Origin: a bacterium | GTDB lineage: Bacteria > JACRDZ01 > JAQUKH01 | Assembly (NCBI GenBank): GCA_028719205.1 | Contig: JAQUKH010000002.1 | Span: forward strand, 32,828-96,827 | Reading direction: 5' to 3' | DNA length: 64,000 nt | Shown: positions 1-64,000 of the stretch, in pieces | Layout of the letters: the number at the start of each line of letters is the position of its first letter | Numbering within the stretch: position 1 is the stretch's first letter | Translations under genes and position numbers: made by a program | The notes under the pieces: generated by a model | What the model was told of the DNA's origin: nothing | The model's database searches: none | The model's input: the letters and a program-made list of their open reading frames with translations, nothing else

Positions 1-28
1 TTAAAAGAATGGATTATGGAATAGAAAT

Positions 29-1762
29 ATGTTAAAAAAAATCATACTAAATTTAAATCTAAGAAATAAGTTCTTATTTGGAAGTATATTATTAGTTGTA
101 ATTCTGGGTTTAGCTGTCTTGCTGCTGGTGCAGACTACGATATCTCAAAAACTTTTGTCGGAAGTCCGGGAGAGAGGTATCCTTATAGCAAAAAATCTGG
201 CATCTGAGAGTATGGATCCGATGTTGGCAAGCCGGACCGAAGAACTTCAGTTGTTTATAAATGAATATAAGAATTCCAAGCAGGATATTGAATATATATT
301 TATTCTGGATTCAGAGGGCCGGGTTTTAGCGCATACTTTTGAGAAGGGTTTTCCGATTGGCTTAAAAAACGCGAACAGTACCGCGCAAATAAAAAAGCAA
401 AACGTAAAATCGCTTAATATCGACGGGAAAAATATTCTTGATATTATGGTGCCTGTTCTGGAAGGCGAGACAGGGGTTGTACGGGTAGGGATCTCAGAAG
501 AGCCGATCAGAAAAACAGTCAGCAATATAATCAGGTTGATCCTTGGAATAATTACCGGTGTTTTATTATTGGGAGGGGTGGGTGTATACGGTTTAGTTAC
601 AGTAGTCACAAATCCCATATATGACCTTATCAAAGCCGCGAAAACAGCCGGAAGGGGTGACTTGAGCCATAGGGTAGTTGTCAAAACCAGAGATGAGATA
701 GGAGAGCTTGGATTAACCTTTAATAATATGGTTATTGCTTTGCAGAAGTCGAGAGATGAGCTTATTCAATCCAGGGAATATGTAAATAATATTATTCATT
801 ATATGTATGAAGCCCTTTTTGTTGTATCAATCGATGGGTATATTAAGACTGTTAATGAGGCAGCCTGTGAGCTTTTGGGGTATGAAGAGAAAGAACTGAT
901 AGGGAAATCGGTTGAAAGTATTTTCGCGGAAGAAGATTTTATGGCCTCCAGAACGGATCTGCAGGATTTGATTAAAGAAGAATATGTAAAAAATATAGAA
1001 GAGGAATTTTTATCAAAGGCCGGAGAGAAAATTCCTGTAATTTTTTCAAGTTCTGTAATGCACGATAGTAAAGGCAGCACTCAGGGGATAATTTTTGTAG
1101 CCCAGTCTATGATGGAACGCAAACAGCTTGAGGAAAAACTTCATCATACTTTGCTCACCTTACGCAAGGCCATGAAGGGGGCCATACAAGCGATGGCATT
1201 AACAGTTGAGAGGAGAGACCCTTTTACTTCAGGACATCAGCAGCGAGTAGCTGATCTTGCCAGAGGAATAGCCAGGGAAATGGGGCTTACTGATGAGCGG
1301 ATTGATGGTTTAAGAATGTGCGCGGTTGTCCATGACTTAGGGAAGATGTTCATTCCGTCAGATATACTCACAAAAAGCACGAAATTAACTGAAAATGAAT
1401 ACAATATAATTAAAACGCACCCTCAAGCGGGTTATGAGATATTAAGGGAGATAGAATTTCCTTGGCCCATCGCGGAAATGGAACTGCAGCATCACGAAAG
1501 AATTAATGGTTCGGGGTATCCTAAAGGATTAATGGGGAAGGATATGCTTTTAGAAGCAAAGATCCTGGCCGTATCTGATGTTGTTGAAGCAATGGTTAAT
1601 AAGCGTTCCTATCATCCCGCGCACAGTACTACTGAGGCGCTGGAAGAGATCTCAAAGAACAAAGGTATTCTTTATGATCCCGATGTAGTCGACGCGTGCA
1701 TGCAAATATTTGTTAAAAAAGGATTTAAATTCAAAGAAAGCCCTACTGAAGACGGCATTTAA
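29..1762 (+). CDS. Membrane sensor with HAMP, PAS and HD-GYP (c-di-GMP phosphodiesterase-type) domains
   Basis: N-terminal TM, HAMP region (NPIYDLIKAAKTAGRGDLSHRV), PAS, then HD (VVHDLGKM) and HHE...GYP (HHERINGSGYPKGL) motifs. Confidence 0.9.
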   Translation: MLKKIILNLNLRNKFLFGSILLVVILGLAVLLLVQTTISQKLLSEVRERGILIAKNLASESMDPMLASRTEELQLFINEYKNSKQDIEYIFILDSEGRVLAHTFEKGFPIGLKNANSTAQIKKQNVKSLNIDGKNILDIMVPVLEGETGVVRVGISEEPIRKTVSNIIRLILGIITGVLLLGGVGVYGLVTVVTNPIYDLIKAAKTAGRGDLSHRVVVKTRDEIGELGLTFNNMVIALQKSRDELIQSREYVNNIIHYMYEALFVVSIDGYIKTVNEAACELLGYEEKELIGKSVESIFAEEDFMASRTDLQDLIKEEYVKNIEEEFLSKAGEKIPVIFSSSVMHDSKGSTQGIIFVAQSMMERKQLEEKLHHTLLTLRKAMKGAIQAMALTVERRDPFTSGHQQRVADLARGIAREMGLTDERIDGLRMCAVVHDLGKMFIPSDILTKSTKLTENEYNIIKTHPQAGYEILREIEFPWPIAEMELQHHERINGSGYPKGLMGKDMLLEAKILAVSDVVEAMVNKRSYHPAHSTTEALEEISKNKGILYDPDVVDACMQIFVKKGFKFKESPTEDGI

Positions 1763-1780
1763 CCTTATATAAGTTTTAAA

Positions 1781-4639
1781 TCAGCATATACCCGAAAATT
1801 CACAGTATTTGCAGTTTTGTTCATTGCTTTTGTCGTTTTGGAAATCTATGTTTTTATCAAGGATCTCGGATATAATAAAATCTAATCCCTTGAGGCATGT
1901 TTCCATTACCTTGTCAGTATTCTCCTTATCTTTTTTAACAAAATCCGTAAATTCCATTTCCTGAAGATTATATAAAGCCGCGTTCACAGTTCCGCTGTAT
2001 CTTTGTTTTGTAAAATAATAATAAATCGGCAGTTGAAAAGAATGGATGTTGTTTTTAATGGATTCACGCCCGAATGAAATATTTTCTAATTTTGTTGAAG
2101 CTGCAGGTGCTTTTGCCGATTGCCCTGTTTTATAATCAATTACAAATACTGTTCCATCTTCGAGCAGGTCTATACGGTCTATGGTATATCTGCAATTTAT
2201 CAATTTGCCTGAGGGTAATTGTATTTTCCCTGAAAGTTTTTCTTCAAGTGAAAGGATCGTTTTTACTTCCCGCGACCGTTCATTGTTAATAAATTTTCTA
2301 AGCCTGTATTCCATAACCTCTTTTACCAAAAACGCCTCCGGCCCCAGCCTTTTTTTAAGTTTTTCTAAAAACCGGTTTTCGAATTCCCCGATAAAATATT
2401 TAAGAAAAACATCATCAATAACAGGTTTTTTATTTATAAATCTTTTGAAGGTATTATCAAGCAGTTCATGTATAAATGTGCCGATATCCTTTGCCTCAAC
2501 TTCATCAAGAAGATCTTCTTTTCCTTTAAGCCGTAACACATATTGATAATAAAATTTCATCGGGCAGTTTAAATAAGTGTCAATGCTGGATGATGAATAT
2601 ATAAAATTATCATCAAAATATTTAATTATTTTTTCGGTCTTTTTAACTGTGTTTTTTACTGCTATAGTTACAGGATTAAATTTCGCGCAGGTCTCGGGGA
2701 AAACATTCAGTATTTTGTCCTTTTTTTGCTTCTGCCAGATGAGTTCTTCAAGAAAACGGCTTTTTTCTTTTTCGGGACTGCCGTCATAAACAAAATACAC
2801 TTTCTTTGCTCCAGAGATCAAGCGGGTAAAATGGTATTTCTGGATCTCCTCTTCCTGTCTTAGTTTTTGCAGTCCAAGGCTTTCCATGATCTGGCGCGGT
2901 ATCATTGAACCATGGACTTGAGATCTCGGAAGTATGGATTCATTAACATCCATAATTATTACATTTTCAAAATTTAGCGAGCGGCTTTCAAATAATCCAA
3001 GTATCTGAAGCCCTTTCAAAGGAGAACCGGAAAACGAAACGATTTCGTTCTGTATCTTCTTATCAAAGACCTTAAATATATCTTCTTTATTAAAAGGCTG
3101 GTCTTTGAACTCGGCAGTTTTTAATTCATCGATTATTTCATATATCCTGTTAAGGATTTTTATATTCAAGGGGTAACTGTGAATAAAACTTTTTTTAAGC
3201 AGATAGGTGTTGAATTTTTCCAGGCAGGCGGTAAATTGGGAGAAATTGTTAATGTTTTCCCACATCCTGAAGGAGATCAAATGTATCTCTTCTAAAATAT
3301 TTTTAAACTCCGGTATGCCGGTATTAAAAGCCATTTCCGCGCTTAATTCATAAAGCTTATTTGAGCTTTCTATGTCATCCAGTTTTAAGAACAGGCTTCC
3401 GCTTAAAGAAGTTTCCTTAATTCCCGAAAGGATTTCTTCGGCTTTATGGACAAGTATCCGGGTCAAGGCGGGGTTAGAGTTTATTGTCAGATTTTTTATT
3501 AATGGATGAAGTATAACCTTGAGATAATCCTTGGTATAATAAGCCCCGTTTTTTCGTGTCAGCTGAGCGGCAGCGATAAATTTTATAAGGTTGTATAAAG
3601 CGCTTCGTTTCAAGGGGTAACCCATTGAAACATTAAAATTTTCCACAAGAGGTGAAATTTCCGAGAGCAAAGGTATAAGATTGTTCGCGTCGGGAAGTAT
3701 AATGACGGTTTTATCAAGGGCTTCGCCTTTTTTGATAATCTCGGATCTTAAAATTTCTTTTATAATACCTGCCTGTGAATGGCTGTCAAACCCTTTGAAT
3801 ATTTTTAAATCATATGATGGCTTAGTTTGGTTTACCGGTTCGATCTTATTGTTGAGTTCTTTTTCGAGATTATCGAAAACAGGCCAGGGATTTGAATCTT
3901 TCTGAAAAAAAGCTGTTGCTGTATCTTCACTAAGAAGATGTTTGAGAATTTTTTTTTCTGTATTGTGAAGATAATAAAAATTACAAAAAAGAATTTTATC
4001 AAATTCAGGGAATTTCGTTTTCCTGATAATATTCGCCGCGTCCAGGTATATAATTCCGCGGGAAAGCAGATTGCGGCTTCGCAGTTCAATGTGATATAAA
4101 TTCCTTAATTCAATAATATTCCGGAGCAATTTATTTATATTCTCGGGTATTTCATAACCTATTTCAAAAAGGTCTTCAACAGGTTTAAGGTCCTGCGTGG
4201 AGATATTTTCAATGTCCAGTTCATCTATAAATCCTGTAATTTCTGTTGCCCAAGGAAGAAAATCAGAAAACTTTTCTCTGTGAATCAATATTTTAGAGGA
4301 CAGTTTTTTCGCGCAGGTGTAAATTATATAGCTTGATTCCAGTTCTGACGGCATGCGGAAATTGCCGTGTTTTGACACTATAAAATTCACAAACTGATCG
4401 ATCGAGAAAAATTGCGGAGGAAAAAAAATCCGTTTTATTCTCTTTGAAAGCTCCCTCTTTAAGAATAATGAGGGCCGTTTTCCTCCGAATATAACAGCAA
4501 CACGGCTCAAATCACCGCCTTTTTTTAAAAAATTGTTTTCCAGATAATCCGCGGTATTCGAAATAAAATCTTCAGTGAAATTGCAGGTGATTATTTTTTC
4601 CATTTTATGTAGTATAAATTGAGTTCGGTAAATTTTCAA
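1781..4639 (-). CDS. AddB-like PD-(D/E)XK exonuclease with Fe-S cysteines
   Basis: C-terminal nuclease: SSIDTYLNCPMKFYYQY, VFVIDYKTG, FQLPIYYY, and CKYCEFSGIC (AddB-type 4-Cys arrangement). Confidence 0.8.
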   Translation of the reverse strand: MKIYRTQFILHKMEKIITCNFTEDFISNTADYLENNFLKKGGDLSRVAVIFGGKRPSLFLKRELSKRIKRIFFPPQFFSIDQFVNFIVSKHGNFRMPSELESSYIIYTCAKKLSSKILIHREKFSDFLPWATEITGFIDELDIENISTQDLKPVEDLFEIGYEIPENINKLLRNIIELRNLYHIELRSRNLLSRGIIYLDAANIIRKTKFPEFDKILFCNFYYLHNTEKKILKHLLSEDTATAFFQKDSNPWPVFDNLEKELNNKIEPVNQTKPSYDLKIFKGFDSHSQAGIIKEILRSEIIKKGEALDKTVIILPDANNLIPLLSEISPLVENFNVSMGYPLKRSALYNLIKFIAAAQLTRKNGAYYTKDYLKVILHPLIKNLTINSNPALTRILVHKAEEILSGIKETSLSGSLFLKLDDIESSNKLYELSAEMAFNTGIPEFKNILEEIHLISFRMWENINNFSQFTACLEKFNTYLLKKSFIHSYPLNIKILNRIYEIIDELKTAEFKDQPFNKEDIFKVFDKKIQNEIVSFSGSPLKGLQILGLFESRSLNFENVIIMDVNESILPRSQVHGSMIPRQIMESLGLQKLRQEEEIQKYHFTRLISGAKKVYFVYDGSPEKEKSRFLEELIWQKQKKDKILNVFPETCAKFNPVTIAVKNTVKKTEKIIKYFDDNFIYSSSSIDTYLNCPMKFYYQYVLRLKGKEDLLDEVEAKDIGTFIHELLDNTFKRFINKKPVIDDVFLKYFIGEFENRFLEKLKKRLGPEAFLVKEVMEYRLRKFINNERSREVKTILSLEEKLSGKIQLPSGKLINCRYTIDRIDLLEDGTVFVIDYKTGQSAKAPAASTKLENISFGRESIKNNIHSFQLPIYYYFTKQRYSGTVNAALYNLQEMEFTDFVKKDKENTDKVMETCLKGLDFIISEILDKNIDFQNDKSNEQNCKYCEFSGIC

Positions 4640-4739
4640 GATAAAACGCCTGACCGTTAAAAATCAATAAATTGTAAGCTGTAAAAAGCCGATAATAAGA
4701 ATATTATAATAGCCTGGGAAAAAACTCAAGTGAGGGCAA

Positions 4740-5822
4740 ATGATAAAAAAGAAAATCAAAGAAGTTATAAACAAGAATGTTAATGAGGGAGAGATTTCTA
4801 AAAAAGCGAATGAGCTGCCAGATAAGAATTTATTCCAGGCAGCGGTTTTAAACGAAATAAGTTATTTAAACAGAAATATTTATGACCTGGAAAATATTCT
4901 GCAATCTATCCTTAACTTACTTCAGGGGATAATTAAATTTGAAATTGGCGTGATCTTTTTAGCGGAAGAAAAAATTATGCTGATCTTCAGCAGGGAGAAA
5001 CAGTCAAATGAAAATAATGAAAAAGCAATAAACACTGCAATAAATAATTTTAATCAATTGGCAGGGCAAAGAATATCTAAAAATGAAATGAAAATAAAAG
5101 TAATTGACAGCGGGAATATTTCCACAAATTCAAATCAATCCATAAATTCATTTATTTTTTCGGAAATTTACGCTAAAAATAATATAATGGGAATTTTAAT
5201 GATCGGTTGTTATCAGGAAAACGCTTATAGTGATATAGACAGCAAGTCCTTAAATTCTTTTGTCACGCACGCTTCAATTGTAATGGATAATGCCCGATTA
5301 TATCAAAAGCTGGAATCTCTAACGGTAATTGATGAATTGACTAAAATCTACAATAAAAGATACCTGGCACAAATTATTCCACAGGAATTAAGCAGGGTCG
5401 AAAGATATAGGCGAACTCTTTCCATAATAATGTTTGATATAGATTTTTTTAAGAAAGTTAATGATGCGTATGGCTGTATTCAGGGAGATATTATTTTAAA
5501 AGAGGTTGTAAAAATAGCCAGGGTTACATTGAGAAAAGTCGATATCCTTATACGTTATGGCGGGGAGGAATTTATTATTCTTTTGCCTGAAGTAAATCTT
5601 GAAATCGCGCAGAATATAGCGGAAAGGATAAGAAAAGCTGTTGAGGTATTTTCCTTTTCCGGGCAAAAAGAACCACTGCGCATCACTATTAGTTTAGGAG
5701 TGACGACTTGTACGAAAGAATTGATAGATGAGGGAGGTAAAAAATTAATTTCAGTCGCTAATGAAGCGCTTTATGAAGCCAAAAAATCAGGACGAAACAG
5801 GGTATGTGTGGCGAAAAAATAA
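4740..5822 (+). CDS. GAF-GGDEF diguanylate cyclase
   Basis: RYGGEEFIILLPE active site with RKVD I-site five residues upstream; N-terminal GAF-like region. Confidence 0.9.
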   Translation: MIKKKIKEVINKNVNEGEISKKANELPDKNLFQAAVLNEISYLNRNIYDLENILQSILNLLQGIIKFEIGVIFLAEEKIMLIFSREKQSNENNEKAINTAINNFNQLAGQRISKNEMKIKVIDSGNISTNSNQSINSFIFSEIYAKNNIMGILMIGCYQENAYSDIDSKSLNSFVTHASIVMDNARLYQKLESLTVIDELTKIYNKRYLAQIIPQELSRVERYRRTLSIIMFDIDFFKKVNDAYGCIQGDIILKEVVKIARVTLRKVDILIRYGGEEFIILLPEVNLEIAQNIAERIRKAVEVFSFSGQKEPLRITISLGVTTCTKELIDEGGKKLISVANEALYEAKKSGRNRVCVAKK

Positions 5823-5886
5823 AACATGACCCTAAGCCCTTAAAAACCGATAAGTCTAGTATATTGCTAAATAATAAGGTGAAATA

Positions 5887-6423
5887 ATGAGCGACCAAAA
5901 AAAGAAAAAAGATCCTTTAGAAGAATATCTCTCGTTTGTCAGGCACGAACTGCGTAATCAATTGTTTGTGGTTCGTGAAGGGATAAGCCAGGTCATAGAC
6001 GGGTTAGGAGGTAAAGATTGTGCTAAATGCGCTAAAATTTTACAGCCTTCTTTGGAGACTGCTGAGAATTTCAACAAGTCTATAAGTGAGTTGTTAAACG
6101 ATCCCGCCTTCGAGAAAATACTAAAAAAACAATTTAAGGATAAATCGGAAACTGAAAATTTAGAAATATCGAAAAATGAGCTTATGGGACTTATAAATCA
6201 TATAATTCGTACGCCGTTGACTATGATTAAAGAAGGTTTATCTATAGTAGTGGATGAGATACCCGGGAAGCTAACGTTAGAACAAAAAAAGTATCTTAAT
6301 GCCGCGAAAGAAAACACTGATAATTTAATTGTGTCTATTGAAAAGATTTTGTCAACTCCCCTGGAAAAGATACCAAGCCTTTTAGGGGAAGATGTGCAGT
6401 ATAAAATAGAATATAAAAAATAG
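5887..6423 (+). CDS. Tandem DHp (HisKA-like) protein lacking a HATPase domain
   Basis: Two H-box-like segments, FVRHELRNQLFVVREGISQVIDG and LINHIIRTPLTMIKEGLSIVVDEIPG; ORF ends at 178 aa with no N/G boxes. Confidence 0.7.
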   Translation: MSDQKKKKDPLEEYLSFVRHELRNQLFVVREGISQVIDGLGGKDCAKCAKILQPSLETAENFNKSISELLNDPAFEKILKKQFKDKSETENLEISKNELMGLINHIIRTPLTMIKEGLSIVVDEIPGKLTLEQKKYLNAAKENTDNLIVSIEKILSTPLEKIPSLLGEDVQYKIEYKK

Positions 6424-6435
6424 CCGGAGGGTGTA

Positions 6436-6801
6436 ATGAAAAAAATACTGGTAGTTGATGATGAAACTATGATAAGAGAGATGGTCAAGACAAGGCTGGA
6501 GGCAAACAATTATGAAGTTATTACTGCCGGTGATGGCCAGGAGGCACTTGAAAAAGTACGCCGGGAGAATCCTGATTTGATCCTTCTTGATTTAATGCTG
6601 CCTAAAGTTAACGGTTATAAAGTTTGCAGGATGCTTAAATTTGATGACAAATATAAGAAAATTCCTATAATCATGCTTACCGCGCGCACGGCGGAAGATG
6701 ATATTAAAGCTGGAAAAGAAGTCGGCGCGGACTTGTATTTAACAAAACCTTTTGATTCAAAAATTCTTTTAGAAAAAATAGAAGAACTTTTAAAAAAATG
6801 A
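6436..6801 (+). CDS. Stand-alone response regulator receiver protein
   Basis: ILVVDDE, LILLDLMLP, MLTA, YLTKPF all intact. Confidence 0.95.
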   Translation: MKKILVVDDETMIREMVKTRLEANNYEVITAGDGQEALEKVRRENPDLILLDLMLPKVNGYKVCRMLKFDDKYKKIPIIMLTARTAEDDIKAGKEVGADLYLTKPFDSKILLEKIEELLKK

Positions 6802-7193
6802 GCATAGGAGATAAAATGGCAGGTAAAATACTTATTGTTCAGGATAACCGGCTGATAAACAAGATGATAAAATCCCGTCTTGATTCCAATGGATTTTCAG
6901 CTGATATATGCGAGACAGGAGAAGAAGGCGTTGAAAAAGCAAAGACTGATAATTATCAGCTTGTTCTATTGGATTGCACCCTTCCGGGGATCAGTGGTGT
7001 GGAAGTGTGCCGATTTATAAAAAAGGAAGAAAAATTTAAAAATATTCCGATTATTTTTATGTCGGGTGAAGATGAAGATAAACTGATTAATATTGTAAAA
7101 AATGAAGGTGCTGATGGTTATATTTCGCTTGCATCCGGTTTTGAAGGCAAAGAATTTATTAATACAATAAAAAAATTTTTAGAAAAGGAGTGA
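6798..7193 (+). CDS. Degenerate stand-alone receiver domain protein
   Basis: REC fold pattern, but ILIVQDN replaces VVDDE and YISLASGF replaces YLTKPF; 4-bp overlap with the upstream receiver gene; the start may be the internal Met (MAGKILIV). Confidence 0.8.
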   Translation: MSIGDKMAGKILIVQDNRLINKMIKSRLDSNGFSADICETGEEGVEKAKTDNYQLVLLDCTLPGISGVEVCRFIKKEEKFKNIPIIFMSGEDEDKLINIVKNEGADGYISLASGFEGKEFINTIKKFLEKE

Positions 7194-7197
7194 AAAT

Positions 7198-7383
7198 ATG
7201 CCGGTAGTAAACATTCAGATCTTAAAAGGCCGGTCTCAAGAACAAAAAAAGAAAATGGCCAAGACAGTAACAGATGCCATTGTTTCTTCGATTGGGGTAA
7301 AGCCTGAAGCAGTGTGGATCGTTATAGAGGAAATGGAAAGAGAAAATTTTGCGACGGGCGGGGTTTTGCATTGCGAAAAATAA
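7198..7383 (+). CDS. 4-oxalocrotonate tautomerase family protein
   Basis: 61 aa, Pro after initiator Met (MPVVNIQILKGRSQEQKKKMAKTVTDAI). Confidence 0.85.
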   Translation: MPVVNIQILKGRSQEQKKKMAKTVTDAIVSSIGVKPEAVWIVIEEMERENFATGGVLHCEK

Positions 7384-7388
7384 TAAAG

Positions 7389-10300
7389 TTATGCAACTTC
7401 TTCCACTTCAGCTTCTTCCAGAAACATGGCAAATCCTTTTATCTGTTTTTCAGGAAATAATTCTTTAACCAAACCGGCATAAATATCGATCTGTTCCTTA
7501 TAATTTAAGGAAGATTCAGATTTTGTTTTGTATTCGACTATCCATACTTCTTTTTCCCTGACGATGAGGCGGTCGATCCTTTTTGTGTTCCCTAAGCGGT
7601 CGACAATATCTTTTTCGAGATAAACTTTACCATCAGAGATATAAAAAAACTTCCGCAGATCATTATTTTTGACAAGTTTAGTTATTATCGATGAAAATTC
7701 AGAATAGTCCGTAATGCCCGGAAATAAATTACGCGCCTTTGAAGCGCCTTTTTTTATCGCATCGTCTAAATTCTGATGTTCAAGATTTTCTATTGAACTT
7801 AGCATCTCATGCAGAAAATTCCCTTTTAATACTTTATCCCTGTTCCTGATCGAATTAACATCCAAAAAATCTTCTTTTATAAATTCTATCCATTCTTTAT
7901 ATTCAGGCAAAGATAAAGTTATGTATGATGTTTTGTCATCCGATTCCGTAAAGTATTCATGCCTTTCCCCTTTATTATAAATATTTTCAGGAATAAGGTA
8001 TTTTGCAGTATTTGCGGTTCTTAATTCTCCATTTTTATCAGCGGACTTTTTAAAAGAAAACGGTATAAAAATATAAAGTTCGTTTTTCGCCCTCGTCAAG
8101 GAAACGTAAAGAGTGTTGAGTTCATCTATAAAAGTTTTTTTGTATTCTTCCGTGTGCATGGAAGCTATCTGATCTGATAGCTGCGCGTATTTTTTATCCA
8201 GTCTGACAAGTGAGAGGTTTTCGGGATCTTTATCAATGAAGCTTATATTTTGTTTTTTATTTGACTTAAAATGTTTCATATCAAACTCCAAAAAAGGAAT
8301 TATAACTGTTCCGAATCCGAGGCCCTTGGATTTATGGATCGTCATAACTTTTATCGCGTCTACACCCTTCACGTTGACAAAAATGCTTTTATTATTCAGC
8401 CCTTTAAAATATTCAAGAAAATCAGTTATCCCGTTATAATCTTTTTCGCCTTCTTTTATCATTTGGAGAAAATGTATAAAAAACGCCTGCTGGTAAGGGA
8501 AGTTTTTAAATACATTAAATTTTTTATAAATTTCAATCACAAATTCATATAATTCGGTAAATCCTACGGTTTTAAAGAAATTATCTATCAGGTTGTTCCA
8601 GATATCGGGGTACATATTTTGAAATTCGCGGTAAATATAATGATCGTTTTTTGTTGAAGAATTTTCTCTGAGCGCAAAAAGGAAATTTTCAATTATTTTT
8701 TTATCAATACCGGACTCCTTTAAAAAAATATTTCCCATTATAAAAGACGCGAAAGAAAGATTATCTATTGGTGAATTCAGGAATTTAAGGAACGAGGTAA
8801 GCTCATTAATGAAAACATTGTTTTTTATATTTAGCGTTTTATCAGATTCCACAGGGATATTTTTATCTATCAGCCAACCGCTTACGGTTTCCACGTACTC
8901 ATTCTCGCGGCACAGGATCGCGATGTCTTTTAGGCCTGCGCGGTTCCGTGTTTTCAGCTGTTCTATAAGGTTTAAAAGCTTTTCCTTGATGATTTCATAT
9001 TTTTCATCCTTGTCGGTAATTTCAACAGCCTCGGCCCTGACAAATCCGTATTGATATTTGTCATCCTTTCTGTATTTTTGTTCCGCGCGGGAAAATATAT
9101 TGAGAATCTCCTCGATACAGGTTTTACTGAAATTCCGAAGATCATCATCCTCGTTTTGCTGATATTCGATAAACCGCTTTAGATTATTTTCCGCGAATAT
9201 ACTGTTCGTAAATTCTACAATTTCTTTCTGGCTGCGGTAATTTGTGTTAAGATAATTTTCTTTTACATATTCGGGATAAGTGTTCTTTATTTCATCAAAT
9301 AAGGAACACTCGCCTCCGCGGAACCGGAAAATCGCCTGTTTTTTATCGCCCACGTAGAAAAAGCTTCCTCCGGTTGAAAGAATTTCCTCGATCATTATCT
9401 CAAAATTCTGCCATTGTAGAACGCTTGTATCCTGAAATTCGTCGATCAGAAAATGCCTTATGCGCGTCGAAAGCCTGTAATAAAGTTCAGGGACATTGAT
9501 CTCGTTTTGCCTGATCAGTAAATGTGCCTGTTCATTGAGTTCGCCAAGGAACAATAAATCATTTTTTCTCGCGTTCCGCCTGAAAATGTCATAGACCATG
9601 TCAAAAATATCAATATAGCAATTAAAAAATGCTGCCGACTCTTTTTCTGAAACTCTGATTATTTCTCTGTGGATATTTTCCCAAAGTTTGATAAGCTCGT
9701 CCGGTATAGTTTTATTTTTCAGGGCAGGCAGTTCATCTTTTAAAAATGATTTTTTTCCGATATCGGCAAAATCAAAATTGTCTTTGTTGTTTTGAACAAA
9801 ATTATTTAACGTTTTTCGGAAAGTTCCATTAATGTCAGGAGTCATTTTATTATTCAGGTCCCGGTAAAGTTTAAGCAAGGCGCGTTTTGATATTAATATG
9901 TTTTCGCCTTTCAGGTCAAACTTCTGGAAATTCTTGCCGTAAGTATTTTTCCGCGAGTACATTGAATTGATCAGGTTCAAAATATCTTTTTTCGGGATCC
10001 AGCCGGCCTTGTTTTCAAGGTATAAATATTGGTGCAGAAAATTATTGAAAATATCCCTGGTGGTTTTGTCATGGTTAGCTTTGTCAATACATTCATCCAG
10101 GCTGTATAAAAGAAGAGGTAAATGATCGTCCCTGATCTCAAAATTAGAGGATATGTTCAGCCTGAACGCGCAGCTTATCAGGATCTTATTAATAAAACTA
10201 TCGATAGTCTGGACCTGAAGAAAGTTGTAATTGGCAAGGATGTAGTCCATCAGGTACTGAGCCTTTTTTTGTATATTTGTTGTATTACATATACTTTCTA

Positions 10301-10565
10301 AAACAGAATTTTTTTCTTCAGGGCTTGAAAATTTATTAAGGGCGATCTTCCTTAAGGTTTCCAGTATCCTTTCCTTCATTTCAGCCGCCGCTTTGTTCGT
10401 GAACGTAATAGCGAGGATATTTTCGATTTGCTTCGGATCAGATCCTTCCTTGAATAGCAGGCTTAAATAATGTCTGGCAAGCGCGTAAGTTTTCCCCGAC
10501 CCCGCGGACGCTTCGACGACATGAACACAGGGATTATCGGGAATTGGTTCAAATAAACTATTCAT
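7389..10565 (-). CDS. AddA/RecB-like UvrD-family helicase-nuclease
   Basis: Walker A EASAGSGKTYALARHY, LIDEFQDTS, C-terminal nuclease RIDRLIV...WIVEYKT...YKEQIDIYA. Confidence 0.85.
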   Translation of the reverse strand: MNSLFEPIPDNPCVHVVEASAGSGKTYALARHYLSLLFKEGSDPKQIENILAITFTNKAAAEMKERILETLRKIALNKFSSPEEKNSVLESICNTTNIQKKAQYLMDYILANYNFLQVQTIDSFINKILISCAFRLNISSNFEIRDDHLPLLLYSLDECIDKANHDKTTRDIFNNFLHQYLYLENKAGWIPKKDILNLINSMYSRKNTYGKNFQKFDLKGENILISKRALLKLYRDLNNKMTPDINGTFRKTLNNFVQNNKDNFDFADIGKKSFLKDELPALKNKTIPDELIKLWENIHREIIRVSEKESAAFFNCYIDIFDMVYDIFRRNARKNDLLFLGELNEQAHLLIRQNEINVPELYYRLSTRIRHFLIDEFQDTSVLQWQNFEIMIEEILSTGGSFFYVGDKKQAIFRFRGGECSLFDEIKNTYPEYVKENYLNTNYRSQKEIVEFTNSIFAENNLKRFIEYQQNEDDDLRNFSKTCIEEILNIFSRAEQKYRKDDKYQYGFVRAEAVEITDKDEKYEIIKEKLLNLIEQLKTRNRAGLKDIAILCRENEYVETVSGWLIDKNIPVESDKTLNIKNNVFINELTSFLKFLNSPIDNLSFASFIMGNIFLKESGIDKKIIENFLFALRENSSTKNDHYIYREFQNMYPDIWNNLIDNFFKTVGFTELYEFVIEIYKKFNVFKNFPYQQAFFIHFLQMIKEGEKDYNGITDFLEYFKGLNNKSIFVNVKGVDAIKVMTIHKSKGLGFGTVIIPFLEFDMKHFKSNKKQNISFIDKDPENLSLVRLDKKYAQLSDQIASMHTEEYKKTFIDELNTLYVSLTRAKNELYIFIPFSFKKSADKNGELRTANTAKYLIPENIYNKGERHEYFTESDDKTSYITLSLPEYKEWIEFIKEDFLDVNSIRNRDKVLKGNFLHEMLSSIENLEHQNLDDAIKKGASKARNLFPGITDYSEFSSIITKLVKNNDLRKFFYISDGKVYLEKDIVDRLGNTKRIDRLIVREKEVWIVEYKTKSESSLNYKEQIDIYAGLVKELFPEKQIKGFAMFLEEAEVEEVA

Positions 10566-11314
10566 ATGATCCTTTTCTTGACCTTTTCCCAGCTTTTTGT
10601 GATTAAAAAACTTTCATCCATATTATCCACCATGCGTTTAAATTTTTTCATCGGTATCGCGAAACTTAATATATCTTTAGGAACATAAGGCCTGGCGGAG
10701 ACATCGAACATTCCTATAACCGCCTGCGGATTTTCCTTCTTATTTTCAAGATACGGGTATTCAATGATCGAAGCGCACCCGGCTCCAAAAGGCGCGATAA
10801 CGGAAAATCTGCTTGTTTCTTCAAAGCCGCTCAATGTGAAAAGCCCGGACAGGATATCGGGTTTCGCATAAAAGATTACTACCGCCGGCTCATCATTCTC
10901 TTCAAGTTTATCCCATCTTTTAAATACGATATATTTCGCGGGAGATTTGAATTTTGGAGAGTTTTTTAAAAGGTCTTCAACTATTTCAGGGGATTTTTTA
11001 TAGCGCTCGCCTTCCAATTTTCCTTCAGTGCCGCTGGATAGGAAATATTTGAAAGAGGGTGATATTTCTACCTCTGAAAAACCAAGATACCTTTCTGCGC
11101 CGCTACAGCCTAAGGAATCCGCGCTGAAACACAAGGATTTTCCATTTCTCACGAGATTTAAAACAGCGATTAAGCATTGGTGGCTGATACTCGGTTTTTT
11201 TACCGCTTTACCATGCCCTTCCTCATCTGTATAATAAAAAATAAATGGCAGTTCAGCTCCATCAAAATATTTCGCCCATAAATCTAGAAATTTGGTTTTA
11301 AATCCTATGTTCAT
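10562..11314 (-). CDS. DUF169 family protein
   Basis: VIAPFGAGCASIIEYPY and QAVIGMFDVSARPYVPKDILSFAIPMKKF are characteristic; 4-bp overlaps with both neighbours. Confidence 0.75.
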   Translation of the reverse strand: MNIGFKTKFLDLWAKYFDGAELPFIFYYTDEEGHGKAVKKPSISHQCLIAVLNLVRNGKSLCFSADSLGCSGAERYLGFSEVEISPSFKYFLSSGTEGKLEGERYKKSPEIVEDLLKNSPKFKSPAKYIVFKRWDKLEENDEPAVVIFYAKPDILSGLFTLSGFEETSRFSVIAPFGAGCASIIEYPYLENKKENPQAVIGMFDVSARPYVPKDILSFAIPMKKFKRMVDNMDESFLITKSWEKVKKRII

Positions 11315-12699
11315 TTTTGATCTTTAGATTTATTATTTTCTTCCTGAGATCTAACCGGAATTTGTTCAATTGAAGTGATTTCAGGAAGGTCCTTGTTTTC
11401 GCACGCGCCTAATTCCTTGAATTTTCTGACGCTTACCAAAACGCGTGTTTCCAGCGAATTTACCATATTGTTAAAGGATGTAACAGCCTGTTTAAGATTG
11501 GTTCCTGTTTTATTTATATGTTCAATAAATGGCTCGAAACGTTTATATAATTCTTTCCCCAGATCCGCTATCTTTTGCGCGTTTTCAGTAATTTGTTCCT
11601 GCCGCCATCCGTAGGCTACGGCGCGAAGCAGGGCGACCAGAGTGGTAGGTGTCGCGATAATAACCTTGGACGCTATCCCGTCTTCAATGATCGCGGGGTC
11701 ATTTTCCAGTGCCGCGCTTAAAAATGATTCAGCGGGCATGAACATAACGACAAATTCCGGCGCTTTTGGGAACTGGTTCCAATAGTTTTTCTCGGACAGG
11801 GATTTTATATGTTTTCTTACCTGCTGGGTATGTTTTAAAAGAAATAATTTCTTTTTTTCTTCAGTATCCTGGGCAATAGCATCAAGATAAGAATCCAAAG
11901 GCACTTTGCTGTCAACAACGATTTCCCTGTCGTTAGGAAGATGAATGATCATATCAGGCCGCGACCGGCCTTCTTCGGTATTTACGGAAACCTGCTCAGA
12001 GTAATCGCAATGTTCGGACATCCCCGCGAGTTCAACTACTCTTTTTAACGTGATCTCTCCCCATCTGCCGCGTACCTCCGGCCTTCTAAGAGCGGAAACC
12101 AGGTTGCCAGTTTCTTTTTGCAGCTGCTGTTCGGATGATATGAGCGATTTGATCTGACTATCCAGGTTCGCGTAGTCCGAGGCCCGGTTCTTTTCCAGTT
12201 CATTTATCTGTTTTTCATATTTTTGCAAAGAATCGGCAAGAGGTTGGACAAGATTTTTAATCGCGGTTTCCTTAGTATCAAAATCACCTTTTGCCTTGCT
12301 TAAAATAACAGTCAAATTTTCCCTGGCGAGTTCCAAAAACGCCTTATTATTGCTTTTTAACGCCTCACCTGATAAAGCCTGAAAAGCGGTTGTTAGTTTT
12401 TCCTGTGCCTGTTCCAGGAGTTTTTTCTGCTCCTCAATATTTTTATTTGCCTCCTCAAGCCGCGTTTCCGCGGTTGTTTTAGCTTTCTGGGACGATTCGA
12501 GGCTAGAACGAAGATCGCCGATAAGATTTTCTTTTTGTCCAATCTGCTTTTGCAATTCATTAGCGGAGTTTTCAAAGACAGCGATTTGGCTTTTCAGTTC
12601 ATTTAAAAGAGTTTCATCTTTTTTGTGTTTAGAGGAGGCTAAAAACCATCCGGCAATTATTCCAAAAAATACTAAAAGGATATAAATCAATATTTGCAT
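11311..12699 (-). CDS. rmuC: DNA recombination protein RmuC
   Basis: N-terminal TM, coiled coil, RRPEVRGRWGEITLKRVVELAGM, VDSKVPLDSY, ATPTTLVALLRAVAYGW. Confidence 0.93.
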   Translation of the reverse strand: MQILIYILLVFFGIIAGWFLASSKHKKDETLLNELKSQIAVFENSANELQKQIGQKENLIGDLRSSLESSQKAKTTAETRLEEANKNIEEQKKLLEQAQEKLTTAFQALSGEALKSNNKAFLELARENLTVILSKAKGDFDTKETAIKNLVQPLADSLQKYEKQINELEKNRASDYANLDSQIKSLISSEQQLQKETGNLVSALRRPEVRGRWGEITLKRVVELAGMSEHCDYSEQVSVNTEEGRSRPDMIIHLPNDREIVVDSKVPLDSYLDAIAQDTEEKKKLFLLKHTQQVRKHIKSLSEKNYWNQFPKAPEFVVMFMPAESFLSAALENDPAIIEDGIASKVIIATPTTLVALLRAVAYGWRQEQITENAQKIADLGKELYKRFEPFIEHINKTGTNLKQAVTSFNNMVNSLETRVLVSVRKFKELGACENKDLPEITSIEQIPVRSQEENNKSKDQK

Positions 12700-12790
12700 G
12701 ATTTATAATATATCAGAAAATGTAATTGTTTTATACTAAAATTACTTCTTAGTTTGCCAAAATTTAAATTTTTAGTTTATAATACAAGAT

Positions 12791-13936
12791 ATGAAAACAG
12801 CCTATTTTGATTGTTTCAGCGGTATAAGCGGGGATATGATCCTGGGAAGCCTTATTGACGCGGGGTTGGACTTTAACAGATTTAAAAAAGAGCTTGGATT
12901 TCTTAACCTGAAAGAATATTCCCTGCAGGCAAAAAAGGTGAAACGCGGTTCTTTAATGGGAACTAAGTTTGATGTTATTATAAATAAGAACGCGAAAGGC
13001 CGTGCTTATAATGAAATTATTAAATTGATCAAAAACAGCGGTTTAAATAAAAAGGTGAAAGAAAAAAGCCTTAAAATATTTCAACGGCTGGCGGTTTCTG
13101 AAGCAAAACTTCACGGTGTTCCTGTCTCAAAAGTTCATTTTCATGAATTAAGTTCAATAGACACAATTGTTGATATTGTGGGAAGCGTGATCGCATTCGA
13201 TATTCTGGGCATAGAAAAAATCTATTCATCAAGCCTGCCGTTGGGGCAGGGTGTGGTTAAAACCATGCACGGGATGCTGCCCGTTCCCGCGCCCGCTACA
13301 GCGGATTTGTTGAGGGATGTTCCTGTCCGTTTAGGGGATGGGACATTTGAATTGGTTACGCCGACAGGCGCGGTAATAATATCTGAAATGTCTGACGGAT
13401 TCGGGAAATGTCCTGAAATGAAGATAAAAAATATAGGTTATGGCGCGGGCGGCAGGGATTTGCCAAATACGCCGAATCTTCTGCGCGTTATCATTGGCGA
13501 ATCATCTGAAAACGAGGAAGAAGATATTATTACGGTGATCGAAACAAACATCGACGACATGAATCCGCAGATCCTGGGATATTTAATGGAAAAGCTTATG
13601 CAAAAAGGCGCTTTGGATGTTTTCTTCACGCCGGTTTACGGTAAAAAGAACAGGCCGGGAATTTTGCTTACGGTTTTATCAGAAATCCCGAAGGCTGATA
13701 ATTTTATTAAGATTATTTTAGAAGAAACAACAGTTTTTGGCGTGAGGATGTATGAAACAAGACGAAAAAAATTGAAAAGAGAAATAAAAGAAGTGAAAAC
13801 TAAATACGGAAAAGTAAAAGTGAAATATGGTTATCTTAACGGCAAAATTATTAAATCCCAGCCGGAATATGAAGATTGCAAGAAGATCGCGGAAGAGAAG
13901 AATATCCAACTGAATAAAATTTTAAGAGAGATTTAG
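12791..13936 (+). CDS. larC: Nickel pincer cofactor biosynthesis protein LarC
   Basis: MKTAYFDCFSGISGDMILGSLIDAG, KVHFHELSSIDTIVDIVG, ETNIDDMNPQILGYLMEKL; single uninterrupted ORF. Confidence 0.92.
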   Translation: MKTAYFDCFSGISGDMILGSLIDAGLDFNRFKKELGFLNLKEYSLQAKKVKRGSLMGTKFDVIINKNAKGRAYNEIIKLIKNSGLNKKVKEKSLKIFQRLAVSEAKLHGVPVSKVHFHELSSIDTIVDIVGSVIAFDILGIEKIYSSSLPLGQGVVKTMHGMLPVPAPATADLLRDVPVRLGDGTFELVTPTGAVIISEMSDGFGKCPEMKIKNIGYGAGGRDLPNTPNLLRVIIGESSENEEEDIITVIETNIDDMNPQILGYLMEKLMQKGALDVFFTPVYGKKNRPGILLTVLSEIPKADNFIKIILEETTVFGVRMYETRRKKLKREIKEVKTKYGKVKVKYGYLNGKIIKSQPEYEDCKKIAEEKNIQLNKILREI

Positions 13937-13956
13937 TAGTTTTTCGCATATGTAAT

Positions 13957-14006
13957 TTTACATAAAGGTATAAATATCTCTTGACAAATTTACACAAAGG
14001 TGTAAA
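13957..14006 (+). promoter_or_regulatory. Tandem operator-like motifs overlapping a promoter upstream of the DUF4143 ATPase gene
   Basis: TTTACATAAAGGTATAAA (13957) and TTTACACAAAGGTGTAAA (13989-14006, perfect 7-bp arms), starts 32 bp apart; TTGACA at 13981-13986, so the second motif fills the -35/-10 spacer. Confidence 0.65.
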
Positions 14007-14015
14007 ATAACCTTT

Positions 14016-15257
14016 ATGAAAAGGACACAATCTCTTTATATTTTTGATCCCGATGTTAATGCCGGGAAAATGATATTTTTATTCGGGCCGCGCCAGGTCG
14101 GGAAAACTACGTTTGTAAAAAACAAACTAAAAGAGTTAAAGCAGGAATATCTTTATTTTGATTGGGATGATCCATATGTAAAAATGGAATACTCGAAAAA
14201 TCCGCATTTTTTAAAACCTCATTTAGCGAAAATATCTCAAAAACGGCCTCTCGTGGTCTTCGATGAAATCCATAAGCACAAAAACTGGAAAAATATTTTA
14301 AAAGGATTGTATGATATTCATATCGATGAGGCACAGTTTGTTATAACGGGGAGCGCCCGGCTTGATTATTTCAGGCAGTCCGGAGACAGCCTTGTAGGCA
14401 GGTATTTTTCATATCGGCTTCTTCCTCTGGGATTAGCGGAAGCGGCAGGTAACTTTGATTCTATCTTAAATGATGATACCTTTTTATTCTACCCTGATAA
14501 AAAAAAGTTATTAGCTATTATACAAAAAACAGAAGAAAAGCCATTTAAGGATTCTTTTAAAAAATTAATGGAATTTGGAGGCTTCCCGGAACCTTTTACC
14601 AGGGCAAAAAACAATTTTTCTATTAAATGGCGAAAAGATTATAAATCTCTTTTGGTATATGAAGATTTAAGAGATTTGACGCGTATTCAGGATATTAAAG
14701 GGATTGAACAGCTTTTACTGCTTCTTCCGGAGAGGGTCGGATCTCCATTGAGTATTAATTCTCTTAAAAATATCCTGCAGGTTAATCATAGAACTGTCTC
14801 TGTGTGGCTTGAAGCATTAAAAAAAGTATATTTGATTTTTTCGTTAATGCCGTGGGCTAAGAACATTGCCAAAGCCATTAAAAAGGAAGAAAAAATATAT
14901 TTTTTTGATTGGACAATGATAGACGATGAGGGTGCGCGATTTGAAAATGCGATAGCCGTAAGTTTATTCCGGTTAATTTCCCGGTGGAATGAATTAGGGT
15001 TAGGCGATTTTGAATTAAGATATATAAGAAATCAACAGGGGCATGAGGTTGATTTTCTGGTTATTAAGAACCAGAAGCCATTTGCTCTTTTTGAAGCAAA
15101 AAACAGCGATATTAATATCGCGAAATCCGGAATTTATTTCAGTGAACATTTGAAAATTCCTTATTATCAATTGGTGAATAAAAAAGATATTGTCGAGGCA
15201 TATCCAAAAGATAGATATATTATTTCAGCATGGAGATTTTTAGGACTATTGGGATAG
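14016..15257 (+). CDS. AAA family ATPase with DUF4143 C-terminus
   Basis: FGPRQVGKTT Walker A, VVFDEIHKHKNW Walker B, VITGSARLD sensor, C-terminal EVDFLVIKNQKPFALFEAK. Confidence 0.9.
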   Translation: MKRTQSLYIFDPDVNAGKMIFLFGPRQVGKTTFVKNKLKELKQEYLYFDWDDPYVKMEYSKNPHFLKPHLAKISQKRPLVVFDEIHKHKNWKNILKGLYDIHIDEAQFVITGSARLDYFRQSGDSLVGRYFSYRLLPLGLAEAAGNFDSILNDDTFLFYPDKKKLLAIIQKTEEKPFKDSFKKLMEFGGFPEPFTRAKNNFSIKWRKDYKSLLVYEDLRDLTRIQDIKGIEQLLLLLPERVGSPLSINSLKNILQVNHRTVSVWLEALKKVYLIFSLMPWAKNIAKAIKKEEKIYFFDWTMIDDEGARFENAIAVSLFRLISRWNELGLGDFELRYIRNQQGHEVDFLVIKNQKPFALFEAKNSDINIAKSGIYFSEHLKIPYYQLVNKKDIVEAYPKDRYIISAWRFLGLLG

Positions 15258-15287
15258 AATTTAGAAAATCGATACTTGTGAAAAAAT

Positions 15288-16514
15288 ATGAATTTTAATT
15301 TAGAAACTGTTTTTATCATTCAAAGTCTAATAATTATTGTTTTACCTTTTATCTTATGGAATACAAAGATAATAAGATCTTTTGTTCCGCTTGTTGTCAT
15401 TCAGATTTTTGTAGGTATTTTGCTTGGCCCGTCAATTTTGGGAAGGATATCGCAAAGTAGTTATAATTTGTTGTTTCCCGAAAATTCATTAATGATCCTT
15501 AACGGGCTTTATTGGCTGGCTTTGATTTTACTGGGTTTCCAAACGGGTTTACATATTGATCCGGACGAAATAACTAAAAAAGGCACTAAATATGTAATAG
15601 TAAGCGCTTCCTCTCTGATCGTTCCAATGTTTGCAGGCGCGTTGATCGCGGCAAAATTGTATTCTCCTCAATTTATAGGGCCAAACGCCACCCGGTTTTC
15701 GTTTATTGCCGGAATGGCTATCGCGGCGGGTGTGACAGCCCTGCCTGTGCTTTCCGTAATTTTATATGAATTGGAATTAATAAGTAAAAATATAGGGATA
15801 AAGAGCCTCGCGTACGCGGCCGCAAACGACTTGTTTTTGTGGTTATCCATATTAATTTTAAATGTTATATCATCAGGTAATTCCTGTAATATAATTTTTG
15901 AAAGATTGATAATTGTCATAGCTTTTCTTATTTTAAGCTTTTTTGCGGTAAAAAAGTTTTTAACCGTTTTGCTGGATAAAGGTTTTTTGTCAAAAGAGGT
16001 TAAAAATAAAGATCTGGTGATAATACTGTTTTTTGTTTTAATTTATGCTTTTATCGGAGAAATAATAGGGATCAGTTATTTAGTGGGTGCGTTTATTTTT
16101 GGCGTGATTTTCCCGAAGAGCGTATCTAAAAATATTAAAGATAAATTAGAGCAATTCTTATTTGTGATCTTATTGCCGTTTTTATTTATTTTAACCGGTC
16201 TAAAAACATCCTGTGACATTACAAATTACAGGTTTTGGGTACTTTTTATTATTATGACAATAGTAATATCAGGGGCAAATATTATCGGCGCCGCCTTACC
16301 CGAAAAATATTTTGGCACATCTCTTAAAGAATCACTGCAAATAGGAGTTCTTATGCAGACAAAAGGGCTTATGGAAGTTGTATTTTTAAATATGCTGCTG
16401 AATCAGGGGATCATAAATTCTACAACTTTTTCAGCCATGCTTTTTGTAGCGATGGCAACAACAGCACTCACAAAGCCTATGCTGATGCTGTTAGATAAAA
16501 CAAAGTTAAAATAA
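15288..16514 (+). CDS. Cation:proton antiporter (CPA2/Kef-type)
   Basis: Multi-TM Na+/H+ exchanger pattern: GILLGPSILGRIS, GMAIAAGVTALPVLSVIL, LVGAFIFGVIFP. Confidence 0.88.
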   Translation: MNFNLETVFIIQSLIIIVLPFILWNTKIIRSFVPLVVIQIFVGILLGPSILGRISQSSYNLLFPENSLMILNGLYWLALILLGFQTGLHIDPDEITKKGTKYVIVSASSLIVPMFAGALIAAKLYSPQFIGPNATRFSFIAGMAIAAGVTALPVLSVILYELELISKNIGIKSLAYAAANDLFLWLSILILNVISSGNSCNIIFERLIIVIAFLILSFFAVKKFLTVLLDKGFLSKEVKNKDLVIILFFVLIYAFIGEIIGISYLVGAFIFGVIFPKSVSKNIKDKLEQFLFVILLPFLFILTGLKTSCDITNYRFWVLFIIMTIVISGANIIGAALPEKYFGTSLKESLQIGVLMQTKGLMEVVFLNMLLNQGIINSTTFSAMLFVAMATTALTKPMLMLLDKTKLK

Positions 16515-16528
16515 TAAGGTAACCGTGA

Positions 16529-16954
16529 ATGCAAAAATATGAATTTTTTGACCATGAATCGGATGTCGGAGTAAAAGTTGAGGCTGATAACATCAGTAAT
16601 TTATTTGCCGGCAGTGCGGAAGCTTTGTTTAATTTGATCGGCAGGAAGATCGAGAGAGGGAAAAAATTCCATTTTGATATAGATCTTTCCGCCGAGTCAA
16701 TGGAAGAGCTTTTAGTCAGTTGGCTTAATGAATTGATCTTTCGTTTTGAGGCTGAAGATTTATTTTGTAAGGAGTTTATTACAAAAATTTCAGAGCGGGA
16801 TCAAAAATATTTTATCAACGCGCAGATTAGAGGAGAAAAAATAATCTGGGGGAGCGATGAGATACATCATGAAGTAAAATCCGCGACATACCATCAATTA
16901 AAAGTTGTTGAAAAAGAGGGGAAATATTCTGTGAAAATTGTTTTTGATTTGTAA
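16529..16954 (+). CDS. Archease family protein
   Basis: FFDHESDVGVKVEADNISNLFAGSAEALFNLI, ELLVSWLNELIF, HHEVKSATYHQLKV. Confidence 0.93.
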   Translation: MQKYEFFDHESDVGVKVEADNISNLFAGSAEALFNLIGRKIERGKKFHFDIDLSAESMEELLVSWLNELIFRFEAEDLFCKEFITKISERDQKYFINAQIRGEKIIWGSDEIHHEVKSATYHQLKVVEKEGKYSVKIVFDL

Positions 16955-17040
16955 GCGCGTTGATCGTTATAAGTTTTATTTCACTTGGCTATCCCGGGCC
17001 GAATGAGCAAATGATCAAATCCAAAAGAAGCATGGCGAAG

Positions 17041-17655
17041 TTATTCATTGGGAGAAATTTTAGACACCTGATACCGTATTATCGTCTGATACTTTTTCGG
17101 ATTTCCTTTAAAGAACATTCCCGGCCCTTTTAAATATTCTTCTTCATGCGGCCCCATGATTTTATAACCTTCGTCGTTGATAAATTTATGCAGTTTTTCA
17201 ATAGCCGGAGTTTCTTCGCTGTATGGCCCGATGTAAAGTATTTCCGCGATAATGCCGTATTCCCAATATTCGATCCTTGCGGACAGGGAAGATCTTTCTT
17301 TTTCGGCTGGAAGGGTTTCCACAGTTTCAGGTATCTGCAATCCGTAAATTCCGACCCATTCGTTTTTAGGGGTCTCAGGCGGTTTAGGCCAGCGTGCCCG
17401 CGGCGCGGATATTTTTAATCCCTTTGAAATTTTTTTAAGTTTATAAAATGCTTTGAAAAGAGTTTTGAATGCCTGTCCGCTGACTACATTCGGGTCTCCG
17501 GTAACTTCAACCACAAGCATTTTTTCTCTGGGAAAAGCCGTTATTTTGGGATCTTTTAAGTATTCATATTCCTTAAAGTTATTTGACGGGAAAAGAAAAA
17601 ATAGTACAACAATGAACGCGATAATAATTGCTATTGAAATTCTTATCATGACCAT
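17041..17655 (-). CDS. Membrane-anchored GyrI-like effector-binding domain protein
   Basis: N-terminal TM then a GyrI/SOUL-like domain (GPYSEETPAIEKLHKFINDEGYKIMGPHEEEYLKGPG). Confidence 0.7.
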   Translation of the reverse strand: MVMIRISIAIIIAFIVVLFFLFPSNNFKEYEYLKDPKITAFPREKMLVVEVTGDPNVVSGQAFKTLFKAFYKLKKISKGLKISAPRARWPKPPETPKNEWVGIYGLQIPETVETLPAEKERSSLSARIEYWEYGIIAEILYIGPYSEETPAIEKLHKFINDEGYKIMGPHEEEYLKGPGMFFKGNPKKYQTIIRYQVSKISPNE

Positions 17656-17661
17656 TTCTCC

Positions 17662-18315
17662 TTATTCAAACTGTTTTTTAAATCCCGCGAATTGATCTTT
17701 CAGTATTTCAACCTCTTTTTGCAGTGACGCGATATTTTGTTCAAGGATATCTATTCTTTTATTTTCAGATTGGACTTCTATAGCTGCTGCTTCAGGAGGC
17801 GGGGTCAGATTGACGGACACTTCGCCGCAGAAAAGATGGGCGTACCTGCGCTCTTTACGTCCTGCCTCGCGCGGAAGGTGCGTGACATATGGGCCAAATG
17901 CCGGATCCATAAGTGTTTGCAGGACTGCTTCAACCTCGCCCAGGTCTTTAAATTTATGCATCCGTTCCGTATGTGTCCGCAATTCCCCCAGTGTCTGCGG
18001 CCCGCGCAGAAAAAGCTCGCAGATTACCGGCAATTGCAGCGAAGAAAATTTAAGGGTTTCCATATTATGCTTATACTTTGGCACACGGCCTTCCATGGTT
18101 GTAGTATGCCATACCAAAAGTTTAGCCCGAAGGTTGTCCAACGCGCGGACTATGGTTGTTTCATCAAGCTTCATTACCGGATCCCGGTTTGATTTCTGGT
18201 TGCAGGCATTAGTAAGGGCATTTAAGGAAAGCGGATAATATTCCGGCGTAGTAATTTCTTTTTCAATTAAAGATCCCAATACGCGCGCTTCAACAGCAGT
18301 AAGTATGATGTCCAT
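17662..18315 (-). CDS. YceH (DUF480) family protein
   Basis: ARVLGSLIEKEITTPEYYPLSLNALTNACNQKSNRDPVM; ELFLRGPQTLGELRTHTERMHKF. Confidence 0.93.
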   Translation of the reverse strand: MDIILTAVEARVLGSLIEKEITTPEYYPLSLNALTNACNQKSNRDPVMKLDETTIVRALDNLRAKLLVWHTTTMEGRVPKYKHNMETLKFSSLQLPVICELFLRGPQTLGELRTHTERMHKFKDLGEVEAVLQTLMDPAFGPYVTHLPREAGRKERRYAHLFCGEVSVNLTPPPEAAAIEVQSENKRIDILEQNIASLQKEVEILKDQFAGFKKQFE

Positions 18316-18460
18316 GCGGATCTCCTTTTTTAAACTTACACAATATATTCTATATGTTTTTATTTTTTTTGTCCATTAATGATTTGGAAAGCCAATTCTT
18401 ATTGACAAGGTAGGGATGTAAGTGTTAATGTAAACAACATAAATTAAGAAGGAGAATATT

Positions 18461-19207
18461 ATGAGTTACGAATTGCTTAATCTTGAAAGGTTAAATATAA
18501 AAGTTAAAAAAACAGTTGAAGAATTTTGCCGGAAATTACTGGAGGAAAGACTGTCGCTGATAGAATCTATTATTTTATACGGAAGCGCTACAGGGCTGGA
18601 TTTTATCGAAGGGAAATCAAATATTAATATTTTATTAATAGTAAAAGATCCGGATCTTTCGCTGTTCCAGCCGGTTTTAAAATTATTTGAAAATTACGCT
18701 AAAAAAGGATTAGTCCCTCCGCTAATTTTTACTTCTGAAGAGATAAAAAATTCAGCGGATGTTTTTCCGATCGAATTTCTGGATATTAAAGAAAATCATA
18801 TTTTATTATTTGGAAAAGATCTGTTTGTAGATCTGGATATTCCCGTCGGCAATTTAAGGCTGCAATGCGAGTCTGAATTAAAAGGAAAGATCATCCGGCT
18901 AAGGCAGATATATCTGGAGCGCGGGCGGCAGTCAAAAGAGATCGAGAAAATGATCAGCTCGACTTTTTCATCTTTTATCCCGATATTCAAAAATTTGATC
19001 AGATTAAAAAATAAAATTCCTCCACAGGACAAGCAGGGTATTGTTAATATGTTGTGCCGGGAGTTTGGGCTGGAAAATGAGGTTTTAATTACTATCCTGC
19101 GTGACAGAAAGGGAGACGGAAAGATAGACGGCAAAGACGCGTCGGACTTTTTGGGAAAATATTTATCCTTGTTAACTAAGCTTGCCAATATGGTAGATAA
19201 AATATGA
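18461..19207 (+). CDS. Nucleotidyltransferase-domain protein
   Basis: SIILYGSATGLDFIEGKSNINILLIV (GS-type NTase motif). Confidence 0.6.
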   Translation: MSYELLNLERLNIKVKKTVEEFCRKLLEERLSLIESIILYGSATGLDFIEGKSNINILLIVKDPDLSLFQPVLKLFENYAKKGLVPPLIFTSEEIKNSADVFPIEFLDIKENHILLFGKDLFVDLDIPVGNLRLQCESELKGKIIRLRQIYLERGRQSKEIEKMISSTFSSFIPIFKNLIRLKNKIPPQDKQGIVNMLCREFGLENEVLITILRDRKGDGKIDGKDASDFLGKYLSLLTKLANMVDKI

Positions 19208-19959
19208 GAAAAAATGTAATTTTATTTTTTTCTGTGATTATTTTTATTTTATGTTTTTCAAAGGCAGGGGTAACAGCCGCTGGAGCAGAGTATCCTTCAC
19301 AGGTTGGATATATCAATGATTATGCGAATGTAATTTCCGCGGACGACAACAGGCTTATGTCTGGTCTGATACAGGAGTTAAAGGATAAAACAAAGGCGGA
19401 GATCGCCGTGGTAACCTTGCCCACGATCGGCGAGGAGACTGTTGAAACATACGCGGTAAAGCTTTTTGAAAAATGGAAGCCAGGAGAAAAAGGGAAAGAT
19501 ACCGGAATATTGATCTTGCTCGCGATCAAGGAAAGAAAGATAAAGATCGAGGTTGGTTATGGGCTTGAGGGCGTTATCCCTGACGGATTAGCGGGCCAGA
19601 TCATAGATCAGGCGATGATCCCGTCTTTGAAAGCAGGCGATTTTAGTACAGGATTAAAAAATGGCACAATGGAAGTTGTCAGGCTGATCGCGCAGGAGTA
19701 TAAGGTAAAAATTGAAGGTGCCGTCAGTAATAGGACTGAAGAAACAAAAATCAGTCCATTAGAAGTTTTATTCCTGCTGGTTTTTGGTATTTTTTTTGTT
19801 ATCGGGAGCAGGAGAAGAAGAGGTTCCCATGGCGGATATGGAGGGTATTGGGGCGGTGGATTTGGCGGCGGTGGAGGTTTCGGCGGAGGAAGCGGGGGTG
19901 GATTTGGCGGTTTTGGAGGCGGTTTCAGCGGAGGGGGCGGGGCGAGCAGGGGATTTTAA
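19204..19959 (+). CDS. TPM domain (YgcG-like) membrane protein with Gly-rich tail
   Basis: VGYINDYANVISADDNRLMSGLIQELKDKTKAEIAVVTLPTIG; GFGGGGGFGGGSGGGFGGFGGG tail; next to lemA. Confidence 0.93.
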   Translation: MRKNVILFFSVIIFILCFSKAGVTAAGAEYPSQVGYINDYANVISADDNRLMSGLIQELKDKTKAEIAVVTLPTIGEETVETYAVKLFEKWKPGEKGKDTGILILLAIKERKIKIEVGYGLEGVIPDGLAGQIIDQAMIPSLKAGDFSTGLKNGTMEVVRLIAQEYKVKIEGAVSNRTEETKISPLEVLFLLVFGIFFVIGSRRRRGSHGGYGGYWGGGFGGGGGFGGGSGGGFGGFGGGFSGGGGASRGF

Positions 19960-20006
19960 TAAAAATTCAAAATTAAAAATTAAAATTATTTAATAAAGGA
20001 GGAGTT

Positions 20007-20585
20007 ATGTCGAAAACAACAGGAATTATTCTGGGGGTAATAGCCGCAATAGTTTTATTTACCGGGCTATCTTTTATTGGCGGGTTAAATACGGTGGTGA
20101 CAAAGGATGAGGCAGTTAAATCCGCATGGGCGCAGGTGGAAAATCAATTAAAAAGAAGGAGTGACCTTATCCCGAATCTTGTAAACACAGTAAAAGGATT
20201 CGCGGCGCATGAAGAAAAAGCAATTACTGAAGTTGCTGAAGCAAGAAGCAAACTTGCCGGCGCGTTTGACACCAAAGCTCCTATTAATGAAAAAATCGAA
20301 GCGGCTAAAGGCATGGAAGGCGCGTTATCAAGGCTTTTGATGGTAGTTGAAAATTATCCTAATCTTAAAGCTGACCAGAATTTTATCCGCCTTCAGGATG
20401 AATTGGCAGGGACGGAAAATCGTATCGCAGTGGAGCGTATGCGTTTTAACCAGAGCGTAAATGATCTTAATACCTATATCAGAAAAATTCCGGGAAGCAT
20501 GTTCGCGGGTTTTAAAGGATTAAAAGAAGCGCCTTATTATGAACCTGAAAAGAAGGACCTGGTTGTACCGGAAGTAAAATTCTGA
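20007..20585 (+). CDS. lemA: LemA family protein
   Basis: AWAQVENQLKRRSDLIPNLVNTVKGFAAHEEKAITEVAEARS. Confidence 0.95.
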   Translation: MSKTTGIILGVIAAIVLFTGLSFIGGLNTVVTKDEAVKSAWAQVENQLKRRSDLIPNLVNTVKGFAAHEEKAITEVAEARSKLAGAFDTKAPINEKIEAAKGMEGALSRLLMVVENYPNLKADQNFIRLQDELAGTENRIAVERMRFNQSVNDLNTYIRKIPGSMFAGFKGLKEAPYYEPEKKDLVVPEVKF

Positions 20586-20604
20586 TAAAAATATTTTTTA
20601 GGAT

Positions 20605-21255
20605 TTATTTTTCCAGATAAATATCTTCTTTCGCGTCGATGGGAAACGCGTTGAGATGGGACGAGTCATTGATTCCTGTAATATATAATTTTTTGTCATA
20701 ACCCTGTATGTAAGTTATTCCTGTATTTGTCAGAGACATTCTTGTGATGAGTTTGTTGAAATTGCCTTTAAGTATATAGGCAATGACCGCCGTTATTGTG
20801 CCGGCGTGAGCGACAATGATAACATTGTCGCCTTCTTTGTGGTTTTTTAATATTTTTTTGAACACATTGTTTATTCTTTTTCTGAATTCCGGTATGTTTT
20901 CAGCTCCCGGGATCAGTGTCTTTGTGGGGTTTTTGCGCCATTTTTTATAATCACCGTTGTATTCCAGATTTACTTCGTCAGGAGTTTTTCCCTCCCATTC
21001 ACCAAGATATATCTCCGCGAGGTCTTTGTGAAAAGAGATTGGGAGCCCGAGATGGCTCGATATTAATTCAGCGGTTTGTTTCGCCCTTAAGAGTTCAGAA
21101 CAATAAATAAAATTATATTTGTCTTTTGAAAGGCTTTTGGCCAAGAGTTCAACCTGCCGTATTCCGGTCGGCGAAAGTGCCGGATCGCTCTGCCCCTGAA
21201 TTTTATTTTCACCATTTAATATTGATTCACCGTGACGGATCAGATATATTTTCAT
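20605..21255 (-). CDS. Histidine phosphatase family protein (phosphoglycerate mutase/CobC-like)
   Basis: MKIYLIRHGESILNGENKIQGQSDPALSPTGIRQ; VIIVAHAGTI. Confidence 0.92.
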   Translation of the reverse strand: MKIYLIRHGESILNGENKIQGQSDPALSPTGIRQVELLAKSLSKDKYNFIYCSELLRAKQTAELISSHLGLPISFHKDLAEIYLGEWEGKTPDEVNLEYNGDYKKWRKNPTKTLIPGAENIPEFRKRINNVFKKILKNHKEGDNVIIVAHAGTITAVIAYILKGNFNKLITRMSLTNTGITYIQGYDKKLYITGINDSSHLNAFPIDAKEDIYLEK

Positions 21256-21345
21256 ATTATTGAATTGATTTTAATAAAAGAAAATATTATAATATATTTT
21301 AAAAGAAAAATCCATTGTTTTAAATCAAAAAATCCGGGGTTGATA

Positions 21346-22119
21346 ATGTCCGATAAAAAACTATTAACAGGCGAAGCAATGAAGCAGGCGGTTCAGGAGA
21401 TGAACCGGCCCGAAAACAGGGAAATGAAATATAAGTATGTCCAGGGGATGTTTAATTCTATCGCCCCGAGTTATGACCTGATGAATACAGTTGCCTCTTT
21501 TGGCATACATTATTTATGGCGGAATAAAGCGGTGAAAATGGCAGGAGTTAAACAGGGAAATACGGCGCTTGATATCTGCTGCGGAACAGGGGATTTTTCT
21601 ATCGCGCTTGCCAAGGCTGTCGGAGCGAACGGCAAGGTTAACGGCCTGGATTTTTCCTCGGGGATGATAAAAAAAGCCAAAGAAAAAATTGTTGGGACTA
21701 AGTTTGAAAAGATCATTTCGTTTCAGGAAGGAAACGCCGAACAGCTTCCTTTCCCTGATAATACCTTTGATTTTTGCACAGTAAGCTGTGGAATAAGGAA
21801 TCTTACGGATCTTTCCCGCGGATTTTCTGAAATGAGGCGTGTTGTTAAACCGGGGGGGAAGGTTTTATGCCTTGACCTTGGCCGTCCGGCAATTCCTATA
21901 TTCAGGACGATCTACTTATTTTACTTTTTTAAGGTGGTTCCGTTCTTTGGCCAGATCATCAGCAATCAAAGGGAGGCATATACCTATTTGCCTGAATCAC
22001 TTAATACGTTTCCCCCGCAGGAAGAGCTTAAAAAGCTCATGGAAAATGTAGGGCTGAAAAATGTCCGTTATAAAAATTTCTTTGGCGGCGCTATGGCCCT
22101 GCATATCGGAGCCAAGTAA
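21346..22119 (+). CDS. ubiE: Ubiquinone/menaquinone biosynthesis C-methyltransferase
   Basis: VQGMFNSIAPSYDLMNTVASFGIHYLWR, DICCGTGDFSIALAKAVG, ISNQREAYTYLPESLNTFP; start taken at ATG 21346 rather than the longer ORF start 21232. Confidence 0.93.
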   Translation: MSDKKLLTGEAMKQAVQEMNRPENREMKYKYVQGMFNSIAPSYDLMNTVASFGIHYLWRNKAVKMAGVKQGNTALDICCGTGDFSIALAKAVGANGKVNGLDFSSGMIKKAKEKIVGTKFEKIISFQEGNAEQLPFPDNTFDFCTVSCGIRNLTDLSRGFSEMRRVVKPGGKVLCLDLGRPAIPIFRTIYLFYFFKVVPFFGQIISNQREAYTYLPESLNTFPPQEELKKLMENVGLKNVRYKNFFGGAMALHIGAK

Positions 22120-22138
22120 ATCGATTTCCTGTTCACGA

Positions 22139-22963
22139 TCAGATATAGTCCTTTAGTTCTTTCTTTAAAAATTCAAAGGCCTCGTCTACATCATCAAAAA
22201 AATGAAAAAGTTTCAGGTCTTTTCTGCTGATAGTATTATATTTTATCATCTCTTCGAAATTTATAACTTTTTTCCAGTAATCCGTTCCGAATAATATCAC
22301 CGGCAATTTCTTCTGTACCTTTCCGGTTTGTATCAGCGTAAGGATCTCTGTCATTTCATCTAAAGTCCCGAATCCGCCCGGGAAAACTATTAATGCTTTA
22401 GCCATATAGGCAAACCAGAATTTGCGGATAAAAAAATAGTGGAATTCAAAGGATAACTCTTCAGTTATATATTTATTGATTACCTGCTCAAATGGGAGGC
22501 TTATATTAAAGCCTATTGATCTCCCGCCGGCTTCAGAGGCCCCTTGATTTACCGCCCCCATAATTCCTCCTCCTCCCCCTGTGCACATTAACAGCCGGCT
22601 TTTATTCTTTGTAGTTTGTTTAGCCCAATGGGTTAATTTGCAAGATAAAGAACGGGCCTTTTCATAATATTGGGACATATATTGATCTGTCTTAGCTGAC
22701 CTAAGATTCACAAGCAATTTTTTGCCGGGATTTTTTTTCGCCTCGCAAAGTTTTTGTATTTTTAATAAATTTTTTTCAGCGATAGTTTTTGATTTGATCC
22801 GTGCTGAGCCAAAAAACACTATTGTGTTTTCCACATTATATTTGTGAAGCCTCGATTTGGGTTCAGTAAGTTCGCATAATACCCTTATGGTTCTGGCATC
22901 ATGACTTCGTAAAAATTCCAGGTTTTGGTATGCTTTAACTGCAGGTTTTATCATTTTTTTCAC
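22139..22963 (-). CDS. LOG family (TIGR00730-like) Rossmann-fold protein
   Basis: CTGGGGGIMGAVNQGASEAGGRSIGFNISLPFEQ; VFPGGFGTLDEMTEIL (PGGxGTxxE). Confidence 0.92.
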   Translation of the reverse strand: MKKMIKPAVKAYQNLEFLRSHDARTIRVLCELTEPKSRLHKYNVENTIVFFGSARIKSKTIAEKNLLKIQKLCEAKKNPGKKLLVNLRSAKTDQYMSQYYEKARSLSCKLTHWAKQTTKNKSRLLMCTGGGGGIMGAVNQGASEAGGRSIGFNISLPFEQVINKYITEELSFEFHYFFIRKFWFAYMAKALIVFPGGFGTLDEMTEILTLIQTGKVQKKLPVILFGTDYWKKVINFEEMIKYNTISRKDLKLFHFFDDVDEAFEFLKKELKDYI

Positions 22964-23070
22964 CTTTCTTTTTGAATTTATTTTCTTGCAATTTTACTGA
23001 AAATATCATATCATATATAACTATATCGTTTCCCCTATATATTAACTTTAGAATAGTGCAGGAAATTCAG

Positions 23071-25218
23071 ATGGGTATTTCTTCGATTTTGAATTCAAAA
23101 CAGAGAGAAGCTGTAGAGTATTTAGAAGGCCCTCTTCTAATATTGGCGGGAGCCGGCAGCGGGAAGACGAGAACTATAACTCACCGCATTGCCTATCTTA
23201 TTGATGATGTCGGAATTCCTTCAAGTAAATTATTCGCCGCTACTTTTACAAATAAAGCGGCTGATGAAATGAAAGAACGGATCCACGGCCTAGTTAAAAA
23301 TCAAAGCGATGGCCTATGGATCGGAACCTTTCATTCTACCTGCGTAAGGATCCTTCGGAATTACCTTAAAGAAAAAAATAAATCAAATTATTTTGCCATA
23401 TACAGCGCGAGCGACCAGTTCCATTTGATCAGAGAATGCATGAAAGAATTGGTAATAGATGAAAAACGGTTTAATCCGGCCACGTTCGTATCTAAAATAT
23501 CTCAGTCTAAAAACAGGCTTATCGGAGCGGAAGAATATAATAAAAATGTCAGTGATTATCTGGAAGGAACGATCGGCCGCGTTTATAAACTTTACCAGGA
23601 AAAGTTAAGAGAAAATAACGCCTTTGATTTTGATGACCTGATCATGGAGTCTGTCCTGCTTCTCGAAAATGACCGCGCTGTCAGGGAATATTATCAGGAA
23701 AAATTTTCTCATGTTCTGGTGGATGAATATCAGGACACGAACAGGGCTCAATACCGCTTAATAATGCTTATAACTCCAAAAGATAAAAATATATGCGTTG
23801 TCGGTGATGAGGATCAGTCCATTTATCAGTGGCGCGGCGCGGATATAAACAACATATTGGACTTTGAAAAAGATTTTCAAAACGTGAAAATAATCCGGTT
23901 AGAGGAAAATTACCGGTCGACCCAGACTATTTTGAACGCGGCTAACGTGCTCGTAAAGAATAACCGTGAAAGAAAAGGGAAAAATCTCTGGACAAAAAAT
24001 AAAAAGGGTGAAAAAATAAATTACTTTTTATTTGAAACGGAGCATAAGGAAGCCGAATTTATCGTTCAAAAAGTAATTGAATTCCATAAAGAACATAAAA
24101 TTCCATATTCGCATTTTTCTGTTTTTTACAGGACTCATGTCCAATCCCGCGTTATAGAAGATATTTTGCGCCAAAACAATATTTTTTATACTATTGTCGG
24201 CGGGGTAAGATTTTATGAGCGTAAAGAGATAAAAGATATTGTAGCGTACCTCCGGGTAATATTTAATCCTCATGAAACTATCAGCCTTAAAAGGATAATA
24301 AATGTCCCCCGGAGAGGAATAGGGGAAACTACAATTGAAGAGATTTATAATTTTTTAAAAGATAAAAAAATAAGTTTTTATGACGCGCTTAAAAGAAGCG
24401 GTGAGATCCCGAATATTTCGGGCCGTACTAGAGAAAAAATAAAAGAATTCATCTCTTTAATGGAAAAACTGCAGGCCTTAAAAAATGAATGTCCTTCAAG
24501 GATATTATCAGAGGTTTTAGGGGCAACTAAATACAAGGAAAAAGTTATTCAGACGGATACTGTTTACAGCGAAGAAAGAGAAGAGAGCCTGGAAGAATTT
24601 TCTTCAGCTATAAAACAATATGAGTTAAAAAATACGGATGTGTCTCTTGGCGGATTTTTGCAGGAAATTTCCCTGGTTGCGGATATTGATACGTGGAATA
24701 AAAATAAGGAGTCCGTAACTTTAATGACCTTTCATAACGCCAAGGGATTGGAGTTCCCTATAGTTTTTATGACTGGTATGGAAGAGGGGATTTTCCCGCA
24801 TTTTAGTTCTTTTGCGAGTGATAAAGAGATGGAGGAAGAAAGGCGCCTTTGTTATGTCGGAATAACCCGGGCCAGAGAATCGCTTTTTTTGACCGCGGTT
24901 AAAAGGCGGTATTTACACGGGACAGAGGTAATGAATCCTCCTTCCAGATTTATCAAAGAGATCCCCTGTGAGTTGATAAATTGCGAGACATGTTCCTCCG
25001 GCAATGAAAGCAGGATTATTCCTGAGGTCCGGATTATTTGCGGGTATAAGGCAGGGGATATTGTAGAGCATCTAAAATGGGGACAAGGATTTATCAAGGA
25101 CATTAAAGGAGACGGCGACGACGCTAAGGCAAGTATATTTTTTCATAGTGTAGGCGAGAAAGTCTTGCTGTTGAAGCTTGCGCCTATAAAAAAAATAAAG
25201 GATAAAAATGAGTGTTGA
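23071..25218 (+). CDS. UvrD/PcrA-type ATP-dependent DNA helicase
   Basis: LNSKQREAVEYLEGPLLILAGAGSGKTRTITHRIAYL, VDEYQDTNRAQY, GDEDQSIYQWRGADINNIL; start likely ATG 23071 (ORF opens at 22972). Confidence 0.93.
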   Translation: MGISSILNSKQREAVEYLEGPLLILAGAGSGKTRTITHRIAYLIDDVGIPSSKLFAATFTNKAADEMKERIHGLVKNQSDGLWIGTFHSTCVRILRNYLKEKNKSNYFAIYSASDQFHLIRECMKELVIDEKRFNPATFVSKISQSKNRLIGAEEYNKNVSDYLEGTIGRVYKLYQEKLRENNAFDFDDLIMESVLLLENDRAVREYYQEKFSHVLVDEYQDTNRAQYRLIMLITPKDKNICVVGDEDQSIYQWRGADINNILDFEKDFQNVKIIRLEENYRSTQTILNAANVLVKNNRERKGKNLWTKNKKGEKINYFLFETEHKEAEFIVQKVIEFHKEHKIPYSHFSVFYRTHVQSRVIEDILRQNNIFYTIVGGVRFYERKEIKDIVAYLRVIFNPHETISLKRIINVPRRGIGETTIEEIYNFLKDKKISFYDALKRSGEIPNISGRTREKIKEFISLMEKLQALKNECPSRILSEVLGATKYKEKVIQTDTVYSEEREESLEEFSSAIKQYELKNTDVSLGGFLQEISLVADIDTWNKNKESVTLMTFHNAKGLEFPIVFMTGMEEGIFPHFSSFASDKEMEEERRLCYVGITRARESLFLTAVKRRYLHGTEVMNPPSRFIKEIPCELINCETCSSGNESRIIPEVRIICGYKAGDIVEHLKWGQGFIKDIKGDGDDAKASIFFHSVGEKVLLLKLAPIKKIKDKNEC

Positions 25219-25495
25219 TAAAGAAGTAATAAAAAAAATAGCGCGTCTGGCAAACCTCTATTATAAAGAAGATGAATTAGATACATCGGCCAGGGAATTA
25301 AATCAGATCCTTACATATGTTGAAAAGCTGTCTAAGCTTGATACCGGCGGGATTAATCCCACCTTTCAGGTTTCTCCTATAGAAAATATTTACAGGGATG
25401 ATATTGTCGGGAAATCGCTGGATTTAGAGCATGTTATGTCAAATGCTCCTGAAAAAGAAGGGAAATTTTTTACAGTTCCAAAGATAATTGATTAA
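25208..25495 (+). CDS. gatC: Asp/Glu-tRNA(Asn/Gln) amidotransferase subunit C
   Basis: IKKIARLANLYYKEDELDTSARELNQILTYVEKLSKLDT. Confidence 0.95.
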   Translation: MSVDKEVIKKIARLANLYYKEDELDTSARELNQILTYVEKLSKLDTGGINPTFQVSPIENIYRDDIVGKSLDLEHVMSNAPEKEGKFFTVPKIID

Positions 25496-25510
25496 AAATA
25501 GAGGTTTTAA

Positions 25511-26971
25511 ATGAATATTCATTCGTTATCAGTTAAAGAGTTGAATAATAAGCTTAATAAAAAAGAGATATCCTGTAAAGAAATAGTAGAGAGTTTTTTA
25601 AGCAGGATTGAGAAGGTTGAGCCGAAGGTTAAGGCGTTTTTATATACTAATGGAGACAGGGCCCGCAAAAAAGCTGAAGAGGTTGATAAAAAAATTTCAT
25701 CGGGCGCAAAATTAAAACCGCTTGAAGGGATACCGATCGCGATAAAAGATAATATGTGTACGGAAGGAATGCCTACTACGTGCGCCTCTAAAATTTTATC
25801 TGATTTTAAACCGCCATATTCAGCTGATGTTATAAACAGGATAGAAGCTACCGGGATGATAATCATCGGCAAGACCAATATGGACGAGTTTGCTATGGGT
25901 TCTTCCACGGAAAATTCCGCTTATGGGGCTACGCGTAATCCATGGGATCCGGAGCGCGCGCCGGGCGGGTCGAGCGGAGGAAGCGCCGCCGCGGTAGCCG
26001 CAGATGAGGCTCCATTGGCCCTTGGTTCGGATACAGGAGGTTCTATACGCCAGCCTGCGTCATTTTGCGGGGTTGTTGGATTAAAGCCGACTTACGGCCG
26101 GGTTTCCCGTTATGGCTTAATTGCCTTTGCCTCATCTCTTGACCAGATCGGCCCGATCACGCGTGAGGTTTATGACAGCGCGCTTTTGTTTCAGGCGATC
26201 GCTGGCCATGATCCAAAGGATTCAACCTCTGCTGGTTTGTCTGTTCCGGAAATAACGGATTTTCTTAAAAAAGATATTAAAGGTTTGCGCTTAGGGATAC
26301 CCCGTGAATATTTTAACCCTGAAATGGATAGTGAAGTTAAAAATAAAATTTCAGAGGCAATTAAAAAACTTACTGACCTGGGGGCAGTCGTTAAAGAAAT
26401 TTCTCTGCCTCATACGGAATACGCCGTTTCTGTTTATTACATTATTGCCACGGCCGAGGCGTCGGCCAACCTGGCGAGATATGACGGCGTTCGTTATGGT
26501 TCAAGGGCAAATAAGGCTGAAAATCTTTTTCAAATGTATAGCCTTACCCGGGGGGAAGGGTTCGGCACAGAGGTTAAACGCCGGATAATGTTAGGTACCT
26601 ACGCGTTAAGCGCGGGCTATTACGACGCTTATTATCTCAAGGCTCAAAAGGTACGGACTTTGATTAAAAATGATTTTGATGAAGCCTTTAAGGCCTGCGA
26701 CGCGATCATTACACCGACCGCGCCTACACCGGCTTTTAAATTAGGAGAAAAGTCAACAAATCCTTTAGAAATGTATTTATCAGATATCTTTACGATTTCC
26801 GTGAATTTAGCAGGGATCCCCGGTATTTCTATCCCGTGCGGATTTAGCAAAGGTAATTTGCCGATCGGTTTACAGATCTTGGGGCGTCCGTTTGATGAAG
26901 GTACGATCTTACAGATCGCGTATAATTTTGAACAGGCAACCGGGTATCATTTAAGGAAAACAAATATTTAG
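25511..26971 (+). CDS. gatA: Asp/Glu-tRNA(Asn/Gln) amidotransferase subunit A
   Basis: Amidase signature [34 protein letters not shown]. Confidence 0.98.
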
Positions 26972-27073
26972 TTACTTAACTTCACTTATTAGTTTATTAA
27001 ATAATAAATATTGTTAATATATTGCTGATGAAATAATAAGCTTTTACAGGCTTATTCTTGAGAAAGGAGAACT

Positions 27074-27277
27074 ATGGGGATTTTATTTGATCTTAAGAAA
27101 AAGATAGATGATACTATAAATATAAACAATATGGATAAGTCTAAGATTAAAGGATTATTGGTTCTTAAAACTGGATTTTCACTTGCTCCAATTAAGGAAG
27201 ACACACCAGATGACCCTGAAAAAATTGAAAAATTAAAAAAAGCGATTGCGGAAATTTTACATATTACCAATTTATAA
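27074..27277 (+). CDS. Small hypothetical protein (67 aa)
   Basis: RBS (gaaaggag) then ORF, closely followed by the dCache gene. Confidence 0.5.
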   Translation: MGILFDLKKKIDDTININNMDKSKIKGLLVLKTGFSLAPIKEDTPDDPEKIEKLKKAIAEILHITNL

Positions 27278-27288
27278 GGAGATAGTTG

Positions 27289-28440
27289 ATGACAATTAAA
27301 TTAAAAACTGTTTTAGTTATTATCTCTAGTTTTTTTATCTTTGCGTTAATAATTCTTTATTTTTCAAATAGGAATTACCAAAGAAATATTGAGTTTATTT
27401 CGAGTGAAGCTATTGATAATGCACGCATATCTTTTAAAAATCTCCAGGTTAATGATACAAAAATGCTTTCTTCAACATTAGAAGGGTTACTTGTAGATGA
27501 TTCAATCAGGAATACATTTAGCAAGCGTGACCGCAAAAAACTACTTGAATTAACCAGCCCGTTATTCACAAAACTACACGAAAAATATTCGATCACGCAT
27601 TTTTACTTTATCGATCCTCCTCCAAGCAGTAAATGTTTCCTGAGGGTTCATACTCCGGAAATATTTGATGATGAAATAAAGAGAGCTACTTATATAAGTT
27701 CAATAAAATCAGGTACATTTGGATCCGGGCTTGAACTTGGCAAAACAGCATTCGCGCTTCGAGTAGTACATCCTGTTTATAACAGCGGGAAACTGATCGG
27801 GTATATGGAGCTGGGAGAAGAGATAGAACATTTTTTACAGACTATGAAATCTCAAACCAACGATGAATTTGGTTTTATTGTTGCAAAGGATAAAATAGAC
27901 AAAAATGAGTATTTAACGATGCGAAAAAATAATAACCTTACTGACAACTGGGACGAGATGAAGGATGTTATTATAACAGGAAAAACAATGAAAGATGACA
28001 CCCTTCTAAATATTAATATAGATTTATCCGCAATACCGGATAAAGGTATGATCTTGGGAAATCTTAAACAAGGGAAAAATATGTTTATAAAAGGTTTATT
28101 CCCTGTTATTGATGCAAATTCAGAAAAAGTAGGGGCAATTTTTGTCTTACACGATATTTCTAATGATTACAACATGATGAAGAAAACACAAATAGCTATT
28201 ATTATGATTGTGGTTATAATGAGTATCTTCATATCTGTATTACTAATAATATTACTCAATAATTTGATTTTTTCAAGATTGCATTCAATGAATGAAGCGG
28301 CAATAAGGGTTGTTGGTGGGGATTATGATTTCCCGATTAAAGTCCATAATGATGATGAGATTGGGGAGTTTGAGTCATTATTCGAGCAGTTTCGGGTAGT
28401 TTTTGTGGATACAATAAAACAAATAAGCAGCAAAAAGTAG
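27289..28440 (+). CDS. dCache-HAMP membrane sensor without output domain
   Basis: N-terminal TM, Cache pattern (ITHFYFIDPPPSSKCFLRVHTPEIFDD), second TM and HAMP-like tail ending 385 aa with no kinase/GGDEF/MCP domain; two adjacent Met codons possible as start (27286 or 27289). Confidence 0.75.
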   Translation: MTIKLKTVLVIISSFFIFALIILYFSNRNYQRNIEFISSEAIDNARISFKNLQVNDTKMLSSTLEGLLVDDSIRNTFSKRDRKKLLELTSPLFTKLHEKYSITHFYFIDPPPSSKCFLRVHTPEIFDDEIKRATYISSIKSGTFGSGLELGKTAFALRVVHPVYNSGKLIGYMELGEEIEHFLQTMKSQTNDEFGFIVAKDKIDKNEYLTMRKNNNLTDNWDEMKDVIITGKTMKDDTLLNINIDLSAIPDKGMILGNLKQGKNMFIKGLFPVIDANSEKVGAIFVLHDISNDYNMMKKTQIAIIMIVVIMSIFISVLLIILLNNLIFSRLHSMNEAAIRVVGGDYDFPIKVHNDDEIGEFESLFEQFRVVFVDTIKQISSKK

Positions 28441-28481
28441 ATTTTAGGGTCTGGAATACCTTTAAATTAGAGGAAATCTTT

Positions 28482-29918
28482 ATGGTTTATGAAACAGTAA
28501 TCGGATTGGAAGTCCACGCGCAGCTATTAACAAACACAAAAATATTTTGTTCCTGTTCTGCAAAATTCGGGCAGACGGAAAACAGCCAGGTATGCCCGAT
28601 TTGTCTTGGCATGCCCGGGGTTCTGCCGGTTTTGAATAAAAAGGTAGTTGAATTTTCAATAAAAACCGGACTGGCTTTGAATTGCAAGATCCAGCCGGTG
28701 ATGCATTTTGACAGAAAAAATTATTTTTATCCGGACCTGCCTAAAGGGTATCAGATCTCTCAATTTGATTTTCCTCTGGCTAAAGCCGGTGTGATTGAAC
28801 TTCGTTCAGGGAAAAAAATAGGGATTACGCGTGTCCATATGGAAGAGGACGCGGGAAAATTAGTGCATCCTGAAGCACTGGAAAACGCGGAGTTTAGCCT
28901 TGTTGATCTGAACCGTGCCGGTGTTCCGCTGATGGAAATTGTCAGCGAACCGGATATGCGGAGTCCTGCTGAGGCAAAGGAATATTTAGAACTTCTTCGA
29001 AATACATTGCGTTACATAGAAGTTTGTGATGGAAACATGGAAGAAGGAAGTTTCAGGTGTGACGCTAATGTTTCTATCAGGGAATACGGGAGTACGGTTT
29101 TAGGAACAAAGGTTGAACTGAAGAATATGAATTCTTTTAGAAATGTTGAGCTTGCTTTGGAATATGAAATAGAAAGGCAAAAAAAGGTTTTGTCTGAAGG
29201 CGGAAGAATAAACCAGGAAACAAGGTTGTGGAATGTTGATAAATGTATAACTATTTCTATGCGCAGTAAAGAAGAGTCTCATGATTACCGCTACTTTCCT
29301 GAACCGGATTTAGTTCCTTTTACGCCTGCAATGGATTGGATAAAAGAAATATCAATGACTTTGCCTGAGTTACCGCTTATAAGAGAGAAGCGGTTTGTAT
29401 CGCAATATAATATTCCGTTAAATGACGCTCAAACGTTTATTAATGAAAAAGAACTGGCTGATTATTTTGAAGAATGCGTAAAATTATGTAACCAACCCAG
29501 GGTAGTAAGCAACTGGATATTAAATGAGCTTCTGGCCAAACTTAAAGAAAAAAATATCTCAATTAAGGAATGCCCCATTAAGCCGGTTAATTTTAAAGAA
29601 ATGATAGAATTAATGGATAAAGGAGTAATTAGCGGAAAAATTGCAAAGACTGTATTTGGAGAAATGTTTCAATCTAGCTCCAGTTCTGCCAGCGCAATAG
29701 TAGAAAGAATGGGTTTGACACAAATTGTTAACACTGACGAAATAGGCGCTATTGTAGATTCTGTAATTGCACAGCAGGCAGAGGTGGTCACATCTTATAA
29801 AAACGGCAAGGAAAAGGCCCTTGGCTTTTTAGTTGGCGAGGTAATGAAAATATCCAAAGGTAAAGCAAACCCCAAAATAGTAAATGAGTTATTATTAAAA
29901 AAATTAAAGGGCATTTAG
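28482..29918 (+). CDS. gatB: Asp/Glu-tRNA(Asn/Gln) amidotransferase subunit B
   Basis: ETVIGLEVHAQLLTNTKIFCSCSAKFG, VCPICLGMPGVLPVLN, RKNYFYPDLPKGYQISQFD. Confidence 0.98.
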   Translation: MVYETVIGLEVHAQLLTNTKIFCSCSAKFGQTENSQVCPICLGMPGVLPVLNKKVVEFSIKTGLALNCKIQPVMHFDRKNYFYPDLPKGYQISQFDFPLAKAGVIELRSGKKIGITRVHMEEDAGKLVHPEALENAEFSLVDLNRAGVPLMEIVSEPDMRSPAEAKEYLELLRNTLRYIEVCDGNMEEGSFRCDANVSIREYGSTVLGTKVELKNMNSFRNVELALEYEIERQKKVLSEGGRINQETRLWNVDKCITISMRSKEESHDYRYFPEPDLVPFTPAMDWIKEISMTLPELPLIREKRFVSQYNIPLNDAQTFINEKELADYFEECVKLCNQPRVVSNWILNELLAKLKEKNISIKECPIKPVNFKEMIELMDKGVISGKIAKTVFGEMFQSSSSSASAIVERMGLTQIVNTDEIGAIVDSVIAQQAEVVTSYKNGKEKALGFLVGEVMKISKGKANPKIVNELLLKKLKGI

Positions 29919-29960
29919 GCATCCTCTAAAGATTAGGATGGGCTAAGCTTAAGCAGAACC

Positions 29961-29981
29961 TGCCCGAGGTAGGCAGGTCCG
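29961..29981. repeat. Short palindromic element
   Basis: ACCTGCC-cgaggta-GGCAGGT (approximate coordinates), intergenic between gatB and the REC-HD-GYP gene. Confidence 0.45.
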
Positions 29982-30020
29982 CGTAATCAGGTATGATTGA
30001 TATTACAGCAGGAGTGTTCC

Positions 30021-31505
30021 ATGAAAATTCTTGTAGTAGATGATAATGAGATTATATTGAATGTAGTTTCAGATGTTCTCAGAGCAGATGGATATTCGGT
30101 TGTTTCAGTTAATAACGCGCCTGAGGCATTGAAAAAATTAAAGCAGAAAGATTATGAACTTTTGATAACTGATATTAAGATGCCTTTTATGACTGGAATA
30201 GAAATAATTAAAAAACTGCCCCAGATTTCTCCGCACACAAAAGTAATTATTATAACAGGTTGTACGGAATTAGATTTAGCCCAGGACGCTATCAGACAAG
30301 GAGTATATGAATATCTTTTAAAGCCTTTTAATAATGATACGCTGCGTTTAGCGGTTAAAAACGCGATTAAGAGAAAAAAAGAAGAAGAAGAAGCAGCCCG
30401 CTTAAAAGAATTATTTGGCCTCTTTCGGGTCAGCGAATTTATAACTTCAAGCTATACTTCAAAAAAACTTCTTGAATTAATTCTTTCTTATATTATTAAA
30501 CAGCTTAATGCCAGTCAGGGTTCGATTATGCTTTTGAATCGAGAAACGGAGACTCTTTTTATAGCTGCCTCTGTAGGGTTAGATGAAGAAATTGTTAAAA
30601 ATACTAATATAAAAGTAGGTGAAGGGATTGCAGGCCGTGTATTTAAGGACGGGATGCCCGTTCTTGTAACAAATATAGAAGAACATCCTTTATTTTCTGA
30701 AATTGCCCGCGGTTATCCTGACAAATCTTTTGTAAGCTATGCCATTAAATCAAATGAAGAGATTATTTCTTTCCCCCTGGCTACAGCTAAAAAAGTGCTA
30801 GGTGTGATTAATGTCAGAAAAAAGACAGATAATACTTCTTTTACGCAGGCTGATATGGAATTGATTTCGATTCTTTCAACTCAGGCAGCCGTTGCCATTG
30901 AAAACAACCAGCTTTTAGATAATCTGAATAATGTTTATATAGAAATAATGCAGTTTATTGTCGCGCTAACTGAAGCCCGGGATGTTTATTTAAAAGGGCA
31001 TACACAACGAGTTACTGAATGGTGTTTAAAATTAGGAGAGGAATTAAGGCTTGAAAAAGAGGAATTGGAAGTATTAAGATATGCGGCGACATTGCATGAT
31101 ATAGGTAAATTGGCTGTTAACGAATTGATCCTTAATAAACCGGTTAAGTTTACGCCTGAAGAATATGAAATGATAAAAACACATTCCATTATAGGCGCAA
31201 ATATTCTTAAGCCGCTTAATTTTCTTAGCCGTTCTCGTGATATTGTCTTACACCATCATGAGCGTATAGATGGCAAAGGCTATCCTGATGGGCTTTGCGG
31301 GAAGGAACTTAGTTTGTCTATGAATATTATTATTCTTGCTGATTCGTACGATGCTATGCATTCCAACCGCGCTTACAGGGCGGCCTTACCCGAAGAGGAA
31401 ATAAAAAATGAAATTTCTAAAAATATTAATAAACAATTCGATCCGGTTGTAGTGGATGCGTTTTTTAAATTACTAGAGAAGCAAAAGAAAGAAAAGGCGG
31501 AATAA
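30021..31505 (+). CDS. REC-GAF-HD-GYP response regulator
   Basis: KILVVDDNE receiver, GAF (VGEGIAGRVFKDGMPVLVTNIEEHPLF), HD (TLHDIGKL) and HHHERIDGKGYPDGL; start taken at ATG 30021 after ggagtg. Confidence 0.93.
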   Translation: MKILVVDDNEIILNVVSDVLRADGYSVVSVNNAPEALKKLKQKDYELLITDIKMPFMTGIEIIKKLPQISPHTKVIIITGCTELDLAQDAIRQGVYEYLLKPFNNDTLRLAVKNAIKRKKEEEEAARLKELFGLFRVSEFITSSYTSKKLLELILSYIIKQLNASQGSIMLLNRETETLFIAASVGLDEEIVKNTNIKVGEGIAGRVFKDGMPVLVTNIEEHPLFSEIARGYPDKSFVSYAIKSNEEIISFPLATAKKVLGVINVRKKTDNTSFTQADMELISILSTQAAVAIENNQLLDNLNNVYIEIMQFIVALTEARDVYLKGHTQRVTEWCLKLGEELRLEKEELEVLRYAATLHDIGKLAVNELILNKPVKFTPEEYEMIKTHSIIGANILKPLNFLSRSRDIVLHHHERIDGKGYPDGLCGKELSLSMNIIILADSYDAMHSNRAYRAALPEEEIKNEISKNINKQFDPVVVDAFFKLLEKQKKEKAE

Positions 31506-31617
31506 AGAAAATAAATAAACATAAAATAATATTTTAAGGCGTTATTCTATCTGGATCAATAATTGGTTAATCAAAATAAGGTCTAAAGTAAGCATATTTC
31601 TCGTTATTTTCCTCATT

Positions 31618-31626
31618 TTATCCACA
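31618..31626 (+). promoter_or_regulatory. Consensus DnaA-box-like 9-mer
   Basis: TTATCCACA exact match in AT-rich intergenic region. Confidence 0.4.
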
Positions 31627-31928
31627 GCTTGAGCACATCTATTTTTATAATAATAAAAATCATGTTAAATTAAGGTTGATGCGCGGAATTTTGCGTCTTA
31701 CCTTAAGAAAATTACTAACTGCCATTGTTTAAACGATATTTCTCAATGTTGGGAAAACCTAATAAATAACTAATGATACCAATAAGTTACGCATATCTAT
31801 TTGCTAAATAACAAAATAAATATTAATAATTATATTTTAATTGGAAAATTATCAAGTACTTGGATAAATATCTTTAGAGTGTAGTTAAAATAAGGAATAT
31901 TTTGATTTAATCGGGAGTTTATAACAGG

Positions 31929-31974
31929 TTATCCACACCCAAACCAATATGTGTACATGGATTTGGGTGGATAA
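31929..31974 (+). promoter_or_regulatory. DnaA-box-like 9-mer within an imperfect inverted repeat
   Basis: TTATCCACACCCAAA (31929-31943) ... TTTGGGTGGATAA (31962-31974). Confidence 0.4.
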
Positions 31975-31982
31975 TAGATTTT

Positions 31983-32372
31983 TTAATGCTGCAATCCTTC
32001 AACGAAATCCTGATATTCTTCAGCGCTCATTAAGGCGGAAAGCTCTTTTGGATCATTCATTTCGACTTTTAACATCCATCCATCATCGTAAGGGGCATCA
32101 TTGACAATTTCAGGGCTGTCAAGAAGATCTTCGTTTGTTTCTACGACTACGCCGCTTACCGGAGCATACAGATCTGAAACGGTTTTAACTGATTCAACTA
32201 CTCCAAATTCAATTAAATGTTCTATTTCTGTTTCGATTTCCGGCAATTCTACAAAAACTATCTCTCCTAATTCACTTTGTGCATAATCTGTAATACCTAT
32301 AGTTGCTAAATTTCCATCAACCTTAACCCATGTATGTTCTTTTGTGTATTTAAGTTCTTCCGGATGATTCAT
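31983..32372 (-). CDS. gcvH: Glycine cleavage system H protein
   Basis: [51 protein letters not shown]; lipoylation site [15 protein letters not shown]; start at 32372 preferred because the longer ORF overlaps panD. Confidence 0.95.
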
Positions 32373-32397
32373 AATATGTTCCCCCCTGATAAAAATT

Positions 32398-32745
32398 TTA
32401 TTTCTTTTTATTTTTTCCATCTACATAAACGGTAATTGGTTCAAAACCTTGAAGTTCTTCTCTAGTAAAATAAGCATAAGATATAATTATAATAATATCC
32501 TGCGGAAGAACTAATCTGGCGGCAGCTCCATTAATGCAGATTATGCCGCTTCCTTTTTTTCCGGGCAGAACATAAGTTTCCAGACGATTACCATTATTGA
32601 GGTCAACGATCTGTACTATTTCATAAGGAAGAATCTGAGATTTTTCCAATAGAGCAGTATCAATAGTAACGCTGCCCTCATAATGTAAGTTGGCATCCGT
32701 AACGGTTGCCCTATGTATTTTTGATTTACAAACTTTATATAACAT
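32398..32745 (-). CDS. panD: Aspartate 1-decarboxylase
   Basis: [23 protein letters not shown] (Gly-Ser processing site), GAAARLV. Confidence 0.95.
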
Positions 32746-32819
32746 AATAATTTTTTTGGAAGTAAAGTGTAACTATTTTTTATAGTGATGTCAAGGAAAA
32801 AAATAAAAATGTAAAAATC

Positions 32820-32848
32820 TTGACAGAATAAGGTTAATATTGTATATT
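32820..32848 (+). promoter_or_regulatory. Sigma70-type promoter for the YchF-like gene
   Basis: TTGACA - 17 nt - TATATT. Confidence 0.65.
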
Positions 32849-32900
32849 TTTTAAGTAATTTATTTCAAATACGGTATAATTCGTTTGAAGGAGATTTATT

Positions 32901-33974
32901 GTGAAATTAGGGATTATAGGCCTGCCGCAGGTAGGAAAACATACATTATTCAATTTGCTCACTCAGGGCAGAGTTGAAAAAACAAAAGGGCATTTTGAAG
33001 AAGTAACGCTTGGTATCGCGGAGGTCAGGGAGGAAAGGCTGGTTAAATTAGCGCAAATTTATCAAAGCAAAAAAATTACACCGGAAACAATTGAATATTT
33101 TCTTTTTCCCAATATTCAGGATGATGCGGAAAAAACGCGTCAGCTTTTGTCCAATCTGGCTGATACGAACGCTATCGTTCATTTGGTGCGGGCCTTTTCA
33201 AGTGAGTCGGTTTTTCACGCGGCCGGATCAGTTGATGCCTGCCGGGATATTGAAAGGGTTAATGATGAACTGGTATTTTCGGATCTCTTTAAAATTGAAA
33301 AACGTTTTGAGAGGCTGGAAAAGGAACTGAAAAAATTGAAAGACCCCGTAAAGGAAAAAGAGTTCGAATTGCTGAAAAAATGTAAAACCCTTCTTGAGGG
33401 AGGCACGTTTTTACGTGAAGTGGAATTTAGCGCGGAGGAAGAGAAAATAACCCGCGGATTCCAATTCTTAACGCAAAAAGGATTATTAATAATTATTAAT
33501 GTTGATGAGGATAAACTGAATGATTTTGAATTACTGAATAAAATTAAAGAAAAGTATCAGCGTAAAAATACGGTTTGTATACAGGTTAGCGTAAAAGTAG
33601 AGCAGGAAATAAACCAGCTGCCGGAAAGTGAACGCGCGGAATATATGGAGGCTCTTGGATTAAAAAAGTCTGCTATGGAGGAAATTACTCAATCTTCATT
33701 CCGTTTGATGGATCTGATCGCGTTCTTTACAGCCGGAGAACCGGAAGCGCGTGCTTGGTCTATCCGCCGGGGCCGGAACGCGCAGCAGGCAGGCGGGGAA
33801 ATTCATTCGGACATCGAAAGAGGTTTTATCCGCGCTGAACTGATCAAATACAATGACCTGATGTCTGCCGGCGGCAGCCCCGCGAAGGCAAAAGAAAAAG
33901 GATTATTTTACCTGAAGGGTAAAGATTATATTGTTGAGGATGGAGATATATTTTTGTTCAGGTTTAACGTGTAA
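32901..33974 (+). CDS. YchF-like (Obg superfamily) protein with DUF933/TGS-type C-terminus and degenerate G motifs
   Basis: MKLGIIGLPQVGKHTLFNLLTQ, NAIVHLVRAF, NVDED, C-terminus FFTAGEPEARAWSIRRGRNAQQAGGEIHSDIERGFIRAELI. Confidence 0.85.
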   Translation: MKLGIIGLPQVGKHTLFNLLTQGRVEKTKGHFEEVTLGIAEVREERLVKLAQIYQSKKITPETIEYFLFPNIQDDAEKTRQLLSNLADTNAIVHLVRAFSSESVFHAAGSVDACRDIERVNDELVFSDLFKIEKRFERLEKELKKLKDPVKEKEFELLKKCKTLLEGGTFLREVEFSAEEEKITRGFQFLTQKGLLIIINVDEDKLNDFELLNKIKEKYQRKNTVCIQVSVKVEQEINQLPESERAEYMEALGLKKSAMEEITQSSFRLMDLIAFFTAGEPEARAWSIRRGRNAQQAGGEIHSDIERGFIRAELIKYNDLMSAGGSPAKAKEKGLFYLKGKDYIVEDGDIFLFRFNV

Positions 33975-33976
33975 TT

Positions 33977-35200
33977 ATGAATAAAGTTATAACATTTATT
34001 ATGGCGGGGGGGAAAGGTGAAAGGTTATATCCTTTAACAAAGGACAGGACTAAGCCGGCCGTTCCGTTCGGCGGGATCTACAGGATCATTGATTTTACGT
34101 TAAGTAACTGCATTAATTCTGACCTGCGTAATATCTATATTTTAACGCAGTATAAATCCGCGTCTTTGAACAGGCATATACGGTTGGGTTGGAATATTTT
34201 TTCTTCAGAACTGGGAGAACATATTGATATACTGCCCGCGCAGCAGCGGGTGGGTGAATCCTGGTATCTCGGGACCGCTGACGCTATTTATCAGAATCTT
34301 TATCTTCTCGATATCGATAAACCTAAGGAAGTATTAATATTAGCGGGTGATCACGTTTATAAGATGAATTATTATTCCATGATAGATTTCCACAGGTATA
34401 GAGACGCTGATCTGACTGTTGGCGTAGTGGAGGTTGATAAGGATAAGGCCGGCCAGTTTGGAGTATTGGAAGTAGATAGTGAAGGTAATGTAATAGGGTT
34501 TCAGGAAAAGCCATCCCTCGCAAAAACCATACCGTCAAAACCGGATAAGATATACGCGTCCATGGGTATATATGTTTTCAAATATCCTACCCTTCAACAG
34601 GAATTACAGGGTGATACGAAAGATCCCGAATCCGCGCATGATTTTGGAAAGAACATAATTCCGCATATGTTAAAAAAAGGTTTGAAGATAACCGCGCATA
34701 ATTTTATTGATGAGAATAAAAAAGAAGCAAAATACTGGCGGGATATTGGGACGATCGACGCGTATTATGATGCGAATATGGATTTGGTGCAGATCGATCC
34801 GGTCTTTAATCTTTATGACAAGCATTGGCCTATAAGAACCTATCAGGAACAGTTTCCCTCGGCGAAAACCGTATTCGCGGGCGGTGAAAATAGCGACCGT
34901 ATAGGGCTTGTGCTTGATTCTCTGATCTCGAGCGGATGTATTGTCAGCGGGGGAAAAGTTCAGAATTCAATACTTTCTCCAAATGTAAGGATAAACAGTT
35001 TCTCAGAGGTTTATAATTCAATCCTTATGGAAGGCGTAAGGGTAGGCAGGCATTCCAAAATAAAACGGGCGATAATAGACAAGGATGTAAATATCCCGGA
35101 GGGGGCGGTTATCGGTTATAATATAGAAGAAGACAGAAAAAGGTTTACAGTCAGTGAATCCGGTATTGTTGTAGTTGAGAAAAGGGCGGATCTAAAATGA
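33977..35200 (+). CDS. glgC: Glucose-1-phosphate adenylyltransferase
   Basis: FIMAGGKGERLYPLTKDRTKPAVPFGGIYRIIDFTLSNCINS; GTADAIYQNLYLL. Confidence 0.97.
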   Translation: MNKVITFIMAGGKGERLYPLTKDRTKPAVPFGGIYRIIDFTLSNCINSDLRNIYILTQYKSASLNRHIRLGWNIFSSELGEHIDILPAQQRVGESWYLGTADAIYQNLYLLDIDKPKEVLILAGDHVYKMNYYSMIDFHRYRDADLTVGVVEVDKDKAGQFGVLEVDSEGNVIGFQEKPSLAKTIPSKPDKIYASMGIYVFKYPTLQQELQGDTKDPESAHDFGKNIIPHMLKKGLKITAHNFIDENKKEAKYWRDIGTIDAYYDANMDLVQIDPVFNLYDKHWPIRTYQEQFPSAKTVFAGGENSDRIGLVLDSLISSGCIVSGGKVQNSILSPNVRINSFSEVYNSILMEGVRVGRHSKIKRAIIDKDVNIPEGAVIGYNIEEDRKRFTVSESGIVVVEKRADLK

Positions 35201-35260
35201 ATAGGAAAGAACTGTAATTATTCTTCTAAAATATGTTTAATATATTAGCAAAAAAAATGC

Positions 35261-35289
35261 TTGCAGGGTGAAAATGATTATGGTAGAAT
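35261..35289 (+). promoter_or_regulatory. Putative promoter for the ferredoxin gene
   Basis: TTGCAG - 17 nt - TAGAAT. Confidence 0.45.
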
Positions 35290-35348
35290 TCACTTTCCAA
35301 CAAGAAAAGAGTAGTTATTAATTTGAAAAAAAAGAAAGGAGACTAAAT

Positions 35349-35531
35349 ATGTTCCCAAAGGTTGATTTAAACAAATGTGATGGTGATGGAATCTGTGTTG
35401 AGAATTGTCCCGCAAATGTGTTTGAGCTCAAAGATAAGAAATCAAAAGTGGTTCATCCTGAAGATTGTACAGAATGCGGTATTTGTGTAGAAAATTGTCC
35501 TAAAAAGGCAATTGAATTAGTAGAAAAATAA
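35349..35531 (+). CDS. Ferredoxin (2x 4Fe-4S)
   Basis: CDGDGICVENCPANVF and CTECGICVENCPKKAIEL. Confidence 0.93.
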   Translation: MFPKVDLNKCDGDGICVENCPANVFELKDKKSKVVHPEDCTECGICVENCPKKAIELVEK

Positions 35532-35537
35532 TAAAAC

Positions 35538-35606
35538 AGCTGAGTAGTTGCACCTGATTAACAAGAGGGATGGGATTGTTATCAGGATTACTTTGGCTAC
35601 CCAGCT
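35538..35606 (+). ncRNA. Candidate structured RNA element in the metK leader
   Basis: Nested imperfect inverted repeats: AGCTGAGTAG...CTACCCAGCT enclosing CCTGATTAACAA...TTGTTATCAGG with loop GAGGGATGGGA. Confidence 0.45.
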
Positions 35607-35742
35607 ATGAGTTTATCGGTTTATATTTTTTTAACTTAATATTAATTGTTGCTTTTGCTCTAGATTTTAACTTATTTTTTAATAAAAGCAATAAAAAAAA
35701 TTTAATTTTTTATAAGTTAAATTTGAATGGAAGGAGTTTAAA

Positions 35743-36945
35743 ATGGTAGGGAAAAACTATTTGTTTACGTCAGAATCAGTTACGGAAGGCCATCCTGACA
35801 AGGTTTGTGATCAGATTTCTGATTCAGTATTGGATGAAGTTTATCGTCAGGATCCGCCTAATAAAAATAATTTTCACACCCGGGTCGCGTGTGAAACGTA
35901 TATTACCGTTGGTTTAGTAGTTGTTGGCGGTGAAATGACCACAAGCGCTTATGTTGATTTGCCGGTTATTGTAAGAAATTTAATAAAAAGTATAGGTTAT
36001 ACGGACGCTAAATATGGTTTCAATTATGATACTTGCGCGATCTTAAATGCTATCGGCCGACAGTCACCTGATATCGCTCAGGGAGTAGGAAGAAAAGGAA
36101 AAGTTATTGGAGCCGGTGATCAGGGTTTAATGATCGGTTACGCGTGCGATGAAACCAAAGAACTTATGCCGCTTCCTATTATGCTATCCCACAAGCTGGC
36201 AAAGAGATTGGCAGAAGTCAGGAAGAAGAATATTCTTTCATATCTTGGCCCGGATGGAAAATCTCAGGTTACAGTAAGATATGAAAACGGCAGGCCTATT
36301 GCTGTGGATAAAATTGTTGTTTCCAGCCAGCATACAGAAGAAGCGCTTGATAAAAAGAAAGAAAATATGGCCGATTGGGCCCGGGACGAGATAATTGAAT
36401 CAATTATTAAACCGGTTATTCCTTCCGCGCTTTTAAAGAATTTTAACTGGAAAAAGGATTGTTATATCAATCCGACGGGAAGATTTCTTATCGGAGGGCC
36501 TCAGTCTGATACCGGAATGACAGGACGAAAAATAATAGTTGATACTTATGGCGGTATGGCCCCGCATGGCGGTGGCGCGTTCTCAGGAAAAGACGCGACA
36601 AAGGTCGACAGGTCAGCCACGTATATGGCGCGTTATATCGCGAAAAATGTTGTCGCGAGCAAATTGGCAACTAAATGTATGATCCAGCTTGCCTATGCCA
36701 TAGGAGTTCCTGAACCGGTATCAATTATGGTTGAGACTTTTGGAACAGGTAAAGTATCAGAAGAAAAATTTAATAAATTAGTTCGTAAGCATTTTAAATT
36801 AACACCCAGGGAAATTATTGACACACTTGAACTTCACCGTCCGATCTATACTAAAACTGCCGCATATGGCCATTTCGGGCGTGAAGGTGAAGGTTTTACA
36901 TGGGAGAAAACGGATAAAGCGGAACTTTTACGGGATGATGCATAA
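35743..36945 (+). CDS. metK: S-adenosylmethionine synthetase
   Basis: [65 protein letters not shown]. Confidence 0.98.
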
Positions 36946-37015
36946 TTAAGATAAGTTATTGAGTTTGGAAGTTAAAAAGTTGAAAAACTCTTAAACTGAT
37001 TATACAGGAGAATAA

Positions 37016-37534
37016 ATGAGCTTGAAAAAAAGCGTAAGAGATGTTCCGAATTTTCCTAAAGAAGGGATAATATTTAAAGATATTACACCTTTGTTAAAAG
37101 ATCCAAAGGCGTTTCGTTCAGCTATTAATAAAATGGCTAAACATTACAAGGGGAAGAAGATAGACGGGATCGTCGCTGTTGAAGCGCGTGGTTTTATTTT
37201 TGCGGGGGCATTGGCCGCAAAATTGAAAACAGGTTTTATACCTGTTCGTAAGCCGGGAAAACTTCCATATAAAACGATCAGTGAAACATACCAGCTGGAA
37301 TATGGTACGGATGCCCTGCAGATCCATGAAGACGCAATAAAGCCCGGCGATAAAATTTTAATCGTTGATGATCTATTGGCTACAGGCGGAACTGTTGCGG
37401 CAGTTGTCAATATGGTTAAAAAACTTGGTGGTGAGGTCGTGGGTATAGGATTCCTGATTGAGCTTGCTTTTTTGAATGGGCGGAGTAAACTTTCAGGACA
37501 TGAAATATTTTCTGAGTTGGTTTATAAAAAATAG
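37016..37534 (+). CDS. apt: Adenine phosphoribosyltransferase
   Basis: VRDVPNFPKEGIIFKDITPLLKDP; ILIVDDLLATGGT PRPP loop. Confidence 0.96.
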   Translation: MSLKKSVRDVPNFPKEGIIFKDITPLLKDPKAFRSAINKMAKHYKGKKIDGIVAVEARGFIFAGALAAKLKTGFIPVRKPGKLPYKTISETYQLEYGTDALQIHEDAIKPGDKILIVDDLLATGGTVAAVVNMVKKLGGEVVGIGFLIELAFLNGRSKLSGHEIFSELVYKK

Positions 37535-37581
37535 ATTATCAGGTCGAATAGCAGGTCATAGTGTTGAATGTTTTTTTGTTG

Positions 37582-37613
37582 GGCGTCCCGATATATCGGG
37601 ACGTCCATTTTTA
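37582..37613 (+). terminator. Rho-independent terminator after apt
   Basis: Palindrome CGTCCCGATATATCGGGACG followed by a T-rich stretch. Confidence 0.75.
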
Positions 37614-37684
37614 TTAATTATCATTTTTCACCCTCATATCTGCAAAAAAACAATATTATTTTTATTAATATTATGATAAAATAA

Positions 37685-39043
<1,359 letters not shown>

Positions 39044-39088
39044 ACTTTTATATACATGTCTAATATGTTGAATATCCCCTTCGAGGAT

Positions 39089-39200
39089 AACAAGGACTAG
39101 AAGCAGATAGAACCTGGCTTTCAGCCAGAACCTTCTGCTTAAGTCTTGTTTATACCCATAGGGTATAAGTTTCGTTTGAGTCCCGATTTCATCGGGACTC
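39089..39200. repeat. Cluster of three consecutive hairpins
   Basis: AACAAGGACT..AAGCAGA..CTGGCT-TTC-AGCCAG..TCTGCTT..AGTCTTGTT; TATACCC-ATA-GGGTATA; GAGTCCCGAT-TTC-ATCGGGACTC. Confidence 0.65.
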
Positions 39201-39242
39201 AACTCAGCTTTATTGGAAAAGTACATTTTTTTAATATAATGA

Positions 39243-40883
39243 ATGAATAACTGGACTGGTTTTTATCTGAATTTTTTCGGAGGTTTGGCGCTTTTTATTT
39301 ATGGAATGCGTCTGGCCGGAGAAAATATTCAAAGACTTGCAGGTTTTAAACTTAAGGATGTTATTAAACAGTTGACCGATAGCCGTTTAAAGGCGGCTTT
39401 TGTGGGTATAATGGCGACTCTTGCCATTCAAAGCAGTAATGCCTCTATCGCGCTGGTCGTAGGATTTTTAGACTCTTCACTGATAATGCTCTGGCAGGGG
39501 TTGGCGCTTATACTTGGCGCTCATATTGGAACAGCCCTTATTGTACAACTAATCGCCTTTAATCTCTCCGATTTCTCTCTGTTTTTTGTTTTTATAGGCT
39601 TGTTAATTATTCTCCTTCTTGGCAAGAACCGTAGAAATATTTATTTCGGTAAAATTATTCTGAGTATAGGTTTTATTTTTCTGGGAATGAAAATATTGGG
39701 CGATGGAATGAAATCTCTGGAAAACGTTGATGAGTTTAAGCGTATCCTTATCGACGCCGGACAGAAACCATTTCTGTCAATCATTCTGTCGTTTGGGATA
39801 ACGGTTCTGACACAATCAAGCGTTGCCTCGATAGGAATGGTGATCATTCTTGCCAGTCACGGCCTTTTAGACCTTAAAGGCGGCTTACTTATGGTTCTTG
39901 GTTCGAATTTAGGAAGTTGTGTGGCAGTTGTTGCCGCGAGCTGGGGGGCCTTTCATGAGGGTAAAAGGGCAATATGGGCCAATCTTTTGTTTAAGATTAT
40001 TGCCGCGATATTATTTTTTCTGCTTCTGCCTGTTTTTGAAATAATGACAGTTAAATTTTCTTCATTATTCCTGCAGGCTTCGGTAGGGCGGGAAATTGCC
40101 AACGGGCATTTACTATTCAATATTATCAGCGCGATCATTTTTATTCCTTTCATTAATCAGGAAGTAAAATTCTTAAATAAATTTGTTCCAGAAAGAGAAA
40201 TGGAAGACAGGATAAGCCAAATCAAATATATAAAAATGTCGGGACTTGAAATGCCTTCGATCGGACTGGATAACGCACGGCGTGAGGTTGCAAGAATGGC
40301 TAAATTTGTTGAGACTATGGTTCAGGAGGTAATTACAGGCATTCTTGAAAACAAACGCTATTTAATCGATAACCTGCGCTCACGAGACGATGAGATTGAC
40401 AAATTGAACCGTACAATCCACGATTTTCTGGTCCAACTGGCACAAAACTCGCTTACTGACAGTGACTCAAAAACAGATACCGGGATTTTATACATTTTAA
40501 ATGATATTGAAAATATAGGTGATATTGTTGATAAAAACCTGATAAGGCTGGGGGAAAAAAAGATAAATGAAAATATTTCTTTTTCAAATGAAGGAGAAGA
40601 AGAAATAAAATTTTTTTATTCGATGATCAGAAAAAATTTCGCGCTGATCATCCAGGCGCTTAATACCGGAAATTATATGCTTGCTGAAGAGATAATCTTA
40701 AAACGGGAAGAACTCGCGGAACATGAACGTGAACTTCACCACCGGCATATCAGCCGCCTGCACCAGGGAACAAAAGAAACCATTGCTTCCTCCGCGATCC
40801 ACCTTGACGTCCTTAATAATCTCGGAAGGATAAACGCTCATTTGGTCAGTGCTTCCTGGGCGGTACTTGAGGAATTATCATAA
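39243..40883 (+). CDS. Na/Pi cotransporter family protein with PhoU-like C-terminus
   Basis: GGLALFIYGMRLAGENIQRLAG, two QSSxAS repeats (IQSSNASIA, TQSSVASIG), helical C-terminal domain. Confidence 0.93.
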   Translation: MNNWTGFYLNFFGGLALFIYGMRLAGENIQRLAGFKLKDVIKQLTDSRLKAAFVGIMATLAIQSSNASIALVVGFLDSSLIMLWQGLALILGAHIGTALIVQLIAFNLSDFSLFFVFIGLLIILLLGKNRRNIYFGKIILSIGFIFLGMKILGDGMKSLENVDEFKRILIDAGQKPFLSIILSFGITVLTQSSVASIGMVIILASHGLLDLKGGLLMVLGSNLGSCVAVVAASWGAFHEGKRAIWANLLFKIIAAILFFLLLPVFEIMTVKFSSLFLQASVGREIANGHLLFNIISAIIFIPFINQEVKFLNKFVPEREMEDRISQIKYIKMSGLEMPSIGLDNARREVARMAKFVETMVQEVITGILENKRYLIDNLRSRDDEIDKLNRTIHDFLVQLAQNSLTDSDSKTDTGILYILNDIENIGDIVDKNLIRLGEKKINENISFSNEGEEEIKFFYSMIRKNFALIIQALNTGNYMLAEEIILKREELAEHERELHHRHISRLHQGTKETIASSAIHLDVLNNLGRINAHLVSASWAVLEELS

Positions 40884-40903
40884 TGTTTGCATTTAAATAA
40901 AAT

Positions 40904-41371
40904 ATGAATTCAAAAGACATAATAAATAAATACAAATTAGTTAAACATCCTGAGGGCGGATGGTACAAAGAAGTTATCCGGTCTGGAGATCTTATTTCAT
41001 TTAACGGCAAAAAAAGGAGCGCTGTAACCTCTATTTATTTTTTATTGACCAAAGGAGGAATCAGTAAATGGCATATTGTCGATTCGGATGAAATATGGAT
41101 ATTCTTAGATGGAGAACCCCTGGAATTGCACCAGGCAAACTTAAAAACCGGTAAATATTTTATTGAAAAAATTGATCCTGAAAACAGGCAAAGCGTTGTA
41201 CCGTCGAATACCTGGCAAGCTGCAAAATCCAAAGGAGAATTTTCATTCGTTGCCTGTGTAGTCGCGCCAGGATTTGAATTTGAAGGATTCAAATTGCTTA
41301 AAAAAGATTCCCTGGAGTTTGAAAAATTATTGAAATTAAATAAAAGCGCAAAGGAATTTACATATGAATAA
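40904..41371 (+). CDS. DUF985-type cupin protein
   Basis: LVKHPEGGWYKEVIRS, SIYFLLTKGGISKWHIVDSDEIWIF, VACVVAPGFEFEGFKLL. Confidence 0.88.
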   Translation: MNSKDIINKYKLVKHPEGGWYKEVIRSGDLISFNGKKRSAVTSIYFLLTKGGISKWHIVDSDEIWIFLDGEPLELHQANLKTGKYFIEKIDPENRQSVVPSNTWQAAKSKGEFSFVACVVAPGFEFEGFKLLKKDSLEFEKLLKLNKSAKEFTYE

Positions 41372-42125
41372 AACTAAAACATTTTTAACTCATATTTTTT
41401 TAATACTTGTTTTAATAACAGTATACGGGATTTCTTCAGTATATTCAGAAGATAATCATGATGATCCGGCCCGGACTGAAAATTCTTATTTGGTCGGAAG
41501 AGTATATAAAAATAACGCGCATATTTTATTTAATGGAGTTTCTGTAAATGAGTTTATTTTGGCGAATAATTGCGGTGAATGCAGTTTTGAATATTGCTTT
41601 TTCGCGCCTTCCAAAGAAATCAAAAAGTTTTTATTAAATTCGGCAGGGAAGCAGGTAATTCTTTCGGGAAAATATCTGAGTATACCTGCTGATAAGTTAA
41701 AACAGGAAAATCCCGCGTCCAAATGTTTAGAAACACCGGTTGATAAAAGTATTTCTTTCTTCAGCGTAGAAAAAGCAGAATATATATCGTTCTATAGTTA
41801 TGTTGTCCCTGATAAAATAAACTGGGATAAGCCTGTAAATATAAAGCTTCATATAAAAAATCCGTTTGAATATCAAATAACGCTGAATATAGACCTCTTC
41901 AGTCTTGACAGCCATTCAAAAGAAAATCATATTTTAAAAGCAAAAGAAGAAAAAGACATAAAAATTGATTTTAATTTAAGCAAACAGGATTGGGCGAGAG
42001 ACTATGGAGCGGCAATTATCCTGGAGATAAAAACATCCTCAGGAAAAGAAAAAAGTCTTATATATTTTTCTGATAAAATCGCGTTTTACGGCCCTGACGG
42101 CGAATTAATCAATCTTGAGGAGTAA
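41364..42125 (+). CDS. Hypothetical exported protein
   Basis: Signal-peptide-like N-terminus; no recognised family. Confidence 0.65.
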   Translation: MNKTKTFLTHIFLILVLITVYGISSVYSEDNHDDPARTENSYLVGRVYKNNAHILFNGVSVNEFILANNCGECSFEYCFFAPSKEIKKFLLNSAGKQVILSGKYLSIPADKLKQENPASKCLETPVDKSISFFSVEKAEYISFYSYVVPDKINWDKPVNIKLHIKNPFEYQITLNIDLFSLDSHSKENHILKAKEEKDIKIDFNLSKQDWARDYGAAIILEIKTSSGKEKSLIYFSDKIAFYGPDGELINLEE

Positions 42126-42305
42126 ACACTCCAGTTTCCCGGTTTAAACAATCCAATCAATCAGCCGGATGATATAAATTATGTTTAAGTCCCATTTATG
42201 GTCTAATTAATTATATTGACTATTGGATTATTCAGGGCCATAATTGTTATGTTAATTAAATTCAATATAAGTTAATTTGATCATAAACCATTTTTAAGAG
42301 TCTTT

Positions 42306-44072
42306 ATGAAAATAACAACTAAAATAAGCCTATATTTTTTATCGTTAACCGTAATATGCGCCCTTGTTTCTTTTTCGTTTCTATATTACATTACTAAAAA
42401 AAATCTTGAGGCGGAAATAGAACTTCATCTTGATTCAGATCTTAAATCAAGAGCCAGGCACATAGAAACCTACCTGGAGCTTCTTAAGGTGTCTGTAAAA
42501 CAGCTGTCCAAAGGCCCGGTTATCGGGAATTTTCTAAAGATGAATTCGGACGAAAAAGAAAAGAATTATGATAAGGTAATAAAAAGATTTGAAGCGATAA
42601 AGGAAGCTAACACTTCCATAGGTGATTTTTTATTAATAGATATTGCAGGTAAGGTTGTTGCTTCCACAGATAAAAAAGCTATCGGGCTGGATAAGTCAAC
42701 AGACGATTTTTTTATAAACGGCCGTGAAAATACAAGAATTAAAGATGCTTATTATCAAAAAGATACAGGTAAACAACTGCTTGCTGTGTCTACCCCGGTG
42801 ATAGATGCTGATTCAAATAAGTTTCTTGGAATACTTGCCGCAAAGGTTGAATTAGAAAGCATGAATAAAATTGTTGCTGATAAAACCGGACTTTTAAATA
42901 CGGGAGAAATATAGGTTGTTAATAAATACGGCTATATGATCACTCCTTCAAGATTTATTTCCGGAACGTTTCTAAAACAAAAAGTCGATACAGATAATTT
43001 CAGGAACTGCCAGTCAAATAAAGATAAAAAAGTATCTGCAAAAACAGGTGTATTCCGTAACTATCTCGGGAAAAAGGTTCTGGGGTCCTGCGAATGTATC
43101 AATGAAATGGATTGGGTCATTCTGGGCGAAATTGATGCGAGCGAGGCCTTTGAGCCTTTGAAAAAAATACAACTTGTTTTCATATTTCTCTTGTTTATTG
43201 TGCCGCTGGTAGGATTTATTTTGGGGAAAATCATTTCAGAAGTTATATCCAAGCCGATCATTAAATTACAAAAAGGGATGGAAATTATAGGAAAAGGGAA
43301 TCTCGACCATAAAGTTGGAACTACCGCTCAAGATGAGATCGGACAGCTTTCAAGGTCCTTTGACAGGATGACGGAAAAGTTAAAGGATTCGCAGGAAAGG
43401 CTTATTCGTTCTGAAAAGCTGGCAGTTGCCGGAAAGTTATCTTCAAGCATAGCCCATGATATCCGTAATCCTCTGAGTACAATAAAAGTTGTAGTATATA
43501 AGTTAAAGATGTTTACGATATGTAAACAAAATCCTGAGATAATGGAAAAATTATCTGAGATATCTTATGAAATTGATGTTTCAAATAAAGTGATAAATAA
43601 TTTTCTGGAATTCACGCGTATAAAAAAACCTGTCCTTCTCCGGGAAAATATAAACCCTATAATTAAAGAGGCATTAAGCGGATTTCAATTGAGCCGGAAT
43701 ATTGAACTGGCCCTTGAGCTTCAAGATGATTTACCTGACACGCTTCTTGACAAAGTGCAGATCCGGGAGGTGTTTTATAATCTCATTAAAAATGCCCTGG
43801 AGGCAATGGAAAAAGGCGGAAGTCTTAAAATCAGCACAGTTTTAAAGGGTGGTTTTATTGAGATTTTTTTCAACGATACAGGCTGCGGTATTCCTGAGGA
43901 AAATACAGGAAAAATATTCGAACCGCTTTTTTCTACAAAGGCAAATGGTAACGGATTGGGCCTTTTTATATCAGCATCATTTATCGAAGGGCATCGGGGT
44001 AAGATTAAAGTTGAAAGTGAAGCCGGCAAAGGAACAACTTTTATTATTAAACTGCCGTTTTCTCCGAAGTAG
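42306..44072 (+). pseudogene. Cache-HAMP-HisKA-HATPase histidine kinase interrupted by an in-frame TAG
   Basis: ORFs 42306..42914 and 42936..44072 are in the same frame, separated by TAG at 42912-42914; read-through gives TGEI*VVNKYGYMITPSRF; H-box AHDIRNPLSTIK and GLGLFIS intact. Confidence 0.85.
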
Positions 44073-44206
44073 ATAAACTTTAACCTGCCTAAAGATTTTG
44101 ACGAATACATAATTGTTTCGCGAAAAATGATAAAAATATTATATACTTTTCTGCTAAGATCGCCTTTTATAGTCCCGACGGCGAATTAATAAATATCGAA
44201 GAGTAA
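44073..44206 (+). pseudogene. Frameshifted C-terminal remnant of a paralogue of the 41364..42125 gene
   Basis: INFNLPKDFDEYIIVSRK then, in a shifted frame, NDKNIIYFSAKIAFYSPDGELINIEE*, versus IDFNLSKQDWARDYGAAIILEIK...LIYFSDKIAFYGPDGELINLEE* upstream. Confidence 0.85.
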
Positions 44207-44221
44207 ATGCGTTTTTTCTTA

Positions 44222-44338
44222 TTACTTTTTATATTTTAAAAGCTGTGAGATCGTAACAAAATTGTATCCCCTGGATTTTAATCCGCTAATTATTTTTGGT
44301 AATGCATCTCTGTCGGCGGCACAAGGAACGCAATATAC
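44222..44338 (-). pseudogene. C-terminal fragment resembling a polysaccharide deacetylase
   Basis: Minus-strand frame reads ADRDALPKIISGLKSRGYNFVTISQLLKYKK*, like NodB-family C-termini (ALPxIIxxLKxRGYxFVTxSxLL). Confidence 0.65.
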
Positions 44339-44347
44339 TTAATCATT

Positions 44348-44707
44348 TTATGCTTCATTTTCTTTTACTCTATACTTTACAATTTTTTTGATTATATCAA
44401 ATGGAATCGGTTTATCTAAAGGAAATTGGACAGAACCCTTTGCCTGCTTATACGGAGACAATTCTTTTTTGAAAGTAGCAATGGCTGACGGAGTGGGATA
44501 AAAGCCGATATGATTTTTAAACGCGGCGAAATGCACCAGATTGCCATTCAGTTTGAATGTGGGTATCCCATAATTTATCGTTTCTTCGGCTTGAGGAGCT
44601 GTTTCTTTAATAACCAGCCTGAGTTTTTTCAAAATATCCTGGACATTTTTTGGAAATGAAGAAACATATTTGTCTATGGTTGTTAATTGTGTTTTAGGTG
44701 TTGCCAC
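44348..44707 (-). CDS. DUF1801 (YdhG/YdeI-like) protein
   Basis: IDKYVSSFPKNVQDILKKLRLVIKETAPQAEETINYGIPTFKLNGNLVHFAAFKNHIGFYP. Confidence 0.92.
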   Translation of the reverse strand: MATPKTQLTTIDKYVSSFPKNVQDILKKLRLVIKETAPQAEETINYGIPTFKLNGNLVHFAAFKNHIGFYPTPSAIATFKKELSPYKQAKGSVQFPLDKPIPFDIIKKIVKYRVKENEA

Positions 44708-44879
44708 TTTGTTTCCTCTATATTTTAACTTGTATTATCGGCAAATAATATTTTTATAATTCCTTTTTCTATCTGAATTGTGGTATGATTTTATTATTAA
44801 AGTGCAATAAATATTATACTGTAAATTATAAAAATAATGGACTGAATCTCCAGGCTTTAAAGTGAAAAGGAGAAACAAA

Positions 44880-45482
44880 ATGGAATATAAATTTCTTGTG
44901 GACACCTATGATACCGAACGGTTTAAGACCCTGAATGTCTGGAGCATGTTCAAGGATGATGATCTTTTGATCCGGCCTCATAAAGAAGATAAAAGAGGCA
45001 GGAACCTCCTTGAACACATGATACACCAGTGTGCCGGTGAAAACAAATGGTTCTGCAAAATGTTCGGTATCGATGTCGGTGCGCCTCCTTTGCCGTCAAA
45101 AGAAACACGCTTTGAATTTATAAAGCGATACGCGGAAGATTCTGAGAAACGCCTTGCGGCCCTGAAGGAAAAGGACAAGGTTTGGTGGGAAGAAGAAACC
45201 GGTTTTTTTAATACAAAAAAGCCAAAAACCTGGATCATGACGCGAAGGATAGCTCATACAGCCCACCACAGGGGAGAGCAGGTAACTTTGTTGAGAATTT
45301 TAGGGAGAAATGTTTACAGCGTTTACGGCCCTTCCGCGGATACGGGCGGCCTGCCGGACAATAACGCGCAGACAATATATGCTTATCCGGATCTTGAATC
45401 CCTTATTAACGGTGAAACAAAAGGCGGGGCGAAAGCAACTCTCTTGGGTTCCGAGAATAAGCCATGCACGGAACGGCCTTAA
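44880..45482 (+). CDS. DinB family protein
   Basis: LLEHMIHQCAGENKWFCKMFG, RRIAHTAHHRGEQVTLLRILG; start at 44880 preferred (AAGGAG upstream). Confidence 0.85.
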   Translation: MEYKFLVDTYDTERFKTLNVWSMFKDDDLLIRPHKEDKRGRNLLEHMIHQCAGENKWFCKMFGIDVGAPPLPSKETRFEFIKRYAEDSEKRLAALKEKDKVWWEEETGFFNTKKPKTWIMTRRIAHTAHHRGEQVTLLRILGRNVYSVYGPSADTGGLPDNNAQTIYAYPDLESLINGETKGGAKATLLGSENKPCTERP

Positions 45483-45506
45483 ATATAAAACTTGGGGAAA
45501 CAATAA

Positions 45507-45860
45507 ATGAACAGGAAAGAATTGGTAAACGAATACAAGCAAACCATTCAGCCTATGGGAATTTATCAGATAAGAAACATGGCCAATGGAAAAATATTTC
45601 TTGGAAGCTCAAAAGATCTCAAGGGCATTATTAATCGGAATAAGTTTCAACTGAAAAATGGCCTCCATATGAATAAGCAACTGCAAAAAGACTTTAGTGA
45701 AGCCGGAGAGGAAAGTTTCTCTTTCGAAATATTGGACTATTTAAAGCCGAAAGATAACATGAACGGTGATTATACCGAAGAACTTCACATGCTTGAAGAA
45801 ATGTGGCTGGAAAAGCTCCAGTCCTATAATGAAAAAGGGTATAACACAAAGAGCCGCTAA
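45507..45860 (+). CDS. GIY-YIG nuclease family protein
   Basis: GIYQIRNMANGKIFLGSSKDLKGIINRNKFQLKNG. Confidence 0.85.
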   Translation: MNRKELVNEYKQTIQPMGIYQIRNMANGKIFLGSSKDLKGIINRNKFQLKNGLHMNKQLQKDFSEAGEESFSFEILDYLKPKDNMNGDYTEELHMLEEMWLEKLQSYNEKGYNTKSR

Positions 45861-45884
45861 TCAGGCATAGAAGGAGGATAAACT

Positions 45885-46838
45885 ATGCACCAGATTGAAA
45901 AAATAAAAATGTCAGATAATCTTTGCAGATCTGCATTATTATTGATGCTGTTTATCGCAATACTGATAATGAATAGGCAAGTTAGTGGGGAGCAACTTGC
46001 GGCAGGCGGTAAAGGGACGGAACCTTGTGTCAGGGAGGGCTGTCATAAGGAACATCCCTTGAAAAGCGGGAAAATGCCCCGCGAGACACTTGTCTCGTCA
46101 CCGCTCAATATCGCTATCTTTATATATGAAAACGCGGATGAGCTGGATATATTCGGCCCGCGGGAAGTATTTGGTATTGCCAGAATTATGTCGAGTAGTG
46201 GAGGTGGTATATTCCTGGTTGCCGAGACAGCTGAACCGGTAACTCTTGCAGGCGGGACAAAGGTCATCCCGGATTATGCCTTTGATAATGCTCCTAAACC
46301 GGATATTTTTATTGTGCCGGGTGGCACAGGTTCATCCAAACAGGCGGAAAATCCCAAGGTTACAAAATATATCAGCAATACCGCCAAAAACAGTCGCTGG
46401 ATCGTGGGAGTCTGTACTGGTAGTATTCTTCTTGCTGAAGCAGGGCCGGCAAAGGGAAAGCAAACCACGACCCATCACCTTCAGCTTGACAAAATGCGTA
46501 AGATAAACGGCGTGGAAAATGTCAGGGAAGGGGTTCGTTATGTGCAGGACGGGAACCTGGTTACATCCGCGGGAGTATCGGCGGGGATCGATCTGTCTCT
46601 CTGGCTGACAGAACAGGTTTACGGGGCCGATGTATCTGATAAGGTTAAGAGCATAATCGAATATTATCCCGATCAAACTGTGAAAGTAGCACCTATTGTA
46701 AAAACAGGAAAAAAGATGCCGGTAGATCCTGTATGTGGAATGGAAGTAGACGAAAAAACTGTGATAAAAGTAGAAAAAGACGGCAATGCTTATTATTTTT
46801 GCTGTGAGGCATGTAAACAAAAATTTCTTGAAAAATGA
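45885..46838 (+). CDS. Secreted DJ-1/PfpI-family protein fused to a C-terminal YHS domain
   Basis: Hydrophobic N-terminus; IAIFIYENADELDIFGPREVFG, GVCTGSILLAEAG nucleophile elbow; C-terminal VDPVCGMEVDEKT...YYFCCEACKQKF. Confidence 0.9.
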   Translation: MHQIEKIKMSDNLCRSALLLMLFIAILIMNRQVSGEQLAAGGKGTEPCVREGCHKEHPLKSGKMPRETLVSSPLNIAIFIYENADELDIFGPREVFGIARIMSSSGGGIFLVAETAEPVTLAGGTKVIPDYAFDNAPKPDIFIVPGGTGSSKQAENPKVTKYISNTAKNSRWIVGVCTGSILLAEAGPAKGKQTTTHHLQLDKMRKINGVENVREGVRYVQDGNLVTSAGVSAGIDLSLWLTEQVYGADVSDKVKSIIEYYPDQTVKVAPIVKTGKKMPVDPVCGMEVDEKTVIKVEKDGNAYYFCCEACKQKFLEK

Positions 46839-46868
46839 ATTTTTATTGATTGTAAGGAGAAAATTCAA

Positions 46869-47228
46869 ATGTCAAAATTAATAAAATCGCCTGCGGAAAT
46901 TAAAGCTCATGGAAATAAACCCAAGATCATCCAGGAATTTGTCGGCCGGTTGAATTCAAAAACAGAAAATATCAGCATAGCAAAAATGAACAGCCCTGAT
47001 GGCTGGATAGAATCGGGGCAAACTCCGGAATTCGATGAGTATACGATTGTTTTAAAGGGAATTCTGTGTGTAAAAACAAAAGGCGGCATGACCGAAGTAA
47101 AAGCAGGGCAGGCGTTTATTGCTTCAAAAAACGAATGGGTGCAGTATAGTACGCCGTATAAAGATGGTGCGGAATACATCGCTGTTTGCATACCGGCATT
47201 TAGCCCGGAATGTGTGCATAGAGATTAA
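46869..47228 (+). CDS. Cupin-domain protein
   Basis: EFDEYTIVLKGILCVKTKGGMTEVKAGQAFIASKNEWVQYSTP. Confidence 0.85.
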   Translation: MSKLIKSPAEIKAHGNKPKIIQEFVGRLNSKTENISIAKMNSPDGWIESGQTPEFDEYTIVLKGILCVKTKGGMTEVKAGQAFIASKNEWVQYSTPYKDGAEYIAVCIPAFSPECVHRD

Positions 47229-47256
47229 TAATTTTTAAAGATATGAGGTTAAAATT

Positions 47257-48456
47257 ATGAAAGAAATGGATAACATATTTTCGGACAGGATTGCTGATGT
47301 GCCGCGTTCTTTTATTCGTGAAATACTCAAGGTTACTATTGACCCGGAAATAATTTCATTCGCGGGAGGTCTTCCGAACAGAGATCTTTTTCCTGTCGAG
47401 GAAATAAAGGCGGCAACGAATAAAATTATAAGCATGCATGGAAGGGATGTCTTTCAATATAGCACTTCGGAAGGCTATGCGAAACTCAGGGAATATATCG
47501 CGGAACGCTATAATAGAGAAAAAAATATTAATGTTTCTTCCGAAGATATTTTGATAACAAGCGGTTCCCAGCAAGGATTGGACCTTTTGGGAAAAATCAT
47601 GATTAACGATGGTGAGTCAATAATAATTGAAGAACCTGGCTACCTTGGGGCAATACAGGCTTTTTCGATTTACAAACCGAAATTTCTGCCTGTGCCTGTT
47701 TCCGATGAGGGAATGGATATCGAAAAACTGCGTTTAATAATGTCTTCTGAAAAACCGAAGTTAATGTACACAGTTCCTAATTTTTCGAATCCATCGGGTG
47801 TTTCATATTCCGAGAAAAACAGGCACGAGATAGCAAAAATACTTCAGAAGACAAATACATTTTTAATTGAAGATGATCCTTATGGAGATTTGAGATTCGC
47901 GGGTAAAAATAAAACTTCGTTTAAGAAATTATTTCCTGAAAATACGATCCTTCTGGGCTCTTTTTCCAAAATTATCGTTCCGGGATTCCGTATAGGTTGG
48001 GTTTGTGCCCCGCAGCATGTGATGAAAAAGCTGATAATCGCTAAGCAGGCAACAGATCTGCACACAAGCCATTTTACACAGAGTATTATTTACCAATACC
48101 TGAAGGACAATGATATTGACGAACACATAATGAAAATAAAACAGGTTTATGGAAAACAATGTGAGGCTATGCTCGAAAGTATCCGGCAGTATTTTCCTGA
48201 TAATGTTAAATATACAAAGCCTGAAGGCGGGATGTTCCTCTGGGTTCAATTACCGGGAAATTTGTCATCCTTAAAATTGTTCGATCTTGCCGTGAAAGAT
48301 AAAGTGATATTTGTTCCGGGCGACCCGTTCTATATCAACAAAAAAAATACAAACACTTTGCGATTGAATTTTTCTTGCGTGGATGAAGCTACTATAAGGA
48401 TAGGGATAGAAAGATTGGGGAAAGCGATCAGGGAGCTAATAAATATTAAAAAATAA
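47257..48456 (+). CDS. PLP-dependent aminotransferase (class I/II, ARO8/LysN-like)
   Basis: ISFAGGLPNRDLFPVEEI, YTVPNFSNPSGVSYSEKNR, GSFSKIIVPGFRIGW. Confidence 0.92.
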   Translation: MKEMDNIFSDRIADVPRSFIREILKVTIDPEIISFAGGLPNRDLFPVEEIKAATNKIISMHGRDVFQYSTSEGYAKLREYIAERYNREKNINVSSEDILITSGSQQGLDLLGKIMINDGESIIIEEPGYLGAIQAFSIYKPKFLPVPVSDEGMDIEKLRLIMSSEKPKLMYTVPNFSNPSGVSYSEKNRHEIAKILQKTNTFLIEDDPYGDLRFAGKNKTSFKKLFPENTILLGSFSKIIVPGFRIGWVCAPQHVMKKLIIAKQATDLHTSHFTQSIIYQYLKDNDIDEHIMKIKQVYGKQCEAMLESIRQYFPDNVKYTKPEGGMFLWVQLPGNLSSLKLFDLAVKDKVIFVPGDPFYINKKNTNTLRLNFSCVDEATIRIGIERLGKAIRELINIKK

Positions 48457-48498
48457 AAACAAGCCCGAAATTCCTATTGTTTTTTCATCTAATTTATC

Positions 48499-48526
48499 TT
48501 GACAATATACAAACTTTGTATATAAT
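48499..48526 (+). promoter_or_regulatory. Promoter with overlapping palindromic operator for the toxin-antitoxin pair
   Basis: TTGACA (48499-48504) - 16 nt - TATAAT (48521-48526); perfect palindrome ATATACAAA-C-TTTGTATAT at 48505-48523. Confidence 0.8.
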
Positions 48527-48543
48527 AATATTGAGGTGAAATT

Positions 48544-48798
48544 ATGAGCACAAATACTGTTAATATTTCTTTTGAGAAAAATTTATTATCTGAAATTGAT
48601 ATGGTCGCGAAAAAGGAATCACGGACGCGTTCCGAATTAATACGCGAGGCCGCGCGGATGTATATTGAAAGAAAAAACAAATGGAAAGATATTTTTTCTT
48701 TCGGTGATTCATATTTTAAAGGTAAAAATATCGGTGAGCCGGAAGTGCGGGAAGAGATCAGGCAATACAGGCGAAGCAAAAGAAAGATAAATGTCTAA
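48544..48798 (+). CDS. Ribbon-helix-helix antitoxin
   Basis: VNISFEKNLLSEIDMVAKKESRTRSELIREAARMYIERK. Confidence 0.88.
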   Translation: MSTNTVNISFEKNLLSEIDMVAKKESRTRSELIREAARMYIERKNKWKDIFSFGDSYFKGKNIGEPEVREEIRQYRRSKRKINV

Positions 48799-49198
48799 AG
48801 TGGTTTTTGATTCCAATATATTTATATCTTCAATAGTTTATGGCGGAAAGCCAAGAAAAGTATTTGAACTGGTAATTGAAGGTAAAATAGAGCTTTATAT
48901 TTCTAAAGAGATTTTAGAAGAAGTAGAAGATGTATTACAAAGGCCAAAATTCAAATATCCTTCCCAAATGATCGATCTGGTAATTACTGAAATACAGAAC
49001 ATTTCCAAAATTGTTATACCCCGAAAAAAGATCAATTATATCAAAGACGACCCTGAAGATAATATGATCCTGGAATGCGCTGTCGGATCAAAAGCGGATT
49101 ATATTGTTACAGGTGATGAACATCTGTTAAATATAAAAAAATATAAGAATATTCAGATATTGAATGCAGCCGATTTTTTGGGAAAAATAAAGTTGTAA
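48791..49198 (+). CDS. PIN-domain toxin (COG1569-like)
   Basis: VVFDSNIFISSIVYGGKPRKVFELVIEGKIELYIS; DDPEDNMILECAVGSKADYIVTGDEHLL. Confidence 0.9.
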   Translation: MSKVVFDSNIFISSIVYGGKPRKVFELVIEGKIELYISKEILEEVEDVLQRPKFKYPSQMIDLVITEIQNISKIVIPRKKINYIKDDPEDNMILECAVGSKADYIVTGDEHLLNIKKYKNIQILNAADFLGKIKL

Positions 49199-49211
49199 AA
49201 ATAACTAGTCA

Positions 49212-49236
49212 GGGCGTGATGAATCACGCCCCTACA
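49212..49236. repeat. REP-like palindrome, copy 1
   Basis: GGGCGTGATGAATCACGCCCCTACA; perfect 9-bp arms, between convergent genes. Confidence 0.7.
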
Positions 49237-49242
49237 ATAATA

Positions 49243-50607
49243 TTATTCATAATCCTTCCACAAATTCTTCAACCGTTTGTTGAACTTGTAATAAATCTTG
49301 AAGAGTGACGGCCATTCGCGGAGCGGGTATTGTCTCATGAATTCGATTTGTTTTGCTTTTGTTCTTGAATTATTAAAAAGCTTAATGTATTCTTCGTAAA
49401 ACTTTTTGATAGGCAGTTTTGTCGGGAGTAATGTGTGGATGAGGTCGGAATAATCATAATTTGTTGTGATCAGTTTGTCTTTCACTTCATTATAATAATC
49501 CGTTCCGGGGAAAGGGGTTAAGACGCAAAAACCGATAAAATTGAAATCAAGCTTAAGGCAAAAATCTTTTAGTTCCCTGAAATCATTTTCATCAAATTCC
49601 TGCCTGATAATAAGTGAAGGGTATATTTCGACGCCAAGATCCTTGAGTATTTTTACAGCTTCAATATTAATCTGGACGGTTGAGCCTTTTTTGATAAATT
49701 TCAGGTCGGAATCCCTGAAAAATTCAAGGCCGACGAAAAGCCGTTTAAGGCCTGCCTCCTTCCATTTTGCTATCAGTCCGGGATGCCTGACAATGGTGTC
49801 GCTTCTTCCATAAAAGAAAAAGTTTTTCTTCATTCCAGATTTTATTATCAGGTCGGCAACGGTCATCATCCGTTCAACATCAAGCAGAGATTCATCATCA
49901 GCAAAGTAAACATTTTTTTCCTCTATTGTGGCAAGCTCTTTAAGTATATTTTCAGGTGTTCTTGTCAGATACTTTGTTTCTGCTACTTTCCATAAAGCGC
50001 AGAATTTACACCTGAAATTACATCCTTTGGAGGTCCGCATTGATGCCAGTGGTTTCAGCCATTCGCTGTAATAATATTTACGGTATTTTAGTGAATATTT
50101 TCTGCTTGGAAACGGAATGGAGTCAAGGTCAGTAAATTCATTCTTGGGATTAATTACCGCTTTTCCGTCTATCAGATAAGCGGTTCCGGGAATTCCATCG
50201 ATCCCTTTTTTCTGTGAAAGCCTGGATATTATTTCCTTAAATACTTGAACTCCTTCGCCCATTACGACAAGGTCTATAAAAGGTGTAAGAAAATCTTCCG
50301 GCATAACTGTCGCATGATGCCCGCCGACAACAGTAAAAATTTCGCGATTGATATTTTTTATTTTCTCGCACAATATTTTTGTTGTATTGACATGGACCGT
50401 ATAGGCAGAGATTCCGATAACATCCGGCTGAAAAGTATTTATCGAAGATTCGAGGGTATCTTCAAGGCGCATATCAAGGATCTTAACTTCGTGTTCGTTT
50501 TCGATCCCTGCGGCAAGATATTCAAGCGCCAGTGGTTCAAACATATGAAAATCTTCGCCGCCGATCGATCTTTGTCCTTTTTTGGGTTGGATTAAAAGTA
50601 CTTTCAT
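49243..50607 (-). CDS. B12-binding-domain radical SAM protein
   Basis: Cobalamin-type N-terminus (VVGGHHATVMPEDFL); SKGCNFRCKFCALW radical SAM motif. Confidence 0.92.
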   Translation of the reverse strand: MKVLLIQPKKGQRSIGGEDFHMFEPLALEYLAAGIENEHEVKILDMRLEDTLESSINTFQPDVIGISAYTVHVNTTKILCEKIKNINREIFTVVGGHHATVMPEDFLTPFIDLVVMGEGVQVFKEIISRLSQKKGIDGIPGTAYLIDGKAVINPKNEFTDLDSIPFPSRKYSLKYRKYYYSEWLKPLASMRTSKGCNFRCKFCALWKVAETKYLTRTPENILKELATIEEKNVYFADDESLLDVERMMTVADLIIKSGMKKNFFFYGRSDTIVRHPGLIAKWKEAGLKRLFVGLEFFRDSDLKFIKKGSTVQINIEAVKILKDLGVEIYPSLIIRQEFDENDFRELKDFCLKLDFNFIGFCVLTPFPGTDYYNEVKDKLITTNYDYSDLIHTLLPTKLPIKKFYEEYIKLFNNSRTKAKQIEFMRQYPLREWPSLFKIYYKFNKRLKNLWKDYE

Positions 50608-50610
50608 AAT

Positions 50611-51720
50611 TTATTTTATTAGAATAATTTTAACGATCTCCGAGTGTGAAAAGAGCCTCATTACCGGGCCCCAGACTCCGGTTCCGTAAGTTGTATAAAT
50701 ATACGATGAGTTTTTGCGGTATAGGCCGTTTGGATATTTATAAAATAATTGGACAAGTAAATCCATAGGAGGAATTTGCCCGGCATGGGTGTGTCCGGAA
50801 AGTTGCAGATCAAAATCATATCCCTTGTATTTTTCGGAAACATCCGGTTGATGTGAGAGGAGTATGATCGGTTTACCAGGGTCACAACCCTCCATCGCGG
50901 ATCTAATATCTGTTCCCTGCCCTGAATAATTCTTCCCAGTGTCATCATCAACACCAACTAATTCAATGTTACCTGCAATTGTAACCTTTTTGTTCCTTAA
51001 AAGTACTATATTGGAATTTTTGGCAACCTGCAGGAATTTATCGATACCCGCGTAATATTCATGATTTCCCGTGATCCCATAAACTCCGTATTTGGATCTT
51101 AATCCGCTCAATGTTTCGCAAAATCCGTTAAACGCGCACAGATCTGCGTCTATCAAATCTCCGGTGATAACGATCAGATCAGGATTTTCCCTGTTCGCAG
51201 CATCAACTATATTATCCAGCCATTCTTTTGACCTGAAGGAATTAAAATGCAGATCTGAAAGCTGGATGATCGAAAATCCGGACAGGCTTTCCGTTAATTT
51301 CGGGATTTTTATTTCCAGTCTTTTCATTATTGGTTTTCTGGCCCCGTTATAGATGGAATATAAAGAAATGAAAAATAAAATGACAAGAGTAAAAACAGCC
51401 GAGGCCTGTTTTAAAGAAGGATCGTGAAATAAGATCAGAAACAGGTCCCTGAACAAAAAAAGCGTGAACGCTATAGAAATAACACCCAGCCAGGTTGTTC
51501 CCGCGTAATAAAACGGCTTTCCCCAGGGTACCTTATACCTGCTTAGCGTTTCCATTATAATAAATAAAAGGCTGAAGGCCAAAAAGGCTGATCCAAGATA
51601 AAACCGGGCCATATCGGAAAGCAATAAACCATCGGCGACCCGGCTGTAGACATAATAATGTATAATAAAAAATATAGAGAAAAATATCGTAAAAAATATT
51701 GGGAAAATTATTTTATTCAT
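50611..51720 (-). CDS. Membrane-associated metallophosphoesterase
   Basis: N-terminal TMs; QLSDLHFNS, VITGDLIDAD, GITGNHEYY, LSHQPD, LSGHTHAGQ. Confidence 0.95.
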   Translation of the reverse strand: MNKIIFPIFFTIFFSIFFIIHYYVYSRVADGLLLSDMARFYLGSAFLAFSLLFIIMETLSRYKVPWGKPFYYAGTTWLGVISIAFTLFLFRDLFLILFHDPSLKQASAVFTLVILFFISLYSIYNGARKPIMKRLEIKIPKLTESLSGFSIIQLSDLHFNSFRSKEWLDNIVDAANRENPDLIVITGDLIDADLCAFNGFCETLSGLRSKYGVYGITGNHEYYAGIDKFLQVAKNSNIVLLRNKKVTIAGNIELVGVDDDTGKNYSGQGTDIRSAMEGCDPGKPIILLSHQPDVSEKYKGYDFDLQLSGHTHAGQIPPMDLLVQLFYKYPNGLYRKNSSYIYTTYGTGVWGPVMRLFSHSEIVKIILIK

Positions 51721-51728
51721 TTTTGCCC

Positions 51729-54700
51729 TTAAGCTGGGCCTCTTATTAGATTCGTCAATTTGGTTTTTAACTTTGCGTGCATTCTCTCATAAAGATTATA
51801 TAAAACCGGGATAATAAAAAGGGTAAGTATTGTGGAAAACATAAGCCCGCCGATAGTAACGACCGCAAGGGGTTTGTAAAATTCTACTCCGGCGCCGATC
51901 CCCAGTGCCATAGGCAGCATTCCAAGCACGGTAGTTAATGTGGTCATGAATATCGGGCGCATCCTTGTTTTTCCTGAATAGATAAGGGCGTCTAACATTT
52001 TCATACCTTCTTTTCTGCTTACATGGATAAAGTCAACCAAAAGGATCGCGTTGTTGACTACTATCCCGGCAAGCATTATGATCCCGATCATTGCCGTTAC
52101 GCTTAGATTATCCCTTGATATCCAAAGGCCCAGCATAACACCGATTGCCGCCATGGGCATGGTAAACATTATAAGAAAAGGATGGCCGAAAGATTCAAAC
52201 TGGGCGGCCATTACCATATAGACGAGAACCAGTGATTCCAAAAGGGCGATCATGAGATATTTGAAAGCCTCCATCATCTGTTCGCTTGACCCTCCGTATT
52301 TCCAAACATACCCGGATGGAAGATCCAGGTTATCAAGGATGCCGGTTTTATTCTTATTGCTTATTTTTTGCATTATGTCGCCCAGTGCCATTCCTTCTTT
52401 AAGATTGGCGTTAACCGAGGCAGTCCTTATCTGGTTTTCACGTTCGATTTTTATTGGCCCGGTTGCCTGTGTAATATCAGCTACATCCCCGAGAGTAAAA
52501 TTTCTGGCCAGCGGTATGGTTTTCAAAACGGAAATATTTTCCCTGTATTTATCGTTAAGTTTAACCCTTATATCAATTTCATCATTTTTGTCCCACATGG
52601 TTGAAGCTACCTGGCCGTCAATGCTGGTCTGTAGCAGATTTGCGATTTGATTTGTATTAAGGCCGAGGTCTGACGTTTTTGCCCTGTTGAGTTTTACCTG
52701 GACTTCAGGCAGGTTTTCTTTCAGGGATATATTAAAATCCACGAGGCCGGGTATTTTTTTAATACGGCTGTCAATGTCTTCCGTAATTTTTTTCACGACA
52801 GAAATATCGTCGCCGATAATTTTAATGGAAAGGTCACTTTCCCCCCCATGTCCTCCTCCCTGGCCGGACATTCTTTTGATCTCAGCTCGGGCTTCCGGGA
52901 AATTTTTTGTCTTATTCTGGAGGTCTGAAACTATTTCAGTAAGTAAACGGCCTTTACTTTCATCAACTTTTATGGTCATATTGATATTTTGCGGCGCGAC
53001 ATTAACCGCGTAAGTAGTTATTTCCTTATAGCCGGCAAGAATTTCTTCCATCTGGCGGGCAAGATCATTGGTTACTTTCAAGCTTGTTCCGGGAGGGAGT
53101 TCGATTTTTCCGCTGATAATTTTCTGTTTACTTGGCGGAAAAAACTGCATTCCGGGTTTAAAAGTTAAACTCAAAATAAAAAATAAAAACAAAATAAAAA
53201 GCGCGGAAAATTGCCTGCGTTTTTTGGCGAGAAGCCAGTGCATGGCTATTTCATAAAGTTCAAGGATCTTGAATCCCATAACATAGCGGTATTTAAAAAT
53301 AACAAAACTGATCCCGAAAAATATCGCGGAGATTACAGGGCCGTAACCCATCAATTTATAACATAAGAGCAGGCTGATAATACCTGCCGTCCAGCGGGTT
53401 ATTTTAAATATTTTTTCCTCGCGGGGCGTTATATGTTCTTTCTTTTTCTTTCCTTTATAGAGGATAGCCGTCGCCATAGGGACAAGTGTATAAGCCACAA
53501 TTGTTGAGAAAAGCAGTGAAAAAACGATAGAAAAAGAAAGGTCATAAAAAAGCTGCCCGGTTATTCCTTTGACAAACGCGATCGGCAGGAATACAACGAC
53601 GGTTGTAAGTGTTGATGATAAAATAGGCAGGGCGACTTCCGCGGTGCCGTCAATCGTTGCCTGCACAGGGTCTTCCTTCATGCCGATATGCCGGAACGTG
53701 TTTTCAAGGACTACGATCGAGTTATCAACAACCATTCCGATCCCGAGAGCCAGTCCCGCGAGAGTCAGTATATTTAATGAAATATGATTAAGATAAAGAA
53801 GCGCGAGCGTTGATAACACGGAATATGGTATAGAAATAGATATTATTGAAGTACTTCTCCAGTCGGTCAGAAAAAGAAAGAGTATCAGGATCGCGAGAAC
53901 GGATCCGCTCACTGCGCTGTCCTTTACCATCGCGAGCGAATCGCGGATATATTCCGCCTGGTCAAATGTAATATCTAATGAGACACCGGCGGGAAGGACT
54001 TTTTTCAGTTCATCAAGCCTTTTAGTTATTTCATCACTGATCTTCGCGGTATTTCCGCTGCTTTCTTTAAAGACGAGAAGCCCCACACTGTCGCGTTTAT
54101 TGATCCTGGAATAGCTTCGCTGTTCCTTGAAATCATCAATTACATCGGCGATGTCTGAGAGATAGATCGGTGTTTTATTCCTGTTGGCCACGATCAGCTT
54201 TTTTAATTCAGCGGGGGAGTTAAATTCACCCAGGGTCCGGATAAGAAACTCCGTTTTTTCCTGGTCGATCCTTCCCGCGCGTAAATTCAGATTTTCTCGT
54301 TTGATCGAGGATACTATCTCATCAAGTGAAATGTTATAAGCGAGAAGTTTTTTTGCCTCGACAGAAACTTTTATCTCTCTTTCCTTTCCACCGGTTATTT
54401 CAACCGAGGCTACGCCCGGGATCCTTTCCAGTGAGGTTTTTATAACATCCTCAGCGGTTTTTCTGAGTTCGCTTGGAGACTGCGAACCGTAGATATTAAA
54501 CCAGATGATCGGCCATGATGTGGGATCAAACCTTTGGATAATCGGCTTGTCCGCTCCCTGAGGAAGTATGTTCTTGACTTTATCGATCTGCTCCCGGATA
54601 TCCATTGCTGCAATATCCATATTTTTTCCGTATTCATATTCGATCATGATGTTGGATACACCTTCCATGGAAGTGGAAGTGATCTTTTTCAGGTCTTTCA

Positions 54701-54923
54701 TCTTGGAAAAAGTTTCCTCGAGAGGTTTGGATATAAGCTTTTCCATTTCCTCAGGGCCTGTTCCCGAATATGAAGTTGAAACTATTAACTGGGGGATATT
54801 GATATCCGGAAGCATATCAACAGGCATCTGGAAAACAGAAAACAAACCGAACATGACAGGGATGATCAATATCATCGAAATAGTTACAGGATGTCTTACT
54901 GAAAATTCAATTAATTTTTTCAT
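51729..54923 (-). CDS. RND efflux transporter permease (HAE1/AcrB-like)
   Basis: LGIGMVVDNSIVVLEN, LPIAFVKGITGQLF, MLAGIVVNNAILLVDF. Confidence 0.97.
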   Translation of the reverse strand: MKKLIEFSVRHPVTISMILIIPVMFGLFSVFQMPVDMLPDINIPQLIVSTSYSGTGPEEMEKLISKPLEETFSKMKDLKKITSTSMEGVSNIMIEYEYGKNMDIAAMDIREQIDKVKNILPQGADKPIIQRFDPTSWPIIWFNIYGSQSPSELRKTAEDVIKTSLERIPGVASVEITGGKEREIKVSVEAKKLLAYNISLDEIVSSIKRENLNLRAGRIDQEKTEFLIRTLGEFNSPAELKKLIVANRNKTPIYLSDIADVIDDFKEQRSYSRINKRDSVGLLVFKESSGNTAKISDEITKRLDELKKVLPAGVSLDITFDQAEYIRDSLAMVKDSAVSGSVLAILILFLFLTDWRSTSIISISIPYSVLSTLALLYLNHISLNILTLAGLALGIGMVVDNSIVVLENTFRHIGMKEDPVQATIDGTAEVALPILSSTLTTVVVFLPIAFVKGITGQLFYDLSFSIVFSLLFSTIVAYTLVPMATAILYKGKKKKEHITPREEKIFKITRWTAGIISLLLCYKLMGYGPVISAIFFGISFVIFKYRYVMGFKILELYEIAMHWLLAKKRRQFSALFILFLFFILSLTFKPGMQFFPPSKQKIISGKIELPPGTSLKVTNDLARQMEEILAGYKEITTYAVNVAPQNINMTIKVDESKGRLLTEIVSDLQNKTKNFPEARAEIKRMSGQGGGHGGESDLSIKIIGDDISVVKKITEDIDSRIKKIPGLVDFNISLKENLPEVQVKLNRAKTSDLGLNTNQIANLLQTSIDGQVASTMWDKNDEIDIRVKLNDKYRENISVLKTIPLARNFTLGDVADITQATGPIKIERENQIRTASVNANLKEGMALGDIMQKISNKNKTGILDNLDLPSGYVWKYGGSSEQMMEAFKYLMIALLESLVLVYMVMAAQFESFGHPFLIMFTMPMAAIGVMLGLWISRDNLSVTAMIGIIMLAGIVVNNAILLVDFIHVSRKEGMKMLDALIYSGKTRMRPIFMTTLTTVLGMLPMALGIGAGVEFYKPLAVVTIGGLMFSTILTLFIIPVLYNLYERMHAKLKTKLTNLIRGPA

Positions 54924-56344
54924 TACTGAACAACCTCAATTTTGGCGCTGTCAAATAAATTAATTGCGCCTTTTATGACTATCTTATCTTTTGAAGATAT
55001 CCCTGCCAGGATTTCAACTTTTTCTTCAGTTATTAAACCAGTTTTAACCGGTTTGAATTGGGCTGAATCGCCGTTAACAATATAAACACCTTTTATGTTA
55101 TCTCTTTCAATGATACTTTCAGGCGGAAGAATATAGGTGTTATTCCGTTCTTCCGTAACTATTTCTATCTGCGCGAACATACCGGGCCGGAGGATTTGAG
55201 ATTCATTGGGAATCAGTATTTCGACTTTGCTGGTCCGGTCTTTTTCATCCACGCCGGGCGCGATATTTACTATATAACCCGTAAAAATTTGATTTTTATA
55301 CGCATCAAGTTTAATTTCAGCCTTTTGCTTAAGCCTGAGATATCTGAGGTAATTTTCTGAAGTATTTACTTCGATTTTGACGCTTGAAAAGTCAGCGATC
55401 GAGAAAACCTTGGAATCCTTAGGCGCGTTTTCACCTATATTTATAAATTTTTTCATGACTGAGCCCGCGAAAGGCGCTTTTACTTCTGTGTCTTTCAATG
55501 CCTTTTCCGCGACGTCAAACCTTGCCTGTGCGTCTTTTAAGTTCGCGCTCGCTGATTTCAGGTCCTTATACCATACTTTCCCTTTATTCTGGATATCCGC
55601 CAGTTCAAACGCGGCTTCCGCTTTTTCAACCTGAGCTTCCGCTTTGTCAATATCTTCTTTACGCGCGCCCTTGACTAAAATATTATACTGTTCAGATATC
55701 GCGTTAAATCTTGATTCGCTTGTTTTTAGCTGGGTATCCGCTTTTTCCCACTCCTGGGGGGAAATAAGTTTTTCTTCCCACATGCCTTTCATGCGGGCAT
55801 AATCATTTTTAGCCTGTTTGTATAATGACTCAGCGGAGTTTTTTTCAGCTTCGAGTTGTTTAAGCTCCTCCGGCCGGGCACCTGTTTTTAAAATTTCCAG
55901 GTTTGCCTTCGCGGTTTTAAGGTTGGCTTCAGCGTCTTTTAATTGAGTTGAAATCCTTTTTTCTGCCGTCTGTTGTTCATATTCGTATCGCGCTGTCGCG
56001 CCGATCAGCAATGCCTCCGCGCCTTCTTTTTCTTTTTTAGCGTTAAAATCGTCGATTTTCAAGAGGACTTGATCTTTGGAAACTTTATCTCCTTCCTCGA
56101 CAAGTATTTCCTTAACTTCACCGCTGACCTTCGCAATGATATTTGCCTCGGCAATTCCTTTTACATTTCCGGAGGCAGAAATAATGTTTCTTATTGAGCC
56201 TTTTTCCATGTTTCCGGCAAATACCGGGATATGTTTTGTTTTTTCAGAAGCCAAGCCTGTGTCCATATTTTCCTTCTGCTTTCCGTTTTTACAGGAAACA
56301 GAAAGAAAAATTATACAAAAAATTATGATCAGGTTTCTTTTCAT
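54923..56344 (-). CDS. RND efflux periplasmic adaptor subunit
   Basis: Lipoprotein-like N-terminus (IIFLSVSCKNG), ISASGNVKGIAEANIIAKVSGEVKEILVEEGDKVSKDQVLLKID; start at 56344 preferred over 56359. Confidence 0.93.
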   Translation of the reverse strand: MKRNLIIIFCIIFLSVSCKNGKQKENMDTGLASEKTKHIPVFAGNMEKGSIRNIISASGNVKGIAEANIIAKVSGEVKEILVEEGDKVSKDQVLLKIDDFNAKKEKEGAEALLIGATARYEYEQQTAEKRISTQLKDAEANLKTAKANLEILKTGARPEELKQLEAEKNSAESLYKQAKNDYARMKGMWEEKLISPQEWEKADTQLKTSESRFNAISEQYNILVKGARKEDIDKAEAQVEKAEAAFELADIQNKGKVWYKDLKSASANLKDAQARFDVAEKALKDTEVKAPFAGSVMKKFINIGENAPKDSKVFSIADFSSVKIEVNTSENYLRYLRLKQKAEIKLDAYKNQIFTGYIVNIAPGVDEKDRTSKVEILIPNESQILRPGMFAQIEIVTEERNNTYILPPESIIERDNIKGVYIVNGDSAQFKPVKTGLITEEKVEILAGISSKDKIVIKGAINLFDSAKIEVVQ

Positions 56345-56355
56345 GATAAATCCTC

Positions 56356-57654
56356 TCATTTGGAGATTAAAGGTATTCCGACTGTTTTCTCCAATTTTGC
56401 AATTGCTATTATATAATCGTAATCCGCCGAAATTTTGTTTGTCTTTGCCTCAAAAAGCGCGGTGTATGCCTCTAATACATCTGTATTAGACACGAGGCCT
56501 TTTTGATACCTCTTTTGATTCAGATTAAAATTTTCGGAGGCGATGTTTAAAATTTTCTTATTAACATTAACCAACTCCTGTATTTCTTTGATCTTCATAA
56601 AAGATTTCTCAGCTTCCAGGGTGATAGATTGTTGAAGCTGCCATAACCTTTGTCTTGTCTGCTCAAGATTATATGAAGCTTCTTTTATTTCCGCCCTGGT
56701 AAAGCCGCCGTTGAAAAGATTAATATCAAACGTTATTCCAACAGCCCAGGAGTCATTTTTTGGCATAAAAGTTGCGTCAGTCCATGAGTAATTAGCATTC
56801 GCGGAGACCTTTGGCCAGAACCCTGACCGTGCCAGTGTCACATATTCCTGCGCGATAAGAAGGTCATCTTTTATTTTTTTTAGCGAGGGACGGCTATTCA
56901 ATGTTTCTTTCTGGTAGAAATCAAGATCAGCGAGATCAAAATTAACGGATCTGGTATCTTCTTCTATTTTAACAGGGTCATCTATGTTTAATCCAAGGGT
57001 AAGGTTAAAATTTTTCTGCGCCAGTATTTTATTTTGCCGCGCGATCAAAAGATTTTTTTCCGCTTTTACTGATTCCATTTCTGCCTGAAGCACGTCAGTT
57101 TCTATTACCATCCCGTTTTTAAAAAGGGCCTGGGCGTTTTTAAGATGGTCCTTCATCAGTTCTAACGCGTTTTCCTGAAGTTCGACCATTTTCCCTGAAC
57201 GCAGTAAATTATAAAAATCCTCCTTAACTTTTAAGGTAAGCATGTTTTTTTCTTCCGAAAGGTTATTTTCCTTTGAGTCGATATTTATTTTTGCCTGTTT
57301 CAATAAAACGAAAGTCCTGCGGTTAAAAAGAGGCTGATTGAGGCTTACCTGGTTTAAGTAATTTTCCTCCTGGCCTATTGTTACAAAAGTTCCCTGGAAT
57401 TCGGTTTGAGCGAGTAAACCGTTATGGGTATAATTCGCCTTCGCGTTTATTTCTGGAAGGCAGACAGCGATAGCTTTGTCAATGTTCAAGTTGGCAAGTT
57501 CAACATCGATCTTTGCCGCTTGAAAGAGTTTGTTTTGTTTGTAGGCAATTTGTAAACATTCCTCAAGCGTTAATTTTTTTTCTTCGGCGGATAAAATATT
57601 TGAGAAGCAGGTTAATAGAATAAAAACACATATTAATTTTTTCATTTTTGGCAT
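56356..57654 (-). CDS. TolC family outer membrane protein
   Basis: LTLEECLQIAYKQNKLFQAAKIDVELANLNIDKA; repeated coiled-coil TolC architecture. Confidence 0.93.
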   Translation of the reverse strand: MPKMKKLICVFILLTCFSNILSAEEKKLTLEECLQIAYKQNKLFQAAKIDVELANLNIDKAIAVCLPEINAKANYTHNGLLAQTEFQGTFVTIGQEENYLNQVSLNQPLFNRRTFVLLKQAKINIDSKENNLSEEKNMLTLKVKEDFYNLLRSGKMVELQENALELMKDHLKNAQALFKNGMVIETDVLQAEMESVKAEKNLLIARQNKILAQKNFNLTLGLNIDDPVKIEEDTRSVNFDLADLDFYQKETLNSRPSLKKIKDDLLIAQEYVTLARSGFWPKVSANANYSWTDATFMPKNDSWAVGITFDINLFNGGFTRAEIKEASYNLEQTRQRLWQLQQSITLEAEKSFMKIKEIQELVNVNKKILNIASENFNLNQKRYQKGLVSNTDVLEAYTALFEAKTNKISADYDYIIAIAKLEKTVGIPLISK

Positions 57655-58250
57655 CCTGTCAGGATAAAATTATATAGAAAGGAAATATCATCTTTTTTAT
57701 TTCTATGGGACTTGCATATGCCTAAGACATTGGACATAAGGAGGCTATGAGTAGTTCCCATGATTGTGATAGCAGTTTTATGAGTGTCCGCTTTTTTAAG
57801 CAATCCTTTTTCTATTCCCTCCCGAATAATTTCCGCGATGATATTTGCCTGCAGCTCATGTTTTTTTAATATTTTTTCCCTGAATTTTGGCAGTATGTTT
57901 TCAATATCAGGGCCTTGGTTATTAAAAAAAAGACGGCATATGTCAGTGTGTTTTTGGTGGAAATCGACTTCGAGTTTAATGATCTCAAGTATTTTTTTAA
58001 GCGGGTCTATGGGCTGTTCTTTTATCTCAATAAGGTATTTATGAAATTCAACATAACCTTCTTCAAGAAGGGAGAAAAACAGGTCTTCTTTATTTTTAAA
58101 GTAAAGATAAATTGTTCCTTTGGCCAGTCCCGCAGTTTTAGCTATCATATCAACAGTTGTCAAAAAATATCCGTGTTTGGCAAACACTTTGCGTGCCGTT
58201 TTTATAATTACCTTTCTTCGTTTTTCTTTTTTTTCTTCTGTCTGTCTCAT
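57642..58250 (-). CDS. TetR/AcrR family transcriptional regulator
   Basis: IIKTARKVFAKHGYFLTTVDMIAKTAGLAKGTIYLYFKNKEDLFFSLL. Confidence 0.96.
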   Translation of the reverse strand: MRQTEEKKEKRRKVIIKTARKVFAKHGYFLTTVDMIAKTAGLAKGTIYLYFKNKEDLFFSLLEEGYVEFHKYLIEIKEQPIDPLKKILEIIKLEVDFHQKHTDICRLFFNNQGPDIENILPKFREKILKKHELQANIIAEIIREGIEKGLLKKADTHKTAITIMGTTHSLLMSNVLGICKSHRNKKDDISFLYNFILTGCQK

Positions 58251-58268
58251 TAATTTTCTCTTAAGGAT

Positions 58269-58293
58269 GGGCGCGATAAATTACGCCTCTGCA
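58269..58293. repeat. REP-like palindrome, degraded copy 2
   Basis: GGGCGCGATAAATTACGCCTCTGCA aligns position for position with copy 1 at 49212 (20/25 by eye). Confidence 0.5.
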
Positions 58294-58296
58294 AAT

Positions 58297-58346
58297 AATG
58301 ACTGACTGGTCATTCAGGATTATAACATTACTTTTATGGCTGTCAA
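58297..58346 (-). promoter_or_regulatory. Promoter and TetR-type operator for the tetR-tolC-RND operon
   Basis: Minus strand: TTGACA - 16 nt - TATAAT, then AATGACCAGTCAGTCATT (TGAC-N6-GTCA) just downstream of the -10. Confidence 0.75.
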
Positions 58347-58355
58347 GATATTTAT

Positions 58356-60110
58356 TTAGCCAAACACCTTAGATAACCCCGACCACATGTAGAAGAAAAT
58401 GACGCGGAGAAATTTCGGGGCGCGGACATTGAATATCATTATGGACCATTCAAGGTCTTTCATGTTGCAGGTGGTTGAGCGGCTGTATTTATCCATATGG
58501 CGTTTCATGCTTTGGAGTTTATTGTTTCTTTCCGTTTCATCTTTTATAGTCAAAACTTTGTCGATCTCTTTGGAAAACGCGTATGCCTCTAGTATTTTTT
58601 CTTCCTGTTTCTTTGCCTGTTTAGGAGTGAATAAACCATGCTTCAGTTTTATTTTATTCATTCCGAGCGCTGATTCATATGAACTTTCAACTATACCGTC
58701 CCTTGAAAGCCATTTCGTTTCGTAATTTAATATATATTTCCAGCTCGGCTGTAAAAGTGCCTGCCTGTGTTCCTCTAATGTGCGATAAAAAAGTTTATAG
58801 CCGTGCGCCTCGGGATTTTCAAATACCTTGGAGCCGGGATCAAGGAATGGAGAAAGCGGAGATATATAAACGGAAAGTTTTTTGGATTTCGCGAATCTTC
58901 CCAGCAGATAATCACAATAATCCACGGTTCCCATGACTGATTCTTTTGTCTGTTCAGGCAGGCCTATCATGAAGAAAAGGTCGACCCTTCCGACACCTAA
59001 CGCTATGGCATTCTCGATCATGTCTTCTGTTTCTTTATTTGTAAAATGACGGCCGAATAGATTTCTGACGCGTTCATCATGCGATTCGGGAGAAAGCAGT
59101 ATATTAAAACGCGGGATTGCTTCGCTGATATGTATCAGTTCTTCTTTTGTCGGAGGCAGAGACACCTCAAAAATGATCTGGTTGGAAATTTTGAGCCTTT
59201 TAAATTCTTCAAGAAGCTCAAAACTGTATTCTTTCCCGTTAAGAAACAGGTCCCCGATCAATAGCAGCGGTCCGTTGATAAAACGGGTTAAACTTTTTAT
59301 CTCTTCTCCTATATTTTTTGGGGTCCGGTAAACCGCCTTTCGCCTGCCGCAATGTTCTTTGTAAAAATCATTGGAGCCGCCGCAAACATTGCAGTTATAA
59401 TTGCACCCGCGGCTCAAGACAATAGCCGTGACAGGATAATCAACCCACGATGTGAACGGCAAATATCCTGACAAGTCCAGGTCTCTCAACGCGGAGAAGA
59501 AAATGTTTTTATAATCAATTTGTATGTTCTCTAATTCGTCCGGTATATAGCTGAATTTATTATAAATTATTTCTCCCTGCTCGTTTTTCCAGCAGAGATT
59601 CGGTATCTGTTCAAAATTTTTTCCATTTTTTAATGTGGTAATGAGCTGTTCCATAAGGGGTTCCGTAGAATCTCCCCGGAAACAATAATCTATAAAAGGA
59701 TATGCCATTACTTCTTTATGATAATAAGTGGCTGAAATGCCTCCAAAAACTACCTTTGAATAAGGGTGTATTTTTTTTACAAGTTTTGCGACTTCAACGC
59801 TTCCATGCGCGTGGCATAACCAATGAAGATCAATGCCGAATACCCGGCTTTTAATCGAACCTAATAATTTCTCCACATCTAATTTCGGGTCAAGAAGCAT
59901 CTTTACGGCAAGATTGAGTATCCGGACGCGCATACCTTTATTTTTGAGGTGTCTCGCTATTGATCCAAATCCGATCGGATATATCTCAAATATAGAGCTT
60001 GATGGAACTACATCGCTTATGGGGCCGAACATAATAGAAGTTTTACGGAAGTCATATACTGCCGGAGCATGTAAAAGAACCAAATCGTATTTGTAATTAT
60101 TAGCTGACAT
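58356..60110 (-). CDS. B12-binding-domain radical SAM protein
   Basis: VLSRGCNYNCNVCGG; N-terminal B12-like domain (VVFGGISATYYHKEVM...CFRGDSTEPLMEQLI). Confidence 0.9.
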   Translation of the reverse strand: MSANNYKYDLVLLHAPAVYDFRKTSIMFGPISDVVPSSSIFEIYPIGFGSIARHLKNKGMRVRILNLAVKMLLDPKLDVEKLLGSIKSRVFGIDLHWLCHAHGSVEVAKLVKKIHPYSKVVFGGISATYYHKEVMAYPFIDYCFRGDSTEPLMEQLITTLKNGKNFEQIPNLCWKNEQGEIIYNKFSYIPDELENIQIDYKNIFFSALRDLDLSGYLPFTSWVDYPVTAIVLSRGCNYNCNVCGGSNDFYKEHCGRRKAVYRTPKNIGEEIKSLTRFINGPLLLIGDLFLNGKEYSFELLEEFKRLKISNQIIFEVSLPPTKEELIHISEAIPRFNILLSPESHDERVRNLFGRHFTNKETEDMIENAIALGVGRVDLFFMIGLPEQTKESVMGTVDYCDYLLGRFAKSKKLSVYISPLSPFLDPGSKVFENPEAHGYKLFYRTLEEHRQALLQPSWKYILNYETKWLSRDGIVESSYESALGMNKIKLKHGLFTPKQAKKQEEKILEAYAFSKEIDKVLTIKDETERNNKLQSMKRHMDKYSRSTTCNMKDLEWSIMIFNVRAPKFLRVIFFYMWSGLSKVFG

Positions 60111-60228
60111 ATTTATTCATTATATGAATATTTGAAACTATGTCAACAAATTTATTCAATGGTTTAGAAATCGCTTGCTATTAAGTGGAAAATTAGGTAT
60201 ATTATTAAATAATATTTTAAAGGAATAA

Positions 60229-61143
60229 ATGAAAATAAAAATATTTTTTTTAGGATTAATTGCTTTTGTATCTGCATTTTCAGGAGCAGTCCTGGCCTCT
60301 GATCCGGCGGCTAAAGCGGATCCAAATTTACCAAAAATAATAGGTTCCCGCGTTTTGGGATTAGGCGGGGCGTTTACAGCGATAGCAAATGACGCTAATG
60401 CCGTATTTATAAATCCCGCCGGAATTCTTCAGATAAAAGGCGGTTTTCTGGATATGGGTTATAATGCCGCAAGTGATAAAAATTTTTATAGCGCGCACAT
60501 GGGTTTTGCAAATTCTTCGCCTGCGGAGAATGAGGCGGCGGGGCTGGGTTTTTATACCAAAGGAAATAATATCGACCAGGTGAAAGACCGCCAGCATATT
60601 ATTTTAATTTCATTAGCCCAGGCATATACTAAAAATTTTTATTTTGGCGGTAACGCGAAATATATTAAAAATACAAGTGAGAACGAGATAGATATAACCT
60701 CAACAAAAGAATCCGCTTTTAGTTTTGATATAGGCATGCTTTTCACATTGAATGAATTTGTTTCTTTAGGGGTTATGGGTTATGATCTGGGGAAACCGGA
60801 TATTTCTACTAATCCCAGAAAAGTAACAGCGGGATTGGGTTTGAACTTTACACCGGTTATGAATATAGGGTTTGATGTCGATCATTTTGCGCAAAAAGGT
60901 ATATCTCAGCGGGATTATCATGCCGGGATTGATTTTTTACCTCAACAGAGTATGAGCGTTCAGCTTGGATATTATACTGACAAATTAAATAATACAGAGG
61001 CAATTACCGGCGGATTCAGGCTGCAGCTTAAGCAAAAAGACAGAAATGATTATATTGGTTATGCCTATTCTGAGGAACTGCGGGAAGGGTCAGACGGAAA
61101 AATAGAAAAACTTCATTCAGTTGCTATAGGGTTGTTCTACTAA
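60229..61143 (+). CDS. PorV/PorQ-like outer-membrane beta-barrel protein
   Basis: Signal peptide; [32 protein letters not shown]. Confidence 0.75.
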
Positions 61144-61147
61144 TTTT

Positions 61148-62941
61148 ATGTCAAAAAAAATTCGTAATTTTTCAATTGTAGCTCATATCGATCACGGCAA
61201 GTCTACTTTAGCTGACCGTTTGCTGGAATATACCGGAACTATTCAGAGCAGGAATATGATGGCTCAGGTTCTGGATAAAATGGATCTTGAACGGGAGCGC
61301 GGGATCACCATAAAAGCGCATACCTGCCGGCTTATGTATAAAGATAAGTCAGGAGATATTTATCGCCTGAATTTGATCGATACGCCGGGACATGTGGATT
61401 TCAGTTATGAAGTCTCCCGCAGCCTTGCTGCCTGTGAAGGTGTTGTTCTTGTGGTTGACGCGGCGCAGGGGGTTGAGGCTCAGACTATCGCAAATTATTA
61501 TCTTGCCAAAGAAAATAAACTTAAAATAATCCCGATAATTAATAAGATCGATCTTCCCAGCGCGGATATTCCAAGAACAAAAAATCAGATAATCCAATTG
61601 GTGGAATGCGATGAAGAAGACATTATAGAAGTCAGCGCCAAGAAAGGTATCGGAATTGAAGAACTTGTGACAGCTATTATTAATAAAATTCCTGCTCCGA
61701 AAGGAGAAAATACTGCTCCTTTATCAGCGCTTATTTTTGATTCCTTTTTTGATACATATCGCGGTGTGGTTATTTATGTCCGGCTTTTTCAAGGGAAGGT
61801 TCATCCCGGCATGAAAATAAAGTTCATGTCCAACAGTAAAGTTTTTGAAGTGCTGGAGGTTGGTATTTTTCATCCCGAGATGTCAAAGGAAAAGGAATTG
61901 TCCTGCGGTGAAGTAGGATATATTGTCGCGGGGATCAAAGATGTTAAGGATGTTGCCCTCGGAGATACAGTAACTGACGCCCATAATCCTGTTAACGTTC
62001 CGTTGCCAGGTTATAAAAAATTACAGCCTATGGTTTTTTGCGGTTTATATTCTATAGAGCCTAATGAACATAATTTATTGCGCGAGGCGCTCGGAAAATT
62101 AAGTTTGAATGATTCTTCTTTTGTTTATGAACCGGAAGTTTCCCAGGCGCTTGGAATAGGTTTCAGGTGCGGATTTTTAGGTATGCTTCATATGGAGATA
62201 GTCCAGGAGCGCCTGGAAAGAGAATATAATTTAAGTTTAATAATCAGCACGCCAAATGTTGTATACCAGGTTATGAAGAGAAATTGCGAGATACAATTGA
62301 TCCAAAACCCGGCGGAATTTCCGCCTCCCAGTGAAATTGAAATTGTTGAAGAGCCGTATATCAGGGCCATGATAATGATCCCGACTGAATATACCGGGCC
62401 CGTAATGGCGCTTTGCCAGGAACGCCGCGGGAAATATCTGGAAGTCCAGTATTTGGAAAAAACTCACGCGATACTGAGGTATGAACTGCCTCTGTCTTCA
62501 ATAATTGTTGATTTTTATGATAAATTGAAATCTATGACCAGAGGTTATGGTTCCTTTGACTATGAGTTAATAGGCTATCGTCCTGACGATCTTGTTAAAG
62601 TTGACATTTTAATTAATCATGAACAGGTGGAGGCGCTTTCATTTATAGCGCACAAAGATGAGGCTTTTTACAGCGGGCGTGAACTGGCTACCAAGCTTAG
62701 AGAAATTATACCTCGCCAGCAGTTTGAAGTGGCTATTCAGGCGGCTATTGGTTCACGCGTGATCGCCAGAGAAACTGTCAAAGCGTTTCGAAAGGATGTT
62801 ACCGGATATCTTTATGGAGGAGATATAACCCGCAAGAAAAAGCTTTTGGAAAAACAGAAGAAAGGCAAAAAGCGCATGAAAATGCTTGGCCGGGTAGAAA
62901 TACCGCAAGAGGCTTTTATGGCAGTATTAAAAAGGGAATGA
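61148..62941 (+). CDS. lepA: Elongation factor 4 (LepA)
   Basis: [48 protein letters not shown]-terminal [17 protein letters not shown]-type tail. Confidence 0.98.
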
Positions 62942-63313
62942 TCATACAGCGGTTCTGGCTAATATATTTCTAACAAGTTCTCTAAATTGGTCATTTTTGA
63001 ACGGCTTGGTAACATACGCGGCAAGATTGGCGTTTACAAGTTCATAATCATCTTTCATATATTGGAAAGCGGTGCATACAATAATGGGCATATTTTTATC
63101 GATCTTTCTTACCTGCTGAATTAATTCGATTCCATTCATCTCCGGCATTTTTATATCAGTGATTATAAGATTTATTTTATTAGACGCCATTTTTTCCAAT
63201 GCGGCAATACCATTTTTGGCCATGATAAGGCTGTAATCTTTATTTTTTCCAAAAAGTTCCTGATATACAAAATGTAATGCGGAATCGTCATCTACAATTA
63301 AAATATTATACAT
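62942..63313 (-). CDS. Response regulator receiver protein
   Basis: YNILIVDDDSALHFVYQEL, LIITDIKMPEMNG, YVTKPF. Confidence 0.94.
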   Translation of the reverse strand: MYNILIVDDDSALHFVYQELFGKNKDYSLIMAKNGIAALEKMASNKINLIITDIKMPEMNGIELIQQVRKIDKNMPIIVCTAFQYMKDDYELVNANLAAYVTKPFKNDQFRELVRNILARTAV

Positions 63314-64000
63314 TAGGAAATGTCCTTTCTTGGTAAAACTATTTCAAAACAAGTTTCGCCTTTATCACAACTTGAAACTTTGATTTCACCCCCGTGTATT
63401 TCAATAATTTTTTTAGATAGGGTTAAACCAACTCCTGTTCCATCGCTTTTTGTGGTAAAAAACGGATCAAATATCTTTTTCATGATTTCAGACGGTATTC
63501 CTTTACCGTTATCAATGAATCTTACTGAAATATGTTCTTTGTCAAAAGAGGACTGGATCTTTATTATACCTTCGTCTTCAACCGCGTCAATCGCGTTTAC
63601 AAATATATTTGAAAAGACCTGCTCTATTTTGGGACCATCTGCTGTTGTCATAGGTAAATTTTCGGCTAAAGTAACCTCTAACTTGATTTCTTTTTTCTTT
63701 ACGCTATTTTTTAATGAAGAGACAGTTTTTAAAAGAAGAGTATTAATCTGCTGTTCTGATTTGAATAATACGGGAGATTTTGTAAAACTTAGTATGCTGA
63801 CAATCAGATCGCTTAGTTTTTGTGCCTGCTTAATTATTACCTCAGTATATTTTTTGCACGGGGCGTTCACTTCGGTATTTTCATTAAGTATGTCTGATAT
63901 GGATAAAATTACCTGAACCGGATTTTTAATCTCATGCGCTACTGTAGAGGTTATTTCACCAAGTTCCGCGAGCTGGTGAGATTGCTTAAGCTGGTGTTCC
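63313..64000 (-). CDS. Histidine kinase, partial at window edge
   Basis: Frame stays open past the listed ORF start (63870) to the window end: LGEITSTVAHEIKNPVQVILSISDIL, then HATPase N/G boxes (VNAIDAVED, GVGLTLSKKIIEIHGGEI). Confidence 0.92.
   Translation of the reverse strand, partial: EHQLKQSHQLAELGEITSTVAHEIKNPVQVILSISDILNENTEVNAPCKKYTEVIIKQAQKLSDLIVSILSFTKSPVLFKSEQQINTLLLKTVSSLKNSVKKKEIKLEVTLAENLPMTTADGPKIEQVFSNIFVNAIDAVEDEGIIKIQSSFDKEHISVRFIDNGKGIPSEIMKKIFDPFFTTKSDGTGVGLTLSKKIIEIHGGEIKVSSCDKGETCFEIVLPRKDIS

Follow-up and report, generated by a model that had tools for sequence, protein, structure and literature searches.

A candidate single-chain tandem DHp protein encoded with two free receivers and a receiver-less GAF-GGDEF cyclase

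Among the systems that come closest to the locus described here is Spo0B, whose partner is the single-domain receiver Spo0F. In Spo0B and in ChpT the bundle is built from two hairpins, and ChpT functions without autophosphorylation from ATP (PMC3433190). Two engineered proteins are also relevant, namely EnvZ[A], which is a DHp without ATPase, and EnvZ[AAB], which has two tandem DHps in one chain; in one later study, isolated EnvZ[A] showed no apparent phosphatase activity (PMC8971529). The activities of HisKA proteins depend on separable residues: the acid that follows the His is required for kinase and not for phosphatase activity, while a Thr or Asn at H+4 is required for phosphatase and not for kinase activity (PMC3510030). 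On the receiver side, a pseudo-receiver has been defined as a receiver fold that is missing one or more of the five active-site residues (PMC12632262).

Here, we describe five plus-strand genes at positions 4740-7383 of a 64,000-nucleotide stretch of DNA from a bacterium of a little-known phylum (the window, G000:C2:32828-96827), taken from a 2.59-Mb draft genome that is 93% complete. The closest comparison genomes are those of one congener (G001) and two further members of the phylum. In order, the genes encode a predicted GAF-GGDEF diguanylate cyclase, a 178-residue tandem DHp protein, a canonical receiver (REC1), a pseudo-receiver (REC2) and a 61-residue 4-oxalocrotonate tautomerase-like protein (7198..7383; NCBIfam tautomerase, E = 1.6e-20). 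The intergenic gaps are 64, 12, 14 and 4 nt, a purine-rich stretch precedes the start of each gene, the codon usage of all five resembles that of their long neighbours, and no terminator-like site was found on the plus strand between 4560 and 7460. The cassette is likely one operon, and the tautomerase-like gene, which starts 4 nt past REC2, is probably co-transcribed with the rest. This last gene has no obvious link to signalling. The cassette is flanked by AddB-like and RecB-like (AddA-like) genes (window 1781-4639 and 7389-10565).

The 178-residue protein (5887..6423) had been read in a preliminary description as two HisKA-like hairpins with no HATPase domain, and both points hold up. The Pfam HisKA profile matches residues 96-155 (E = 1.8e-7), which correspond to the second hairpin, DHp2; the first, DHp1, does not reach the Pfam cut-off. 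Pfam finds neither a HATPase domain in the ORF nor a match to the Hpt profile PF01627, so that of the two families against which a check had been proposed, HisKA is recovered and Hpt is not. DHp1 lies at 5914..6096, with the His20 codon at 5944-5946 in the motif H-E-L-R-N-Q-L, and DHp2 at 6151..6354, with the His105 codon at 6199-6201 in the motif H-I-I-R-T-P-L. Residues 13-78 align with residues 97-162 almost without gaps, at 34% identity and with a local score of 94, as compared to a mean of 26.4 (sd 4.7, maximum 48) in 2000 shuffles. As judged from this repeat, DHp1 is a diverged copy of a DHp2-type hairpin. Compared on its own, DHp1 finds HisKA domains in further kinases of its genome and, weakly, T. 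maritima HK853 (E = 0.025-0.3). In a tree built from HisKA domains, the two hairpins join with a bootstrap value of 98 but an SH-aLRT value of only 40, a grouping that is consistent with internal duplication without being strong proof of it. The best match of DHp2 is the DHp of a kinase on contig C40 of the same genome, at 37-39% identity. Outside the protein itself, DHp1 has one of its best matches in a HisKA kinase on contig C33; there, the kinase, a CheR-like gene and a Lys-less receiver adjoin a chemotaxis cluster (G000:C33, 7210-9171 and 5932-6309).

AlphaFold predicts two hairpins in one chain for the 178-residue protein (pLDDT 78, and a moderate pTM of 0.65), with helices at residues 10-38 and 43-70 (DHp1), 73-84, and 89-122 and 131-156 (DHp2). 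The input alignment contained HisKA rows that cover DHp2 only. A second run, on the DHp-REC1 read-through product and with receiver rows only, gave nearly the same helices, and the hairpin prediction is therefore independent of the HisKA rows. The final 12 residues are predicted to be disordered, and there is no C-terminal degenerate Bergerat-fold domain. Folds other than DHp hairpins, which would have spoken against the preliminary description, thus appeared in neither run; of the hairpin-receiver complexes that it had proposed for prediction, the linked DHp-REC1 model has no confident interface (pTM 0.48). A Foldseek search of the PDB returned generic helical bundles with no close match (best E 0.06), including single-chain four-helix designs such as the ROP dimer re-engineered as one chain. 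Because solved kinase bundles consist of two chains, generic single-chain matches are what would be expected for an intramolecular bundle, and this outcome is not strong support for such a predicted bundle. At 6421-6435, four codons separate the TAG stop of the gene from the REC1 start, and the two reading frames agree. Read-through of the TAG would yield a DHp-DHp-REC fusion; such agreement of frames arises by chance in one case out of three.

Both hairpins keep their His together with an Asn or Thr at H+4. DHp1 retains both the H+1 acid and the H+4 Asn (Asn24), and has lost the Pro of the H-box; DHp2 retains His105 and Thr109, and its H+1 acid is gone. By their identity, these remaining residues would fit a protein engaged in phosphotransfer and phosphatase action. 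Since the protein has no ATPase domain, any phosphorylation derived from ATP would need another protein. The genome has 34 HATPase_c places, none at this locus. HisKA adjoins 29 of them, and the remainder comprises a pair of CheA proteins, two ORFs (on contigs C26 and C29) and one contig-edge piece; no stand-alone HATPase partner for the 178-residue protein was recognised. Hpt domains were found only in the two CheA proteins, as counted with one Pfam model in this 93%-complete genome, even though hybrid kinases are present as well, and a DHp-type relay protein would therefore have customers. This argument from missing Hpt proteins is circumstantial.

REC1 (6436..6801; 121 residues; Pfam Response_reg, E = 8.9e-31) is a single-domain receiver with all five canonical residues (D8, D9, D52, T82 and K104), and so is indeed the intact receiver that had been placed directly downstream. 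Its closest relative, at 69% identity (dN 0.23, dS 1.74), is encoded at one end of contig C48 of the same genome. This paralogue precedes a PilB-type ATPase that carries MshEN at its N-terminus (G000:C48:6000-14012), and MshEN domains bind c-di-GMP. The contig breaks within the start of the REC1-like receiver.

REC2 (6816..7193; 125 residues from the better start; Response_reg, E = 4.8e-21) has Q9-D10 in place of the acid-acid pair and L105 in place of the Lys, just as the loss of one acidic residue and the Lys had been reported, and it retains Ser83 and the phospho-acceptor Asp, D53. On these residues, REC2 is classed as a pseudo-receiver in the sense given above (PMC12632262). It forms a clade (SH-aLRT 99) with two Lys-to-Leu receivers, one on contig C33 of its own genome, which is its best outside match, and one on contig C4 of the congener; these read 'YISLPF' / 'YINLPF' at the expected Lys position, with 84% identity between the two (dN 0.08 vs dS 1.02). 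Since REC2 shares its Lys loss with this conserved pair from two congeneric genomes, the loss is ancestral and old in the group rather than decay. The change of acid to Gln (Q9) is special to the REC2 of the window within this Lys-less group. The reported 4-bp overlap of the two receivers is probably incorrect. The ATG at 6798 that opens the longer ORF has no Shine-Dalgarno sequence, while that at 6816 has AGGAG at 6806-6810, which leaves a 14-nt gap between REC1 and REC2. The true start is probably 6816, with the overlap an artefact of start-site choice.

The reading of the locus as a tandem DHp protein without ATPase, next to one canonical receiver (REC1) and one pseudo-receiver (REC2), thus stands, but it overlooked the neighbouring cyclase, the most informative of the adjacent genes. 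This 360-residue GAF-GGDEF protein (4740..5822; Pfam GGDEF, E = 1.4e-42) has a GGEEF motif and an RxxD I-site. It is 56% identical, over 357 codons, to a REC-GAF-GGDEF protein encoded on contig C16 of the same genome, and it likewise resembles the last two-thirds of such proteins in the congener (G001:C22, 52%) and in the two further genomes (G003:C113, 50-51%; G002:C105, 35-37%). The alignment begins directly past the receiver of the REC-GAF-GGDEF proteins (residue 129), and no receiver relic was found upstream of the window gene. By this alignment, the window protein is a paralogue of a receiver-controlled cyclase, minus the receiver. All four REC-GAF-GGDEF genes sit in Wsp-like operons (CheW, CheA-REC, CheB, REC-GAF-GGDEF and CheR), with the domains checked by Pfam for the C16 operon only (G000:C16:7000-20000); an MCP belongs to the operon in G000, G001 and G003, and did not appear in the part of the G002 locus that was covered. 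A Wsp-like chemosensory operon is therefore a feature of four of four genomes of this small phylum. The cassette looks like a c-di-GMP module with its receivers encoded in trans, in which the neighbouring cyclase likely provides a c-di-GMP output, and we infer that REC1, REC2 and the tandem DHp protein act on it. The paralogy suggests that c-di-GMP output has moved from in-cis to in-trans receiver control.

No homologue of the 178-residue protein was found in 386 genomes, no orthologous tandem DHp gene in the phylum or on plasmids, and no orthologue in a scan of GTDB contigs that reached close relatives only. The protein is a singleton so far, known from a single genome. In the congener, the RecB-like and AddB-like genes enclose, at the syntenic position, a single unrelated 241-residue gene in place of the cassette. 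The gene neighbourhood, whose conservation in relatives had been proposed as a check, is thus not conserved in the congener; nor did that site or the 386 genomes yield a homologue with a HATPase domain, which would have made the protein a truncation. The cassette was either gained in the source genome or lost in the congener, and genes may be exchanged readily at this site. Since paralogues of the GGDEF protein, REC1 and REC2 occur in the same genome, the cassette could plausibly have been put together from local genes. Three other short HisKA ORFs of the phylum were considered and set aside. Those at G003:C143 and G002:C230 resemble full-length small kinases whose C-terminus is ATPase-like, and the one at G000:C51 is a contig-edge piece that reads as KdpD-like. 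The latter ORF (1-287) ends in a HisKA-like hairpin with Tyr replacing the His and has no HATPase domain; it is possibly a KdpD-like remnant or regulator. In the open literature, we found no direct precedent for HisKA-only or tandem-HisKA proteins. To our knowledge, the kinase-less tandem hairpin arrangement is otherwise known only from engineered proteins.

From the architecture, key residues, gene order, paralogy and predicted bundle, we infer a scheme of phosphotransfer, phosphatase action and control. The 178-residue protein would be a single-chain DHp pseudo-dimer that serves as an ATP-independent phosphotransferase/phosphatase on REC1, with c-di-GMP as the output; we advance this reading tentatively, giving it a little short of an even chance. 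Its two hairpins would pack as one four-helix bundle, in the manner of two kinase subunits. Unable to phosphorylate itself from ATP, the protein would exchange phosphoryl groups with REC1 or strip them from it, with the positions of His20/His105 and Asn24/Thr109 carrying out the phospho-steps, and the receivers of hybrid kinases elsewhere might be further partners. REC1 would then control, in trans, the neighbouring cyclase that lacks an in-cis receiver, and REC2 could act as a phosphorylation-poor adaptor, like the second receiver of PleD.

Perhaps no phosphate passes through the 178-residue protein at all, and its hairpins instead enter the dimer of a complete kinase and thereby block or redirect it. 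There is a precedent in RetS, which swaps the DHp interface of the GacS homodimer for a heterodimeric one (PMC12148439), and DHp2 resembles the DHp of the C40 kinase. However, the covalently linked hairpins are predicted to complete their interface within the one chain, the gene neighbours are receivers and not a kinase, and a decoy would have no need of the two phospho-accepting His residues, both of which are retained; such a role seems unlikely. It is also difficult to see why the His and the Asn/Thr would be kept if the bundle merely gathers REC1, REC2 and the cyclase, so that the cyclase is controlled by assembly and not by phosphate flow. The co-location of the gene with the GGDEF gene and two receivers would be explained by such a scaffold, as would the presence of REC2, which as a pseudo-receiver probably acts through contacts with other proteins, but the linked DHp-REC1 model has no docking signal, and we regard this as the least probable of the alternatives.

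The gene might, on the other hand, have no function: a truncated kinase gene with a duplicated DHp, on its way out. The failure of every search to find homologues, the absence of the gene from the congener and the strong divergence of DHp1 (branch length 2.06 in the HisKA tree) are all as expected for a remnant. A truncated kinase with a HATPase relic can nevertheless be ruled out, since there is no relic and REC1 begins 12 nt past the stop codon, which leaves no room for one. Moreover, the ORF is intact, with a ribosome-binding site and coding-like codon usage, the operon spacing is tight, the hairpin fold, His and Asn/Thr are retained in both halves, and second codon positions are better conserved than third between the halves (0.62 vs 0.34). 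A dying gene is accordingly quite improbable, though less so than a scaffold.

The pseudo-dimer reading can also be extended to a broader statement, namely that a duplicated kinase hairpin has replaced HPt, giving a natural monomeric, ATP-independent phosphotransferase/phosphatase through which a free receiver is coupled to a cyclase that lost its own, with a Wsp-like output rewired in trans. We consider this extension doubtful, if less so than the decoy.

How would such a protein relate to known systems? Spo0B and ChpT show that kinases can become relays, and yet both remain dimeric and have kept a dead ATPase-like domain. A tandem DHp protein that works as a single chain would go further along the kinase-to-relay route, as the natural equivalent of the engineered EnvZ A-A arrangement, and would illustrate how kinase parts could give rise to a monomeric HPt-like bundle; the protein is also small, soluble and easy to test. 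As compared to a HisKA histidine kinase, it has the DHp and the phospho-accepting His and lacks the HATPase_c catalytic domain. With Spo0B and ChpT it shares HisKA-like hairpins, a phospho-accepting His and independence of ATP, and it may share their four-helix bundle, which is predicted here at moderate confidence and with no close PDB match. Those proteins are homodimers with one hairpin per chain and a C-terminal degenerate ATPase-like domain, whereas the 178-residue protein joins its two hairpins covalently and ends without any such domain. EnvZ[A] is likewise an ATPase-less DHp and EnvZ[AAB] a single-chain tandem; both, however, are man-made, and EnvZ[AAB] keeps one ATPase domain, while the 178-residue protein is natural, with non-identical hairpins and no ATPase. 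If the predicted model is right, the protein resembles HPt (PF01627) in being a monomeric four-helix bundle with a His, but differs in its HisKA sequence, its duplicated hairpin and the lack of any Hpt match. RetS, the GacS antagonist, offers a DHp that contacts another kinase, but is a full membrane protein with further domains. In PleD (REC - pseudo-REC - GGDEF), a canonical receiver, a degenerate receiver and a GGDEF domain also form one unit; there they share one chain, while the window has three separate ORFs with the tandem DHp gene between them, and REC2 derives from a distinct group of Lys-less receivers in its genome. Finally, as regards the Wsp-type chemosensory system (WspR), the GAF-GGDEF protein is paralogous to the REC-GGDEF output of the Wsp-like operon in its own genome (CheW, MCP, CheA-REC, CheB, REC-GAF-GGDEF and CheR-TPR), but unlike that output, the window cyclase has no receiver and lies outside a chemosensory operon.
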